Shown: positions 1-48,865, numbered from the stretch's first letter. The stretch is 48,865 bases of DNA from Phycisphaerae bacterium (GCA_018003015.1 JAGNEZ010000049.1:1-48865), one strand, 5' to 3'. Notes: generated by a model from the sequence alone, not told the origin. Translations and numbers: made by a program.

Positions 1-1448
1 GCCGAATCCGCTTGGTCGGCGAACTGCTCGGGGGCGCCTTGGCACGGATGCGTGCCGACCTTGAGATCCGGCGGCATGTGGACCGCTTGGCGGAAGCCCA
101 GCTCATCGCGCACCTGGGGAACTGGGAGTGGGACCTTCTGAACGACGAATTGAAGTGGTCGGACGAGGTGTACAGAATCTTCAATGTGAATCCCCGGGAA
201 TTCAGTTCCAGCATGGATGAGTTCTGGACATTCGTCCATCCTGACGACCTGGCGGCGGTCCGGCGGGAGGCACAACGCGCGACGGCGGGTCCCCGTGGCA
301 TCTTCACGGTCGATCACCGGATTGTACGCCGCGATGGGTCCTGTCGAGTGGTCCGCGAACTGGCCATCCCGGAATTCGATCGGGACGGACGGGCCGTCCG
401 ACTGGCCGGAACCGTCCAGGACATTACTGAGATCCGCGCGGCCTACGAGGAGATTCGCCGGCTCAAGGACCAACTGGAAGCCGAGAACGTCTACCTGCGC
501 GAGGAACTGACTAGCGTCACCGGGTATGGCGGGATCGTGGGCACCAGCGATGCCATCCGTCGACTGATCGCCCAGGCCCAACAGGTCGCACCGACCAATT
601 CCACCGTCCTGATCCTTGGCGAGACCGGCACCGGCAAGGAACTGCTCGCACACTTCATCCACGCTCAAAGCCTACGCAAGAGCCAACTTCTCATCACCAC
701 CAACCTCGCCGCCATACCAGCAACGCTCGTCGAGAGCGAGCTGTTCGGGCGCGAGAAGGGGGCGTTCACTGGCGCCCTGACGAGACAGATCGGCCGCTTC
801 GAGGCCGCCGACGGCGGCACGATCTTCCTCGACGAGATCGGCGAGATGCCCGCGGAAACGCAGGCCAAACTCCTCCGCGTGCTCCAGAGCGGCGAGTTTG
901 AGCGGCTCGGCACTTCAAAGACCATGCGCGTCAACGTTCGCGTGATCGCGGCCACGAACCGCGATCTGTCCGCCGCCGTGCGCAACGGCACGTTCCGGCA
1001 GGACCTGTACTACCGCCTGAATGTGTTTCCCATCACGGTGCCCCCGCTGCGCGACCGCCGGGAGGACATTCCCCAACTGGCCTGGGCGTTCATCAAGGAG
1101 TTTGGGGAGAAGATGGGCAAGCCGATCAGCCACATCAATCGCACCAGCATGGCGGCTCTTCAGGCGTACTTGTGGCCCGGCAATATCCGCGAGCTCCGCA
1201 ACGTGATCGAGCGGTCGATGATTCTCACGCAGAGGAAAGAGTTGAGCGTAACGTTGCCCCAATCGGCCGGTAAAGCGCGGGATGCCGGGGCGCAGATGCA
1301 AGAGGTCGAACGGCGGCACATTCGCCACATCCTTGAGACCACAGGGGGGCGCATCCGAGGCAAGGGCGGCGCCGCCGAACTGCTCGGCCTCAAGGTGTCC
1401 ACGCTCTACTCTCGAATGAAGAAGCTGAGCATCCGGCGGGATGCGTAG
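1..1448 (+). CDS. Sigma-54-dependent transcriptional activator with PAS sensor (5' partial)
   Basis: This is a bacterial enhancer-binding protein that would activate sigma-54 RNA polymerase by ATP hydrolysis. The reading frame is open to the left edge, so the N-terminus is missing. The first residues (RLVGELLGGALARMRAD) look like the end of a GAF domain, which commonly precedes a PAS domain in such sensors. Counting from the TTG at 12, a PAS domain spans about residues 25-145 and a short coiled linker about 145-165. The AAA+ domain has Walker A GETGTGKE at about 203, GAFTGA at 250-255 and the Walker B segment FLDEIGEMP. A Fis-type HTH lies at the C-terminus (about 430-475). No receiver domain is visible, so control is probably by ligand sensing in GAF/PAS. 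It lies about 380 bases upstream of a metal efflux operon in the same orientation. Regulation of that operon is possible, but I found no well-spaced -24/-12 promoter there. Confidence 0.92.
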   Translation, partial: RIRLVGELLGGALARMRADLEIRRHVDRLAEAQLIAHLGNWEWDLLNDELKWSDEVYRIFNVNPREFSSSMDEFWTFVHPDDLAAVRREAQRATAGPRGIFTVDHRIVRRDGSCRVVRELAIPEFDRDGRAVRLAGTVQDITEIRAAYEEIRRLKDQLEAENVYLREELTSVTGYGGIVGTSDAIRRLIAQAQQVAPTNSTVLILGETGTGKELLAHFIHAQSLRKSQLLITTNLAAIPATLVESELFGREKGAFTGALTRQIGRFEAADGGTIFLDEIGEMPAETQAKLLRVLQSGEFERLGTSKTMRVNVRVIAATNRDLSAAVRNGTFRQDLYYRLNVFPITVPPLRDRREDIPQLAWAFIKEFGEKMGKPISHINRTSMAALQAYLWPGNIRELRNVIERSMILTQRKELSVTLPQSAGKARDAGAQMQEVERRHIRHILETTGGRIRGKGGAAELLGLKVSTLYSRMKKLSIRRDA

Positions 1449-1791
1449 CCGCCGCGCCGATTGACACTCATCCGTTGCGGTAGCAGACGTGCAGCTCGTC
1501 AGGCTGAACTTCAAGAAAGGCCGAAACGTTGACTGTCCCAACGACTGTCCCAAACCGCACGTTCATAGTCATGGATCATCGTGGTAGAGGCATCAATCAT
1601 CGCAGGCCGCTAAGTCCTGTAACAGCTACCGCTTCCGCATGAAATGGCGTTTTTGGCACGCCTGCGCGGATAGGGCGATATCAATCCCGCCCTCTCCGTT
1701 TCTAAGTCCTTGTGAATACCCATGCGGCAGGCGGGCGAGCCTTGGTTCATGCGGACAATCAAACGGCTTTGCTCATACATTGGGCTCTCAT
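1449..1791. other. Intergenic segment with a 10-base direct repeat
   Basis: No gene is supported in this 343-base stretch. It contains the direct repeat ACTGTCCCAA at 1532-1541 and 1544-1553 (12-base period). The only sigma-54-like string is TGGCACG near 1652, whose GC doublet is misplaced by one base. The sequence could be an eroded remnant or a regulatory spacer. Confidence 0.4.
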
Positions 1792-1820
1792 TTGACGCGA
1801 CCCCGAACGCCAACTACAAT
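1792..1820 (+). promoter_or_regulatory. Sigma-70-type promoter of the metal efflux operon
   Basis: The -35 box TTGACG (1792-1797) and -10 box TACAAT (1815-1820) are separated by exactly 17 bases, each one mismatch from consensus. Transcription would start near 1827, within a base or two of the ATG at 1829. The first gene would therefore be translated from a leaderless or nearly leaderless mRNA, which agrees with the absence of a Shine-Dalgarno sequence there. Confidence 0.7.
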
Positions 1821-1828
1821 TCGGTCGC

Positions 1829-2197
1829 ATGAAGAGGATAGTGGCCATCATGCTGATCTGCTGGTCCCTGCTCATAGGGCCGACGCTCTGTGTGGGCGCT
1901 ATCCTCGCACACCCGTGCGACTGCGGCCCGACTTGCGGGGAGTGCTTGCCCCAGCAGGAAGGCAATCAGGGGCCTTGCCATGCCGATCCATGCCGGACCG
2001 CGGTTGTCGGCAAGCCGGCCACCGACGAAGAAGAAACGCCCTCTCCAGTGGTATCCGCGGCTGCGTGTGATTTCGCCGTCATGCCCTCTCCTCTTCCCCC
2101 GATTCCGGTAACCAGCAAGGGCGGCTGCCCACGGGAGACCATACGAAACTGCGGGGAATCGCCGCCCGTCGGTGGCTTCTTGCCGCTTCTGATCTGA
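1829..2197 (+). CDS. Small secreted Cys-rich protein, first gene of the metal efflux operon
   Basis: I do not recognise a named family. The 122-residue product starts with a basic residue pair and a hydrophobic stretch (about residues 4-26) that looks like a signal peptide. The region after it is rich in Cys: HPCDCGPTCGECLP is followed by further Cys residues at GPCHADPC, VSAAACDF, GGCPRE and RNCGES. The dense CxC and CxxC spacing with nearby His suggests a periplasmic metal-binding or disulfide-rich protein. It precedes a TolC/adaptor/RND efflux set by about 135 bases on the same strand, which supports a metal-related role by context only. No ribosome binding site precedes the ATG, and the promoter at 1792-1820 places the transcript start almost at the start codon. 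Confidence 0.65.
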   Translation: MKRIVAIMLICWSLLIGPTLCVGAILAHPCDCGPTCGECLPQQEGNQGPCHADPCRTAVVGKPATDEEETPSPVVSAAACDFAVMPSPLPPIPVTSKGGCPRETIRNCGESPPVGGFLPLLI

Positions 2198-2270
2198 TCC
2201 TCGCGACGTCTCTCTCTCGGTCGTGAAGGTCTTTCCATGCGCGCTTCCTGGCCGTCTGGCCACGGGGCGT

Positions 2271-2282
2271 AGCAGCGCTGCT
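2271..2282. promoter_or_regulatory. Perfect 12-base palindrome upstream of the outer-membrane efflux gene
   Basis: AGCAGCGCTGCT is perfectly self-complementary and lies 51 bases before the chosen ATG at 2334. Another short inverted pair, TGGCC/GGCCA, lies at about 2249-2262. They could form an operator or an mRNA hairpin that tunes expression between the first and second genes. No bound factor can be named. Confidence 0.3.
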
Positions 2283-2333
2283 GAAAAGGCGTGGCTGGGG
2301 ATACTGAACCCATTCTCATCGAGGTCGAACGCC

Positions 2334-3863
2334 ATGGCGACGCCGAAAGCGTTGATTTGGAGTCTGTTGAGCGTATTGACATGTGTCCTTCTGGCTGGAT
2401 GCGCCGCCGTGAAGCCCAACCAGGAGTATCACATGGTGACCCAGTATGTGGCCGAGGCGACGGGCCAGAAGAGCACCTACCGACCCGACGAGGAGGATGC
2501 CGTCCGATCTCGCGTCGAGGCTCTGCTGGTCGATGGATTGACCCTCAACGAAGCCATCCAACTGGCCCTTCTGAGCAATCCCGCTTTTCAAGCGGCGTGG
2601 ATGGACGTAGGCATGGCTCGGGCCGATTTCGTTCAGTCGGGCCTGCTCTCCAATCCCTCGCTCGGAGGATCACTGCGATTTCCGGCGGGTGGTGGCCTCG
2701 CTGACTTGGAGGTCACCATGGCCCAGAACGTGGCCGATCTGTGGCAAATCCCCGTCCGGCAGCGTGCAGCCCAGTCGGCATTGGATCAGGTGATCCTGCG
2801 TCTTGCCCGTCAGGCCGCGGAACTGGCCGCTGATACCAGGGCCGCGTATGCACGTGCAGCCGGCACCAGGGAACTCCACAAGGTGGCGTTGGATAACCTC
2901 GCGATTGCCCGTCAGCTGCTCGACATGGCGGTCGGTCGCCAGCAAGCCGGTGCGGGCAGCGAACTCGATGTGAATCTATCGCGTAGCGCTGTGTTGGAGG
3001 CCGAACTCTCGGTTGAGTCGGCCAGGCTCGCGGCGTCCGAAGCCCGTCGCGGCCTGACCCAGCTCCTCGGATTGACCACGGACCCGGAACGGATCGCACT
3101 GTCGGAGTCGTTGCCGTCATCGGTGCCGGGGCTCCCGCCGGCTGAGGTCCTGATCGCCATCGCTCGGGAGAAACGCTTGGATGTTCGGGCAGCGGCGCAG
3201 GCAGTGGCCCAAGCCGACGCCCGCGTGCGAGAGGAGTATCTGAAGGTGTTCCCGACGCTGGAGCTTGGCACGGCGATGGAACGGGCCCAGCGCCAGGCCC
3301 AGCCCGGTCGCAGTATCCTTGCGGATACGGCCCGTGCTTCCATCGCCAACGGCGCATTGACCGCCCCGGAAATCCAGCCGCGATCAGATCGCCGGCAGAA
3401 CACCGACTTCATCATCGGTCCGAGCTGGGGGCTGGAGTTGCCTGTTTTCAATCAGAACCAGGCCCAGATTGCCAAGGCTCAGTATGCCAGGCAGCAGGTC
3501 GAGAAGACGCTTCAATCCGTGAGCCAACGGATGGAGCAGGAGGTCCGCAGCGCTTGCGACCAGACGGCGACTGCATGGCGCATCGTCACCGCCTATAGGG
3601 AACGGTTCATACCGCTTGCGGAGAAGAGCCTGGCCCTCTCACGCGAGTCCTACAACGCAGGCCGGGCGTCATTCCTCTCGGTTCTTGAATCACAGCGGTT
3701 TTTTCTTGACACGCGGCGACGTGCGATCGAGGCACAACAGAGCGCCGCGGCAACGATCCCCGAAGTGGAACGTGCGGTTGGCTTGCCCTTGGCGGACCTG
3801 AGCAACGACTACCCGTCAAGGGGGCCGGCTACTGGTGAGCCGGCTGTTGGAGAAACACCATGA
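2334..3863 (+). CDS. TolC/CusC-family outer-membrane efflux lipoprotein
   Basis: This is the outer-membrane channel of a tripartite RND efflux system, 509 residues from the chosen start. A longer frame opens at 2223, but the ATG at 2334 is preferred. It has GAGG at 2321-2324 and begins directly with a lipoprotein signal peptide whose lipobox is LLAGC with the lipidated Cys at residue 23. The remainder shows the two-fold alpha-helical repeat of outer-membrane efflux proteins, including LTLNEAIQLALLSNP near residue 70 and the C-terminal helical repeat with SYNAGRASFLSVLESQR. It overlaps the next small gene by ATGA, so the two are translationally coupled. Partners are the adaptor and pump downstream. 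Confidence 0.9.
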   Translation: MATPKALIWSLLSVLTCVLLAGCAAVKPNQEYHMVTQYVAEATGQKSTYRPDEEDAVRSRVEALLVDGLTLNEAIQLALLSNPAFQAAWMDVGMARADFVQSGLLSNPSLGGSLRFPAGGGLADLEVTMAQNVADLWQIPVRQRAAQSALDQVILRLARQAAELAADTRAAYARAAGTRELHKVALDNLAIARQLLDMAVGRQQAGAGSELDVNLSRSAVLEAELSVESARLAASEARRGLTQLLGLTTDPERIALSESLPSSVPGLPPAEVLIAIAREKRLDVRAAAQAVAQADARVREEYLKVFPTLELGTAMERAQRQAQPGRSILADTARASIANGALTAPEIQPRSDRRQNTDFIIGPSWGLELPVFNQNQAQIAKAQYARQQVEKTLQSVSQRMEQEVRSACDQTATAWRIVTAYRERFIPLAEKSLALSRESYNAGRASFLSVLESQRFFLDTRRRAIEAQQSAAATIPEVERAVGLPLADLSNDYPSRGPATGEPAVGETP

Positions 3864-4000
3864 GCAAGAGAAGCGGACTCGGTCTGTTCTCGATCACGCT
3901 GCTGGCGATCGTCGGCGGGTGCGAGACCAGTCTACAGGCACAGTTGGCGACGCTTGCGAAGGACTTCTTTCTCCAGGCGCTGGCAGCGTATCTGTTTTGA
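3860..4000 (+). CDS. 46-residue putative lipoprotein in the metal efflux operon
   Basis: This is a small gene with no family I recognise. Its ATG overlaps the stop codon of the preceding channel gene (ATGA at 3860-3863), and its own TGA is immediately followed by the ATG at 4001. The product has a basic N-terminus (MSKRSG), a hydrophobic segment and a lipobox-like AIVGGC with Cys at residue 21. The mature part has only about 26 residues and ends in a hydrophobic helix (LAKDFFLQALAAYLF). The tight coupling on both sides argues that it is a real translated gene. A role as a small accessory or stabilising lipoprotein of the efflux complex is inferred from position only. Confidence 0.6.
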   Translation: MSKRSGLGLFSITLLAIVGGCETSLQAQLATLAKDFFLQALAAYLF

Positions 4001-4015
4001 ATGGGAAGATCAGCC

Positions 4016-5278
4016 ATGTACAGAGACATCTTGATTACCGTATTGACTGTCCTGCCGTTGGGACTGCTGGGCGGAGCCGGCGCGGCCTACGTCTGGCTGA
4101 CCAGGGGCCAGACGACATCGGCGGTGGATCCTCACACCGGTGGCTCGGATGACGGCACGCACGATCTCGACGCAGCCGGCCACCCCGGCGAGGAAGGGCA
4201 CGACGAACACGCCGAGAACCTGGTCAAGCTCTCCGAGGAGGCGATCCGAGAGTTTGGCGTTCAGATCGCCGAGGCCGCTGGGGGCAAGCTGGAACGTACG
4301 CTCAAGCTGCCCGGTGAGATCGTGCTGAATGCCGACAGCGTGGCCCACATCGTTCCCCGCGTGTCCGGCATGGTACGTGAGGTCCGCAAGAACGCGGGGG
4401 ACACAGTGGAAGCCGGCGAAGTGATGGCCGTGATGGAAAGTCGCGAGTTGGCCGAAGCCCGGGCCGCGGATCTGGCGGCCGAAGCCCGACTCCGGCTGGC
4501 CGAAGGCAACTTCACGCGGGTGGAGAAGCTGGTCCAGGGCAAGATCGCACCGGAGCAGGAGTATCACGACGCGAGGCAAAAGCTGGAGGAAGCGCGGATC
4601 CAGCATCGTGAAACTGAGGCGAAGTTGCAGGCTCTCGGTATCCCGCACGACCAGCTGGCCACGGCTCCCGACGACGATAGCGGAGGCTTCTCGCGATATG
4701 AGATCAAGGCGCCTTTCCCCGCGACGGTCGTGGAAAAGCGCATCACGCGCGGCGAGGTTCACGATAGCAGCCGCCACGTGTTCGTCCTGGCGGATCTCTC
4801 GACCGTTTGGGTCGATATCACCGTCTACTCTCAGGATGCGGTTTATGTTCGGGAAGGGTTGAAGGTGCGTCTGAGTGCCCCGGGACCGAACGGGCAGTCG
4901 GCCAAGGCTGAGGGCAGGATCTTCTATGTGAGTCCGATCATGCGGGAGTCCACGCGGACGGGCGTGGCCCGGGCGATCATCACCAACGACAACCACCTGT
5001 GGAAGCCCGGTCTTTTTGTGACGGCGGAGATCATCACCGGCCAGGAGGATGTTGACGTTCTTGTTCCCAACGACGCCCTTCAGATGATCGAGAACCAGGC
5101 CGTCTTGTTCGTTGCTGAGAACGGCGGCTTCGAGAAGCGTTCTGTGGCGTTGGGTGGAGAGAACGATGTGTACTCGGAGGTGGTTTCCGGTCTGAAGCCG
5201 GGCGAACGTTATGTGGCCAAAGGGGCCTTCATTCTGAAGGCCGAGTTGGGCAAGGGCACGGGCGAGCATGAGCACTGA
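4016..5278 (+). CDS. RND efflux periplasmic adaptor (HlyD/CzcB-like)
   Basis: This membrane-fusion protein would bridge the inner-membrane pump and the outer-membrane channel. An ATG at 4001 directly abuts the previous stop, but the ATG at 4016 has GGGA about nine bases upstream and starts the hydrophobic anchor immediately, so I prefer it (420 residues). An N-terminal membrane segment (about residues 5-25) is followed by a His- and acid-rich stretch (HPGEEGHDEHAENL), which may bind metal as in CzcB relatives. Next comes a barrel-sandwich/lipoyl half (PRVSGMVREVRKNAGDTVEAG), a helical hairpin (about 135-200), the second lipoyl half and beta-barrel, and the C-terminal YVAKGAFILKAEL segment typical of CusB/CzcB. 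The pump gene begins about 130 bases downstream. Confidence 0.92.
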   Translation: MYRDILITVLTVLPLGLLGGAGAAYVWLTRGQTTSAVDPHTGGSDDGTHDLDAAGHPGEEGHDEHAENLVKLSEEAIREFGVQIAEAAGGKLERTLKLPGEIVLNADSVAHIVPRVSGMVREVRKNAGDTVEAGEVMAVMESRELAEARAADLAAEARLRLAEGNFTRVEKLVQGKIAPEQEYHDARQKLEEARIQHRETEAKLQALGIPHDQLATAPDDDSGGFSRYEIKAPFPATVVEKRITRGEVHDSSRHVFVLADLSTVWVDITVYSQDAVYVREGLKVRLSAPGPNGQSAKAEGRIFYVSPIMRESTRTGVARAIITNDNHLWKPGLFVTAEIITGQEDVDVLVPNDALQMIENQAVLFVAENGGFEKRSVALGGENDVYSEVVSGLKPGERYVAKGAFILKAELGKGTGEHEH

Positions 5279-5409
5279 GCCCTGAATCGTGGTCGGATGT
5301 GGAGGTTGGCTCTTATGAAGCTGATGAGCATGGATGGATGTGTCGCTCCGGCTTGCTTTCAGTACCCTTCGGCCGGTGAGCGGCGGGACTGCTCGAGGAG
5401 CCAATCTCC

Positions 5410-8400
5410 ATGATGACAAGCATTATCCGCTTCGCAATTCACCAACGGCTCCTGATGGTGTTGCTGGGCATCGGCCTGGTGGCACTTGGTGCGTGGAGTT
5501 TCACGCGTCTCCCGATCGACGCCGTGCCCGACATCACCAATAAACAGGTCCAAATCAACACGGCGGTGACAGGGCTGTCGCCCGTAGAGATTGAGAAGCA
5601 GATCACGTGTCCCATCGAGTGGGCCATGCAGGGCATTCCGGGCGTCGAGGAGATACGCTCCGTCTCGTTCTACGGTGTTTCCCAGGTCACGGTCATCTTC
5701 GATGACGACGTAGACCTCTACCGGGCGCGGCAACTGGTCAACGAGCGACTCGCGGAAGCCAAGGAGAGCCTGCCACCCGGCGTCGGCGCGCCGTTCATGG
5801 GACCGATCTGGACGGGGCTGGGTGAGATCTACTTCTGGAGCGTGGACGCCGTTGGACCCAAGCCCGACGGTACGCCCTACACGCCGATGGACCTCAAGAC
5901 GATCCAGGAATGGATCGTGAAACCGCAACTTCGATCCATCGCGGGTATCACCGAAGTCAACACCATCGGCGGGTACGAGAAGCAGTTCCATGTGACGCCG
6001 GATCCCATGAAACTGATCTCGTACGGTCTGAGTTTCCGCGATGTCCTGGAGGCCCTGGCCGCGAACAACGCCAACGCGGGCGGCGGCTACATCGAGCACA
6101 GCGGGGAGCAATACACGATCCGTTCGACCGGGCAAATCCGAGCTCTGCCCGACATCGGCAGCATCAAGCTGGGCACGCACGACGGCGTGCCGTTCTTCGT
6201 GAGGGACGTGGCCGAGGTAAGTCTGGGCAAGGAGTTGCGAACCGGTGCCGGAACCGCCAACGGCCATGAAGCGGTGGTCGGCACGGCGATTCTGCTTTAC
6301 GGGGCAAACAGCCGAACCGTCGCACACAGCGTTGACGAGAAGATCGCCCAGATCAGCAAGGTTCTGCCTGAGAACGTCAGGATCAACGCGTTGTACAACC
6401 GCACCTACCTTGTGGACGCCACACTGGAGACGGTCCGCAGGAACCTCACCGAAGGCGCGATTCTCGTCGTCGTGATCCTCTTTCTTCTGATCGGCAACGT
6501 CCGCGCCGCGATCATCGTCGCTCTGGCGATCCCGCTCTCGATGCTGTTCGCCATCACCGGAATGGTGCAGGGCCGGATCAGCGCAAACCTGATGAGCCTG
6601 GGAGCCATCGACTTTGGCATCATCGTGGACGGCGCGGTCGTCATGATCGAGAACATCGTCCGACGGGTTTCAAGACGCCAGCACGAACTGGGGCGGGTGC
6701 TCACCGAGGGCGAGCGCTTTCAGGTAGTGGAGGCAGCGGCCGTTGAGATCGGAAGACCAACCCTCTTCGGCGTCGGGATCATCATGATCGTGTACCTGCC
6801 GATCCTGAGTCTCTCCGGCGTGGAGGGCAAGATGTTCAAGCCGATGGCGGAAGTCGTTCTCCTGGCCTTGGCCGGCGCCCTGTTGTTGACATTCACGATT
6901 GTGCCGGCGTTGGCTGCACTGGCCCTACGCGGTCGGATGGCAGAGAAGGAATTCTGCCTGGCGAGATGGGCGAAGGCCATCTACGCGCCGGTGATCGACC
7001 TGGTGCTTCAGTTGCGCTGGGCGGTCGTGCTCGGGGCCGTCGCTGTTCTGGCGGCCACCGGTGTCCTGGCGCTGCGGATGGGCAGTGAATTCATCCCCAA
7101 GCTGAGCGAAGGGGCACTGGCCTTGCAGCCCACCCGGATGCCCAGCATAGCCCTGTCGTCCAGTGTCGTGATGCAGGAGAAGGTTGAACAACTGCTCATC
7201 AGAGAGTTTCCGGATGAGATCGCCAGTATCTTCGCCCGGACGGGAACCTCGGAAGTCGTGACCGACGTGTGCGGGCCGGAGGTCTCCGACACGTACATCA
7301 TGCTGAAGCCGCGCGAGCAGTGGAAGAAGGCCAAGACGCAGGTTGAACTCGCTGAGGCAATGGACGAGGCGGTCAAACGGCTGCCGGGTCAGAACTACGA
7401 GTTCAGCCAGCCCATCGAGCTGCGGATGAACGAGCTGATCAGTGGTGTTCGCAGCGACCTGGCAGTCAAGGTCTACGGCGACGAGACGGAGATCATGCTC
7501 GAGTACGCCAACACGATTGCGCGGGAGCTTGGCAACGTGCGCGGGGCGGAGGACATCAAAGTCGAGCAGGTGGCCGGCATGCCGATGGTCAATATCGACA
7601 TTGACCGCGAAGCAGTCGCTCGATACGGCCTGAACGTCAAGGATGTTCAGGAGGTGATAGAGATCGCGATGGGTGGTGTCGAGGCCGGCCAGGTCATCGA
7701 AGGGGATCGGCGTTTTCCGCTTGTGGTGCGGTTGCCCGAGAGCCTGCGTGGCAACATCCGGACCATCGGGGTGCTGCCCATTCCCTTGCCCAAGGTCGAC
7801 GAGGCTTCCAGGACTCTGGCCTCTTATGCCAGTGGGAACAGCAACCCGCGTGCCGGTTACATCCCGCTTTCCAGCGTGGCGAAGATCGGTATCGCGGAGG
7901 GCGCCAGACAGATCCGCCGCGAGGACGGGAAGCGACGTATCGTCGTGCAGTGCAACGTCCGAGGTAGAGACCTCGGCACTTTTGTGGCCGAGGCTCAACA
8001 GCGGATCGAGCAGAAGGTCGGTCGCCTTCCGGAGGGTTACTGGCTTGGCTGGGGCGGTCAGTTCGAGAACCTCATCGGGGCCAAAGAGCGATTGACCATC
8101 GTGGTCCCTGTGGCGTTGGGCTTGATCTTCGTCCTGCTCTTTGCCACGTTCAACTCGATCAGGCACGCCATCCTGGTGTTCACCGGCGTTCCGCTGGCCC
8201 TCACGGGTGGCGTCGTTGCCCTCTGGCTGCGCGGTATCCCACTTTCCATCTCCGCGGGCGTCGGCTTCATCGCCCTGTCCGGCGTGGCCGTGCTCAACGG
8301 CCTGGTCATGGTGACGTTCATCAATCAGCTCCGCCGTGAGGGCAAGACTGTTCGAGAGGCCATCATCGAGGGTAGTCTGACGCGACTCCGTCCGGTCCTG

Positions 8401-8592
8401 ATGACGGCAATGGTGGCGTCGTTCGGGTTTTTGCCGATGGCTGTGGCCACGGGGACAGGCGCAGAAGTTCAGCGCCCCCTGGCCACGGTGGTCATCGGCG
8501 GCATCATCAGCAGCACGCTGCTGACGTTGGTCGTGCTCCCCGCGGTGTACGGATGGGCACGGCGGGACGCGTCTTCTGGGGGCACGCCGTGA
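5410..8592 (+). CDS. czcA: CzcA-family heavy-metal RND efflux pump
   Basis: This proton-driven inner-membrane pump exports divalent metal cations. Its 1060 residues match the usual family size. The N-terminal helix (residues 10-28) is followed by LPIDAVPDITNKQVQI, the hallmark start of heavy-metal RND pumps. Transmembrane helix 4 carries DFGIIVDGAVVMIEN with Asp401, Asp407 and Glu414. These align with the proton-relay residues of CzcA rather than the CusA type, so Zn/Co/Cd/Ni-like substrates are more likely than Cu/Ag. The porter segment GPEVSDTYIMLKPREQW also reads as CzcA-like. The second porter half and the last helices (about 890-1050) are complete. It is the last gene of the efflux operon. 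Exact substrate cannot be fixed from sequence alone. Confidence 0.94.
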   Translation: MMTSIIRFAIHQRLLMVLLGIGLVALGAWSFTRLPIDAVPDITNKQVQINTAVTGLSPVEIEKQITCPIEWAMQGIPGVEEIRSVSFYGVSQVTVIFDDDVDLYRARQLVNERLAEAKESLPPGVGAPFMGPIWTGLGEIYFWSVDAVGPKPDGTPYTPMDLKTIQEWIVKPQLRSIAGITEVNTIGGYEKQFHVTPDPMKLISYGLSFRDVLEALAANNANAGGGYIEHSGEQYTIRSTGQIRALPDIGSIKLGTHDGVPFFVRDVAEVSLGKELRTGAGTANGHEAVVGTAILLYGANSRTVAHSVDEKIAQISKVLPENVRINALYNRTYLVDATLETVRRNLTEGAILVVVILFLLIGNVRAAIIVALAIPLSMLFAITGMVQGRISANLMSLGAIDFGIIVDGAVVMIENIVRRVSRRQHELGRVLTEGERFQVVEAAAVEIGRPTLFGVGIIMIVYLPILSLSGVEGKMFKPMAEVVLLALAGALLLTFTIVPALAALALRGRMAEKEFCLARWAKAIYAPVIDLVLQLRWAVVLGAVAVLAATGVLALRMGSEFIPKLSEGALALQPTRMPSIALSSSVVMQEKVEQLLIREFPDEIASIFARTGTSEVVTDVCGPEVSDTYIMLKPREQWKKAKTQVELAEAMDEAVKRLPGQNYEFSQPIELRMNELISGVRSDLAVKVYGDETEIMLEYANTIARELGNVRGAEDIKVEQVAGMPMVNIDIDREAVARYGLNVKDVQEVIEIAMGGVEAGQVIEGDRRFPLVVRLPESLRGNIRTIGVLPIPLPKVDEASRTLASYASGNSNPRAGYIPLSSVAKIGIAEGARQIRREDGKRRIVVQCNVRGRDLGTFVAEAQQRIEQKVGRLPEGYWLGWGGQFENLIGAKERLTIVVPVALGLIFVLLFATFNSIRHAILVFTGVPLALTGGVVALWLRGIPLSISAGVGFIALSGVAVLNGLVMVTFINQLRREGKTVREAIIEGSLTRLRPVLMTAMVASFGFLPMAVATGTGAEVQRPLATVVIGGIISSTLLTLVVLPAVYGWARRDASSGGTP

Positions 8593-8652
8593 CCGTCACC
8601 TCGCGATGGACTCCCTTTGCCGGGGCCTTCTCCCCGGGCCGGGTGACGCGTG

Positions 8653-8658
8653 TATAAT
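8653..8658 (+). promoter_or_regulatory. Consensus -10 box TATAAT
   Basis: A perfect TATAAT preceded directly by TG lies 61 bases after the pump gene and 56 bases before the next gene start. No good -35 box lies at 16-18 bases, so recognition would depend on the extended -10 region. The predicted transcript would begin near 8665. Confidence 0.4.
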
Positions 8659-8688
8659 GCCAGAAGCCCTCGTTCAGGCAGGGTAGCG

Positions 8689-8718
8689 ATGCCGCGTCAT
8701 CGAGCACGTGAAGCATGA
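8689..8718 (+). CDS. Possible 9-codon upstream ORF
   Basis: An ATG at 8689, preceded by AGGGTAG, opens a 9-codon reading frame (MPRHRAREA). Its stop overlaps the start of the truncated oxidoreductase gene in an ATGA arrangement (8715-8718). It may serve translational coupling, or be chance. There is no protein-level evidence. Confidence 0.25.
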   Translation: MPRHRAREA

Positions 8719-9296
8719 ACATGCGAACGATCCGAGTGGCCCTGGTCGGCGGTGGGATGTTCGGCAAGGACGTCGTCCTGCGATGTCTGTCGGACGTGCA
8801 GCGGTGCGGGATCGGGCCCTACCTGGGGACGGCCGGACTCGACCATCGGGCTCGCGACCTGGCGGGTGTTCGGTACGAGGTGGTGGCCGTCGGTACCCGG
8901 ACGGCGCACAGCGGCGAGGCCCTGGCCAGCACCTATCGGGCCTGGGTGCCGGATGCGGACGTCACTGCCCACTACGGGGATATGCCCTGGTGCTCGATCC
9001 TCGACGAGCGCCGACCGGATGTTCTCTTTGTTGCCACACCGGATCATCTCCATGCCGCGCCCATCCTGGCCGCCGTCGAGCGAGGCGTGCACGTCGTGGC
9101 CGAGAAGCCGTTGACCCTGTCGTTGAAGGAGGCCAGGTCCATCGCCGCCCAAAGCAAGTCCGCCGGCACGGTTGTGGCCGTGGACATGCACAAGCGATAT
9201 GACTCGTTTCTGCGAAGTGCCTTTCGAAGATTCGCGTCCAAGTCGGGTTCCATCTCATTCCTTCCCGCGATTCGTGCGGCTCGGTACAATCACTGA
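8715..9296 (+). pseudogene. Truncated Gfo/Idh/MocA-family oxidoreductase (N-terminal half only)
   Basis: The 193-residue product contains the NAD(P)-binding Rossmann half of a Gfo/Idh/MocA oxidoreductase. Visible elements are VALVGGGMFGKD near the N-terminus, the PDVLFVATPDHLHAAP loop and VVAEKPLTLSLKEA with the family EKP motif. VAVDMHKRYDSFLR comes near residue 160, where the catalytic domain should begin. Intact members have about 350-450 residues, and here the substrate-binding half is absent. Family-like sequence stops at about 9225. The remaining 20 or so residues look unrelated, and the DNA for them contains a probable promoter for the next gene (9262-9290). A deletion fusing a broken gene to a new upstream region is the simplest reading. 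A short stand-alone Rossmann protein is less likely. Confidence 0.7.
9262..9290 (+). promoter_or_regulatory. Candidate promoter of the glycoside-hydrolase-like gene
   Basis: TTCCCG (9262-9267) and TACAAT (9285-9290) are spaced by 17 bases. The -10 box is strong and the -35 box weak. The start site would be near 9297, giving a leader of about 58 bases before the ATG at 9355. The promoter lies inside the tail of the truncated oxidoreductase frame. Confidence 0.45.
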
Positions 9297-9354
9297 CCGC
9301 TCGGGAGACTTCCGGACCTCCCGGGGAGGACACTTCATCCGTGAGGGTTTGGCC

Positions 9355-10815
9355 ATGAGATCTGCTGCGTACGCCTTGATGATCGCTCTGGTAGCTCTTC
9401 TTCTCGTTGCCCAGGCTGCCGCCGAAGAGAAGCGGGGGCGCGAATCGACCTACCTGACACTGCACCCGGACAACCCTCACTACTTTCTCTTCCGCGGGAA
9501 GCCAACGATCCTCATCACTTCCGGAGAGCACTACGGCGCCGTGCTCAACCTGGACTTCGACTACCTCGCCTACCTTGACGAGCTCCAGTCCAAGGGCCTG
9601 AATCTCACCCGCACGTTTTCGGGCACCTACCGCGAGATCCCCGGTTCGTTCGGCATCACCGACAACACCCTAGCTCCCCGGCGTTACCAGGCCCCGTGGC
9701 CGCGCACCGCTACCCCCGGAGCCTCGGATGGCGGCAAGTTCGACCTGAAGCAGTTCGATGACGCCTATTTCGCCCGCCTGAAGGACTTCCTCGCCCAGGC
9801 CGGCAAGCGCGGGATTGTCGTCGAATACGTGCTCTTCTGTCCCTTCTACGAAGAGGCTCTCTGGAAGGTCAACCCGATGAACGCGGCCAACAACATCCAC
9901 CACATCGGCCGTTGCCCCCGCGAGGAGGTCTACACGCTGAGGCACAAGGATCTGCAGGAGATTCAGGAAGCGTTGACCCGCAAGGCGGTCACCGAGCTGA
10001 ACGCGTTTGACAATGTCTACTTCGAGATCTGCAACGAGCCGTACTTCGGCGGGGTCACGCTCGAATGGCAGGCCCGCATCGCCCAGGTCATTGCCGAAAC
10101 TGAGCGGGCCCTGCCCCACAAGCATCTCATCGCTCAGAACATCGCCAATGGTCGCCGGAAGGTCGAGAAGCCCGACCCGCGGGTCTCGATCCTGAATTTC
10201 CATTATGCCCAGCCTCCGGACACGGTCGGGATGAACTACGGCCTCGGCAGGGTCATCGGCGATGACGAGACCGGATTCCGCGGCAAGGCCGATGCCCTCT
10301 ACCGCACCGAGGGCTGGGATTTCGTCCTTGCCGGCGGGGGCGTGTACAGCAGCCTGGATTACTCCTTCACGGCGAAGCACCCGGCCGGCACGCTTCGCGA
10401 CTACCAGTCGCCGGGCGGGGGCAGTCCTGAACTCCGCGCCCAGCTGGGGATTCTCAGGAAGTTCATGGAGGGCTTTGATTTCACCCGGATGAGTCCGCGC
10501 AACGATGTGATCAAGGGGGGCAGTGTGACCGCGAGTCTCAGCGGGGCACACGACGAGGCCAGGACGGCCCGGGCCACCGTGCGCGCACTGGCGGAGGAAG
10601 GCAAGGCCTACGCCGTTTACGTTCTCGGGGGAACGCGGGCCGAGCTGGTAGTGGAATTGCCGCCCGGCACCTACCAGGCCGAATGGCTGAATACGAAGAC
10701 CGGCCGGACCGACAAGGCCGAGAGGATCCCGCATGACGGTGGCCGGCGGAGCCTGACTTCGCCGCCCTACACGGAAGACATTGCCCTGGCGGTGAAGCGG
10801 GCCGCGGGTCCCTGA
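9355..10815 (+). CDS. Secreted glycoside-hydrolase-like protein with C-terminal collagen-binding-like domain
   Basis: The product (486 residues) is exported and probably acts on polysaccharide, but the substrate is unknown. The frame is open further upstream. The ATG at 9355 is chosen because GAGG lies about eight bases before it and the product then begins with a clean signal peptide (MRSAAYALMIALVALLLV, cleavage near AAAEE). The N-terminal part (FLFRGKPTILITSGEHYGAV) resembles the opening of DUF4038/GH5-like TIM-barrel proteins. YFEICNEPYFGG places Glu228 in the NEP motif used as acid/base by clan A glycosidases. The last 90 residues (VYVLGGTRAELVVELPPG, then YQAEWLNTKTGR) match the style of the Collagen_bind_2-type beta domain that often ends these proteins. 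A second catalytic Glu was not assigned. Confidence 0.7.
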   Translation: MRSAAYALMIALVALLLVAQAAAEEKRGRESTYLTLHPDNPHYFLFRGKPTILITSGEHYGAVLNLDFDYLAYLDELQSKGLNLTRTFSGTYREIPGSFGITDNTLAPRRYQAPWPRTATPGASDGGKFDLKQFDDAYFARLKDFLAQAGKRGIVVEYVLFCPFYEEALWKVNPMNAANNIHHIGRCPREEVYTLRHKDLQEIQEALTRKAVTELNAFDNVYFEICNEPYFGGVTLEWQARIAQVIAETERALPHKHLIAQNIANGRRKVEKPDPRVSILNFHYAQPPDTVGMNYGLGRVIGDDETGFRGKADALYRTEGWDFVLAGGGVYSSLDYSFTAKHPAGTLRDYQSPGGGSPELRAQLGILRKFMEGFDFTRMSPRNDVIKGGSVTASLSGAHDEARTARATVRALAEEGKAYAVYVLGGTRAELVVELPPGTYQAEWLNTKTGRTDKAERIPHDGGRRSLTSPPYTEDIALAVKRAAGP

Positions 10816-10961
10816 TCATAGTCAACCCCTCACGCCCGGTTCGGTGCAAGTCGACCCGCGCTCGAGACACGAGGCGGCGGTCTTGAGAGGCTCGACCCGC
10901 GACTGAACCGATACCTGCCGACGCGTGCCGGTATCGCGTTTGTGCCTGCTGGTATCTCGTG

Positions 10962-10967
10962 TATGAT
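10962..10967 (+). promoter_or_regulatory. -10 box TATGAT with leaderless start
   Basis: TATGAT lies only six bases before the ATG at 10974, with a poor -35 candidate TTGTGC (10940-10945) 16 bases upstream. If used, transcription would start at or within a base of the ATG, consistent with the lack of a Shine-Dalgarno sequence. Confidence 0.35.
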
Positions 10968-10973
10968 GCGTCT

Positions 10974-12455
10974 ATGAGTTACATGCGACTCCTCCCGGTC
11001 GCCGTTGCGGCGGAATTACTCGCGGGCTGCGGGAGCCCGGTGGACACGAGCCTCCTGTGGCCTGAGCGTGAAGTGAAGGTGGCCGGCGTTGCCGATGCGG
11101 TGCTCGTCGCCCGGATTGTGCACATCAGCGATTCCCACCTGCTCGACATCGAGTCACCGGCAAGGTACGCCGGTTTTGACGTGGTCGTGAACAGCGCCTG
11201 GCGACCTTGGGAAGCCTATGCCCCGCAGCTTCTGGACGGCATAGTGCGGGCGACGAACCGGATCCACCAATCGGGTTTGACTATCGATTTCGTCGTCCAC
11301 ACCGGCGACCTGTGCGACAACGCGCAATCCAACGAGCTGGGGTGGGCCCTCGATGTCATGGACGGCCGAATGGTCGAGCCCCTTTCGGGCCCGGATGACC
11401 GGCCCGCGGATGCCCGGCCGGCGGCGACCCTGGACCCGCACGCCGCTTTTCAGGCCCAGGGTCTGTATCGTAGCGGGCTTCACGGCGAGGGTCCGTCGAT
11501 TCCCTGGTACGCCGTTCCCGGCAATCACGACACTTATGCCCTGGGTACGTTTGCGATCGTGACCTTCCCGGACGGCGCGCGGAGAGCGCCTCTGCCGATC
11601 AGCTCCCGTCCGGGGATCCTGGCTCCGACCCTGCTCGATCCGACCGGCTGCTGGACGCACGGCCAGGTAACGCCGGCCCGCCCCGGCCTACCCGCCCTGC
11701 TGGGGAACCCGAGTCTGGTCATGCCCAATCCCGCCCGGGCCTTCTTCGACCGCTCCGAGTTCAAGCGCGCCCTGTTCGGCACGGCCACGGAGCCGGCCGG
11801 CCACGGATTCAGCGCGGCCGAGAACGACACAGGCTGGTACAGTGTGTCACCACTCCCCGGACTGCGGCTCATCGGCATGGACACCAGCGATCGCTTGCTG
11901 ACCGTTCCCGCGCTTCCCTATGACGACGGCTGCATCTCCATCGGTCAGCGCGAGTTCCTGCGCCGCGAACTCGCCGCCGCCCAGGCACGCGGCGAGCTGA
12001 TCATGGTGGCCTCGCATTATCCGAGCCGTTCGCTGGAACAACTCTCCGAGTTCGTAGTCGGGCCGGCCGACCTCCGCAACCTCCTGAACGAGTACCCCAA
12101 CGTGGTTCTCCACCTGGCGGGTCACCATCATGTGAACCGGGTGTTCGACCGAAACGGCTATGTTGAAATCCAGACCTGCAGTACGCTCGCCCTCCCGCAG
12201 GAGGGCCGGATCATCGAGATCTGGCGCAACCCGGCCGACAATTCCGTGCTCATCGGTTACGACATGTTCTCTCATCTGGATGACGATCTGCCCGCGCTGG
12301 GCGACGATCCGTTGCGGGCCATGCGCGAGGTGGCCCGGGAACTCGCCAAGCTGGACAAGGCCAGGAGGGCACTGACGCAGATGGCCACGCCGCAGGAGGT
12401 CGAGCCGGAAGGAAGCCCCGGCGATCGCCGAGGCCAGATCCTCTTGAGACGCTGA
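10974..12455 (+). CDS. Metallophosphoesterase lipoprotein
   Basis: This exported calcineurin-like phosphoesterase has 493 residues from the ATG at 10974. A GTG at 10959 would add five residues. The lipobox LLAGC puts the lipidated Cys at residue 19. Dinuclear-metal ligands are visible in order: HISDSH (Asp53, His55), HTGDLCDN, VPGNHDT, ASHYPS and LAGHHHVN. The insertion between the GD and GNH motifs, and the long loop before the third block, fit the secreted family seen in several phyla with unknown phosphoester substrates. The C-terminal 60 residues are charged and probably helical. It stands alone between a glycoside-hydrolase-like gene and a convergent small membrane gene. Confidence 0.85.
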   Translation: MSYMRLLPVAVAAELLAGCGSPVDTSLLWPEREVKVAGVADAVLVARIVHISDSHLLDIESPARYAGFDVVVNSAWRPWEAYAPQLLDGIVRATNRIHQSGLTIDFVVHTGDLCDNAQSNELGWALDVMDGRMVEPLSGPDDRPADARPAATLDPHAAFQAQGLYRSGLHGEGPSIPWYAVPGNHDTYALGTFAIVTFPDGARRAPLPISSRPGILAPTLLDPTGCWTHGQVTPARPGLPALLGNPSLVMPNPARAFFDRSEFKRALFGTATEPAGHGFSAAENDTGWYSVSPLPGLRLIGMDTSDRLLTVPALPYDDGCISIGQREFLRRELAAAQARGELIMVASHYPSRSLEQLSEFVVGPADLRNLLNEYPNVVLHLAGHHHVNRVFDRNGYVEIQTCSTLALPQEGRIIEIWRNPADNSVLIGYDMFSHLDDDLPALGDDPLRAMREVARELAKLDKARRALTQMATPQEVEPEGSPGDRRGQILLRR

Positions 12456-12507
12456 GCGGAAGTCGGCTTCGGGCCACACCGGTCATCGACCATTGATCGC
12501 TGGTGGC

Positions 12508-12906
12508 CTACACGAACAGCAAGTAGATGATCGCGGCATCAATGAGGGCGGCCACGGCCATCGCGATCGCGATACGCAGGGAGAGCGACCACCGCTCTGG
12601 ACTGGTGGCCGACTTCAAGGTCACGGCCGTCCCGAATTCGATCGGATCCACAGTCTCCAGCGTGTCGGGCGAGTACTGGGCTTCGGCGATGAGGAGCGTG
12701 GCTTCGAACTCGCCGATCTTGAGCTGGGCGGCATAGCGCATCAGGGCTTCGCGGCGGGAGTACCGCAGGAAGCCGCCCTCCAGCTCGTGCACTACCATCT
12801 GCTTGAAGATCCGCCGCTTCTCCTCGCGGGTGAACTCGGGCGCGGGATAGACGGGAGCTTCCTGGCCTGATCGGCCGCCAGCCGGTGAGTGGATGTCTTG
12901 TCGCAT
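12508..12906 (-). CDS. Small tail-anchored protein of unknown function
   Basis: I do not recognise the family. The frame is open upstream, but the ATG at 12906 has a good AAGGAAA ribosome site and gives 132 residues. The N-terminus is polar. Residues 25-85 are charged and probably helical (EEKRRIFKQMVVHELEGGF, then RREALMRYAAQLKIGEFEA). A single hydrophobic segment ends the protein (LRIAIAMAVAALIDAAIIYLLFV), so it is likely a cytoplasmic domain anchored by its C-terminus. It is convergent with the metallophosphoesterase gene and follows the membrane glycosyltransferase-like gene on the same strand. Confidence 0.65.
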   Translation of the reverse strand: MRQDIHSPAGGRSGQEAPVYPAPEFTREEKRRIFKQMVVHELEGGFLRYSRREALMRYAAQLKIGEFEATLLIAEAQYSPDTLETVDPIEFGTAVTLKSATSPERWSLSLRIAIAMAVAALIDAAIIYLLFV

Positions 12907-12961
12907 CACTTTCCTTCGCCTCCTCGAAGCCGTCGGCGGCGTGAAGTGCCTCGCTCGCCAC

Positions 12962-12982
12962 ATTCTACCCGTTGGAAACGGG
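12962..12982. promoter_or_regulatory. TAGAAT -10-like box next to an inverted repeat
   Basis: On the minus strand TAGAAT (12962-12967) sits directly beside CCCGTT-gga-AACGGG (12968-12982), which has perfect six-base arms. Both lie 56-76 bases upstream of the small tail-anchored gene. A repressor-operated promoter is a possibility. No matching -35 box was found. Confidence 0.3.
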
Positions 12983-13128
12983 GGGATCTACGCCCATTTT
13001 GGCGAACGAAACAAGAATACCTCCTTGAGCTGCAGGGTGAAATCGCGTTGAAGCCGCAGGCGGGAGATTATCGGTCCACCGGGCAACCTCTGCGTCCGAT
13101 CAGCAGTCGCCTTGCTCGGGCTGGAAAC

Positions 13129-14721
13129 TCAGTCCGGGGCCTGGCTCGGGTCCGGCCCGGTGATCAGGAAGAGCCCGTTGTGCCGTTCGGCCTTCACCGC
13201 GGGCGGAGGAGGCTCGGTGACATCGGCCGGTACGAAGACGACACGTCGGCCGGAAAGGGCTTCGACCACGGCGTCCTCGAGAATCCGTTTTCCGTGCTTG
13301 GGTAAGAAGGGTGTGACCTCGATGTCCGTCTGGCCGTCGCGAATCGCCCGATAGCAGATAGCGTTGCGGCCCATGGGGTCGGCCGCCAGAATCCGCCCGG
13401 CGTCGCCCGCCAGCGAAACGGCCGCGCGGCTCATTTGCTCCGCGGAGCGATCCGCACAGGCCCAGGGCACGAACAGGTAGACATCGTCATCGCGGTAGGG
13501 CTTGTGTCGTGCCAGACCTGCTCTCTCCAACACGCCCGAATGGCGTGTGACCATCGGGGCCAGGGTGTACAGGGCCGGAGTCGCCATCAGCAGCAGAACG
13601 CCCATTGTGCACGCGGCGCGACGAGAGCTTCCCCAGTGCACCCCCGTACCGCTCGTGGTTGGGAGAGCATCGTGAACCGGTAGCGGACCCACGGCGAGGC
13701 CGGGGCCACCAAAGAACACCGCTACGCCGATCGCGGCGAAGAGTGCCAGGAACACGTAGGTCGGGAGCATGAAGGTGTATTGATCGATCACGTCGTACCG
13801 GAGCACGAAGAGGCTGTGGATCAGCAGCCCGGCGAGAAGCGCCCGTGAGACGGCGATGGGAATGCCGGATGTTCGCCGCTTCACCAAGCCGTACCCGGCC
13901 GCGGGCAAGAAGAGATTGGGGAAGCTGAGCAGCACGAAGCCGAGGGTGATCACGGTGCACTTGAGGGATAAGGACAGGTTGAACACGCTGCCTCGGTACA
14001 CACCGCCATTTCCGAAAAGAGCCGACTGCATGGTGCCCGGCCAGTCGCTTGTTACCAGCAACTCGTGCACCACCAGGCTGGAATAGGGCAGGGTCCCCAG
14101 AAGCCAGAGTAAGGCCCCGGTGACCGCCTGGCCCCATGTGACACGATGAGCCCGGACCGCAAACAAGGCCACGAGCCCGAGTACCGGTGTGGTCAGCGCG
14201 GCCTGAAGGTGGTTGGCGATCCCCAGCCCGTTGAGTAGCAGCATGCCCCACAAGTACCCTCGCCCCCCCCTGCGGAGGAACGCGATCAGGCACCAGCACT
14301 CACCGGCCAGGAGGGCGGCGCTGACCGGGTATACCTCCGCGACCGTGGCCAGCCGCCAGAAAGTGTGCCCGACGGCCAGGGATACGGCCGCGAACAGGGC
14401 CGCCCACCCGTTGCCCGTCAGGCAGCGAGCCGCACCGAACACGTTCGCGATCGTCAGGGCCGCGGCCAGAGAACTCACCCAGGTGATGGCCGCACTCGGC
14501 TCAGCGAAGCTCAGCAATTGCAGCGACAGCCGCCCGAGCCCATAATGCAGCGGATGGGTCAGGGCGAGCCCCAGCGAGCTCTTCAACTCGCCCGTCGTAA
14601 TGCTCAGGATGTAGGCGCCGGAATCCTGCCACTGGGCTCCACGGTTGGCGGTGGCGGCATAAACGGTCAGGCTGATGAGGAACACCGCAAGCCAACCCTG
14701 ATAAACCGGCCTTGATGGCAT
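13129..14721 (-). CDS. Polytopic membrane protein, GT-C/DUF2723-like glycosyltransferase
   Basis: This is a membrane protein of about 530 residues with roughly ten to twelve hydrophobic segments. The frame continues upstream to 15078, but that part overlaps the divergent DUF218 gene. The ATG at 14721 begins a natural first membrane helix (GWLAVFLISLTVYAATA). The loop after it (NRGAQWQDSGAYILSI) carries the Asp of the first extracytoplasmic loop typical of GT-C enzymes and DUF2723. LALTHPLHYGLGRL also resembles DUF2723, although the family usually has HPPGYP. The C-terminal 120 residues are soluble and contain VYLFVPWACADRS and FLPKHGKRILEDAVVEAL. A lipid-linked sugar transferase acting on surface polymers is likely. 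Acceptor and donor are unknown. Confidence 0.7.
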   Translation of the reverse strand: MPSRPVYQGWLAVFLISLTVYAATANRGAQWQDSGAYILSITTGELKSSLGLALTHPLHYGLGRLSLQLLSFAEPSAAITWVSSLAAALTIANVFGAARCLTGNGWAALFAAVSLAVGHTFWRLATVAEVYPVSAALLAGECWCLIAFLRRGGRGYLWGMLLLNGLGIANHLQAALTTPVLGLVALFAVRAHRVTWGQAVTGALLWLLGTLPYSSLVVHELLVTSDWPGTMQSALFGNGGVYRGSVFNLSLSLKCTVITLGFVLLSFPNLFLPAAGYGLVKRRTSGIPIAVSRALLAGLLIHSLFVLRYDVIDQYTFMLPTYVFLALFAAIGVAVFFGGPGLAVGPLPVHDALPTTSGTGVHWGSSRRAACTMGVLLLMATPALYTLAPMVTRHSGVLERAGLARHKPYRDDDVYLFVPWACADRSAEQMSRAAVSLAGDAGRILAADPMGRNAICYRAIRDGQTDIEVTPFLPKHGKRILEDAVVEALSGRRVVFVPADVTEPPPPAVKAERHNGLFLITGPDPSQAPD

Positions 14722-14739
14722 ACCGCGAGTTATAGCCCC

Positions 14740-15414
14740 ATGAAGCAGGCGACTCAACCTCCGACAACGAACCATCTGGACGCTCAGGCGCCTGGGCCCA
14801 AAGCCTGGCTCCCGATCCGCATCCTCCGCCGGGGATATCGGCTGACGCGGGCGGCCCTGGTCCTCATCGCCCTGACGCAGATCTTGCTCGTGCTCACGCC
14901 CGCAGTGGAGCGGCTCTATGCCTGGCTCGATGTGACCAAGCCGCCAGCCAAGGCCGACTACATCGTCTGCCTGGGTGGCAATCCGGCTCGCCTGCTCTGG
15001 GCGGTGGATGCCTACCGGCGCGGCTTCGCCCCCAAGGTCATCGTGAGCAATCATCCGGTCGCGGCCGAGTGGATGCACGACACACTCATCCAGTGCGGCA
15101 TTCCCCGCGATCGCATCATGACCGATTCAACGTCCGGCACGACCGAGGCCCATCCGGCCGGTATCGACCGCCTGCCAGGCATCGATCCGCAAACCACCCG
15201 CCTGCTCATCGTCACCAGCCACCACCACAGCCGTCGCGCCGCTGACTGCTTTGCCAAGGCGGGCTACCGGCACTTCTCCGTCTTTGGCGCGGGTTTCCTG
15301 CCGCAGAAAGATGTCGCGTACTTCATGCGCGTACGTTCCCGCCTCCAGTTGCTTCCACATGTGCTCTACGAGTACGTGGGACTGGTGCAGTATTGGCTGA
15401 TGGGCAGAATCTGA
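14740..15414 (+). CDS. DUF218 (YdcF/SanA/ElyC-like) membrane-anchored protein
   Basis: The product has 224 residues. One membrane helix near residues 37-55 (LVLIALTQILLVLTPAV) is followed by the DUF218 domain. ADYIVCLGGNPARLLWAVDAYRRG gives the first strand and helix. APKVIVSNHP and the GIPRDRIMTDSTSGTTEAHPAG segment match the family loop with the conserved ST-T-E pattern. LLIVTSHHHSRRAADCF is the second conserved block. ElyC and SanA relatives act in envelope and lipid-carrier homeostasis, so a cell-envelope role is likely by family. It is divergent from the GT-C-like gene with only 18 bases between the two start codons, so the pair may share control. No strong ribosome site precedes it. Confidence 0.85.
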   Translation: MKQATQPPTTNHLDAQAPGPKAWLPIRILRRGYRLTRAALVLIALTQILLVLTPAVERLYAWLDVTKPPAKADYIVCLGGNPARLLWAVDAYRRGFAPKVIVSNHPVAAEWMHDTLIQCGIPRDRIMTDSTSGTTEAHPAGIDRLPGIDPQTTRLLIVTSHHHSRRAADCFAKAGYRHFSVFGAGFLPQKDVAYFMRVRSRLQLLPHVLYEYVGLVQYWLMGRI

Positions 15415-15786
15415 CGGTACCGGCCCGTGTCCGGTTCGCCACGTCGGGGCGGGCCGGGCGCTTCGCCACTGGGACACATGGGCGCAGGACCGATAGATGC
15501 GCGAATGGCGTCCGCTGGCCACGAGATGACGCAAAGCATGAACCAATTTGCGCGAAAGGGCCTAGTGACCGGGTTCGAAAAACCGATAGTATGAACAGGG
15601 TCTGGCAGCCCGATGTTCAGTCTGCCAGGGGGGCTCCGGGCGGTGATCGCGGGGGCCCATGGGGCATCGCCACGTGGGGCCTGCGTTGCCCCCACAAGCG
15701 GGGATGACTGGCCTTGCTCCATGCCGTAGCGGAGACGGCATTCGGCTTTCGGTTACATCACCCTTTTCACGAAGGAGGGTTTCTGT
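15415..15786. other. Intergenic leader region of the LamG protein with a hairpin
   Basis: No gene is supported here. A hairpin ATGCCGT-agcggag-ACGGCAT lies at 15721-15741, and a GTGGGG/CCCCAC inverted pair lies near 15675-15696. The ribosome site AAGGAGGG at about 15772-15779 precedes the ATG at 15787. TAGTAT near 15587 could be a -10 box, but its -35 partner is poor. Confidence 0.45.
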
Positions 15787-18717
15787 ATGTCTGGTTATGT
15801 TCGTAACACGCTGCGGATGGCCGCTGTGGCCGCCATGCTCGTTGGCTCGACTGCGTTCGCCGGCTTGTCCGAGTATCAGGCCGCGGTAAGGTCTGAGGCC
15901 AAACTGGTCAGCTACTACACGTTTGACGCCGACTCCGGAAGCGTGGTTGACACCGCCAGCGGCGGCCATCACGGCACCCTGCAGGGCACGGCTGCGTTCA
16001 CCGTGGCCGATGAGGCCCTGGGCGCCACAGGACAGGCCTTGACGCTTGATGGCGCCGGGTGGGTGAACTTCGGGGTGGTCGAGAAGTTCAACTTCTACGA
16101 AGGCGATGCCGAGACGGGTCACAGCAACCCAGGGACCGTCGAGATGTGGATTCGGCCGGGCGCGAACCCCGGCTTGTACGGCTCCGATCCGGCGCTGGCC
16201 GCGGCCCGTGACGGGGGTCCGACCCGGTTCAGCATGCACTTGGACGGCTGGCTGAACGGCTGGGGCGTCTACGCGGGCGGGGGCGGCTACCATCCATACA
16301 GCTATCCGTTCAAAACGACCGAGTGGTATCATCTGGCTTTTGTCTTCGATCAGCCCACCTGGACGGTCAAGCTCTACGCCAACGGGGTGCGGATCGGCAG
16401 CTTCGGGGGCATCGGGAGTGACATTGGCCAGCCTTTCCAGATCGGCTCGTCCTCTCCGACCGGAGCGGAGCTGTTCAAAGGCAGGATTGACGAAGTGGCG
16501 GTCTACGACGACGCACTGACCGAAGGGCAGATTGCGTCGCACTATGAAGCCATGGTGGGCACGGGTTTCGAGTCGCCCACCACACCGCTGAGTATCTTGG
16601 CGGGGTATGAGAGCGCTGTTCAGGCGGAGGCCTCCCTGTTGAGCTTCTACAGCTTCGAGGGAGACTCCGGGTCGGTAGCGGACAAGAAAGGCACGGTGAA
16701 CGGTGCCCTGGTCGGGCCCACGAGTTGGACGAACGGATTCGCGGGCGGCCAGGCTCTGGGCTTGGGGCTCTCCGGCTTGGGGAGCGTGACCATGGGACCG
16801 GTGCCCGCCTTCACCTTTGCCGGCGGGTCCGGAACGATCGAGGCCTGGGTCACCCCTTCCACGAGCCTGAAGTACCGCGACCCGGATGCCGGAAGACTTG
16901 CGGTCCTGTCGTGCGCCGATATCTACGATTACAACTACTACGGCATGGAGTTGCGGACGTCGGACAAGTCCTTTGGCGTCGAGACGAGCGGTTCCGAGGC
17001 TCCCGGTGGGGGGCATTTCTGGGCGTCCTCGGTTCCTGATCTGTTCGCAACGGCCCAGTGGTACCACTTGGCCGCCGTTTTCGAGGCCGGCCAGTTGGAT
17101 TTCTATATTAACGGTCGGCGGGTTACGAACGACGACACCCCGCTCAGCTTGGTGATGCCCGAAGGTTTCCTGGGCAATTTCCAGATCGGGGCGGTCGACC
17201 CGCAGGGCGACTGGGGATTCAAGGGCAAGATCGATGAAGTGGCCGTCTACGGGGCGGCTCTCACCGAGTCTCAGATCGCCGCCCACTATGCCAGCGCGGC
17301 GATGACCTTCTCGGTTCATGAACACACGTTTACCGATCCGACGAACATGACGCCGGTGTCGTTGACCTTGTCGGCGCCCACGGGCCAGACTACCCCGGAA
17401 GGCCTGAACCTGACCTTCTCCTTCAATTCGTCAGTGATCGCGGTGACCATTCCCGCTTTCGGGCTGACGGTTGCCCCGGGCGTTGCGTATCCGATTCCGA
17501 CGGGGACCGCAAACGCCCAGTTGACGGTCACGCCGATCCCCGGGGGGTACGGTGTCACAACACTGACCGTGACGGCGAACCCCGAGTCCGGCTGGTTGTT
17601 CACCGACAGCGCGACCTTCAACAACATGCTGGCGGGTCAGGGCCTGATCATCGTCAACGATCACTTTGACGACAATTGTGTCTACACGAACGCCGGCGGT
17701 TCTGGCGGGGGTTGGTACCAATACTTCAACGGCGCCACGCAGACCGAGCAGGACTCGAGCTGGAAGGTCACTGACGGCACGTATGAATGGAGTGCGGGCG
17801 GCATCTACGGCAAGAAGGGCTCGGCCGATTTCAAGGTCATGACCACGAACGGCATTCGACTCGAGTACGTCATCAACGGCGCCACGGTGAGCAAGGAAGG
17901 ATGGAACGGCTTCCCGGGCGGCGAAGGCGCCGACTGCCGGCATGAGCTGGGTATCATCTCCGCGAATCAAGCTCATGACGCATCCAACAGAGACCCTCAA
18001 CTATTCAGCAATACCTCCGGTGGCCTGTATGTCAACCTCTTCTACGCGGCCAACGGGACGCTGCCGACGCAAGATCTGGTGGTGACCGGCCACATCCGCG
18101 CGACCAATGCGTCGCACCTGAGCCGCGAGGATTGGGAAGGGGCCGTGGGCTTGGAGACCGTAGCCACGTTTGCACTGCCGAACGTGACCACCATTACCCC
18201 GGAAATGCCTCTGGTGGTGACGATCGAGGCGGACGAGACCGGCTGGAAGGTCGGTTTCTCTCCGTCGGCGGGCGCCGTCTTCACACCCCGGACGGCCGGT
18301 GTCTCTGTTCAGGGCGGCGGTAAGATTGGCGGTGGATGGGACGCCGCCTCGCTGGGCAAGGGCGTCATCACCAATGAATTCAACAACGGCGCCTTCCCCT
18401 GGGCGTTTTTCCAGAACATGGCAGGAGGCCAGGGCACCGGCTCCATCGACCGCATCAAGGCCTGCGTCGGCTGCACACTGAGCACCGATTGCCCCTATCC
18501 GTTCGCGGATGCCGATGAGGACGGCGATGTCGATCAGCTCGATTTTGCCGCCTATCAGCTCTGCTATACCGGGGCCTTTGTCGAGATGGCCTCAACATGC
18601 CGGTGCTTCGACACCAATGCCGACGGGCGAATCACGGGCCCCGACTTCCAGGCGTTCCTGAAGTGTGCCCTGACCAGTGGGCCAAATGTTCCGGTGGACA
18701 AGACCTGCGGAGACTGA
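15787..18717 (+). CDS. Secreted two-LamG surface protein with cysteine-bearing dockerin-like tail
   Basis: This 976-residue exported protein has no catalytic motif I can see. The signal peptide covers about residues 1-26 (VAAMLVGSTAFAG). Two LamG/concanavalin-like domains follow at about 28-258 and 270-505. Each opens with a YESAV/YQAAV-type helix and ends with the signature KGRIDEVAVY or KGKIDEVAVY plus a HYE or HYA segment. A beta-rich domain at about 510-615 resembles a cadherin/Ig-type fold, then a large unassigned beta domain runs from about 620 to 895. The tail carries two EF-hand-like calcium loops (DADEDGDVDQLDF and DTNADGRITGPDF) with Cys residues between them (LCYTG, CRCFD, LKCAL, KTCGD). 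The tail suggests calcium-stabilised docking, and the LamG domains suggest carbohydrate binding. A hairpin terminator follows. Confidence 0.85.
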   Translation: MSGYVRNTLRMAAVAAMLVGSTAFAGLSEYQAAVRSEAKLVSYYTFDADSGSVVDTASGGHHGTLQGTAAFTVADEALGATGQALTLDGAGWVNFGVVEKFNFYEGDAETGHSNPGTVEMWIRPGANPGLYGSDPALAAARDGGPTRFSMHLDGWLNGWGVYAGGGGYHPYSYPFKTTEWYHLAFVFDQPTWTVKLYANGVRIGSFGGIGSDIGQPFQIGSSSPTGAELFKGRIDEVAVYDDALTEGQIASHYEAMVGTGFESPTTPLSILAGYESAVQAEASLLSFYSFEGDSGSVADKKGTVNGALVGPTSWTNGFAGGQALGLGLSGLGSVTMGPVPAFTFAGGSGTIEAWVTPSTSLKYRDPDAGRLAVLSCADIYDYNYYGMELRTSDKSFGVETSGSEAPGGGHFWASSVPDLFATAQWYHLAAVFEAGQLDFYINGRRVTNDDTPLSLVMPEGFLGNFQIGAVDPQGDWGFKGKIDEVAVYGAALTESQIAAHYASAAMTFSVHEHTFTDPTNMTPVSLTLSAPTGQTTPEGLNLTFSFNSSVIAVTIPAFGLTVAPGVAYPIPTGTANAQLTVTPIPGGYGVTTLTVTANPESGWLFTDSATFNNMLAGQGLIIVNDHFDDNCVYTNAGGSGGGWYQYFNGATQTEQDSSWKVTDGTYEWSAGGIYGKKGSADFKVMTTNGIRLEYVINGATVSKEGWNGFPGGEGADCRHELGIISANQAHDASNRDPQLFSNTSGGLYVNLFYAANGTLPTQDLVVTGHIRATNASHLSREDWEGAVGLETVATFALPNVTTITPEMPLVVTIEADETGWKVGFSPSAGAVFTPRTAGVSVQGGGKIGGGWDAASLGKGVITNEFNNGAFPWAFFQNMAGGQGTGSIDRIKACVGCTLSTDCPYPFADADEDGDVDQLDFAAYQLCYTGAFVEMASTCRCFDTNADGRITGPDFQAFLKCALTSGPNVPVDKTCGD

Positions 18718-18780
18718 TCGCCCGGTCCAACCAGCGGCCAGCTCGATCGACCGCATGGCCATGGAAGCTCACAAGCTATC

Positions 18781-18820
18781 GCACCCCGGTCACCCCTCTG
18801 TGGCCGGGGTGCGTTCTTTG
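18781..18820 (+). terminator. Rho-independent terminator after the LamG protein
   Basis: GCACCCCGGTCAC and GTGGCCGGGGTGC form a 13-base stem (one G-T pair) with a short loop, followed by a T-rich run (GTTCTTTG). It lies between two convergent genes and ends the LamG transcript. Confidence 0.8.
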
Positions 18821-18882
18821 TCGGGCGCTCGGCAGCGGGGGAGGCGTCGTCGTCGGCAGCTTCCGGCCCGGGGCAATCACGG

Positions 18883-19770
18883 TCAGGGTAGCTCGATGTC
18901 ACGCAAGTCAAACGGCACGGTCGTGGGCTTCTGGCCGACCAGGAAGCTGACCTTGAGGACCATCGTGTTGTCCAGGGGCTTCTTGAGGTCATAGGTCAGC
19001 GTCGTGGTTCCTCCCATGCTCATCGAGGTCTTGCTCCGGACCACGTCGTTCCCTCGGTTGTCCAGCAGTTCGACTTTGCCAGACTGCTGCTTGAGGTTGC
19101 CTCTGACTCTCAGCGTCAGCACGTTGTTCGCGGCCCCGGCATCCTGGCCATCCTCCTCCTTGGGCTCGACCAAGGTGATCGCGACGCTGGCATCTTTCAG
19201 CACCGGGTCGTTCAGCGTCTTGCCCAGCGAGGCAGGCAGGTTTCGGAAGCTCGCGCTCTTTCCCGATCCGCCAATCCTGATGTCGAACTCACCCTTAACG
19301 CGGGCCAACTTCGTGGCCTTCCTGGACGGCGAGGTCAGCCGGATCTGGACGTCGATGCTCTTCCTCGGTTCCTTGGCTTGGATACCCGATACCCCCGGGC
19401 TCGCCCAATCAGGCAGAGAGGCGTCGCCACGCCAGGTCGAGGCGTCGGCCATACCGGTCGCTTCGGGCGAACTCCGTATCCTCTGGCCAGTGTCATCCAC
19501 GGCCTCGATGATCTTGATGTTCTCGGCCCGCATGCCCGCTTGGATGCCCTTGCCCTCGGCTCGCAGTCGGAGGATGACGCCGTTGAAGGCCCCGGTGACT
19601 TCGTAGACCCCGCCTTCCTGGGCGGCGTCTTTGGCCTTCGTGGTCAGGATCTTGGAGCGGATCTCGGTGATCTGGGTGACCGTGACCTTGAAGCTCTCCT
19701 CGGCTCGAACATCTGAGGGAATGACTCCGGCGAACGCGCAGGCCAGACTAACGAGTGGAAACGCACGCAT
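18883..19770 (-). CDS. Secreted protein of unknown function, possibly beta-sandwich
   Basis: I do not recognise a named family. From the ATG at 19770, which has GGGAGAA upstream, the product is 295 residues with a signal peptide (MRAFPLVSLACAFAGVIPSDVRA). The mature protein is rich in alternating hydrophobic residues and has several short beta-like segments: VYEVTGAFNGVILRLRAEGKG, KSIDVQIRLTSPSRKATK, VAITLVEPKEE, NVLTLRVRGNL and TTTLTYDLKKPLDNTMVLKV. The look is of two consecutive beta-sandwich domains rather than an enzyme. The frame extends upstream to 20148, but that part has no ribosome site and overlaps the divergent GH127 leader. It is convergent with the LamG protein. Confidence 0.65.
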   Translation of the reverse strand: MRAFPLVSLACAFAGVIPSDVRAEESFKVTVTQITEIRSKILTTKAKDAAQEGGVYEVTGAFNGVILRLRAEGKGIQAGMRAENIKIIEAVDDTGQRIRSSPEATGMADASTWRGDASLPDWASPGVSGIQAKEPRKSIDVQIRLTSPSRKATKLARVKGEFDIRIGGSGKSASFRNLPASLGKTLNDPVLKDASVAITLVEPKEEDGQDAGAANNVLTLRVRGNLKQQSGKVELLDNRGNDVVRSKTSMSMGGTTTLTYDLKKPLDNTMVLKVSFLVGQKPTTVPFDLRDIELP

Positions 19771-19994
19771 TCTGTTCTCCCTTCGAACGGGCATCGTGGA
19801 GCAGGGTCTGTCCACGGGCCGACGAGCACCCGGCGACGCGTCCCAAGAACAAATCACGCTGGCTGCCCGGGTCTTGGCTAGCTTCTCTATCCTACTTCGC
19901 TTCGCGCGCCAAGGTTGCAGATCCCCCCTTAGACGCCCGGTAGCTGCGGCTATTTCATCCTTCGACATGGGCCGAACCCGATACCTCGGCGAAT

Positions 19995-20023
19995 TTGACG
20001 ATGGCCGCGTTCCCGGTTGTGAT
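19995..20023 (+). promoter_or_regulatory. Candidate promoter of the GH127 gene
   Basis: TTGACG (19995-20000) and TGTGAT (20018-20023) are spaced by 17 bases. The leader to the ATG at 20065 would be about 35 bases, and GAGGAG at 20051-20056 is the ribosome site. Confidence 0.4.
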
Positions 20024-20064
20024 AACGGGGGTGTGCAGGTGATTGTCGGTGAGGAGTGTGTGAA

Positions 20065-22032
20065 ATGCGCAACGCACGGATGATGACACGGACCGTCCCC
20101 GTGGTATTCGCGGCCATGACAATGTCGGTCTACGGCGCCAATAAGCACTATCCGGTCAATGGTGAGGGGGTCACCCAGACCGCCTACGTGTCCCTGCCGG
20201 TAGGGGCCGTTAAGCCGGGTGGCTGGCTCAAGGATCAGTTAACCGTTCAGGCGAACGGATTGACCGGACATCTTGACGAGTTCTGGGAAAGCCTGAAGAA
20301 ATCTGCCTGGCTCGGCATGGCCAAGGGCGAAGACTGGGAGCGCGGTCCATACTACCTCGACGGCCTCGTGCCGTTGGCCTACGTGCTGGACGATCCGCGT
20401 CTGATCGCCAAGGTCAGACCCTGGATCGACTGGATGATCGCCAGCGCACAGCCGAATGGCTGGTTCGGGCCGGTGTCAAACCCCGACCGTTGGCCACGAG
20501 CCGTCGCCCTGAAGGTCCTGATCCAGTACCAGGAGGCCACCGGCGACCCCAAGGCCCTTGAAGTTGTTCGCAACTACTTCAAGTACCTGGGCGACAATCC
20601 GCCCGATTGGCCGAACAACGAATGGCGGGGAATGCGGGCGATGGAGAACGCGGTGGCTGGCTTCTGGCTGTATCGCCGTACCGGTAATCCGGACGTCCTC
20701 AAGGTAGTCAAGTCCATCTATGACCACAGCTTCAAGTGGACCGAGTACTTCACCAACTTTCCCTACACTGATGATGTTTTGGCCAGAGGATACGCCCCGG
20801 GCCATCCTTCCCACGTGGTCAACATCGCCATGGCCGTCAAGTACCCGGGGATTTACCATTCACTCTCCAAGGACATCCGGCACAAGGACGCGGTCTACGT
20901 CGGCCTGAAAAGCCTCGACAAATACCACGGCCAGGCGTGCGGGCGCTTCGCCGGCGATGAGCATCTCTCGGGCCGCCGACCCACGCAGGGCACCGAGTTG
21001 TGCGCGGTCGTCGAGTTCATGTTCTCTCTCGAGCGTCTGGTCGAAGTGTTCGGCGATCCGGCGCTGGCCGACCGCATCGAACTCCTCGGCTACAACGCCA
21101 ACCCCGGTGCATGCACGGCCGACTACTGGGCCCATCAGTACGACCAGCAGAGCAATCAGGTTCTCGTTTCGGTCGCCAAGCGGGAATGGCGGACCAACGA
21201 CGATACTTCGAATATCTACGGCCTCGAGCCGAACTTCGGTTGTTGCACCGCGAACATGCATCAGGGCTGGCCCAAGTTGGTCACCCATCTCTGGATGGCG
21301 ACCCAGGACAACGGGCTGGCTGCCGTCATCTACGGGCCAAGCACGGTCAAGGCCAAGGTCGGCGAGACGGGCGAGGAAGTGACCATCACCCAGGAAACGG
21401 ACTATCCCTTCGGCGGTGAGGTCAAATTCGCCATCCGGATTGCCAAGCCGACCGAGTTCCCGCTTCAGTTCCGCATCCCGGGTTGGGCGGAGGACGCTGA
21501 GCTGAGAGTGGGCGACGATGTGGTGCCCGCGCCGGCCGGCCGGTTTGCCGAGATCAGACGCACCTTCAAGGACGGCGACGAGATCCAACTCACGCTCCCG
21601 ATGACGGTCCGCACCGAGACCCGCTATAACAACGCGATCGCCATCCTGCGTGGCCCGCTCTACTTCTCGCTCAAGATCGGCGAGAAATGGACCAAGCTCA
21701 AAGGCTACAGCGACAAGTTCCCTTCAGCAGACTGGCAGATCGAGCCGACGACGCCCTGGAACTACGGCTTGCTCATCGACCCGGCCAATCCAGCCGCCTC
21801 GGTCACGACCTTCACTGACCGGCCCAGCCCTGTGCCTTACGACACCGCTAAGCCGCCGGTGACCCTGCGGGTCAAGGGTAAGGCGATCCCGAGCTGGAAG
21901 ATGGTCAACAACTCCGCCGGGCCGACGCCGGTGAGCCCGCTGATGTCCAAGGAGCCGGAGACCACCCTGGAACTCATACCCTACGGCAGCACGCGACTGC
22001 GCATCACAGAGTTCCCGGTCATCAAGGACTGA
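20065..22032 (+). CDS. GH127-family glycoside hydrolase (beta-L-arabinofuranosidase type)
   Basis: This probable exported glycosidase (655 residues) belongs to the family of HypBA1, a zinc- and cysteine-dependent retaining beta-L-arabinofuranosidase. GAGGAG precedes the ATG at 20065, and an N-terminal hydrophobic stretch ends near VYGANKHYP. Diagnostic elements are VKPGGWLKDQL, DWERGPYYLDGLVPLAY, the zinc-site segment TELCAVVE (Glu311, Cys313) and NFGCCTANMHQGWPKL (Cys393, Cys394). The first Cys of the pair aligns with the catalytic nucleophile of HypBA1. The C-terminal half (from about residue 430) is beta-rich, as in the family (FPLQFRIPGWAEDAEL). Related proteins were annotated DUF1680. 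Exact sugar specificity is not determined. Confidence 0.92.
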   Translation: MRNARMMTRTVPVVFAAMTMSVYGANKHYPVNGEGVTQTAYVSLPVGAVKPGGWLKDQLTVQANGLTGHLDEFWESLKKSAWLGMAKGEDWERGPYYLDGLVPLAYVLDDPRLIAKVRPWIDWMIASAQPNGWFGPVSNPDRWPRAVALKVLIQYQEATGDPKALEVVRNYFKYLGDNPPDWPNNEWRGMRAMENAVAGFWLYRRTGNPDVLKVVKSIYDHSFKWTEYFTNFPYTDDVLARGYAPGHPSHVVNIAMAVKYPGIYHSLSKDIRHKDAVYVGLKSLDKYHGQACGRFAGDEHLSGRRPTQGTELCAVVEFMFSLERLVEVFGDPALADRIELLGYNANPGACTADYWAHQYDQQSNQVLVSVAKREWRTNDDTSNIYGLEPNFGCCTANMHQGWPKLVTHLWMATQDNGLAAVIYGPSTVKAKVGETGEEVTITQETDYPFGGEVKFAIRIAKPTEFPLQFRIPGWAEDAELRVGDDVVPAPAGRFAEIRRTFKDGDEIQLTLPMTVRTETRYNNAIAILRGPLYFSLKIGEKWTKLKGYSDKFPSADWQIEPTTPWNYGLLIDPANPAASVTTFTDRPSPVPYDTAKPPVTLRVKGKAIPSWKMVNNSAGPTPVSPLMSKEPETTLELIPYGSTRLRITEFPVIKD

Positions 22033-22375
22033 CGCCCCCCTCTACGGCCCGAAACCCGATCGGCGGTAGGCCTGAGCCGGACGGTTCCAAGGCTTCCCAC
22101 CCCCCTGGCTCGGGGCAAGCTGGGCCATGCAGCCTTCTGACCTTCCTTCGGCCCGAGAAAAATCACAGAAAGCCCGCAGGAGAAAAAACGCCCGGCGGGG
22201 ATATGATTGTATGACCGACAGCTTCACCCGCAAGCCGTTCGCGGCTCCGGGCTGGTACGCCCGCCTGCACACTTCGGAGGCGGAAACGACCGGATGCCAG
22301 GACCGTCCGAGGTCGGTTCGGCCTCGCGTAAAGGGTGGTGCTGACGTGAGTTATGACGTAGGGGAGGTTAGGAGA
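22033..22375. other. Intergenic region before the isochorismatase-like gene
   Basis: The frame of the next gene is open through part of this stretch, but no ribosome site supports an upstream start. A CCGCCT/AGGCGG inverted pair lies near 22260-22283 and a TATGAT string at about 22201. I see no other gene, repeat or clear promoter. Confidence 0.4.
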
Positions 22376-23119
22376 ATGGGGGGGGGGCGCAGAGAGAGCA
22401 CCAACTGGAGCCGGGTGGTTATCGACGTCTGTACCCAACGGGACTTTCTGGACGCCGGGGCCATTCTTGGCGTCGCGGACCGGGAACCGCTCATCGCTCG
22501 CTTACGAGCGGTCATCGAATGGGCTACGGAGGGGCAGCTGGCGGTCGTCTCACTCATCGAATCTCACCGGCCTACGGAGCCGATTCACGACGCGCCCCTG
22601 CACTGTATCGATGACACCCCCGGCCAGCGCAAGCTTGACTTCACGCTACTCGAGCCGCGGATCCTCATCGAAACCGACAACTATCTGAGTCTTCCGCCAG
22701 ACCTGCACGACCACTACCGCCAGCTGATCTTCCGCAAGCGAACCCGTGACATCCTGGGCAACCCAAAGGCGGACCGGTTCCTGACCCAGCTCCAGACCGA
22801 CGAGGTCATCCTCATCGGCGTCGGGCTCGAGCGGGCGATCAAGGCCCTTGCCCTGGGTCTCCTCGCCCGTCATCACCACGTGACCGTCGTTACCGATGCG
22901 TGCGGGCAGTGGAGCCAGGCGGATGGCGATCTGGCCATCCGGCAACTCGGGGCCAAGGGCGTGAACCTCCTCACCGTCGCAGAGTTGATCGCCACCCCTG
23001 CAACGCCTCCGGTCGTCAGCCGGTTCCGCCGCTCACGCCGCCGCCTCCGCAGCCGACGACACCATCCCGTGGAGTCGACCAGCGGCTCCGTCGGCCGGCG
23101 AGAGATCACCAACGCCTGA
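22376..23119 (+). CDS. Isochorismatase-fold protein lacking the catalytic cysteine
   Basis: The product is 247 residues from the ATG at 22376, chosen for the GGAGG and GGAGA ribosome sites directly before it. The isochorismatase/cysteine hydrolase fold is visible from VVIDVCTQRDFLDAGA (Asp17) through IFRKRTRDILGNPKADRFL (Lys121) to VILIGVGLERAIKALALGL. VTVVTDACGQWSQAD gives the final strand and helix. Where nicotinamidase-type members have the nucleophile Cys, the residue is Ala154, so a thiolate hydrolysis mechanism is excluded. True isochorismatases (EntB, PhzD) also lack the Cys, so an alternative chemistry or a non-enzymatic role are both open. The C-terminal 35 residues are a highly basic tail (FRRSRRRLRSRRHH), which may bind nucleic acid or be unstructured. 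It sits just upstream of the thiC riboswitch. Confidence 0.75.
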   Translation: MGGGRRESTNWSRVVIDVCTQRDFLDAGAILGVADREPLIARLRAVIEWATEGQLAVVSLIESHRPTEPIHDAPLHCIDDTPGQRKLDFTLLEPRILIETDNYLSLPPDLHDHYRQLIFRKRTRDILGNPKADRFLTQLQTDEVILIGVGLERAIKALALGLLARHHHVTVVTDACGQWSQADGDLAIRQLGAKGVNLLTVAELIATPATPPVVSRFRRSRRRLRSRRHHPVESTSGSVGRREITNA

Positions 23120-23193
23120 TCACCACACCTGCGTCCGCAAGCGGCTGCCGGCAGCGTTGTCCCTGGACAAGGTCAAACCGGTCATTCCCCGCC

Positions 23194-23222
23194 TTGATCT
23201 TGGCAGACCCTCGACCTACACT
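23194..23222 (+). promoter_or_regulatory. Promoter of the thiC riboswitch transcript
   Basis: TTGATC (23194-23199) and TACACT (23217-23222) are separated by 17 bases. The predicted start near 23229 coincides with the first base of the riboswitch P1 stem at 23230, which supports both calls. Confidence 0.65.
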
Positions 23223-23226
23223 GATT

Positions 23227-23363
23227 CCGGTCGCTGGGGGCGGCCGGCACGCGGCCGGCCTGAGATCGGCGGCACGAGCGGCCGCTACTCCCTTTGAACC
23301 TGATCAGCGCAACCCGGCCGTTGATCACTGGGGCCGGTGGGAGCTGCGTAGGGAATGCGACGG
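23227..23363 (+). promoter_or_regulatory. TPP riboswitch (THI element) upstream of thiC
   Basis: This RNA element binds thiamin pyrophosphate and lowers thiC expression. Conserved pieces in order are the 5' P1 arm GTCGC (23230-23234), the CTGAGA core (23260-23265), the highly conserved CCCTTTGAACCTGATC (23290-23305), the 3' core GCTGCGTAGGGA (23343-23354) and the closing arm GCGAC (23357-23361). Stems P2 and P4/P5 are GC-rich and longer than in textbook examples. Control is likely at translation: CCTC at 23429-23432 could pair with the thiC ribosome site GAGG at 23453-23456. That pairing is inferred, and no clear terminator hairpin with a T-run is present. Confidence 0.93.
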
Positions 23364-23387
23364 CGCACCTCCTATGGCTCGACCTGA

Positions 23388-25382
<1,995 letters not shown>

Positions 25383-25502
25383 TCATCGCCGGGGCATGCA
25401 GCCTCCGGCGTGGGTCCCATCGGCGGAACACGGGTCCCGTGCCCGAGATCCGGTCGGATGTCCGGCCATACGGCGGCGCCCGCGTGCTCAGGGGTGTGTC
25501 CG

Positions 25503-27404
25503 ATGCTCGAGTTACTCACCTGCGTGCTGGTCGGCGTGCTGGCCCAGTCGCTCCCTGCCGATGCTCAGAATGCCCGGGGAATGCCCGCAACCAGCACGAT
25601 GCCCGGCCTGTCCCGAATGCCCGGCCCGCGAACGCGGACCGCCCAATCGAGACCGGCCACCTTCCCCCGACTCCCCAACTCGCTCGATATCGATCCTCTC
25701 CGAGAGTGGGTCGTGCAGCACGAAGGTCGTTACCCCCCCTTGGACACGCTGGCTCGCGATGTCGTCAGGTCAGTGACCGGCAAGGTCTACTTCGAGAAAC
25801 GAGATCCGATCCTGTGGCTGCTCGCCTGGACCTTCCAGCCGGAAGTGTGGGCCTACTATCCGGTCATTCCCGTCTCCAATTCCGACCTCCGCGGCGAACT
25901 CGGACTCAGCCGGACACAGACCCGGTTCTCGTATGCCGATCTGCTGGCCGCCGAACGACTGCAGTCGCTGAGCCAGGAGCTCCGGATGATGCGAGGCGGC
26001 CGGAAGCTGGACCCCCTGCAGTCCGGAGTCCGCGACATCAACGAGAAGCTCGCTCTGCTTCGTCGTGTGTTTCAGGGAGAGGTCATCCGCCTGGTTCCAG
26101 GCGCCGCCGCGGAGAGCCCCTGGCGGGCAATTGGCTCGTCTTCCGCCGTGGGAGCGCCTGTCCCCGAAGCGGTCAGGGCCGCCTGGCATGACTTGGGCGG
26201 GGCATTCCTCGCCGAGGACGCCGATGCCTTCACCGTCGCCGGCGATCAGCTGGTCGCCGCCCTGGATCAGGTGTCCGCCTCAGACCGGCCCGACGAGCAC
26301 GCCGTCGCCCTGGAACTCCGCTACAACCGGTTGTTTCTGTTCCGCAAGGCTTACCTGGCGATGGCCGGGGGCGCGATCCTGGCGCTGATCGCGGCACTCC
26401 GCGGATGGAGAAAACTCAACGCGGCAGCCGTGGCCGCGCTCGTTCTGGGCTTCGCCATGCTCAGCTACGGGCTCTGGCTGCGCTGGATGATCGCCGGCAG
26501 GATCCCGGCATCCAATATGTACGAATCGCTGCTCTTCCTGAGCTGGGGCATGGGGGCGTTCGGCATCGTCTCCATGCTGCTGGTTCGCGATCGAATCGTG
26601 CCCATCACCGCATCGTGGCTGGGTGCACTGGCTCTCATCCTGGCCGAGACACTGCCGGTCGACCCGTTCATCCGGCCGATCGCTCCCGTTCTTCTCGATA
26701 CCGTCTGGATGTCCATTCACGTGCCGGTCATCATGCTGTCGTATAGCGTGCTCGCGCTGGCGGCGCTGGCGGCCCACGTGCAGCTCGTCCTCATGGCGTG
26801 GGCCCCGGGTCACCAGCGGCTCACGACCATGATCGACGCCGTGCATTCGTGGTATATGTACGCGGGGTGTGTGTTGCTGGCTGCCGGTATTGCGACCGGA
26901 AGCATGTGGGCTTCCTCGTCGTGGGGACGCTACTGGGGCTGGGATCCCAAGGAAGTCTGGTCGCTCATCGCCTTCCTGGCCTACCTGGCAATCCTCCATC
27001 TGAGAGCCGACAAGGGTGACACGCCGGGTTGGGTATATGCGCTTGGGGCCGGCCTCGGCGCCGTAGTCCTGACCATCCTGGCGATCAGCCTTCGTCCGCT
27101 GAGCGGAGCCGAGGTCGGAGCCCTGCTCGGTGCGACCGTCGCCATTCTCCTCTTCGTCCTGGCTCGCGGGCCGTTTGCGACCGCTTTCAAGAGCGTCCTG
27201 GCTTTCTGGACGATCGTCATGACCTATGTGGGGGTCAACTACGTGCTCGGCATCGGCGTTCACAGCTACGGCTTCGGCACCGGGGCGGTCGTCCGCTACA
27301 TGTTCATGATCGGCGGCATCGACTTGTCGCTCATCGTCGCGTGCGCCGCCGTATACCTGCTGCGGAGTCGGGTGGCAAGGTCTGCCCAGGTCGCGCCCCT
27401 CTGA
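25503..27404 (+). CDS. ccsA: CcsA/ResC-type cytochrome c maturation protein with long periplasmic N-terminal domain
   Basis: This heme-handling membrane protein belongs to system II cytochrome c biogenesis (633 residues from the ATG at 25503). A long N-terminal soluble part (about residues 30-280) contains YPPLDTLARDVVRSVTGKVYF, resembling the periplasmic insert of fused CcsBA proteins of Bacteroidetes. The last 350 residues are the membrane CcsA domain. It has the tryptophan-rich WWD-type block WGRYWGWDPKE (474-484), flanked by His-bearing segments MSIHVPVIMLSY and VLGIGVHSYGFG that would ligate heme. No ResB/Ccs1 partner is adjacent, so the partner must be encoded elsewhere or the protein works with a split version. 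The gene is convergent with pyrB, only 15 bases apart. Confidence 0.85.
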   Translation: MLELLTCVLVGVLAQSLPADAQNARGMPATSTMPGLSRMPGPRTRTAQSRPATFPRLPNSLDIDPLREWVVQHEGRYPPLDTLARDVVRSVTGKVYFEKRDPILWLLAWTFQPEVWAYYPVIPVSNSDLRGELGLSRTQTRFSYADLLAAERLQSLSQELRMMRGGRKLDPLQSGVRDINEKLALLRRVFQGEVIRLVPGAAAESPWRAIGSSSAVGAPVPEAVRAAWHDLGGAFLAEDADAFTVAGDQLVAALDQVSASDRPDEHAVALELRYNRLFLFRKAYLAMAGGAILALIAALRGWRKLNAAAVAALVLGFAMLSYGLWLRWMIAGRIPASNMYESLLFLSWGMGAFGIVSMLLVRDRIVPITASWLGALALILAETLPVDPFIRPIAPVLLDTVWMSIHVPVIMLSYSVLALAALAAHVQLVLMAWAPGHQRLTTMIDAVHSWYMYAGCVLLAAGIATGSMWASSSWGRYWGWDPKEVWSLIAFLAYLAILHLRADKGDTPGWVYALGAGLGAVVLTILAISLRPLSGAEVGALLGATVAILLFVLARGPFATAFKSVLAFWTIVMTYVGVNYVLGIGVHSYGFGTGAVVRYMFMIGGIDLSLIVACAAVYLLRSRVARSAQVAPL

Positions 27405-27419
27405 CCACGAAATGCTTCC

Positions 27420-28454
27420 TCAAATCCCAGGAGCCGTCGCCCCTTGGCTGACCGGAGCTTGATTCACCAGAAAGAGCACGGCCATGCGGATGGCCAAGCC
27501 GTTGGAGACTTGCCGGAGGATGGAACTGTTCGGGCCGTCCGCGACGTCGCTGGCCAGCTCGACGCCGCGGTTGATTGGACCTGGGTGCAGGATGAGCAAG
27601 TCGGGCTTGGTGCCCTTGAGCCGCTCGCGGGTCAGGCCGAAAAGACGAACGTACTCCTCGGTGCTGGGGAAGAGCTGGCTGGTCATCCGCTCGCGCTGGA
27701 TCCGGAGCATATTCACCACGTCGGCATCACGAAGAGCCTGATCGAGATTGTGACTGACGTTTGCCCCCATTTTTTCGAAAGCCCTGGGCACCAGCGTGGT
27801 CGGGCCCACCAGCGTGACCTTGGCGCCCAGCTTGTTGAGCCCCCAAAGATTCGACCGGGCAACACGCGAGTGGGCGATGTCGCCGACGATGACGACGTTG
27901 AGGCCTTCGATGCGGCCTTTGCGCTCGCGGATCGTGAAGATGTCAATCAGCCCCTGCGTGGGATGCTCGTGCTGGCCATCGCCCGCGTTGAGTACGTGGC
28001 AGTTGGTGAACTGCGTGATGTAGTGGGGGGCGCCTGCGGCTGTGTGCCGGATCACGAAGGTGTCCACGCCCATCGCTTCGATGTTCCGAACGGTGTCGCG
28101 CAGGGATTCGCCCTTCGTCACCGAGGACTTGGCGGCCGAGAACTCCATGACGTCCGCCGAAAGCCGCTGGGCGGCCAGCGAGAAGCTCATCCGGGTGCGA
28201 GTCGAGTCCTCGAAAAACAGGTTGACGACCACGCGGCCGCGAAGGGCAGGGACCTTCTTGATGCTCCGGGTGGACACTTCCTGAAAGCTCTCCGCGGTCT
28301 TGAAGATGTGAAGCAGCTCGTCGCGGGACAGATCCTCGAGCCCCAGGAGATGAGGCCGTGTCCAGACGAAACCATCCTGCGGATGAGCCGAAACCACCCC
28401 GGTACGCACGGCGGCCGCGGCCGGTGTGGATCCCGTGGTCCTTGATTTGCTCAT
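27420..28454 (-). CDS. pyrB: Aspartate carbamoyltransferase catalytic chain
   Basis: This enzyme condenses carbamoyl phosphate and aspartate in pyrimidine biosynthesis. The 344-residue product contains the carbamoyl-phosphate motif FFEDSTRTRMSF, the 80s-loop-type SAAKSSVTKGESLRDT, HPTQGLIDIFTI, the VVIVGDIAHSRVARSN strand-loop and the C-terminal LILHPGPINRGVE with its Pro-Gly-Pro. About 35 residues before the usual start are present as a low-complexity extension. The start overlaps the pyrR stop by four bases, so the two are translationally coupled. Confidence 0.96.
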   Translation of the reverse strand: MSKSRTTGSTPAAAAVRTGVVSAHPQDGFVWTRPHLLGLEDLSRDELLHIFKTAESFQEVSTRSIKKVPALRGRVVVNLFFEDSTRTRMSFSLAAQRLSADVMEFSAAKSSVTKGESLRDTVRNIEAMGVDTFVIRHTAAGAPHYITQFTNCHVLNAGDGQHEHPTQGLIDIFTIRERKGRIEGLNVVIVGDIAHSRVARSNLWGLNKLGAKVTLVGPTTLVPRAFEKMGANVSHNLDQALRDADVVNMLRIQRERMTSQLFPSTEEYVRLFGLTRERLKGTKPDLLILHPGPINRGVELASDVADGPNSSILRQVSNGLAIRMAVLFLVNQAPVSQGATAPGI

Positions 28455-28984
28455 TCCGAACGCACCTCTTCCACGCCATCCGATTCGGTCAACAGCACGG
28501 TTACCGAGACCCCCGGCTGCTTCACCGTCAGTCCAACGAAGTCAGCCTGAATGGGCAGCTCCCGCCCCGGCCGATCTACCAGGACCGCCAACCGGATCGC
28601 CTTGGGACGCCCCAGATCAATAAGAGCGTCTAGAGCCGCCCGGACCGATCGGCCGGTGAAAAGGACATCATCCACCAGCACGATGTACCGTCCGTCAATG
28701 TCAAAGTCGATCTCCGTCTGTCGGACGATGGCCTGGGGACCCAGCTCGGCCAGGTCGTCCCGGTAGAGCGTGATATCCAGAGAGCCGATCGCAACCCCCT
28801 GCGCCCCTCGGAAAGCCAGTTCGTGGGCCAGCCGCTTGGCGAGCACCTCGCCCCGGCGGCGGATACCAATGATCCCCACGGGGACCTGCCGCGGCAGTGA
28901 GTCAAACACCGCCTGAGCCAGTTGCCCCACCAGCTCGCCGATCCCCTCGGCGTTCAGCAGGATATGGGTCGAGGTTTTCTCCAT
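28451..28984 (-). CDS. pyrR: PyrR bifunctional regulator / uracil phosphoribosyltransferase
   Basis: PyrR binds UMP and, in Gram-positive and some other bacteria, represses pyr operons by binding leader RNA. It also has weak uracil phosphoribosyltransferase activity. The chosen ATG at 28984 gives 177 residues, the usual length. The PRPP-binding signature YIVLVDDVLFTGRSVRAAL is intact, and GIIGIRRRGEVLAKRLAHEL gives the N-terminal loop. The frame is open far upstream but without family similarity. pyrR-pyrB order as in Bacillus and Thermus supports the assignment. No convincing PyrR-binding RNA element was found in the short leader. The intergenic region with the next gene carries a near-perfect palindrome. 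Confidence 0.95.
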   Translation of the reverse strand: MEKTSTHILLNAEGIGELVGQLAQAVFDSLPRQVPVGIIGIRRRGEVLAKRLAHELAFRGAQGVAIGSLDITLYRDDLAELGPQAIVRQTEIDFDIDGRYIVLVDDVLFTGRSVRAALDALIDLGRPKAIRLAVLVDRPGRELPIQADFVGLTVKQPGVSVTVLLTESDGVEEVRSE

Positions 28985-29026
28985 GACAGGCGAAAGGTAA
29001 CACCATCCCGTTCCGCGGACAAGAGC

Positions 29027-29044
29027 TCCAATCACGTGATCGGA
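29027..29044. promoter_or_regulatory. Near-palindrome TCC-ATCACGTGAT-GGA between pyrR and the regulator gene
   Basis: The central ATCACGTGAT (29031-29040) is a perfect palindrome. Flanking TCC and GGA extend it to 18 bases with one central mismatch per arm. It sits between the divergent starts of pyrR and the HTH-receiver gene. An operator for a dimeric regulator is plausible but unassigned. Confidence 0.4.
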
Positions 29045-29072
29045 CCACCATGGCCAATCCACCGATTTTGAG

Positions 29073-29102
29073 TTGACAGTCCCGGCTGACAATTGGTAGA
29101 GT
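29073..29102 (+). promoter_or_regulatory. Candidate promoter of the HTH-receiver regulator
   Basis: A perfect TTGACA (29073-29078) and TAGAGT (29097-29102) are spaced by 18 bases. The transcript would start near 29109, about 100 bases before the ATG at 29210. Confidence 0.55.
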
Positions 29103-29209
29103 TGGAGCGTGAAACTGGAGAAGTTGGGGAAAATGTCCTCGTATGGGACGTTTGGGTAACCGCGGACGTGGCTGCGCTGCCCATAGGAGCACGTTGAGGT
29201 TCGTTGGCG

Positions 29210-29773
29210 ATGAAGAACACGTACACGACAGGCGAAGTGGCCGATATCTGCCGGGTCAGCCAGCAGACCGTGATCCGGTGTTTCGACAATGGTCGACTGA
29301 AGGGCTTCCGGGTCCCTGGGTCCCGCTTCCGGCGGATCCCGCATGACTCCCTGGTCGAGTTCATGAAGTCCAATCACATACCGCTCGAGTACCTCGAGTC
29401 GGGCAAGAAACGGGTCCTGGTGGTCGACGACGACGAGGCGATCCTGGAGATGCTCGTCGAACTGCTGGAGCGCGACGGCCGGTTCGAGGTCCGCGTCGCC
29501 CGCGGCGGCTACGAGGCCGGCATGCTCACCCAGGAGTTCCGTCCGGACGTCATCGTCCTGGACTACAAGCTCCCGGACGTGGACGGCCATCTGGTATGCC
29601 GGACCGTTCGGGGCAACCCGACGTTCTCCGAGACGCGGATCATCATGATCAGCGGCGTCGCCGATCCCGACGAGATTGCCATGCTCCGGGCCGCAGGCGC
29701 GGATGATTTCCTTCGCAAACCGTTCCAGATCGACGAGTTGATCGCCCGCATCCTTCAGCTCGTGCACGTATAG
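29210..29773 (+). CDS. Response regulator with N-terminal excisionase-type HTH and C-terminal receiver
   Basis: The 187-residue protein pairs a DNA-binding domain with a phosphorylatable receiver in unusual order. A TTG at 29204 would add two residues; the ATG at 29210 with GAGG upstream is preferred. Residues 1-55 form a MerR/excisionase-type winged HTH (YTTGEVADICRVSQQTVIRCFDNGRLKGF). Residues 65-185 form a receiver with VLVVDDDEAI, phosphoacceptor Asp118 in VIVLDYKLPDVDG, and Lys170 in FLRKPF. Thus the acidic pocket and conserved Lys are intact. The downstream HDOD histidine kinase gene is 31 bases away and is a plausible partner. The usual order in response regulators is receiver first. 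Confidence 0.88.
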   Translation: MKNTYTTGEVADICRVSQQTVIRCFDNGRLKGFRVPGSRFRRIPHDSLVEFMKSNHIPLEYLESGKKRVLVVDDDEAILEMLVELLERDGRFEVRVARGGYEAGMLTQEFRPDVIVLDYKLPDVDGHLVCRTVRGNPTFSETRIIMISGVADPDEIAMLRAAGADDFLRKPFQIDELIARILQLVHV

Positions 29774-29804
29774 GAGGAGCTGTCTCGGTCGGGAGGGATG
29801 ATCG

Positions 29805-32102
29805 ATGGGTTTGACGGCAACCGAAACAAAGGGGGGGATGCACGGCCAGCACGGGAGTCAGGTCGAACTCATCCTCGCTCAGATCGAGTCTTTGCCTACG
29901 CTCCCGGCCGTGGCGGTCCAGCTCCTGGAGCTCAGCAGCAACGAGCGGGCCTCGATCCGCGATCTGGTGCGGATCGTCGAATCGGATCCGAGTCTGGCTG
30001 CCCGGATCGTGTCCCTGGTCCGACGAGCGGACAAGACCGCACATGCCGAGACAGTCGAGCGAGCGGTCATTCTCCTAGGGTTCGACGCGGTCCGCAATCT
30101 GGCTCTTTCCATCCAGATCTTCGAGACATTCTCCCATCGGGTCGAAAGCGGCTCCCGCAGGTTCGACCGGCTCGCCTTCTGGAAACACTGCCTGGCCGTG
30201 GGATGCGCCGCCCGGCTGCTCTGTGACAAACGCTGGGCGACTCGGGGCGTCGGCGGATCAGAACCTGTGCCCGATCCGGAGCAAGCTTTCATCTGCGGGC
30301 TGCTTCACGATCTCGGCAAGGTGGTCCTGGCCGCCTGCTTCCCCAAGACGTACGACCGGGTGGTCGAGAAGAGCGATGCCCTGCTGGGCAGCCTGCTCGA
30401 CGTGGAACGAGAGCTCTTCGGGCTGGATCACACCCTGGCGGGACGCCGGCTGGCCACCTACTGGAAGCTGCCGACGATGATCGAGGAGTGCGTCTGGCTG
30501 CACCACCACCTGCCGGCTTCGACCCCCACGCAGATCGGCTTCCCCGGTCATGTCCGCCTGGTCCAGATGGCCGATGAACTGGTCCGCCACGTTCGAATTG
30601 GCTACTCGGGCAACTACCAGATGAGTCGATCGCTCTGGAGCGCCTTCGGCGTGCCCGGCGATATCCAGGCTGAAGTCGGCGCCCTCAAGACCGACTTGAT
30701 CGAACTGGTTGAATCGCGGGTCGGGCTGATGGGACTCGATTCCCTGACCTCCCAGGAAGTTTATGAGGAGGCTCTGGGCAAGGCCAATCAGGAACTGGCC
30801 CAGGTCAACTTCCGGTTGAGCGAGCTGAACGGGCGGCTGGCCCAGCGATCGCAGTGCTTCGATGCCCTGCAGGAGTTCAAGTCCGCCCTGGGAGATGAGC
30901 CGGATCACGAACACATCAGCCGGGCCATGCTGGCCGCCACCCGGGTATCCCTGCCAATGGTCCCCGCGGCCGCGGTCGCTTGGTCACCGTGTCGATCACT
31001 GGTCGTGATGGCCGTCACCCCGCGCCAGGCCGCCGAGGTGCATACCGACCTGATGCCCGACGATCTCGCTGGCGGGACCCTTGCCGACCGGGGCCCGACC
31101 GCACAGGATCCCGAGCAGCTGCTCAGCCAGGCGCTCCTTGACCGGTTGACGCCCCTGCTCGGCGCGCCCCCGGCTTGGTGCCAGAGCATCCGGAAACAAG
31201 GGCGACTCCTGGGCTGCATCGTTCTCACCGAAGCTCCTCCACCCAGTATCATGGAGACGCTGACCGTGCTGGCCGACTGGGCCGGATCCTGGCTGTACGG
31301 TGCCGAGTCGCGAATGACCGCTAGCCGCCTCAGCGAGGAAATGTCCGACATGAATCGCCGGCTCGTGGAGTCCCAGGCCGAGGTGGCCCGGATGCGCTCC
31401 CTGGCCACGGTGGGGGAAATGGCCGCCGGCGCCGCCCACGAGATCAACAACCCCTTGGCGGTCATCAGCGGCCGAGCCCAGCTCCTGCATCGAAATGCCC
31501 AGGATGATCAGACCCGCCGCGTCGCCGACCTCATCGCCGAGCATGCACACAAGGCCAGCGCGATCGTGAATGAGCTCATGGAGTTCGCCAAGCCCAACCC
31601 GCCGCAGCCCACCACCTGGCCGATCGCCCGGCTGCTGAGCGAGCTTCGGGCCGAGTGGCTGACCAAGGCCTCGCTCGGCAACGAGCAATTCCACCTCGTG
31701 CTATCGGACGACCTGCCCGACGTCCACGCCGATGCCGCCCAGGTGCGGAAGTTATTTGACGAACTGGTTCGCAATGCGGTCGAGGCCATGCAGGACCAGC
31801 CAAAGCCACTCTTGCTGATCAATTGCCATGCCAATGTAGCCGATGAGATGGTCGTGGTCAGGGTCGAGGATAACGGTGTAGGCATGGCTCCCGAAGTGCT
31901 GGAACGTGCTACCGACCCGTTCTTCTCCTCCCGAACCGCCGGCCGCGGCCGGGGGCTGGGCTTGTCCCGAGCTGCTCGGTATGCCGAGATCAACGGCGGC
32001 CAGATGCGACTGTCGAGCCGACCCAGGGAGGGGACGGTAGTGCTGGTGACATTGCCGACGGCACGCAAACCTGAGGAGTGCGGCCGACGGGTGGTTCGGT
32101 AG
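29805..32102 (+). CDS. HDOD-domain histidine kinase
   Basis: This is a signalling protein of 765 residues. An HDOD domain (about 15-260) begins LILAQIESLPTLPAVAVQLLELSSNERASI and includes GLLHDLGKVVLAACF. A helical linker (about 300-345) and a weak GAF-like region (about 350-490) follow. The kinase core has the H-box AAHEINNPLAVISGRAQLL with His545. The N-box is FDELVRNAVEAMQD and the G-boxes are VRVEDNGVGMAPE and GRGRGLGLSRAARYAE. GGGAGGG precedes the ATG. HDOD domains are known as regulatory helical bundles in two-component and cyclic-di-GMP systems. The neighbours are an HTH-receiver regulator and a receiver-like protein, so phosphotransfer to the first and a non-phosphorylated partnership with the second are likely. 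Confidence 0.9.
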   Translation: MGLTATETKGGMHGQHGSQVELILAQIESLPTLPAVAVQLLELSSNERASIRDLVRIVESDPSLAARIVSLVRRADKTAHAETVERAVILLGFDAVRNLALSIQIFETFSHRVESGSRRFDRLAFWKHCLAVGCAARLLCDKRWATRGVGGSEPVPDPEQAFICGLLHDLGKVVLAACFPKTYDRVVEKSDALLGSLLDVERELFGLDHTLAGRRLATYWKLPTMIEECVWLHHHLPASTPTQIGFPGHVRLVQMADELVRHVRIGYSGNYQMSRSLWSAFGVPGDIQAEVGALKTDLIELVESRVGLMGLDSLTSQEVYEEALGKANQELAQVNFRLSELNGRLAQRSQCFDALQEFKSALGDEPDHEHISRAMLAATRVSLPMVPAAAVAWSPCRSLVVMAVTPRQAAEVHTDLMPDDLAGGTLADRGPTAQDPEQLLSQALLDRLTPLLGAPPAWCQSIRKQGRLLGCIVLTEAPPPSIMETLTVLADWAGSWLYGAESRMTASRLSEEMSDMNRRLVESQAEVARMRSLATVGEMAAGAAHEINNPLAVISGRAQLLHRNAQDDQTRRVADLIAEHAHKASAIVNELMEFAKPNPPQPTTWPIARLLSELRAEWLTKASLGNEQFHLVLSDDLPDVHADAAQVRKLFDELVRNAVEAMQDQPKPLLLINCHANVADEMVVVRVEDNGVGMAPEVLERATDPFFSSRTAGRGRGLGLSRAARYAEINGGQMRLSSRPREGTVVLVTLPTARKPEECGRRVVR

Positions 32103-32335
32103 CCGCGGAAGCGATTGGACCGCACCGGCCGGCTTACCATCTTTGAGGTTCCATAGGACTTCGGGCTTCCCTGAAACCCCGACCTGCCGTCGGGGACAAA
32201 ACAAGATCCGGGCCAGGCGGGCTGTGGAGGCCTTCTCTCCTCTCCTCCTCCTCCTCGCTCTCGCGGCCAAAACGCCCGCCGGCCATTTTTTTCCCGCGGA
32301 AGCTCTGTCCGGTGTTCCCGGAAGAGGAAAGGCTG

Positions 32336-32884
32336 ATGCCCAGGCGACCAACCGAGATCCTGGTGGTGGAACAAGACGCCGACGTCGCCGAGATGATTTC
32401 CCAGTGCCTCGGCGAGGCGATCCAGGCCAACGTCAGCCGTGCCCGCACCGGCCAGGAAGCACTTCGCAGCGAGCTCACCCATCGCCACGACCTGATCATC
32501 ACCTCCTGCGACCTCCCGGACGGCGATGTCCTCGACCTGATGCGTCAGCTGCGCGTGTCCAACAAGTGCCCGGTCATCCTCTTGGCCGATAACCCCACAC
32601 CCGCCCAGCTGGTCCAGGCCATGAAACTCGGCCTCCGCCACGTGCTGCTCCGGCCATTCGACATGGTCGAGCTCGCCGAGGTGGCCCGCTCCGCCATCCG
32701 ATCTGCCCGTCGACGCCGCTGCCACCGCCTGCGCTACCAGCGCCTGCGGCTCCTCACCGCTCGAATCATCCGCGAACGCCGCGATCTGCGCCAGCGGGTC
32801 GATCTTATCTGCCAGGACGTGGTTCGATCCTATCGCAACCTCGCTCACAAGGTCGCGGAATCAGGCGTCCTGACCCAGGATTGA
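32336..32884 (+). CDS. Receiver-like protein lacking the phosphoacceptor aspartate
   Basis: The product is 182 residues with GAGGAAAGG upstream of the ATG. The first 120 residues show a CheY-like fold: ILVVEQDADVAEMI, DLIITSCDLPDGDVLDLM, and VLLRPFDMVELAEV. Alignment to canonical receivers puts Ser57 where the phosphoacceptor Asp should be (D-L-I-I-T-S). The conserved Lys is Arg106, and the first acidic residue is Glu12 with Gln13. Phosphorylation by the standard route is therefore unlikely. The C-terminal 60 residues are strongly basic helices (SARRRRCHRLRYQRLRLLTARIIRERRDLRQ), followed by a RNLAHKVAES motif. It follows the HDOD kinase by 233 bases on the same strand and overlaps the convergent membrane gene by 40 bases. 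Confidence 0.8.
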   Translation: MPRRPTEILVVEQDADVAEMISQCLGEAIQANVSRARTGQEALRSELTHRHDLIITSCDLPDGDVLDLMRQLRVSNKCPVILLADNPTPAQLVQAMKLGLRHVLLRPFDMVELAEVARSAIRSARRRRCHRLRYQRLRLLTARIIRERRDLRQRVDLICQDVVRSYRNLAHKVAESGVLTQD

Positions 32885-33474
32885 ACCAACGCTTGGCCGC
32901 ACTCCGGGCACACCCCACTTATGTTGCCCCTCAGGTCATAGCCGCATCTCTGGCAGCAATGCCCAGGATACATGCGGTCATGCCAGAAAAGAAACACGGT
33001 CGGAACGACGACAAGCAGAAGCAGAATCCACAGAGGCACGGAGACGTAGAACCCGAAGAAAGTGCGCTCAAAGTAGGGCATCCAACCCTGCTGGCCCACA
33101 TACCCCAGGCCGAACTGCAAGTAACCTACAACGCCAGAAATGTCCTTCGGGGCATTCCCTGCGAAGTGAGTCAGACAGCCGCCCGCGAAAGACAGGCCGC
33201 AGGTGGGGCAGAGTCGCCAATGTCTGCCGTCAATATACGAACCGCGGCGGGTGTAGTGAACCGACCAGAAGAGTGACACAATCCACGCCGTCACGATCAG
33301 CAGCGAGAGGATCAGTCCCGCCCATTTGAGTACCCGCCGTTTCCGCTTTCGAGTTGAGCCCGATTTCCAGGGCGGAGGGTCCGGTGCGGAGGCTGTCCAA
33401 CCAGAAACCTCACCGCCGCCGTGTACGCGGGCAAAACCCGTGACCCGTCCTTGTCTTGGTGAAAAAACGTGCAT
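32845..33474 (-). CDS. Two-helix membrane protein with two zinc-ribbon motifs
   Basis: The 209-residue product has a basic N-terminus, a first membrane segment (WAGLILSLLIVTAWIVSLF), a loop with CPTCG, a second hydrophobic segment (YVSVPLWILLLLVVVPTVFLFW) and a C-terminal zinc ribbon CQRCGYDLRGNISGVCPECG. That last motif is a hallmark of many planctomycete membrane proteins of unknown function. The gene starts 11 bases after the anti-sigma stop, and the three genes form an operon. The start is uncertain because no strong ribosome site precedes the ATG. A role in the sigma-factor-controlled envelope response is inferred from context. Confidence 0.7.
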   Translation of the reverse strand: MHVFSPRQGRVTGFARVHGGGEVSGWTASAPDPPPWKSGSTRKRKRRVLKWAGLILSLLIVTAWIVSLFWSVHYTRRGSYIDGRHWRLCPTCGLSFAGGCLTHFAGNAPKDISGVVGYLQFGLGYVGQQGWMPYFERTFFGFYVSVPLWILLLLVVVPTVFLFWHDRMYPGHCCQRCGYDLRGNISGVCPECGQALVQSWVRTPDSATL

Positions 33475-33485
33475 CGTGAGCGGGC

Positions 33486-34025
33486 CTATGCGAGCCGGCT
33501 GTCGCCGCCGGCGTCGTGGCCGTCAGGGTTGATGTGCCGATCCGCGTACATCGCGGCCAGGGTCTCTCCCCACTCGCGCGTCTCCTCTGCCGCGTGTACG
33601 ACACCCACCCGAATGACGAGCAACAGAAGTGCCGCGGCTACCCCGCAGGACAGCCTTGTGATCTGGAACTGGATCCGCTGCCAGTAGGGCAGATCCGGAC
33701 GGCGGTGCAGCAGATCACGGGCCGCAGCCGATGCCCTCTCCGCCCGGCGAAGAAGCCGGAGAGCCCGTCCGTTTGCCCGGGCGTGCAGGTTGGGCGGCAA
33801 GGCCTGACCCTGCAACAGCGTCAGCGACGCCTGGACCCGGTTCACCCGCGATACCTGTGCCCGACAGGCCGGGCAGAGCTCGATGTGCCTCGACAGTCGA
33901 GCGGGCAGGGGGCCACCCTCGGCCGACCACTTCGCCAAATCCCCGCGCCTGCAGGAAGCGCCGTCATCACCGCGTCGAAAGTCATCGAGCCTCGGAGTCG
34001 CCTCCGCAGGAGGATTCCGTGTCAT
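33486..34025 (-). CDS. Anti-sigma factor with zinc-binding domain and one membrane helix
   Basis: The 179-residue product has the ZAS-like zinc motif near residue 45: His-x3-Cys-x2-Cys in LSRHIELCPACRAQ, with an upstream Cys in GASCRRGDLAKW. A membrane helix follows at about 130-150 (GVAAALLLLVIRVGVVHA), and a short acidic periplasmic tail ends the protein. It overlaps the ECF sigma gene by four bases (ATGA), the usual coupling for sigma/anti-sigma pairs. It should hold the sigma factor inactive at the membrane until a signal causes its release or proteolysis. Confidence 0.82.
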   Translation of the reverse strand: MTRNPPAEATPRLDDFRRGDDGASCRRGDLAKWSAEGGPLPARLSRHIELCPACRAQVSRVNRVQASLTLLQGQALPPNLHARANGRALRLLRRAERASAAARDLLHRRPDLPYWQRIQFQITRLSCGVAAALLLLVIRVGVVHAAEETREWGETLAAMYADRHINPDGHDAGGDSRLA

Positions 34026-34603
34026 CCCGTGACCTCCTCTCCAATGAGCTCGGCGAGTCTGATCACCGCTTGCCGACGGTACAGCCGGGCCGTGCCCGCC
34101 GTGATGCCCAGGACCCCCGCCACTTCGGCATACCGCATCTGCCCCAAATCCCGCAGAATGACGACTTCTCGGAGATGCCGGGGCAATTCGCTGATCGCCA
34201 GCCTCATCCGTTCGAGAGCCTCCCTCTCGTCGCAGACGACCGTCACCCCTGGCGGCGGGGGAAGATTGGCCCGTGATTCCACCAGCTCCGACCAGTGGGC
34301 CTTCTGCCGTTGCCGGGTCCGCAACGTCTCGATCGCCGCGTTGACCGCGATGCGATAGAAGTACCCCGCCGGGTTGGCCCCAACACCCTGCTGGCCGCGA
34401 GCGGTCAGGCGGCAGACGGCCGTTTGGTAGGCGTCAAGGACATCCGCTTCTGAACCCAGCATGCGCCATAAGGCGGTCAGCACAGCGGTCCCCTGGCCGC
34501 GGAGCAGACGCAGGATCCACTGCTGACTCTCGGCGACCTCGGCCGAGGTCAGCGACGCCAGGAGCGACCGCAACTCAAGTGGCAAGGCAGCAGCCTGGGC
34601 CAT
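34022..34603 (-). CDS. ECF-type RNA polymerase sigma factor
   Basis: The product is 193 residues from the ATG at 34603, with GAGGAG upstream. The frame extends to 34747 without a ribosome site. Region 2 is recognisable around RMLGSEADVLDAYQTAVCRL and NPAGYFYRIAVNAAIETLR. Region 4 is at LPRHLREVVILRDLGQMRYAEVAGVLGITAGTARLYRRQ, with the HTH for -35 recognition. The linker has a PPPPGVTV stretch. The partner anti-sigma gene overlaps downstream. The promoter-facing secretion operon on the other strand is the nearest candidate target; no shared -35/-10 signature could be confirmed. Confidence 0.88.
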   Translation of the reverse strand: MAQAAALPLELRSLLASLTSAEVAESQQWILRLLRGQGTAVLTALWRMLGSEADVLDAYQTAVCRLTARGQQGVGANPAGYFYRIAVNAAIETLRTRQRQKAHWSELVESRANLPPPPGVTVVCDEREALERMRLAISELPRHLREVVILRDLGQMRYAEVAGVLGITAGTARLYRRQAVIRLAELIGEEVTG

Positions 34604-34803
34604 GTCTGGCTCCTCGAAGAATGATGCGCCTGGGGGGCGGATGTATATGCCGACCTGGGCGGCAATTCTCATCTTGGCACGGCAGGGCCTGCACAACGCC
34701 CCTCTATTCATTGACGCCTGACGCCCGAATCTAACAGTCCGCGCCACAAAAACACCTTAACGCCAACCTGACTCAGGCGTCTTGGGACTGTGGAGGCTCC
34801 ACC

Positions 34804-35952
34804 ATGGCACCAACAGACATCTCCGCCGGCGAGGGCATCGTGCGGACGGTCGACGAGCTCCTGGCCCGGGCGATCACTCGAAGGGCCAGCGATATCCACG
34901 TAGAGCCCAGCGAGAGCGGCCTTCTCATCCGGTACCGGTTGGACGGCCTGCTACAGGATGTCGATCGGCTGCCCGCCCATCTGGCAGACAACGTCATCGC
35001 CCGCCTCAAGGTCCTGGCCGGCCTGCTGACCTACCGAAAGGACATTCCCCAGGAGGGGGCCTTCCGAGCGGGCAATGGGAGTAGGGAAACCACCCCAGGA
35101 ATAGACGTCCGTGTCGCCACCTTCCCCACCGTGTGCGGCGAACGGGCGGCACTCCGATTGATGTACGCGGTAGGCCAGGTCAGCGGGCTGGACGATCTCG
35201 GGCTTCCGCCAACCCTGTTGGCGCGGCTTCGGCGGGCGGCCGAGCAGCCCCAAGGCATGATCCTGGTCACCGGCCCCGCTGGCAGCGGCAAAAGCACTAC
35301 CCTCTATGCCTTGGCCAGGCATATCCGCACCGTCACGCCCGGCCGGAGCGTGATCACCCTGGAGGATCCGGTGGAGCAGCGGCTTCCCGGCGTGGCCCAG
35401 ATCCAGGTCCAACCCCACGGCGAGCTGGACTACGTCAGGGCCATGCGGTCCCTGCTCCGCCAGGATGTTCAGGTCCTGCTCGTCGGCGAAATCCGCGATG
35501 CCGAAACCGCCCACATCGTCGTGGAAGCCGCTCTGACCGGTCATCTGATCGTCAGTACGCTGCACAGCGGCGATCCGGCCGAAGCGGTCGTGCGTCTCCT
35601 CGAAATGGGCATCGCCCCGTACCAGGTGGCCGGCGCACTGACCCTGGTCTGCACCCAGCGGTTGCTCAGAACACTCTGTCCGACCTGCCGCGGCCAGGGA
35701 ACTTGCGACGTTTGCCTCGGCAGCGGCTATCTGGGCCGGACCGCGTGCGGCCAGGTCGCGGAAATCAACGACCGCCTCCGCCAGGCAATTCTGGATCGCC
35801 GGCCGGTGGGTGAGCTTCGACAGTTGATCAAGGCGTCGGGGCCGGATCTGGCCGCCGATGCCCGCAGACTGGTGGACAACGGGCGAACCACGCTCGATGA
35901 GGTCCGCCGGGTGTTGGGAACGCTGGATGGAGACCAGCAGGAAGACGTGTAG
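34804..35952 (+). CDS. gspE: Type II secretion / type IV pilus assembly ATPase (short GspE/PilB)
   Basis: This hexameric ATPase would power pseudopilus assembly. At 382 residues it lacks the N-terminal N1E domain; intact GspE has about 500-560. The protein begins directly at the N2E domain (ASDIHVEPSESGLLIRYRLDG). Walker A is GPAGSGKST (157-165), the Asp box VITLEDPVEQ follows, and Walker B is LLVGEIRDAE with Glu229. A tetracysteine zinc module is at CPTCRGQGTCDVC. GGAGG precedes the ATG. The GspF genes downstream on the same strand complete the assembly platform, but no secretin or GspL/M partners are in the window. Confidence 0.9.
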   Translation: MAPTDISAGEGIVRTVDELLARAITRRASDIHVEPSESGLLIRYRLDGLLQDVDRLPAHLADNVIARLKVLAGLLTYRKDIPQEGAFRAGNGSRETTPGIDVRVATFPTVCGERAALRLMYAVGQVSGLDDLGLPPTLLARLRRAAEQPQGMILVTGPAGSGKSTTLYALARHIRTVTPGRSVITLEDPVEQRLPGVAQIQVQPHGELDYVRAMRSLLRQDVQVLLVGEIRDAETAHIVVEAALTGHLIVSTLHSGDPAEAVVRLLEMGIAPYQVAGALTLVCTQRLLRTLCPTCRGQGTCDVCLGSGYLGRTACGQVAEINDRLRQAILDRRPVGELRQLIKASGPDLAADARRLVDNGRTTLDEVRRVLGTLDGDQQEDV

Positions 35953-36004
35953 AAACTGCAGGCGAACCGATCGGTCGCCCGCTGCGTGGTCGGAGGAACA
36001 ACCG

Positions 36005-37201
36005 ATGCCATGGTTTGAATACGAGGGTCTGAGTCCGGGAGGAACGGCCGTTGCCGGACGAATCGAGGCCGCAGGACATGACCGGGCCATGGAAAGCTTG
36101 GCCCAGATGCAGGTGCAGGTCCAACAGGTCCGCGCCGCGCCACGCCCCGCCCGCTCACCGACGCAGATCAGCGAGGACGATCTGATCTTCTTCAACGAGC
36201 AGTTGGCCTCGCTGGCGAAGGCGGGTATCGCCCTGGACGAAGGACTTGCCCAACTCGCCCGTGATGTGGAATCGCCCCGACTGCGGAGGTGGATTACCGA
36301 AGTGGTGACCGAACTCCGCGCCGGCGTTCCCATCGATCAGGCGATCGCCCGTCGGCAGGAGGGCCTGCCCCTGCTCTACGGCCGGGTAATCCAGGCTGGA
36401 ATTCAGACCGGCGAACTGCCGGGCGTTCTGCTGAATCTGAACCAGCATCTACGGCTGGTCAGCGAGACGCGACGGCTTGTCTGGGAGACCGCGAGTTACC
36501 CGATTCTCGTGGTACTCCTGGCGCTCACCATCACCTCGGGTTTCTTCGTTTTCGTCGTGCCGAGGATCAAGGAGGTCTTCCGGGATTTCGGCGTGGCCCT
36601 GCCCGGCCTTACCCTCATCATGATGTGGCTGTCAGATCACTACCTGCTCATCGTCCTGCTCGGCGTCCTCTTCTTCGCTGGACTGGCCTTCTTGTTCCAC
36701 AGCCTCAAGTTCTTCGAAGGGGGAGTGATCCTGCGGGAGCAAATCGTCATGTCCCTGCCACTTTTCGGTCGAATCAAGCGGGCCTCGCTCGTCGCTCGCT
36801 TCCTCAGGACCGTCTCCACCTCCCTCGCCTCAGGCCTGCCCCTGCCCCAGGCCATGCGACTGGCCGCCGAGTCGACCGGCCACCGCGCCCTCATCACCGA
36901 CGCCGATCGGCTCGCCCACGAGGTCGAGAAGGGCCAGTCCATCTTCGTGGCCAGTCAGTCTGCCCGGTTGATTCCACCGCTGTTCGGCTACTGTGTCCAG
37001 GTCGCCACCGGCCGGGAGACACTGCCTCTGGCTGTCGGCCAGCTCGCCAGGTCCTTCGAGAACCGGGCGGTCCACGTCCAAGGGCTGCTCCGTGCCTTCT
37101 TATTGCCGGCCATGATCATCGTCCTGGGTTGTTTCCTCGCGTTGGGTGTTGCGGCCATGTTCCTGCCGCTGGTGAGTCTGGTCAATTCTGTGAGCGGTTG
37201 A
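36005..37201 (+). CDS. gspF: GspF/PilC-type inner-membrane platform protein, first copy
   Basis: The product is 398 residues from the ATG at 36005, with GGAGG before it. The N-terminus (MPWFEYEGLSPGGTAVAG) is the usual GspF opening. Two T2SF domains are present at about residues 55-180 and 250-375. Each ends in a hydrophobic segment: YPILVVLLALTITSGFFVFVV in the first, and VLGCFLALGVAAMFLPLVSL at the C-terminus. A third hydrophobic segment lies at about 205-235. The assembly ATPase is directly upstream and a second GspF paralogue starts ten bases downstream. Confidence 0.92.
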   Translation: MPWFEYEGLSPGGTAVAGRIEAAGHDRAMESLAQMQVQVQQVRAAPRPARSPTQISEDDLIFFNEQLASLAKAGIALDEGLAQLARDVESPRLRRWITEVVTELRAGVPIDQAIARRQEGLPLLYGRVIQAGIQTGELPGVLLNLNQHLRLVSETRRLVWETASYPILVVLLALTITSGFFVFVVPRIKEVFRDFGVALPGLTLIMMWLSDHYLLIVLLGVLFFAGLAFLFHSLKFFEGGVILREQIVMSLPLFGRIKRASLVARFLRTVSTSLASGLPLPQAMRLAAESTGHRALITDADRLAHEVEKGQSIFVASQSARLIPPLFGYCVQVATGRETLPLAVGQLARSFENRAVHVQGLLRAFLLPAMIIVLGCFLALGVAAMFLPLVSLVNSVSG

Positions 37202-37211
37202 GGAAGAACAG

Positions 37212-38378
37212 ATGATCAGCACATTCGAATACCTGCTCATCGTCATCATCGGATCCGTCCTCATCGGGGCCATCCTTCTCGGACCGGTGCTGTGGCTGAT
37301 TCGGATCGTCGCCCGCGCGTTCCTCCCCGGCAACGTGGAACGCGGAGTGGTCTCCCAGATCGCCTCCGTTGTACGCCAGAATCTGCCGCTGGCAACAGCG
37401 GTGTCGCTCGGGGCGGATTCCGAGGACGGGCTGGCCGCCAGCTATCTCCGGCGAATTGCCCGGCTGCTCGGCCAGGGCCTTCCCCTGTCCGAGGCGGTGG
37501 CAAAGGGCTTCCGCGGCTGCTCCAGCCGGACGCTGAGCTTGATCGCGGCGGGGGAACGCAGCGGCCAGCTGTCCGTCGCCTTGGACGCGGCCGAGAGCCA
37601 TCTTGTTGAGCGATGGCGACGCGGCATGCGGCCGGGTGCGAACGCCACACTGTACCTCCTCGCCATGCTCGGAGCCACCAGCCTCGTGGTCGGCTTCCTC
37701 ATGGTGGGCATCATTCCCAAGTACGTGGAGATCTTCAAGGATTACGGCGCCACCCTGCCGTCCGAAACCATGGCGCTCATTGCAGTCTGCCGCTGGTTCG
37801 GAACCGGTACGCCTCCGGGCGGGCTGCTCGTGCTGCTGCTGGCGTCCGTCCTCCTCTTCTTGTGGGCCAGACCGCGGCGGTGGGGCACGCCCCGCTGGGC
37901 CACCCAGGTCGCCGACGCGATCCGCTGGCACCTCCCGGGTCTCCATCGGCTGACCCTGGGACAGGATATGAACCTGGTGCTGGAAACCATGCGCCAGGCA
38001 GTCGACTCGGGCATGGACTTGCCCCAGGCTGCCACGACAGCATGCGACCTGGACGTCAACACCTGCCTTCGCCGTAAGATGCGCCGCTTCGCGGAGACAC
38101 TCGAGACCGGTACGAGTCCGGGGCAGGCGGCCGTCGATGTGGGGCTCGGCAAGGTGACCGCGATGGCCTTGGCCAACGGTGAACGCACCGGCCGCATGAG
38201 CGAGTCCCTGCGCTTCGCGGCCGACTACCACTACGCCCTGGTCAGTCGTCTGTGGTGCGTGGTGCGGAATCTGGCCGTGCCCGTCGCCACCTTGTGCGCA
38301 GCTACCTTCGTCGGCTGGACGGTCATCGCCATGTTCAAACCGTTGATCGCGCTGATCGACGCGGCCTGCTCGATTTGA
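37212..38378 (+). CDS. gspF: GspF/PilC-type inner-membrane platform protein, second copy
   Basis: This is a second, diverged GspF-like gene (388 residues), ten bases after the first, with GAGGAAG before the ATG. The N-terminus has an extra hydrophobic segment (YLLIVIIGSVLIGAILLGPVLWLI) that the first copy lacks. T2SF-like features are GLPLSEAVAKGF, LSLIAAGERSGQLSVALDAAE, the long membrane segment VGFLMVGIIPKYVEIFKDYGATLP, and a second repeat with GMDLPQAATTACDLDVN and MALANGERTGRMSESL. It ends with a membrane segment and LIALIDAACSI. Two tandem copies next to a single ATPase are not usual for classical type II systems. They may form a heterodimeric platform. Confidence 0.88.
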   Translation: MISTFEYLLIVIIGSVLIGAILLGPVLWLIRIVARAFLPGNVERGVVSQIASVVRQNLPLATAVSLGADSEDGLAASYLRRIARLLGQGLPLSEAVAKGFRGCSSRTLSLIAAGERSGQLSVALDAAESHLVERWRRGMRPGANATLYLLAMLGATSLVVGFLMVGIIPKYVEIFKDYGATLPSETMALIAVCRWFGTGTPPGGLLVLLLASVLLFLWARPRRWGTPRWATQVADAIRWHLPGLHRLTLGQDMNLVLETMRQAVDSGMDLPQAATTACDLDVNTCLRRKMRRFAETLETGTSPGQAAVDVGLGKVTAMALANGERTGRMSESLRFAADYHYALVSRLWCVVRNLAVPVATLCAATFVGWTVIAMFKPLIALIDAACSI

Positions 38379-38394
38379 TGATAGGGAGATGGAG

Positions 38395-38784
38395 ATGAAA
38401 CTTCCGGAATATGGCCATAGGAGACGAGGCTTCAACAACATCGAAGTCATGGTCGGCCTGGCGATCCTCATCCTGCTGGGTACGCTCACGGCCAACGCAG
38501 TGCTCGACTACTACCGGGTCCGCACCGAGCAACACCGGCGATTGGCGGCGAGCTGGGCCGCAGCCGGGCAATTGGATCGATACCGGGCCGGTGCTCCCTT
38601 GGATTCCAAGCCGCCCGACGGACTGTGGTCGAACTACATCACCCTGACGACAAGGGTTCAGCCCGCCACCGGACAATGGCAGCAGTTTCGTCAGGTGACC
38701 GTCGTGGCCACCGTCCGGATGGCCGGCGGTCGGGAGATCCACGAACAGGTCAGCGGGTACCTTCCCCAGGAGGGCAAGCCATGA
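38395..38784 (+). CDS. Type IV pilin-like pseudopilin (GspI-like)
   Basis: The product is 129 residues with a class III signal peptide: a basic leader, Gly before the cleavage site, and GFNNIEVMVGLAILILLGTLTA with Glu5 of the mature protein. This is the mark of a prepilin peptidase substrate. The helix is followed by a short polar domain with VRTEQHRRLAASWAAAG. A minor pseudopilin of GspI type is the best fit by position. AGGGAG lies six bases before this ATG; an ATG at 38389 would place it too close. The next gene overlaps its stop by ATGA. Confidence 0.8.
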   Translation: MKLPEYGHRRRGFNNIEVMVGLAILILLGTLTANAVLDYYRVRTEQHRRLAASWAAAGQLDRYRAGAPLDSKPPDGLWSNYITLTTRVQPATGQWQQFRQVTVVATVRMAGGREIHEQVSGYLPQEGKP

Positions 38785-39296
38785 ACCGACATCCACGGCG
38801 CGCGATGATGCTGACTCAAGTGGTGACTTGGCTCCCACTCTTTGCCGCCGGCACCACGATCACCTTGCTCATCTCGGCCCAGTCGCTACGCCTGCAGGCC
38901 CGGGAACGCGCCCAGATCGCCACCGAGGCCGTGGTCCAGGATCTGGTCAGACGCATTCAGGCCGATGCTGGCAGAGCGAACCAGATCGCCGCTGCCCCTG
39001 CCGGCGCGGAGACAGCGACGGCCGTCGAAATGCTCTCCGCCGACGGCGCGGCAAAAGCGTCTTACCAGGTTACCGGGGGAACCGTAACCCGCACCCAGAC
39101 CACGCGCGACACGATCGACTCCAGGTACACGTGGAACCTGGGGAGCTGCTCGTTGAGCTTCCGCATCGAGTCCTGCGGGGCTTCGCCAGGCCTTCTCTGG
39201 ATGACCTTCACCGAACGTGTGCCCAGAGATCGGACCTCCAGCGCTGCCGAGCGATTCTCCACCACGGCCTTGGTGGGCAGGGGGGTGCAGCCATGA
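38781..39296 (+). CDS. GspJ-like minor pseudopilin
   Basis: The product is 171 residues, with AGGAGGG before the ATG. After a basic leader (MNRHPRRA) comes a hydrophobic segment (MMLTQVVTWLPLFAAGTTITLLISA). If cleavage occurs after the Ala, the fifth residue is Gln rather than the usual Glu. A helical stalk (ARERAQIATEAVVQDLVRRIQADAGRA) and a small globular beta domain (about residues 60-165) follow. The layout and position between I- and K-like genes argue for GspJ. Assignment is by architecture, not strong sequence identity. Confidence 0.65.
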   Translation: MNRHPRRAMMLTQVVTWLPLFAAGTTITLLISAQSLRLQARERAQIATEAVVQDLVRRIQADAGRANQIAAAPAGAETATAVEMLSADGAAKASYQVTGGTVTRTQTTRDTIDSRYTWNLGSCSLSFRIESCGASPGLLWMTFTERVPRDRTSSAAERFSTTALVGRGVQP

Positions 39297-39682
39297 GACC
39301 CGCCAAGTCCCACCCGCGGGGGGCCATGCTCATCCTGGCGGTCGCGTCAACCGGGATCGTCATGCTGCTCTTGTCCTGCTTGACACTCTTCGCCGGAGCC
39401 CGGTATCGCGACACGCAGACCACCCGCGTCCGCGTGACCGCCCGCGCCGCGGCCGACAGTGTCGCCGCTTACGCCCGCGAACGACTGCAGGAGTGGTCGG
39501 TAGCTGCCCCGGCGGCACCGGTCGAGGTGGACATCCGAGGGCTGTTGACGCCCGAGATGAATGGATCAGCCACCGCATCCGTGATCGCGGTCCGGGACCG
39601 CAAGGTCTGCCGGATCCGGGTCGAGGTCAGCCGCGGCCCCTCGGTCGTCGCCGATGAGTTCGATCTGGCGTTGGAGCCGTGA
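39293..39682 (+). CDS. GspK-like minor pseudopilin (short)
   Basis: The product is 129 residues and starts within an ATGA overlap with the J-like gene. It has a basic leader, RGAMLILAVASTGIVMLLLSCL as the first helix, and a stalk region ending in TTRVRVTARAAADSVAAYA. The first residues (RGAMLIL) read like the start of GspK proteins, which also lack the Glu5. GspK is normally about 300 residues, so this is a truncated or minimal version. No other pseudopilin or secretin gene follows; the next gene is on the opposite strand. Confidence 0.6.
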   Translation: MRPAKSHPRGAMLILAVASTGIVMLLLSCLTLFAGARYRDTQTTRVRVTARAAADSVAAYARERLQEWSVAAPAAPVEVDIRGLLTPEMNGSATASVIAVRDRKVCRIRVEVSRGPSVVADEFDLALEP

Positions 39683-39757
39683 CCACCGCCCGGCGCGAAA
39701 AATAGGCTCACCCCTGGGGGTGCCGTCTCGCCCATCCCCCGAGACTCCCCCACGAAA

Positions 39758-39794
39758 CACGAGACGCCGAGGATCATGACCTTGGCGTCTCGTG
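39758..39794. terminator. Inverted repeat between convergent genes
   Basis: CACGAGACGCC (39758-39768) and GGCGTCTCGTG (39784-39794) form a perfect 11-base stem with a 15-base loop. It lies between the K-like gene and the convergent PEP-CTERM gene. No T-run follows on either side, so it may be a bidirectional transcript end or a processing hairpin. Confidence 0.5.
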
Positions 39795-39878
39795 CAGTAC
39801 TCAGAACAACTTCGTGCCCGCATTCGGCCGTGTGCGGATCCGCCGATTCAGCTTGTTCCCGACCGAGCAGTGAAGAGC

Positions 39879-40679
39879 TCAGGCCCCGCGCCGACGAAGG
39901 GCAGCGAGACCACCCAGAGCCAGTAGAATCAGTGTAGCCGGTTCGGGAATGACTTCGGCGAAACTCGTGCCAACTCGCAGGTTGTCTACCTCCTGCGTGC
40001 CCGCCAGCAAGCCGCTGGTGGCGCCCAGGGAGCCCTGTCGGAGAGCATACGCCAACGCGTTGGCGTTGGCGGAGGGACCATTTGTCACACTGAGCTTGGT
40101 GTTGCCGTCTTCGCCCAGGGCGGGGTCCGGATCGACCCACAGTTCACCCTGGCCTGTCGCGTTCTCGTAGGAGGCCACAATCCGGTGCACCGTGCCAAAA
40201 CTGAAGCCGGTCGCCCAGATAGCCCCCGCACCCGTGCCGGTCGGACCGCTGCCGCTGCCCTGCCAGACGTAGAAGGTGTAGTCGGATCCGGCGAAGGGCG
40301 TCACGCCGATCTTCGTGGGGAAGACGTTCGCGGCATTCTTGAAGTGGGCAAAGTAGTCAGAGCCAGTTACCGTTCCCGTGACGCTGACCAGGAAGCTGGC
40401 ATACCACTTGTCACCGGCTCCCTGGGTCACGCCGGCGGGCGTGTTCACGTCTTCGCTGCTAGCGGCCGCGTTGACCAGCTTCGCGGCGTTGCCCGTGGCG
40501 ATGGTACTCGAGACGACCTGGATCGGGTTGGCCCCGGCGCCGCTGTGGGCAGTCCACCCTCCCTGACCCGCAAGATTCCCCTGGGTGTAGGAATCGAAGT
40601 TCTCTTCAAAGAACAACGTTGCCATGGCCGAAGTGGAGAGAATCGCCACCACGCCGACCGCCAATAGGTATCTGTTCAT
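39879..40679 (-). CDS. PEP-CTERM sorted secreted protein
   Basis: The product is 266 residues from the ATG at 40679, with GAGGAGAAG upstream. A signal peptide (YLLAVGVVAILSTSAMA) is followed by a beta-rich domain with FFEENFDSYTQGNLAGQGGW near the N-terminus. That opening resembles concanavalin-like/LamG-style extracellular domains, and VHRIVASYENATGQGELWVD fits the same fold. The C-terminus is a classic PEP-CTERM tag: EVIPEPATLILLALGGLAALRRR, with the PEP motif, a hydrophobic helix and an Arg-rich end, recognised by exosortase. No exosortase gene is in the window. A strong promoter and a 213-base leader precede it. Confidence 0.9.
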   Translation of the reverse strand: MNRYLLAVGVVAILSTSAMATLFFEENFDSYTQGNLAGQGGWTAHSGAGANPIQVVSSTIATGNAAKLVNAAASSEDVNTPAGVTQGAGDKWYASFLVSVTGTVTGSDYFAHFKNAANVFPTKIGVTPFAGSDYTFYVWQGSGSGPTGTGAGAIWATGFSFGTVHRIVASYENATGQGELWVDPDPALGEDGNTKLSVTNGPSANANALAYALRQGSLGATSGLLAGTQEVDNLRVGTSFAEVIPEPATLILLALGGLAALRRRGA

Positions 40680-40733
40680 CCCACTTCTCCTCACAAAGAC
40701 TGAACCGTCGGTCTCGCCGATCTGACTGAAGCC

Positions 40734-40751
40734 GTCCTGCGACCGCAGGAC
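40734..40751. repeat. Perfect inverted repeat in the PEP-CTERM leader
   Basis: GTCCTGCG and CGCAGGAC are perfect eight-base arms with a two-base spacer, 55 bases upstream of the ATG on the minus strand. In DNA it could be an operator. The two-base loop is too short for a good RNA hairpin unless the arms open. Confidence 0.45.
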
Positions 40752-40898
40752 ACGATCGGAACCAGGTTTACGAACCCGCTTCTTCGACTCTATGGGGGGA
40801 AGCCGCGGCCAAACCGAGATGAACGCCCCTTTCCCGCTCGACCGGTGCGAGTCTCGACGCACTTGGCCGCCAGGCGCTTCCTTCACACCCAGAGCGGT

Positions 40899-40927
40899 AT
40901 TATTAACCCAGGGAGGCTGAATGTCAA
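40899..40927 (-). promoter_or_regulatory. Near-consensus promoter of the PEP-CTERM gene
   Basis: On the minus strand a perfect TTGACA (40922-40927) and AATAAT (40899-40904) are spaced by 17 bases, one mismatch from full consensus. The start would be near 40892, leaving a leader of about 213 bases that includes the inverted repeat at 40734-40751. Confidence 0.75.
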
Positions 40928-41064
40928 GAGTTATCGGCCCGACAAAGACGCTGGACAGGTCCCCCCTCAGCCTCTAGGCTGGCACCGGACCGCGGTTGGC
41001 AGGCAGGGGCGCGGCGTCGATCGCCGGTCAGCTCAGCTACGGAATCCAGTTGGAGCCAATGACA

Positions 41065-43959
41065 ATGGAAAACTTGAAGACAGCCAGTGCACCTGGATCT
41101 CATCGGTGGCGCAGTTTCCTGCTCATGGTGTCGACGATCAGCTGGACCTCTGTGACACTGGCCGCTGATCTGCTTCCCCACGATCCGCGCACCCTGGCCG
41201 GCCAATGCGACAACGGGGTGCGCTGGCTCTTCCGCAAGCACGACAATCCGCCGGGCAAGTTGTCCATCATGATGCATGTCCGAACCGGCTCGCTGAACGA
41301 GCTGGACAGTCAGCGCGGACTCGCCCACTTCATGGAGCACATGGTTTTCAACGGCACCGAGCACTTCAAGCCCGGCGAACTGATCCCGTACTTCGAGAGC
41401 ATCGGCATGAAATTCGGCGCCGACCTGAACGCCGGCACCAGCTTCGATCGAACCAGCTACATGATCCACTTGCCCAATACCGACCCGCCCCAGATCGACA
41501 AGGCCCTGATGGTCCTGAGCGATTTCGCCTTCCAGGCATCGCTGGCCGACGAGGAAATCGACAAGGAGAGGCCGGTCATCCTCGAAGAAGCCCGGGGACG
41601 AAAGAACGCCGAACAGCGAATCCGCGACAAACTGTGGCCGGAACTCTTCGCTGGCAGCCGCTTGGCCCAGCGCCTCCCGATCGGCATCGAGGAGGTCATC
41701 GCCTCGGCCCCGCCCAGCGAGTTCCTGGACTACTACCACACCTGGTACCGGCCGGAGAACGTCACCGTCCTCATGGTTGGGGACACCGCCTTCGAGCCGA
41801 TCCAGCCTCTGATCGAGAAGTGGTTCTGCCCGGTCAAGACCCGAAAGCCGGGCCGGACGCCGCTGAAGGCGGAGCTGAGACCATTCCCCAGGGAACGGGC
41901 GTTCGTCATCACCGATCCGGAAGTCACCATCGGCAGCGTTCAACTCCTCGCTCTCCTTCCCGGGCGAGGCCCCGCTGTCACCGAGGAACTCTGGCGTAAG
42001 GAACGGGTCGAGGAACTCGCCGGATGGCTCCTCTCCCGGCGGTGTGACGAAATGGTCAAGAAGGGCGAAGCCTCCTTCCGACAGGTGGGCGCGAACGTGT
42101 CGGACATGTTCCACGAAGCCATGACCGTCATGGCGGCCGTCCGCGGCGAGCCGGGCGATTGGGCCAGAATGCTCGAGCAACTTGTCTGCGAGGTCAGTCG
42201 GGCCAATGAGTACGGCTTCACCGAGAAGGAACTGGAATTGGTCAAGCGGGAAATCGTCGCCCAAGCCGAACGCGGCGTCCGAACCGAGCCGACGGAAAAC
42301 GGACGCTCCATGCTCAGCGCAATGCTCAACGCCGTCAATGATGGTGTCCCGATTATGTCGGCCCAGCAACGCCTCGACCTGATTCGGAAACTGCTGCCCA
42401 GCGTCAAGGCCGGCGAAGTCAGCCGGGTTTTCAAGGAGTGCTTCGCCCCAGGGGGCTTCGCCTACACCGTGGTCCTGCCGGAGAAGGAGACCATCAAGGC
42501 CCCTTCCCGCGATGACGTTCTGGCGGCCGCTCGGGCCTCCTGGGCTCGGAAAGTCGAGCCACGAAGAACCGAAGAGATCCCTGATGCCATCCTGGCTACA
42601 CTTCCGGTTCCGGGCTCGGTGGCGGAGAGCACCGAGGACAAGGACCTGGGCGTGACTCATGCCTGGCTATCCAACGGCGTTCGCGTTCACCACCGCTTCA
42701 TGGACTACAAGAAGGACTCGGTGACGGTCACCATGAGCCTGGCTGGCGGCGGGATCGAGGAGATCCGGGCCAACCTCGGAGTCACTTCCGTGGCCGCCCT
42801 GGCAATCAGCAACCCGGCGACCGGGCGGCTCAGTTCAACCGCCGTCCGCGACCTGATGCTCGGCAAGAACATCAGTGTGGGCGGCGGGGCAAACGCCGAC
42901 GACGCCTTCGTGGTCCGAGTCTCCGGCTCGCCCAAAGACCTGGAATCTGGGCTGCAATTGGCCTACGCCTTGCTCATCGACGGGAAAATCGAGGAGACGG
43001 CCTTCAAGAACTGGAAACTCGAGACCCTGCGCCAGTTGGAGGAGGCCAAGACCAACGTGGCATTCCAGGCGGGCGAGGCCATGAGCGACCTGCTCAGCGG
43101 CGGCGATCCGCGGCGCATGACCGTCAAGAAGGAGAACGTCGAGGCCCTCTCCATGGCCCAGGGACAGGCCTGGTTCAAGCGACTCTGCCAGGAAGCCCCA
43201 ATCGAAGTGGCCGTGGTCGGCGATGTGACCTGGGAACAGGCCCGACCCCTCGTGGAACGCTACATCGGGTCGTTGGGCCCCCGCAAACGCGGCGTCGAGC
43301 ACCTGGACAAGCTGCGAACCTTGGCACGATCCAGGGGACCCCTGAATCGCAGGGTCGACGTCGCTACGGTGACACCAAGCGCCGTGGCGTACTCCGGATT
43401 CGTGGCCTGCGACGGCCAGAATGTCGATGACCGGCGAGCCATGCAGGTCGCCGCCAATATCCTCAGCAGCCGGTTGATCAAAACCGTCCGGGAAGAGCTG
43501 GGACTCGTCTACTCCATCGGCGCGTCCTTCTCACCTTCCTGGATCTACCGGGACACAGGCTCGTTCCAGGCCGGCTCCAAGTGCAAACCGGCTAACGCGG
43601 AACGCGTTGCCGAGGAGGTCCACAAGCTCTTCGCCCGGTTCGCAGAGTCGGGCCCCAGGCCCGAGGAACTGGAGAACGCCCGCAAGCAGGTCCTCAATAC
43701 CCTCGACATCTCAATGAAGGAACCGAGCTACTGGGTCGAGCTGCTCGAACATCTTGACCATCGCGGGCGAAGCCTCGACGAACCGAAGACGGTCAAGGCG
43801 GCCATCGAATCCATGATTGCCGAGGAAATCCAGGCCACGTTCAGGAAGTACTTCACCCCGGCCAGAGCTTTCACCGTGACCGCCATTCCGGTCGCCCCGG
43901 CCTCAGTTCCCGCCCAGCCGGCGGACGCGAAGGAGAAGACGCCCGCCGGAACACCGTGA
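41065..43959 (+). CDS. M16-family zinc metallopeptidase (pitrilysin/PqqL-like), exported
   Basis: The product has 964 residues from the ATG at 41065, with GGAG about nine bases before it; an ATG at 41059 is too close to that site. The N-terminal hydrophobic segment (FLLMVSTISWTSVTLAA) points to export. The inverted zinc motif HFMEH gives His88, Glu91 and His92. The downstream Glu ligand lies in ERPVILEEARGRKN, about 80 residues later. The second half repeats the M16 fold without the zinc site (about 530-950). LGLVYSIGASFSPSW and SFQAGSKCKPANAERV are the family's substrate-positioning blocks. Periplasmic peptide degradation is the likely role. Confidence 0.93.
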   Translation: MENLKTASAPGSHRWRSFLLMVSTISWTSVTLAADLLPHDPRTLAGQCDNGVRWLFRKHDNPPGKLSIMMHVRTGSLNELDSQRGLAHFMEHMVFNGTEHFKPGELIPYFESIGMKFGADLNAGTSFDRTSYMIHLPNTDPPQIDKALMVLSDFAFQASLADEEIDKERPVILEEARGRKNAEQRIRDKLWPELFAGSRLAQRLPIGIEEVIASAPPSEFLDYYHTWYRPENVTVLMVGDTAFEPIQPLIEKWFCPVKTRKPGRTPLKAELRPFPRERAFVITDPEVTIGSVQLLALLPGRGPAVTEELWRKERVEELAGWLLSRRCDEMVKKGEASFRQVGANVSDMFHEAMTVMAAVRGEPGDWARMLEQLVCEVSRANEYGFTEKELELVKREIVAQAERGVRTEPTENGRSMLSAMLNAVNDGVPIMSAQQRLDLIRKLLPSVKAGEVSRVFKECFAPGGFAYTVVLPEKETIKAPSRDDVLAAARASWARKVEPRRTEEIPDAILATLPVPGSVAESTEDKDLGVTHAWLSNGVRVHHRFMDYKKDSVTVTMSLAGGGIEEIRANLGVTSVAALAISNPATGRLSSTAVRDLMLGKNISVGGGANADDAFVVRVSGSPKDLESGLQLAYALLIDGKIEETAFKNWKLETLRQLEEAKTNVAFQAGEAMSDLLSGGDPRRMTVKKENVEALSMAQGQAWFKRLCQEAPIEVAVVGDVTWEQARPLVERYIGSLGPRKRGVEHLDKLRTLARSRGPLNRRVDVATVTPSAVAYSGFVACDGQNVDDRRAMQVAANILSSRLIKTVREELGLVYSIGASFSPSWIYRDTGSFQAGSKCKPANAERVAEEVHKLFARFAESGPRPEELENARKQVLNTLDISMKEPSYWVELLEHLDHRGRSLDEPKTVKAAIESMIAEEIQATFRKYFTPARAFTVTAIPVAPASVPAQPADAKEKTPAGTP

Positions 43960-44120
43960 CCGCCAGGCCTCCCCGCGGCCCACTCACCCATCGGGTCCGC
44001 CTGCATTGCCCCGGCTCGACCGGGCCCGCCCTCGTCCTCCGCGAGGAGTGACAAGTACGGAAACGACCAGGCCAGGACCACTGCCGGGCCGCGGAAACCG
44101 ACCCGAGCCGGCGGGAATGG

Positions 44121-44759
44121 CTATCTCACGTCCTTGAAGTAATCTAGGGAACCTTTTGGATCTGGCTTCATGGTCTTGTCGCCGGGTTTCCAGTTCGCCG
44201 GGCACACCTCGCCGTTCTTGGCCACGTACTGGTAGGCCTGGATCAGCCGCAGGGCTTCATCCACGCTCCGGCCAACGCCAAGATTGTTGACCGTGTAGGT
44301 CTGCAGAATCCCTTTGTCGTCAATGATGAAGAGGCCGCGGGCCGCGACGCCGCCGTCCAGCAGCACCGCGTAGTTGCAGGCCGCCTCCTTGTTCAGGTCG
44401 GCCAGCAGCGGGTAGCGGATCTCACCCAGCCCGCCTTGCTTGCGCGGAGTGTTCTTCCAGGCCAGATGAGTGAAATGACTGTCCACCGACGCGCCAACCA
44501 CCTTCGCGCCGAGCTTCTCGAACTCCTCAATCCGGTCACTGAACGCAATGATCTCGGTTGGACAGACAAAAGTGAAATCCAGGGGGTAGAAGAACAAGAC
44601 AACGTACTTGCCGGTGTACTTCTGGTCGCCGACGATCAACGTCCCGTTCTCGTAACTGAGCTGCCTGAACTCCGAGCCCACGACGGCTGTGCCCTTGAAT
44701 GCCGGGGCAGGTTTGCCTACCTGCAGCTCGCGACAGCATGTCTCCTCGACGTTGCTCAT
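44121..44759 (-). CDS. 2-Cys peroxiredoxin of the Prx1/AhpC type
   Basis: This thiol peroxidase has 212 residues and reduces H2O2 and organic hydroperoxides. The peroxidatic Cys66 is in FTFVCPTE, with the preceding Pro in FFYPLDF. The resolving Cys186 is in NGEVCPANW. The protein also contains QGGLGEI (residues 108-114) and a C-terminal LDYFKDVR. The GGLG plus YF pair is the signature linked to hyperoxidation sensitivity in eukaryotic Prx1/Prx2 and is less common in bacterial AhpC. AAGGAGA precedes the ATG. It is convergent with the M16 peptidase gene. A minus-strand TAGAAT at 44812-44817 could be its -10 box, but no good -35 partner was found. Confidence 0.95.
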
Positions 44760-45023
44760 AGCACTCTCCTTGGGTTAGAAGTCCTCACCTTGGCTCTCCA
44801 ACTGTGTGTCGATTCTAGTACGCCTCCGGAAGACCGACCACTCAAAAAGACCGGCCCCAAACCACCATCCGCGACCGCTCCCGCCGTACACCCGCTCGAT
44901 CGTTGACCTTGTTCTTCCCCTTGCGGGGCGCGGGTGAGCAGAAGACGGATCACAAGAACCTGACGCGTGGTCCGCGGCCGCGAACCAGGCGGGACAGGAT
45001 GGAGTCCAAAGACGGCTCGTGTC

Positions 45024-47486
45024 CTATGGGACGCAGTCGGGTCGGAGCTGCTGCGACCAGCCAATCCCCGGCCCGGTGACGCATTCGACGAAAGCAGTCA
45101 GATCGGCGGCATCCACGTCGTTGTCGCTGCCGGAATGGCCTTCCGGGCGGTTAAAGCACGCGCAGTGGTTCGGAACGCCGCCACCCAGCCCGGTATAGCA
45201 CACCTGGAATGCCCCGAAATCGCCCTGGTCCACGTCCTGGTCGCCGTCGGCATCGGCGAAGGGGACGTGGCACACCGGCGCGTGCCCGACCCCATCGTAC
45301 CAGGTTCGGTCGTCCACGCTGCCTGACACCAGATCGGCCGCGTTGACCTGAATGTCGATCGCTCCGGTCAACTGGAACCGGCCCAGGGGGGCGATCATCA
45401 GCACCTGATAGTTGCCCGCGTCGTCCCGCGTGGTCGTCGCGTTGACGAAGTCGCTGCCATCGGCGGCCGAGAGGATCGCGTTGCCCTTGCTGAAGGTCGT
45501 GAAGGGGCCCGACGCGCCCACCCGGAACTGAACGTCCCACAGACCGGCGTTGCCCGCATTGTTCCAGAACAGGCCGTACAGGTCGTAGGTGCCCGCCGGG
45601 AGGGTCAGGGTGGTGATCAGAATCGGGGGCACTTCCGCCCCGCCCGCCTCCCAGACCTCGCCGCCGTTCACCGTTGTCCGCGAGCGGATGTGCCACTTGA
45701 CGTCACTGCCCGATCCCGCGCTCGTGCCGGTGGTGGCGTTGCCGCCCGCGCCGGTGTTGACCCAGCTGCCGTTGATCGTCGTATTGCCGTCGGTCCCGTC
45801 GGTGCTGGGGTCGGCGTCAACGTAGGTGATCCGCAGCGGCGCCCACACCTTCACTTCAGACGCCGGTACGCAGCTCTCCTGTCCCGCCACCAGCTGTCGA
45901 GCACTGACCCGGTCGTTGAGCGCGAGCGGCGCGACGGGGACGGTCAGCGTGGGCGGCGTGTTCGGCGGATTGCCCGCGGCGGAGCCGACCAACGTGAGGC
46001 CGTTCACGTAAACGTGGACGCTCTCGGCCTCGGGGACAATGCCACTGATCGTGGTGGTCGTCACACCCGGAAGAATCGGGGACTCCACCGTGACCGCAGG
46101 TATTCCCGCACAGGCCAGCGGGGGCACCAGCAGAGCGACGACTTGGGTGCTGAAGTTCGTGTAGCTGGCGTAGGTGCCGCGCAGCCACAGCAGGGCTTCC
46201 TGGGGGCCGTCGCTGGGCGGCACGACCGGGCGGAGGTTGTCGACCGTCGAGTTGGAGGTGACCGCCGTCCACGTCCACGCGGCCCCTCCGTCCGCGGTGA
46301 CACCCTTGTAGATCTCGTAGTGGGCACCGGCCAAGTGAGTTCGGGGGTCGATCTTGGTGGAGATGTACACCGTGTCGGCCCGATGCGGATCCAACGCCCC
46401 AAGCCCGGTGTAGTCGTTCTCTGAGGCGTAAAGGTATCCGCCCGCCCTCGCGATCTCGTGCACCTGCCATGCCGCTCCGTCGAAGCGGGCGTAGAGGAAC
46501 CGGTGGTCCGTGCTGTCGTTGTGGTTGGCCCGGGCGGTGAACAGGGCGTAAGGACGGACTTGCCCGTCCAGGCGAAGATCGGTCGTCCAGGCGAAACCAA
46601 GAGGCGAGGTATCAGTGTCGAAAACCGTGGCGTATTCGTTGGGCTTCTTGGCCAAGCCGTCGAAAACGTTTTCGTCAACGACGTGGCCAAAGGAATCGTA
46701 CACCCTGCCGGCACGAATCACACCGTGGTAAATGCTGTTGTCATAGGCCCGCGGATGGTCATCGCTGGCGATGAAGTGAATCTCGTCCACCCCGTTCGAG
46801 GCGTAGCGGAGGTAGGGGCGACTGCCGTCGGAGCCAGTGAACTTGGGATCGCCCGTGGGCGTCGGCCAGTCGAGCAGACGCCCGGCATAGCCCCAGGTCT
46901 GGCCATCGTCGTCCGAGGTCAGCAGGTTCGGGTCGATGCCGACCGTGCGGACTAGGTCATACAGACGGCCCGCGCCGCCGTTCTCGCCCGACAGGCGATA
47001 GAGGTTCGAGTAGGTGACGCCCGTCCCATGATCGAAGGTCCGTTCCGGCCACCACGCGGCGGTATCCCCCGGGTCCACGGAAATCCGCCAGCGGCTCAGG
47101 GCGTCCGAGCCGTGGCGGGCATACATGGCCAGGTACCGGCCATCGGGCCGGACCAGCAGTGCAGGGGAGTTGTGGTCGTCGGCCTCGAGGTTGGCGTGGA
47201 GAACGAACCGGGTGATTCGGCCCGAGCGGAAGTCGCACGTGGCGACCTCGATGTTGCCGTCACGCCCCGCTCCACCCGCCCCGTTGGCATCGGCAACCGA
47301 GCCGACAATCAGCTTGCCGTCGTGAATGATGGCCCGTTCGCCCTGGTACCAGCACCAGGCGCCGTTGTCGTTGAGCATCGTCAAGGCGCCGGCAACATCG
47401 TCGGTCGCCCTCAAGGGCAACGAGCCTGTCACCGCGATGGCCGCCACACCGGCCAGCAGCCTTCGGCACAACCACTTCAGATCCAT
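45024..47486 (-). CDS. Secreted BNR-4 protein with Ig-like, beta-sandwich and dockerin-like modules
   Basis: The product is 820 residues from the ATG at 47486. A signal peptide (LLAGVAAIAVTGSLPLRA) leads into a BNR-4-type beta-propeller (about 30-470): GAWCWYQGERAIIHDGKL, DDHNSPALLVRPDGRYLAMYARHG, TYSNLYRLSGEN, the Asp box SDDDGQTW, and GVDEIHFIASDDHPRAYDNS. An Ig-like repeat follows (about 490-560, VHVYVNGLTLVGSA). A beta domain comes next (about 565-745), opening RITYVDADPSTDGTDGNTT and containing LPAGTYDLYGLFWNN and PLGRFQLTGAIDI. The tail has EF-hand-like loops DADGDQDVDQGDF and DNDVDAADL with Cys in QVCYTG, HCACFN, VECVTG and the last residues. BNR-4 proteins are usually sugar-related; enzymatic activity is not certain. 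Confidence 0.85.
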   Translation of the reverse strand: MDLKWLCRRLLAGVAAIAVTGSLPLRATDDVAGALTMLNDNGAWCWYQGERAIIHDGKLIVGSVADANGAGGAGRDGNIEVATCDFRSGRITRFVLHANLEADDHNSPALLVRPDGRYLAMYARHGSDALSRWRISVDPGDTAAWWPERTFDHGTGVTYSNLYRLSGENGGAGRLYDLVRTVGIDPNLLTSDDDGQTWGYAGRLLDWPTPTGDPKFTGSDGSRPYLRYASNGVDEIHFIASDDHPRAYDNSIYHGVIRAGRVYDSFGHVVDENVFDGLAKKPNEYATVFDTDTSPLGFAWTTDLRLDGQVRPYALFTARANHNDSTDHRFLYARFDGAAWQVHEIARAGGYLYASENDYTGLGALDPHRADTVYISTKIDPRTHLAGAHYEIYKGVTADGGAAWTWTAVTSNSTVDNLRPVVPPSDGPQEALLWLRGTYASYTNFSTQVVALLVPPLACAGIPAVTVESPILPGVTTTTISGIVPEAESVHVYVNGLTLVGSAAGNPPNTPPTLTVPVAPLALNDRVSARQLVAGQESCVPASEVKVWAPLRITYVDADPSTDGTDGNTTINGSWVNTGAGGNATTGTSAGSGSDVKWHIRSRTTVNGGEVWEAGGAEVPPILITTLTLPAGTYDLYGLFWNNAGNAGLWDVQFRVGASGPFTTFSKGNAILSAADGSDFVNATTTRDDAGNYQVLMIAPLGRFQLTGAIDIQVNAADLVSGSVDDRTWYDGVGHAPVCHVPFADADGDQDVDQGDFGAFQVCYTGLGGGVPNHCACFNRPEGHSGSDNDVDAADLTAFVECVTGPGIGWSQQLRPDCVP

Positions 47487-47557
47487 GCCCCACGCCCCCC
47501 GTTCCATGACCCGCCCGGGGACCGGCATCACAAGGCTGCGACCGCGCCGCGAACGGC

Positions 47558-48865
47558 TCAATCGCCGCAGCTCGGATCAGCAGCAACCGCCGGACCGCTC
47601 ACACAGTTCACGAAGGCGGCCAAGTCCACCAGGTCGATCTTGCCGTCCGGAACGTGATCCAGACAGCCGCATTCGAACGGCAGCGCTCCGCTGAACGACG
47701 AACCCGTGTAGCACAACTGAAAAACGCCGAAGTCCTTCTGGTCTACGTCCCGGTCGCCGTCCGTGTCCGCGAACGGGCTGGGGCATGCGGCCACGTAACC
47801 GATGCCGTCATACCATGTGCGCTCGTCATCGCTGGCCGAAGTCGTGCCCGACGCATCCACGTAAACGTCAATCGGCCCGGCAGTCTCGAATCGGCCCAGC
47901 GGTGCGATCAGCAGCACCTGCGCGGGCTGTGTGCCCTGACGCGTGACCACCGGCGGGGTCGAGTCCACAAACTCGTGAGTGCCCACGTCGCTGGCAAACC
48001 ACGCATTGGACCTGGTGAAAACGCTGAAGGGCCCCGTCTCACCGACGCGGAAACCAATGTCCCAGACACCATTGTTGAGGGTCGAACTAGGCGAGTTGTT
48101 CCAGAAAATGCCGTACAGGTCGTACGTCCCCGCGGGCAGCGAGAGCGTCGTCTTGAGCAGCGCGGTGCTCTCGTTCACCGTGCCGCTGGTGTCCGTCTCC
48201 CAGATCCTGCCACCATTGGTCGCGATGCTCCGCCAGTTCCAGAGGTTGTCGTCGGCGACTCCTGCGGTCGTGACGTTGCCGCTGGGGTCGTCTGGGAGAA
48301 CGATGAGATCCACCAGGGCCCCGTCGAGCGTCGTGTTGCCGTCCGTCCCGGTGGTGTTCGGAACCGCGTCAACGTAGGTGATTCTCCCGTTGATGACCTC
48401 CACGCCGGTCGGCATGCAGCTCTCGACCCGCCGAATGACCTGAGTGGCCGAAATACGGGCATCGCGCGGCAGCGGGGAAACCGTAACGATCACACTCGTG
48501 GCCCCTTCGGTCGGCGCAGTGCCGATGAGCGCTGTGCCGTTGGCATACACGTTCACCGTCGTGGCGGCCGCATCGATGCCCACCACGGTGACGGTGGTGT
48601 CACCGAGCACGAGAGCCCCCTGGATCGAGACCGCTCCCACGGCCGCACAGTTGTTGACCTGCACGCTTGGCGCGGGCCAGCAGCTCTCCACCCCGTTCAC
48701 CACCTGCCCGGCCGTGACCAGGCCGCTCAGCGGAGGGCTTGCGCTGATCGGGACCGTCAGCGTGGCCGGCGTCCCGTGCGGACTCCCGCTTGCCAAACCG
48801 ATCAGGCTTCCGTCGAGGTAAACGTTCACCTGCTCCGCCTCCGACACGATGCCGTTGACCACCAC
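47558..48865 (-). CDS. Secreted protein with Ig-like repeats and dockerin-like tail (5' end beyond the window)
   Basis: This is the C-terminal 435 residues of a larger protein whose upstream part lies outside. Two Ig-like repeats are seen: VNGIVSEAEQVNVYLDGSLIG and VTVVGIDAAATTVNVYANGT, each followed by a Cys-bearing ESC segment. The next domain repeats the neighbour's: RITYVDAVPNTTGTDGNTT, LSLPAGTYDLYGIFWNN, PLGRFETAGPIDVYVDASG and DERTWYDGIGYVA. The tail again has EF-hand-like loops DTDGDRDVDQKDF and VPDGKIDLVDL with Cys residues in QLCYTG, FECGCLD, VNCVSG and PSCGD. The gene is a paralogue of the BNR-4 protein and lies 72 bases upstream of it on the same strand; the pair may be an operon. 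Confidence 0.8.
   Translation of the reverse strand: MVVNGIVSEAEQVNVYLDGSLIGLASGSPHGTPATLTVPISASPPLSGLVTAGQVVNGVESCWPAPSVQVNNCAAVGAVSIQGALVLGDTTVTVVGIDAAATTVNVYANGTALIGTAPTEGATSVIVTVSPLPRDARISATQVIRRVESCMPTGVEVINGRITYVDAVPNTTGTDGNTTLDGALVDLIVLPDDPSGNVTTAGVADDNLWNWRSIATNGGRIWETDTSGTVNESTALLKTTLSLPAGTYDLYGIFWNNSPSSTLNNGVWDIGFRVGETGPFSVFTRSNAWFASDVGTHEFVDSTPPVVTRQGTQPAQVLLIAPLGRFETAGPIDVYVDASGTTSASDDERTWYDGIGYVAACPSPFADTDGDRDVDQKDFGVFQLCYTGSSFSGALPFECGCLDHVPDGKIDLVDLAAFVNCVSGPAVAADPSCGD

Follow-up and report, generated by a model that had tools for sequence, protein, structure and literature searches.

A conserved Phycisphaerae operon with a short motor ATPase and two platform paralogues, a probable assembly engine for a type IV filament

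The closest described relatives of the operon reported here are the T4aP core (PilB-PilC-PilT), the T2SS (GspC-M), the ComG pilus of monoderms (ComM), and the Tad/Epd pili (TadB and TadC). Denise et al., surveying the type IV filament superfamily, report paired platform genes only in Tad and some archaeal systems, with one T2SSF domain each in TadB and TadC, which arose by gene fission (PMC6668835). Our operon comprises six genes in the order E-F1-F2-I-J-K and shares with Tad a tandem platform gene pair, but F1 and F2 have two T2SSF domains each and E is not CpaF/TadA-like. Like the T4aP, it combines a PilB-type ATPase, a PilC-type platform, and a minor pilin operon, with PilT linked in four relatives; unlike the T4aP, it has two full-length platforms and an ATPase without the N1E domain, and its locus lacks PilM/N/O/P/Q and, in most cases, a major pilin. 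The T2SS has proteins of the E, F, I, J, and K types, the GspJ fold, and a K without Glu5 in common with it, whereas the operon locus lacks C, D, G, H, L, M, and O, has no N1E and two F proteins, and encodes platforms that are PilC-like. ComG is likewise a small ATPase/platform/minor-pilin operon with an N1E-less ATPase and no secretin or L/M, but it has a single platform (ComGB), and the operon differs further in lacking the major pilin ComGC and in having a diderm host and an ECF sigma partner. As far as we found, two full-length platform paralogues have not been described in a bacterial system, and a literature search of partial coverage returned no published description of the operon.

The window, meaning the whole 48,865-nucleotide stretch of Phycisphaerae bacterium DNA that was analyzed, contains all six genes on the plus strand at positions 34804 to 39682. 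E (34804 to 35952) encodes a 382-aa assembly ATPase of the GspE/PilB type. It is followed after 52 nt by F1 (36005 to 37201; 398 aa), an inner-membrane platform protein with a canonical N-terminal domain and two T2SSF domains, and after a further 10 nt by F2 (37212 to 38378; 388 aa), a second platform paralogue in which a hydrophobic segment replaces the GspF N-domain ahead of two T2SSF domains. The conserved start of F1 is MPWFEYE at 36005; a mechanical open reading frame (ORF) call at 35858 is too early. Another 10-nt gap separates F2 from three minor pseudopilin genes, which encode a GspI-like protein (I, 38389 to 38784; 131 aa), a GspJ-like protein (J, 38781 to 39296; 171 aa), and a short GspK-like protein (K, 39293 to 39682; 129 aa). 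The first-pass annotation of this DNA had described two tandem GspF paralogues, three short pseudopilins coupled by ATGA overlaps, and no secretin. Both paralogues and the short pseudopilins are present, and ATGA overlaps join I to J and J to K, the only such junctions in the operon. Among the operon's translated neighbors in the window we recognized no secretin, GspC/G/H/L/M, or peptidase, and GspO is likewise absent locally. Neither the window nor the other operon loci that we read completely showed a recognizable GspC, GspD, GspL, GspM, or GspG next to the operon, and no PilM-N-O-P-Q alignment complex was recognized at the operon loci read. A gene for a PEP-CTERM sorting-domain protein (39879 to 40886, minus strand) immediately follows the operon on the opposite strand and is kept in the nearest relative, L037. 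Genes for a large HDOD and histidine-kinase-like protein (29805 to 32102) and then a response-regulator-like protein (32312 to 32884) are found upstream, in window coordinates, of the sigma/anti-sigma pair described below, and such genes also adjoin the operon in L037.

The first-pass annotation had suggested looking for the gene order in related genomes, and we assessed how widely this arrangement occurs. An initial I profile matched 73 of 397 class genomes, and F2 lay directly 5' of I in all 30 loci fetched from the I-profile search. With a broader I profile, 396 Phycisphaerae genomes yielded 114 hits in a bimodal distribution (~80 at E <1e-17, the rest >1e-11), which places the carriers at ~80 of the 396. 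A protein search returned eight loci with an E of 58 to 96% identity, the next being at most 49%; the order E-F1-F2-I-J-K is found in seven of the eight, and in the last (L038) the assembly ends after the F1 start. The order F1-F2-I-J-K recurs in 63 loci of different genomes, with E in front in 59 (among the 63, L200 stops after J, and K is uncertain in L223). The six-gene order spans many families, is beyond chance, and appears restricted to Phycisphaerae: all clear hits in a phylum-wide sample belong to this class, and the operon was not recognized in the other planctomycete classes sampled, which gave weak hits only (E 1e-10 to 1e-8). The single weak hit inspected from another class (G709) was rejected because it is a complete T2SS that includes GspG; a second weak hit, with the genes in order (G293), was rejected as an ordinary filament locus with a GspG-type gene.

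The motor is short, as first proposed. E matches the T2SSE family over its whole length (E=1e-94), and its alignment to the GspE equivalog model begins only at model position 108, from which it follows that N1E is absent. Its Walker A motif (GPAGSGKST) is intact, and it has a compact zinc motif (C-x2-C-x5-C-x2-C). Nearly all of the 59 E ORFs share the short form, with at most 73 residues before the N2E core except in one ORF that runs on upstream, so N1E is missing throughout. The TadA model matches E at 2.5e-6 only, against strong GspE/PilB matches. The best match of the F1 profile in the window's genome is T4aP PilC (264 versus 175 to 205 bits), as is that of the F2 profile (196 versus 103 to 132 bits); by profile score, both platforms resemble T4aP PilC more than any GspF. 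An AlphaFold model of F2 (pLDDT 71) matches PilC of the T4aP architectural model and the cytoplasmic domains of EpsF/OutF. The operon holds the assembly ATPase, inner-membrane platform, and class III prepilins that define the type IV filament superfamily. What sets it apart is the pairing of an N1E-less motor with two full-length paralogous platforms, and we file it as a variant of that superfamily, not as a T2SS. The PilB-type ATPase in Caballeronia/Trinickia (Burkholderiaceae; L086, L089, L094, L113, and other loci) is also short (~390 to 405 aa), without N1E, and begins at the N2E domain. It falls, however, in a separate clade with different neighbors (it adjoins coaE), and its loss of N1E is independent.

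The three pseudopilins differ at position +5, which in the window is Glu in I, Gln in J (R-A|MMLTQ), and Leu in K. GspK proteins normally lack Glu5. Across orthologues, position +5 is always acidic in I and never Glu in K, a pattern that would fit a tip as in GspI/GspK. Outside the order to which the window belongs, J has Glu here in most families; inside it, the residue is Gln, Thr, Tyr, His, or Glu. Because most J orthologues outside that order keep Glu5, the Gln is a secondary, lineage-specific loss; the first-pass observation of Gln holds for the window. A non-acidic residue here could weaken the incorporation of J in the window's lineage. At 129 aa, compared with 467 to 857 aa for K-position genes elsewhere in the same genome, K is indeed less than half the usual size. 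The best hits of the I and K hidden Markov models (HMMs) in one unrelated planctomycete T2SS were its I-position and K-position genes, respectively. HMM assignment of I, J, and K against the T2SS pseudopilins of the window's own genome was not possible, because the N-terminal helix drives the hits. With an AlphaFold model of J (pLDDT 77, 8 sequences), the top rows in VIA-align were XcpW, EpsJ, and GspJ (Z 8.0 to 9.2, against ~5 for unrelated chains), and Foldseek gave no match below 1e-3.

In some relatives the operon carries additional genes. A PilT gene lies directly after K, overlapping or abutting it, in four loci of one sampled lineage (L189, L191, L198, and L209), and two of these PilT proteins scored 358.8 and 368.9 bits against the curated TIGR01420 cutoff of 319.1. 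The window genome's own PilT is unlinked to the operon, and that genome has no close counterpart of the linked form (best, ~38%). The Walker A motif of the linked PilT (L189:7807-8832, and the other three loci) is GSTSQGKTTT, which is unusual when set against that of PilT in the window's genome, GPTGSGKT. Since the platforms are PilC-like and PilT is linked in relatives, the filament is probably T4P-like, and possibly retractile, rather than a T2SS pseudopilus. The first-pass idea of a new surface-fiber or secretion device is borne out in part, for a distinct, conserved device that is not a T2SS fragment, with a T4P-like filament favored over a secretion pseudopilus. A prepilin of ~290 to 315 aa, of a kind other than GspG, follows K in three loci (L174, L194, and L217), and a linked major pilin is absent from most. 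In thirteen loci of one lineage (L187, L188, L189, L191, L196, L198, L200, L202, L209, L211, L218, L219, and L221), E and F1 are separated by genes for one or two exported proteins of unassigned family. These proteins (~320 to 460 aa) have a signal peptide and are duplicated in L189 and L198, and neither of the two tested matched a Pfam family; they are possible accessory proteins or substrates.

Our preferred reading, which we consider reasonably probable, is that the operon encodes a dedicated assembly engine, made up of a motor, a platform, and a tip, that would build a type IV filament predicted from these genes. Because E lacks N1E, the domain that would bind GspL/PilM, we propose that hexameric E docks straight onto the F1/F2 platform. 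The platform would then lift out a filament whose first subunits, I, J, and K, form a tip complex. Its major subunit would come from another locus, out of the genome's large prepilin pool, and be cut by the single PilD-type peptidase; the filament would either stay periplasmic or exit through a secretin that the resident T2SS/T4P also uses. Retraction would be driven by an operon-encoded PilT in at least one lineage, and the operon would be activated through a dedicated ECF sigma/anti-sigma pair. The peptidase is probably shared with other systems, as probably are the major pilin and the outer-membrane pore. We put forward more tentatively, as plausible rather than probable, the fuller claim of a previously unrecognized machine restricted to Phycisphaerae, with an F1/F2 heteromer platform, a direct N1E-less motor, no GspL/PilM-type adaptor, its own ECF sigma factor, and a borrowed pilin and pore. 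If two full-length platforms do work without an adaptor, the coupling of motor to platform becomes testable, as does the sharing of major pilins and secretins among the filament systems of one cell.

The window corresponds to contig C49 in an assembly of 6.86 Mb (98.7% complete), in which secretins were hit six times, PF00437 was matched 17 times, and T2SSF was matched 16 times. This genome has three T2SS-type loci (C3; C15:2-15 kb; and C15:29-54 kb, in which no E was identified), an MSHA/T4P-like locus (C2), a T4aP locus with PilB, PilT, and PilC (C98), and a Tad locus (C2), all named from sequences read by eye. Another locus carries PilM/O/P-like genes, and a single A24 (PilD-type) peptidase with the N-domain was found. 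Judged by these matches, every part missing from the operon exists in trans. That the device is built without GspD/L/M, as first claimed, is therefore true of the operon and not of the cell, which has secretins and complete T2SS, T4aP, and Tad loci elsewhere. A full GspC-M set supplying the missing parts, together with a lack of conservation here, had been named as grounds against a separate device; the missing parts are present elsewhere, yet the operon is strongly conserved. Secretins occur elsewhere in all 65 operon-bearing genomes tested, which allows sharing without proving it, and no particular secretin is tied to the operon by present data. Because every tested carrier has at least two, their co-occurrence is uninformative as a test of independence; secretins may be universal in the class. 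In this genome (C15:28901-29401) and in relatives, secretin domains also lie inside very long open frames, of 1908 aa here and >4000 aa in some relatives.

The resident T2SS loci bear on an alternative in which the operon is an accessory cassette of one of them, an ECF-controlled swap that would equip the shared G/D/C/L/M with another motor, another platform, and an I-J-K tip and alter the exported cargo. We regard this as unlikely. Three T2SS loci in the same genome, the GspJ-type fold of J, and a set of I-J-K without G/H, which amounts to a tip only, are what it would lead one to expect, but E lacks the very domain bound by GspL, the platforms lie nearer to T4aP PilC than to GspF, and the PilT linked in relatives is normally missing from a T2SS.

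Somewhat less likely still is a ComG-like pseudopilus for DNA uptake, as in monoderm competence systems, that would use the genome's DNA-import proteins. The ComG ATPase is also N1E-less and E covers nearly the entire ComGA model (E=1e-65), although the GspE and PilB models score higher; a retraction ATPase is linked in some loci, although there are two platforms instead of one, most loci have no linked major pilin, and no linked com gene was recognized. For the assembly engine that we favor, any function in capturing polymers or taking up DNA would be speculation. The planctomycete polymer-capture model derives from other classes (PMC5394234), and crateriform structures carry pili in other planctomycetes (PMC8882080, PMC5394234). 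Described Phycisphaeraceae are without crateriform structures and some have fimbriae (PMC8882080); fimbriae have been reported on cells of Phycisphaerae, and the operon could account for some of them.

Divergent from E in the window is an ECF sigma factor gene (34022 to 34747, minus strand) with sigma-70 regions 2 and 4, next to a gene for an anti-sigma-like protein (33486 to 34025, minus strand) with an H-x3-C-x2-C motif and one transmembrane segment. Both are conserved partner genes: the sigma gene is found at ~38 of the 63 loci, nearly always divergent from E, and the anti-sigma-like gene with its motif almost always accompanies it, so that a divergent pair adjoins the operon in ~37 loci. 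A sigma factor adjacent to a zinc anti-sigma-like membrane protein is what would be expected of an ECF sigma/anti-sigma pair. Between sigma and E, the exact motif TAAC-N16-CGTC faces E in 20 of the 38 sigma-bearing loci and sigma in 28 of the 38, far above the chance expectation of 0.003 per region per strand, and it is mostly missing from loci without a nearby sigma gene. The window has a promoter-like copy towards E (34758 to 34781, plus strand), 22 nt 5' of the start codon, and no exact copy towards sigma. Because of this divergent distribution, the sigma factor likely autoregulates and controls the operon. A stricter motif search in 33 genomes gave mostly matches at the operon itself. In several genomes the controls produced comparable counts, and the genes matched elsewhere are therefore leads only, as a candidate ECF sigma regulon. 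TAAC-N16/17-CGTCTTA is found 5' of membrane fusion protein genes in three genomes (L256, L259, and L263), of MoxR-type ATPase genes in two (L257 and L265), and of an ABC transporter in two sister genomes (L260 and L261).

The envelope-type nature of these genes in some genomes could be taken to favor a periplasmic endopilus, a secretin-free structure of I, J, and K only or with a short periplasmic fiber, acting on the cell envelope; in the loci that were read completely, no outer-membrane component was recognized next to the operon. Secretins are nevertheless present in all carriers tested, the off-operon matches are few and near the control counts in several genomes, and we consider this reading improbable compared with an assembly engine for a type IV filament.

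In trees made by a quick method with SH-aLRT support only, the operon's E (support, 99), F1 (99), and F2 (100) each form one clade, and their branching is broadly alike. Between the window and L037, dN/dS is 0.11 for E, 0.12 for F1, 0.24 for F2, 0.28 for I, 0.27 for J, 0.12 for K, and 0.19 for sigma; all six operon genes are under purifying selection. The missing genes, the short J and K, and the lost Glu5 of J might suggest a decaying T2SS remnant, but this selection, the class-wide conservation of a fixed gene order, and dedicated regulation make decay very improbable, and we reject it. The operon is instead conserved and appears to be old and separately regulated. One record labeled Alphaproteobacteria (L042) has the Phycisphaerae operon and groups with the Phycisphaerae loci; its label is probably wrong.
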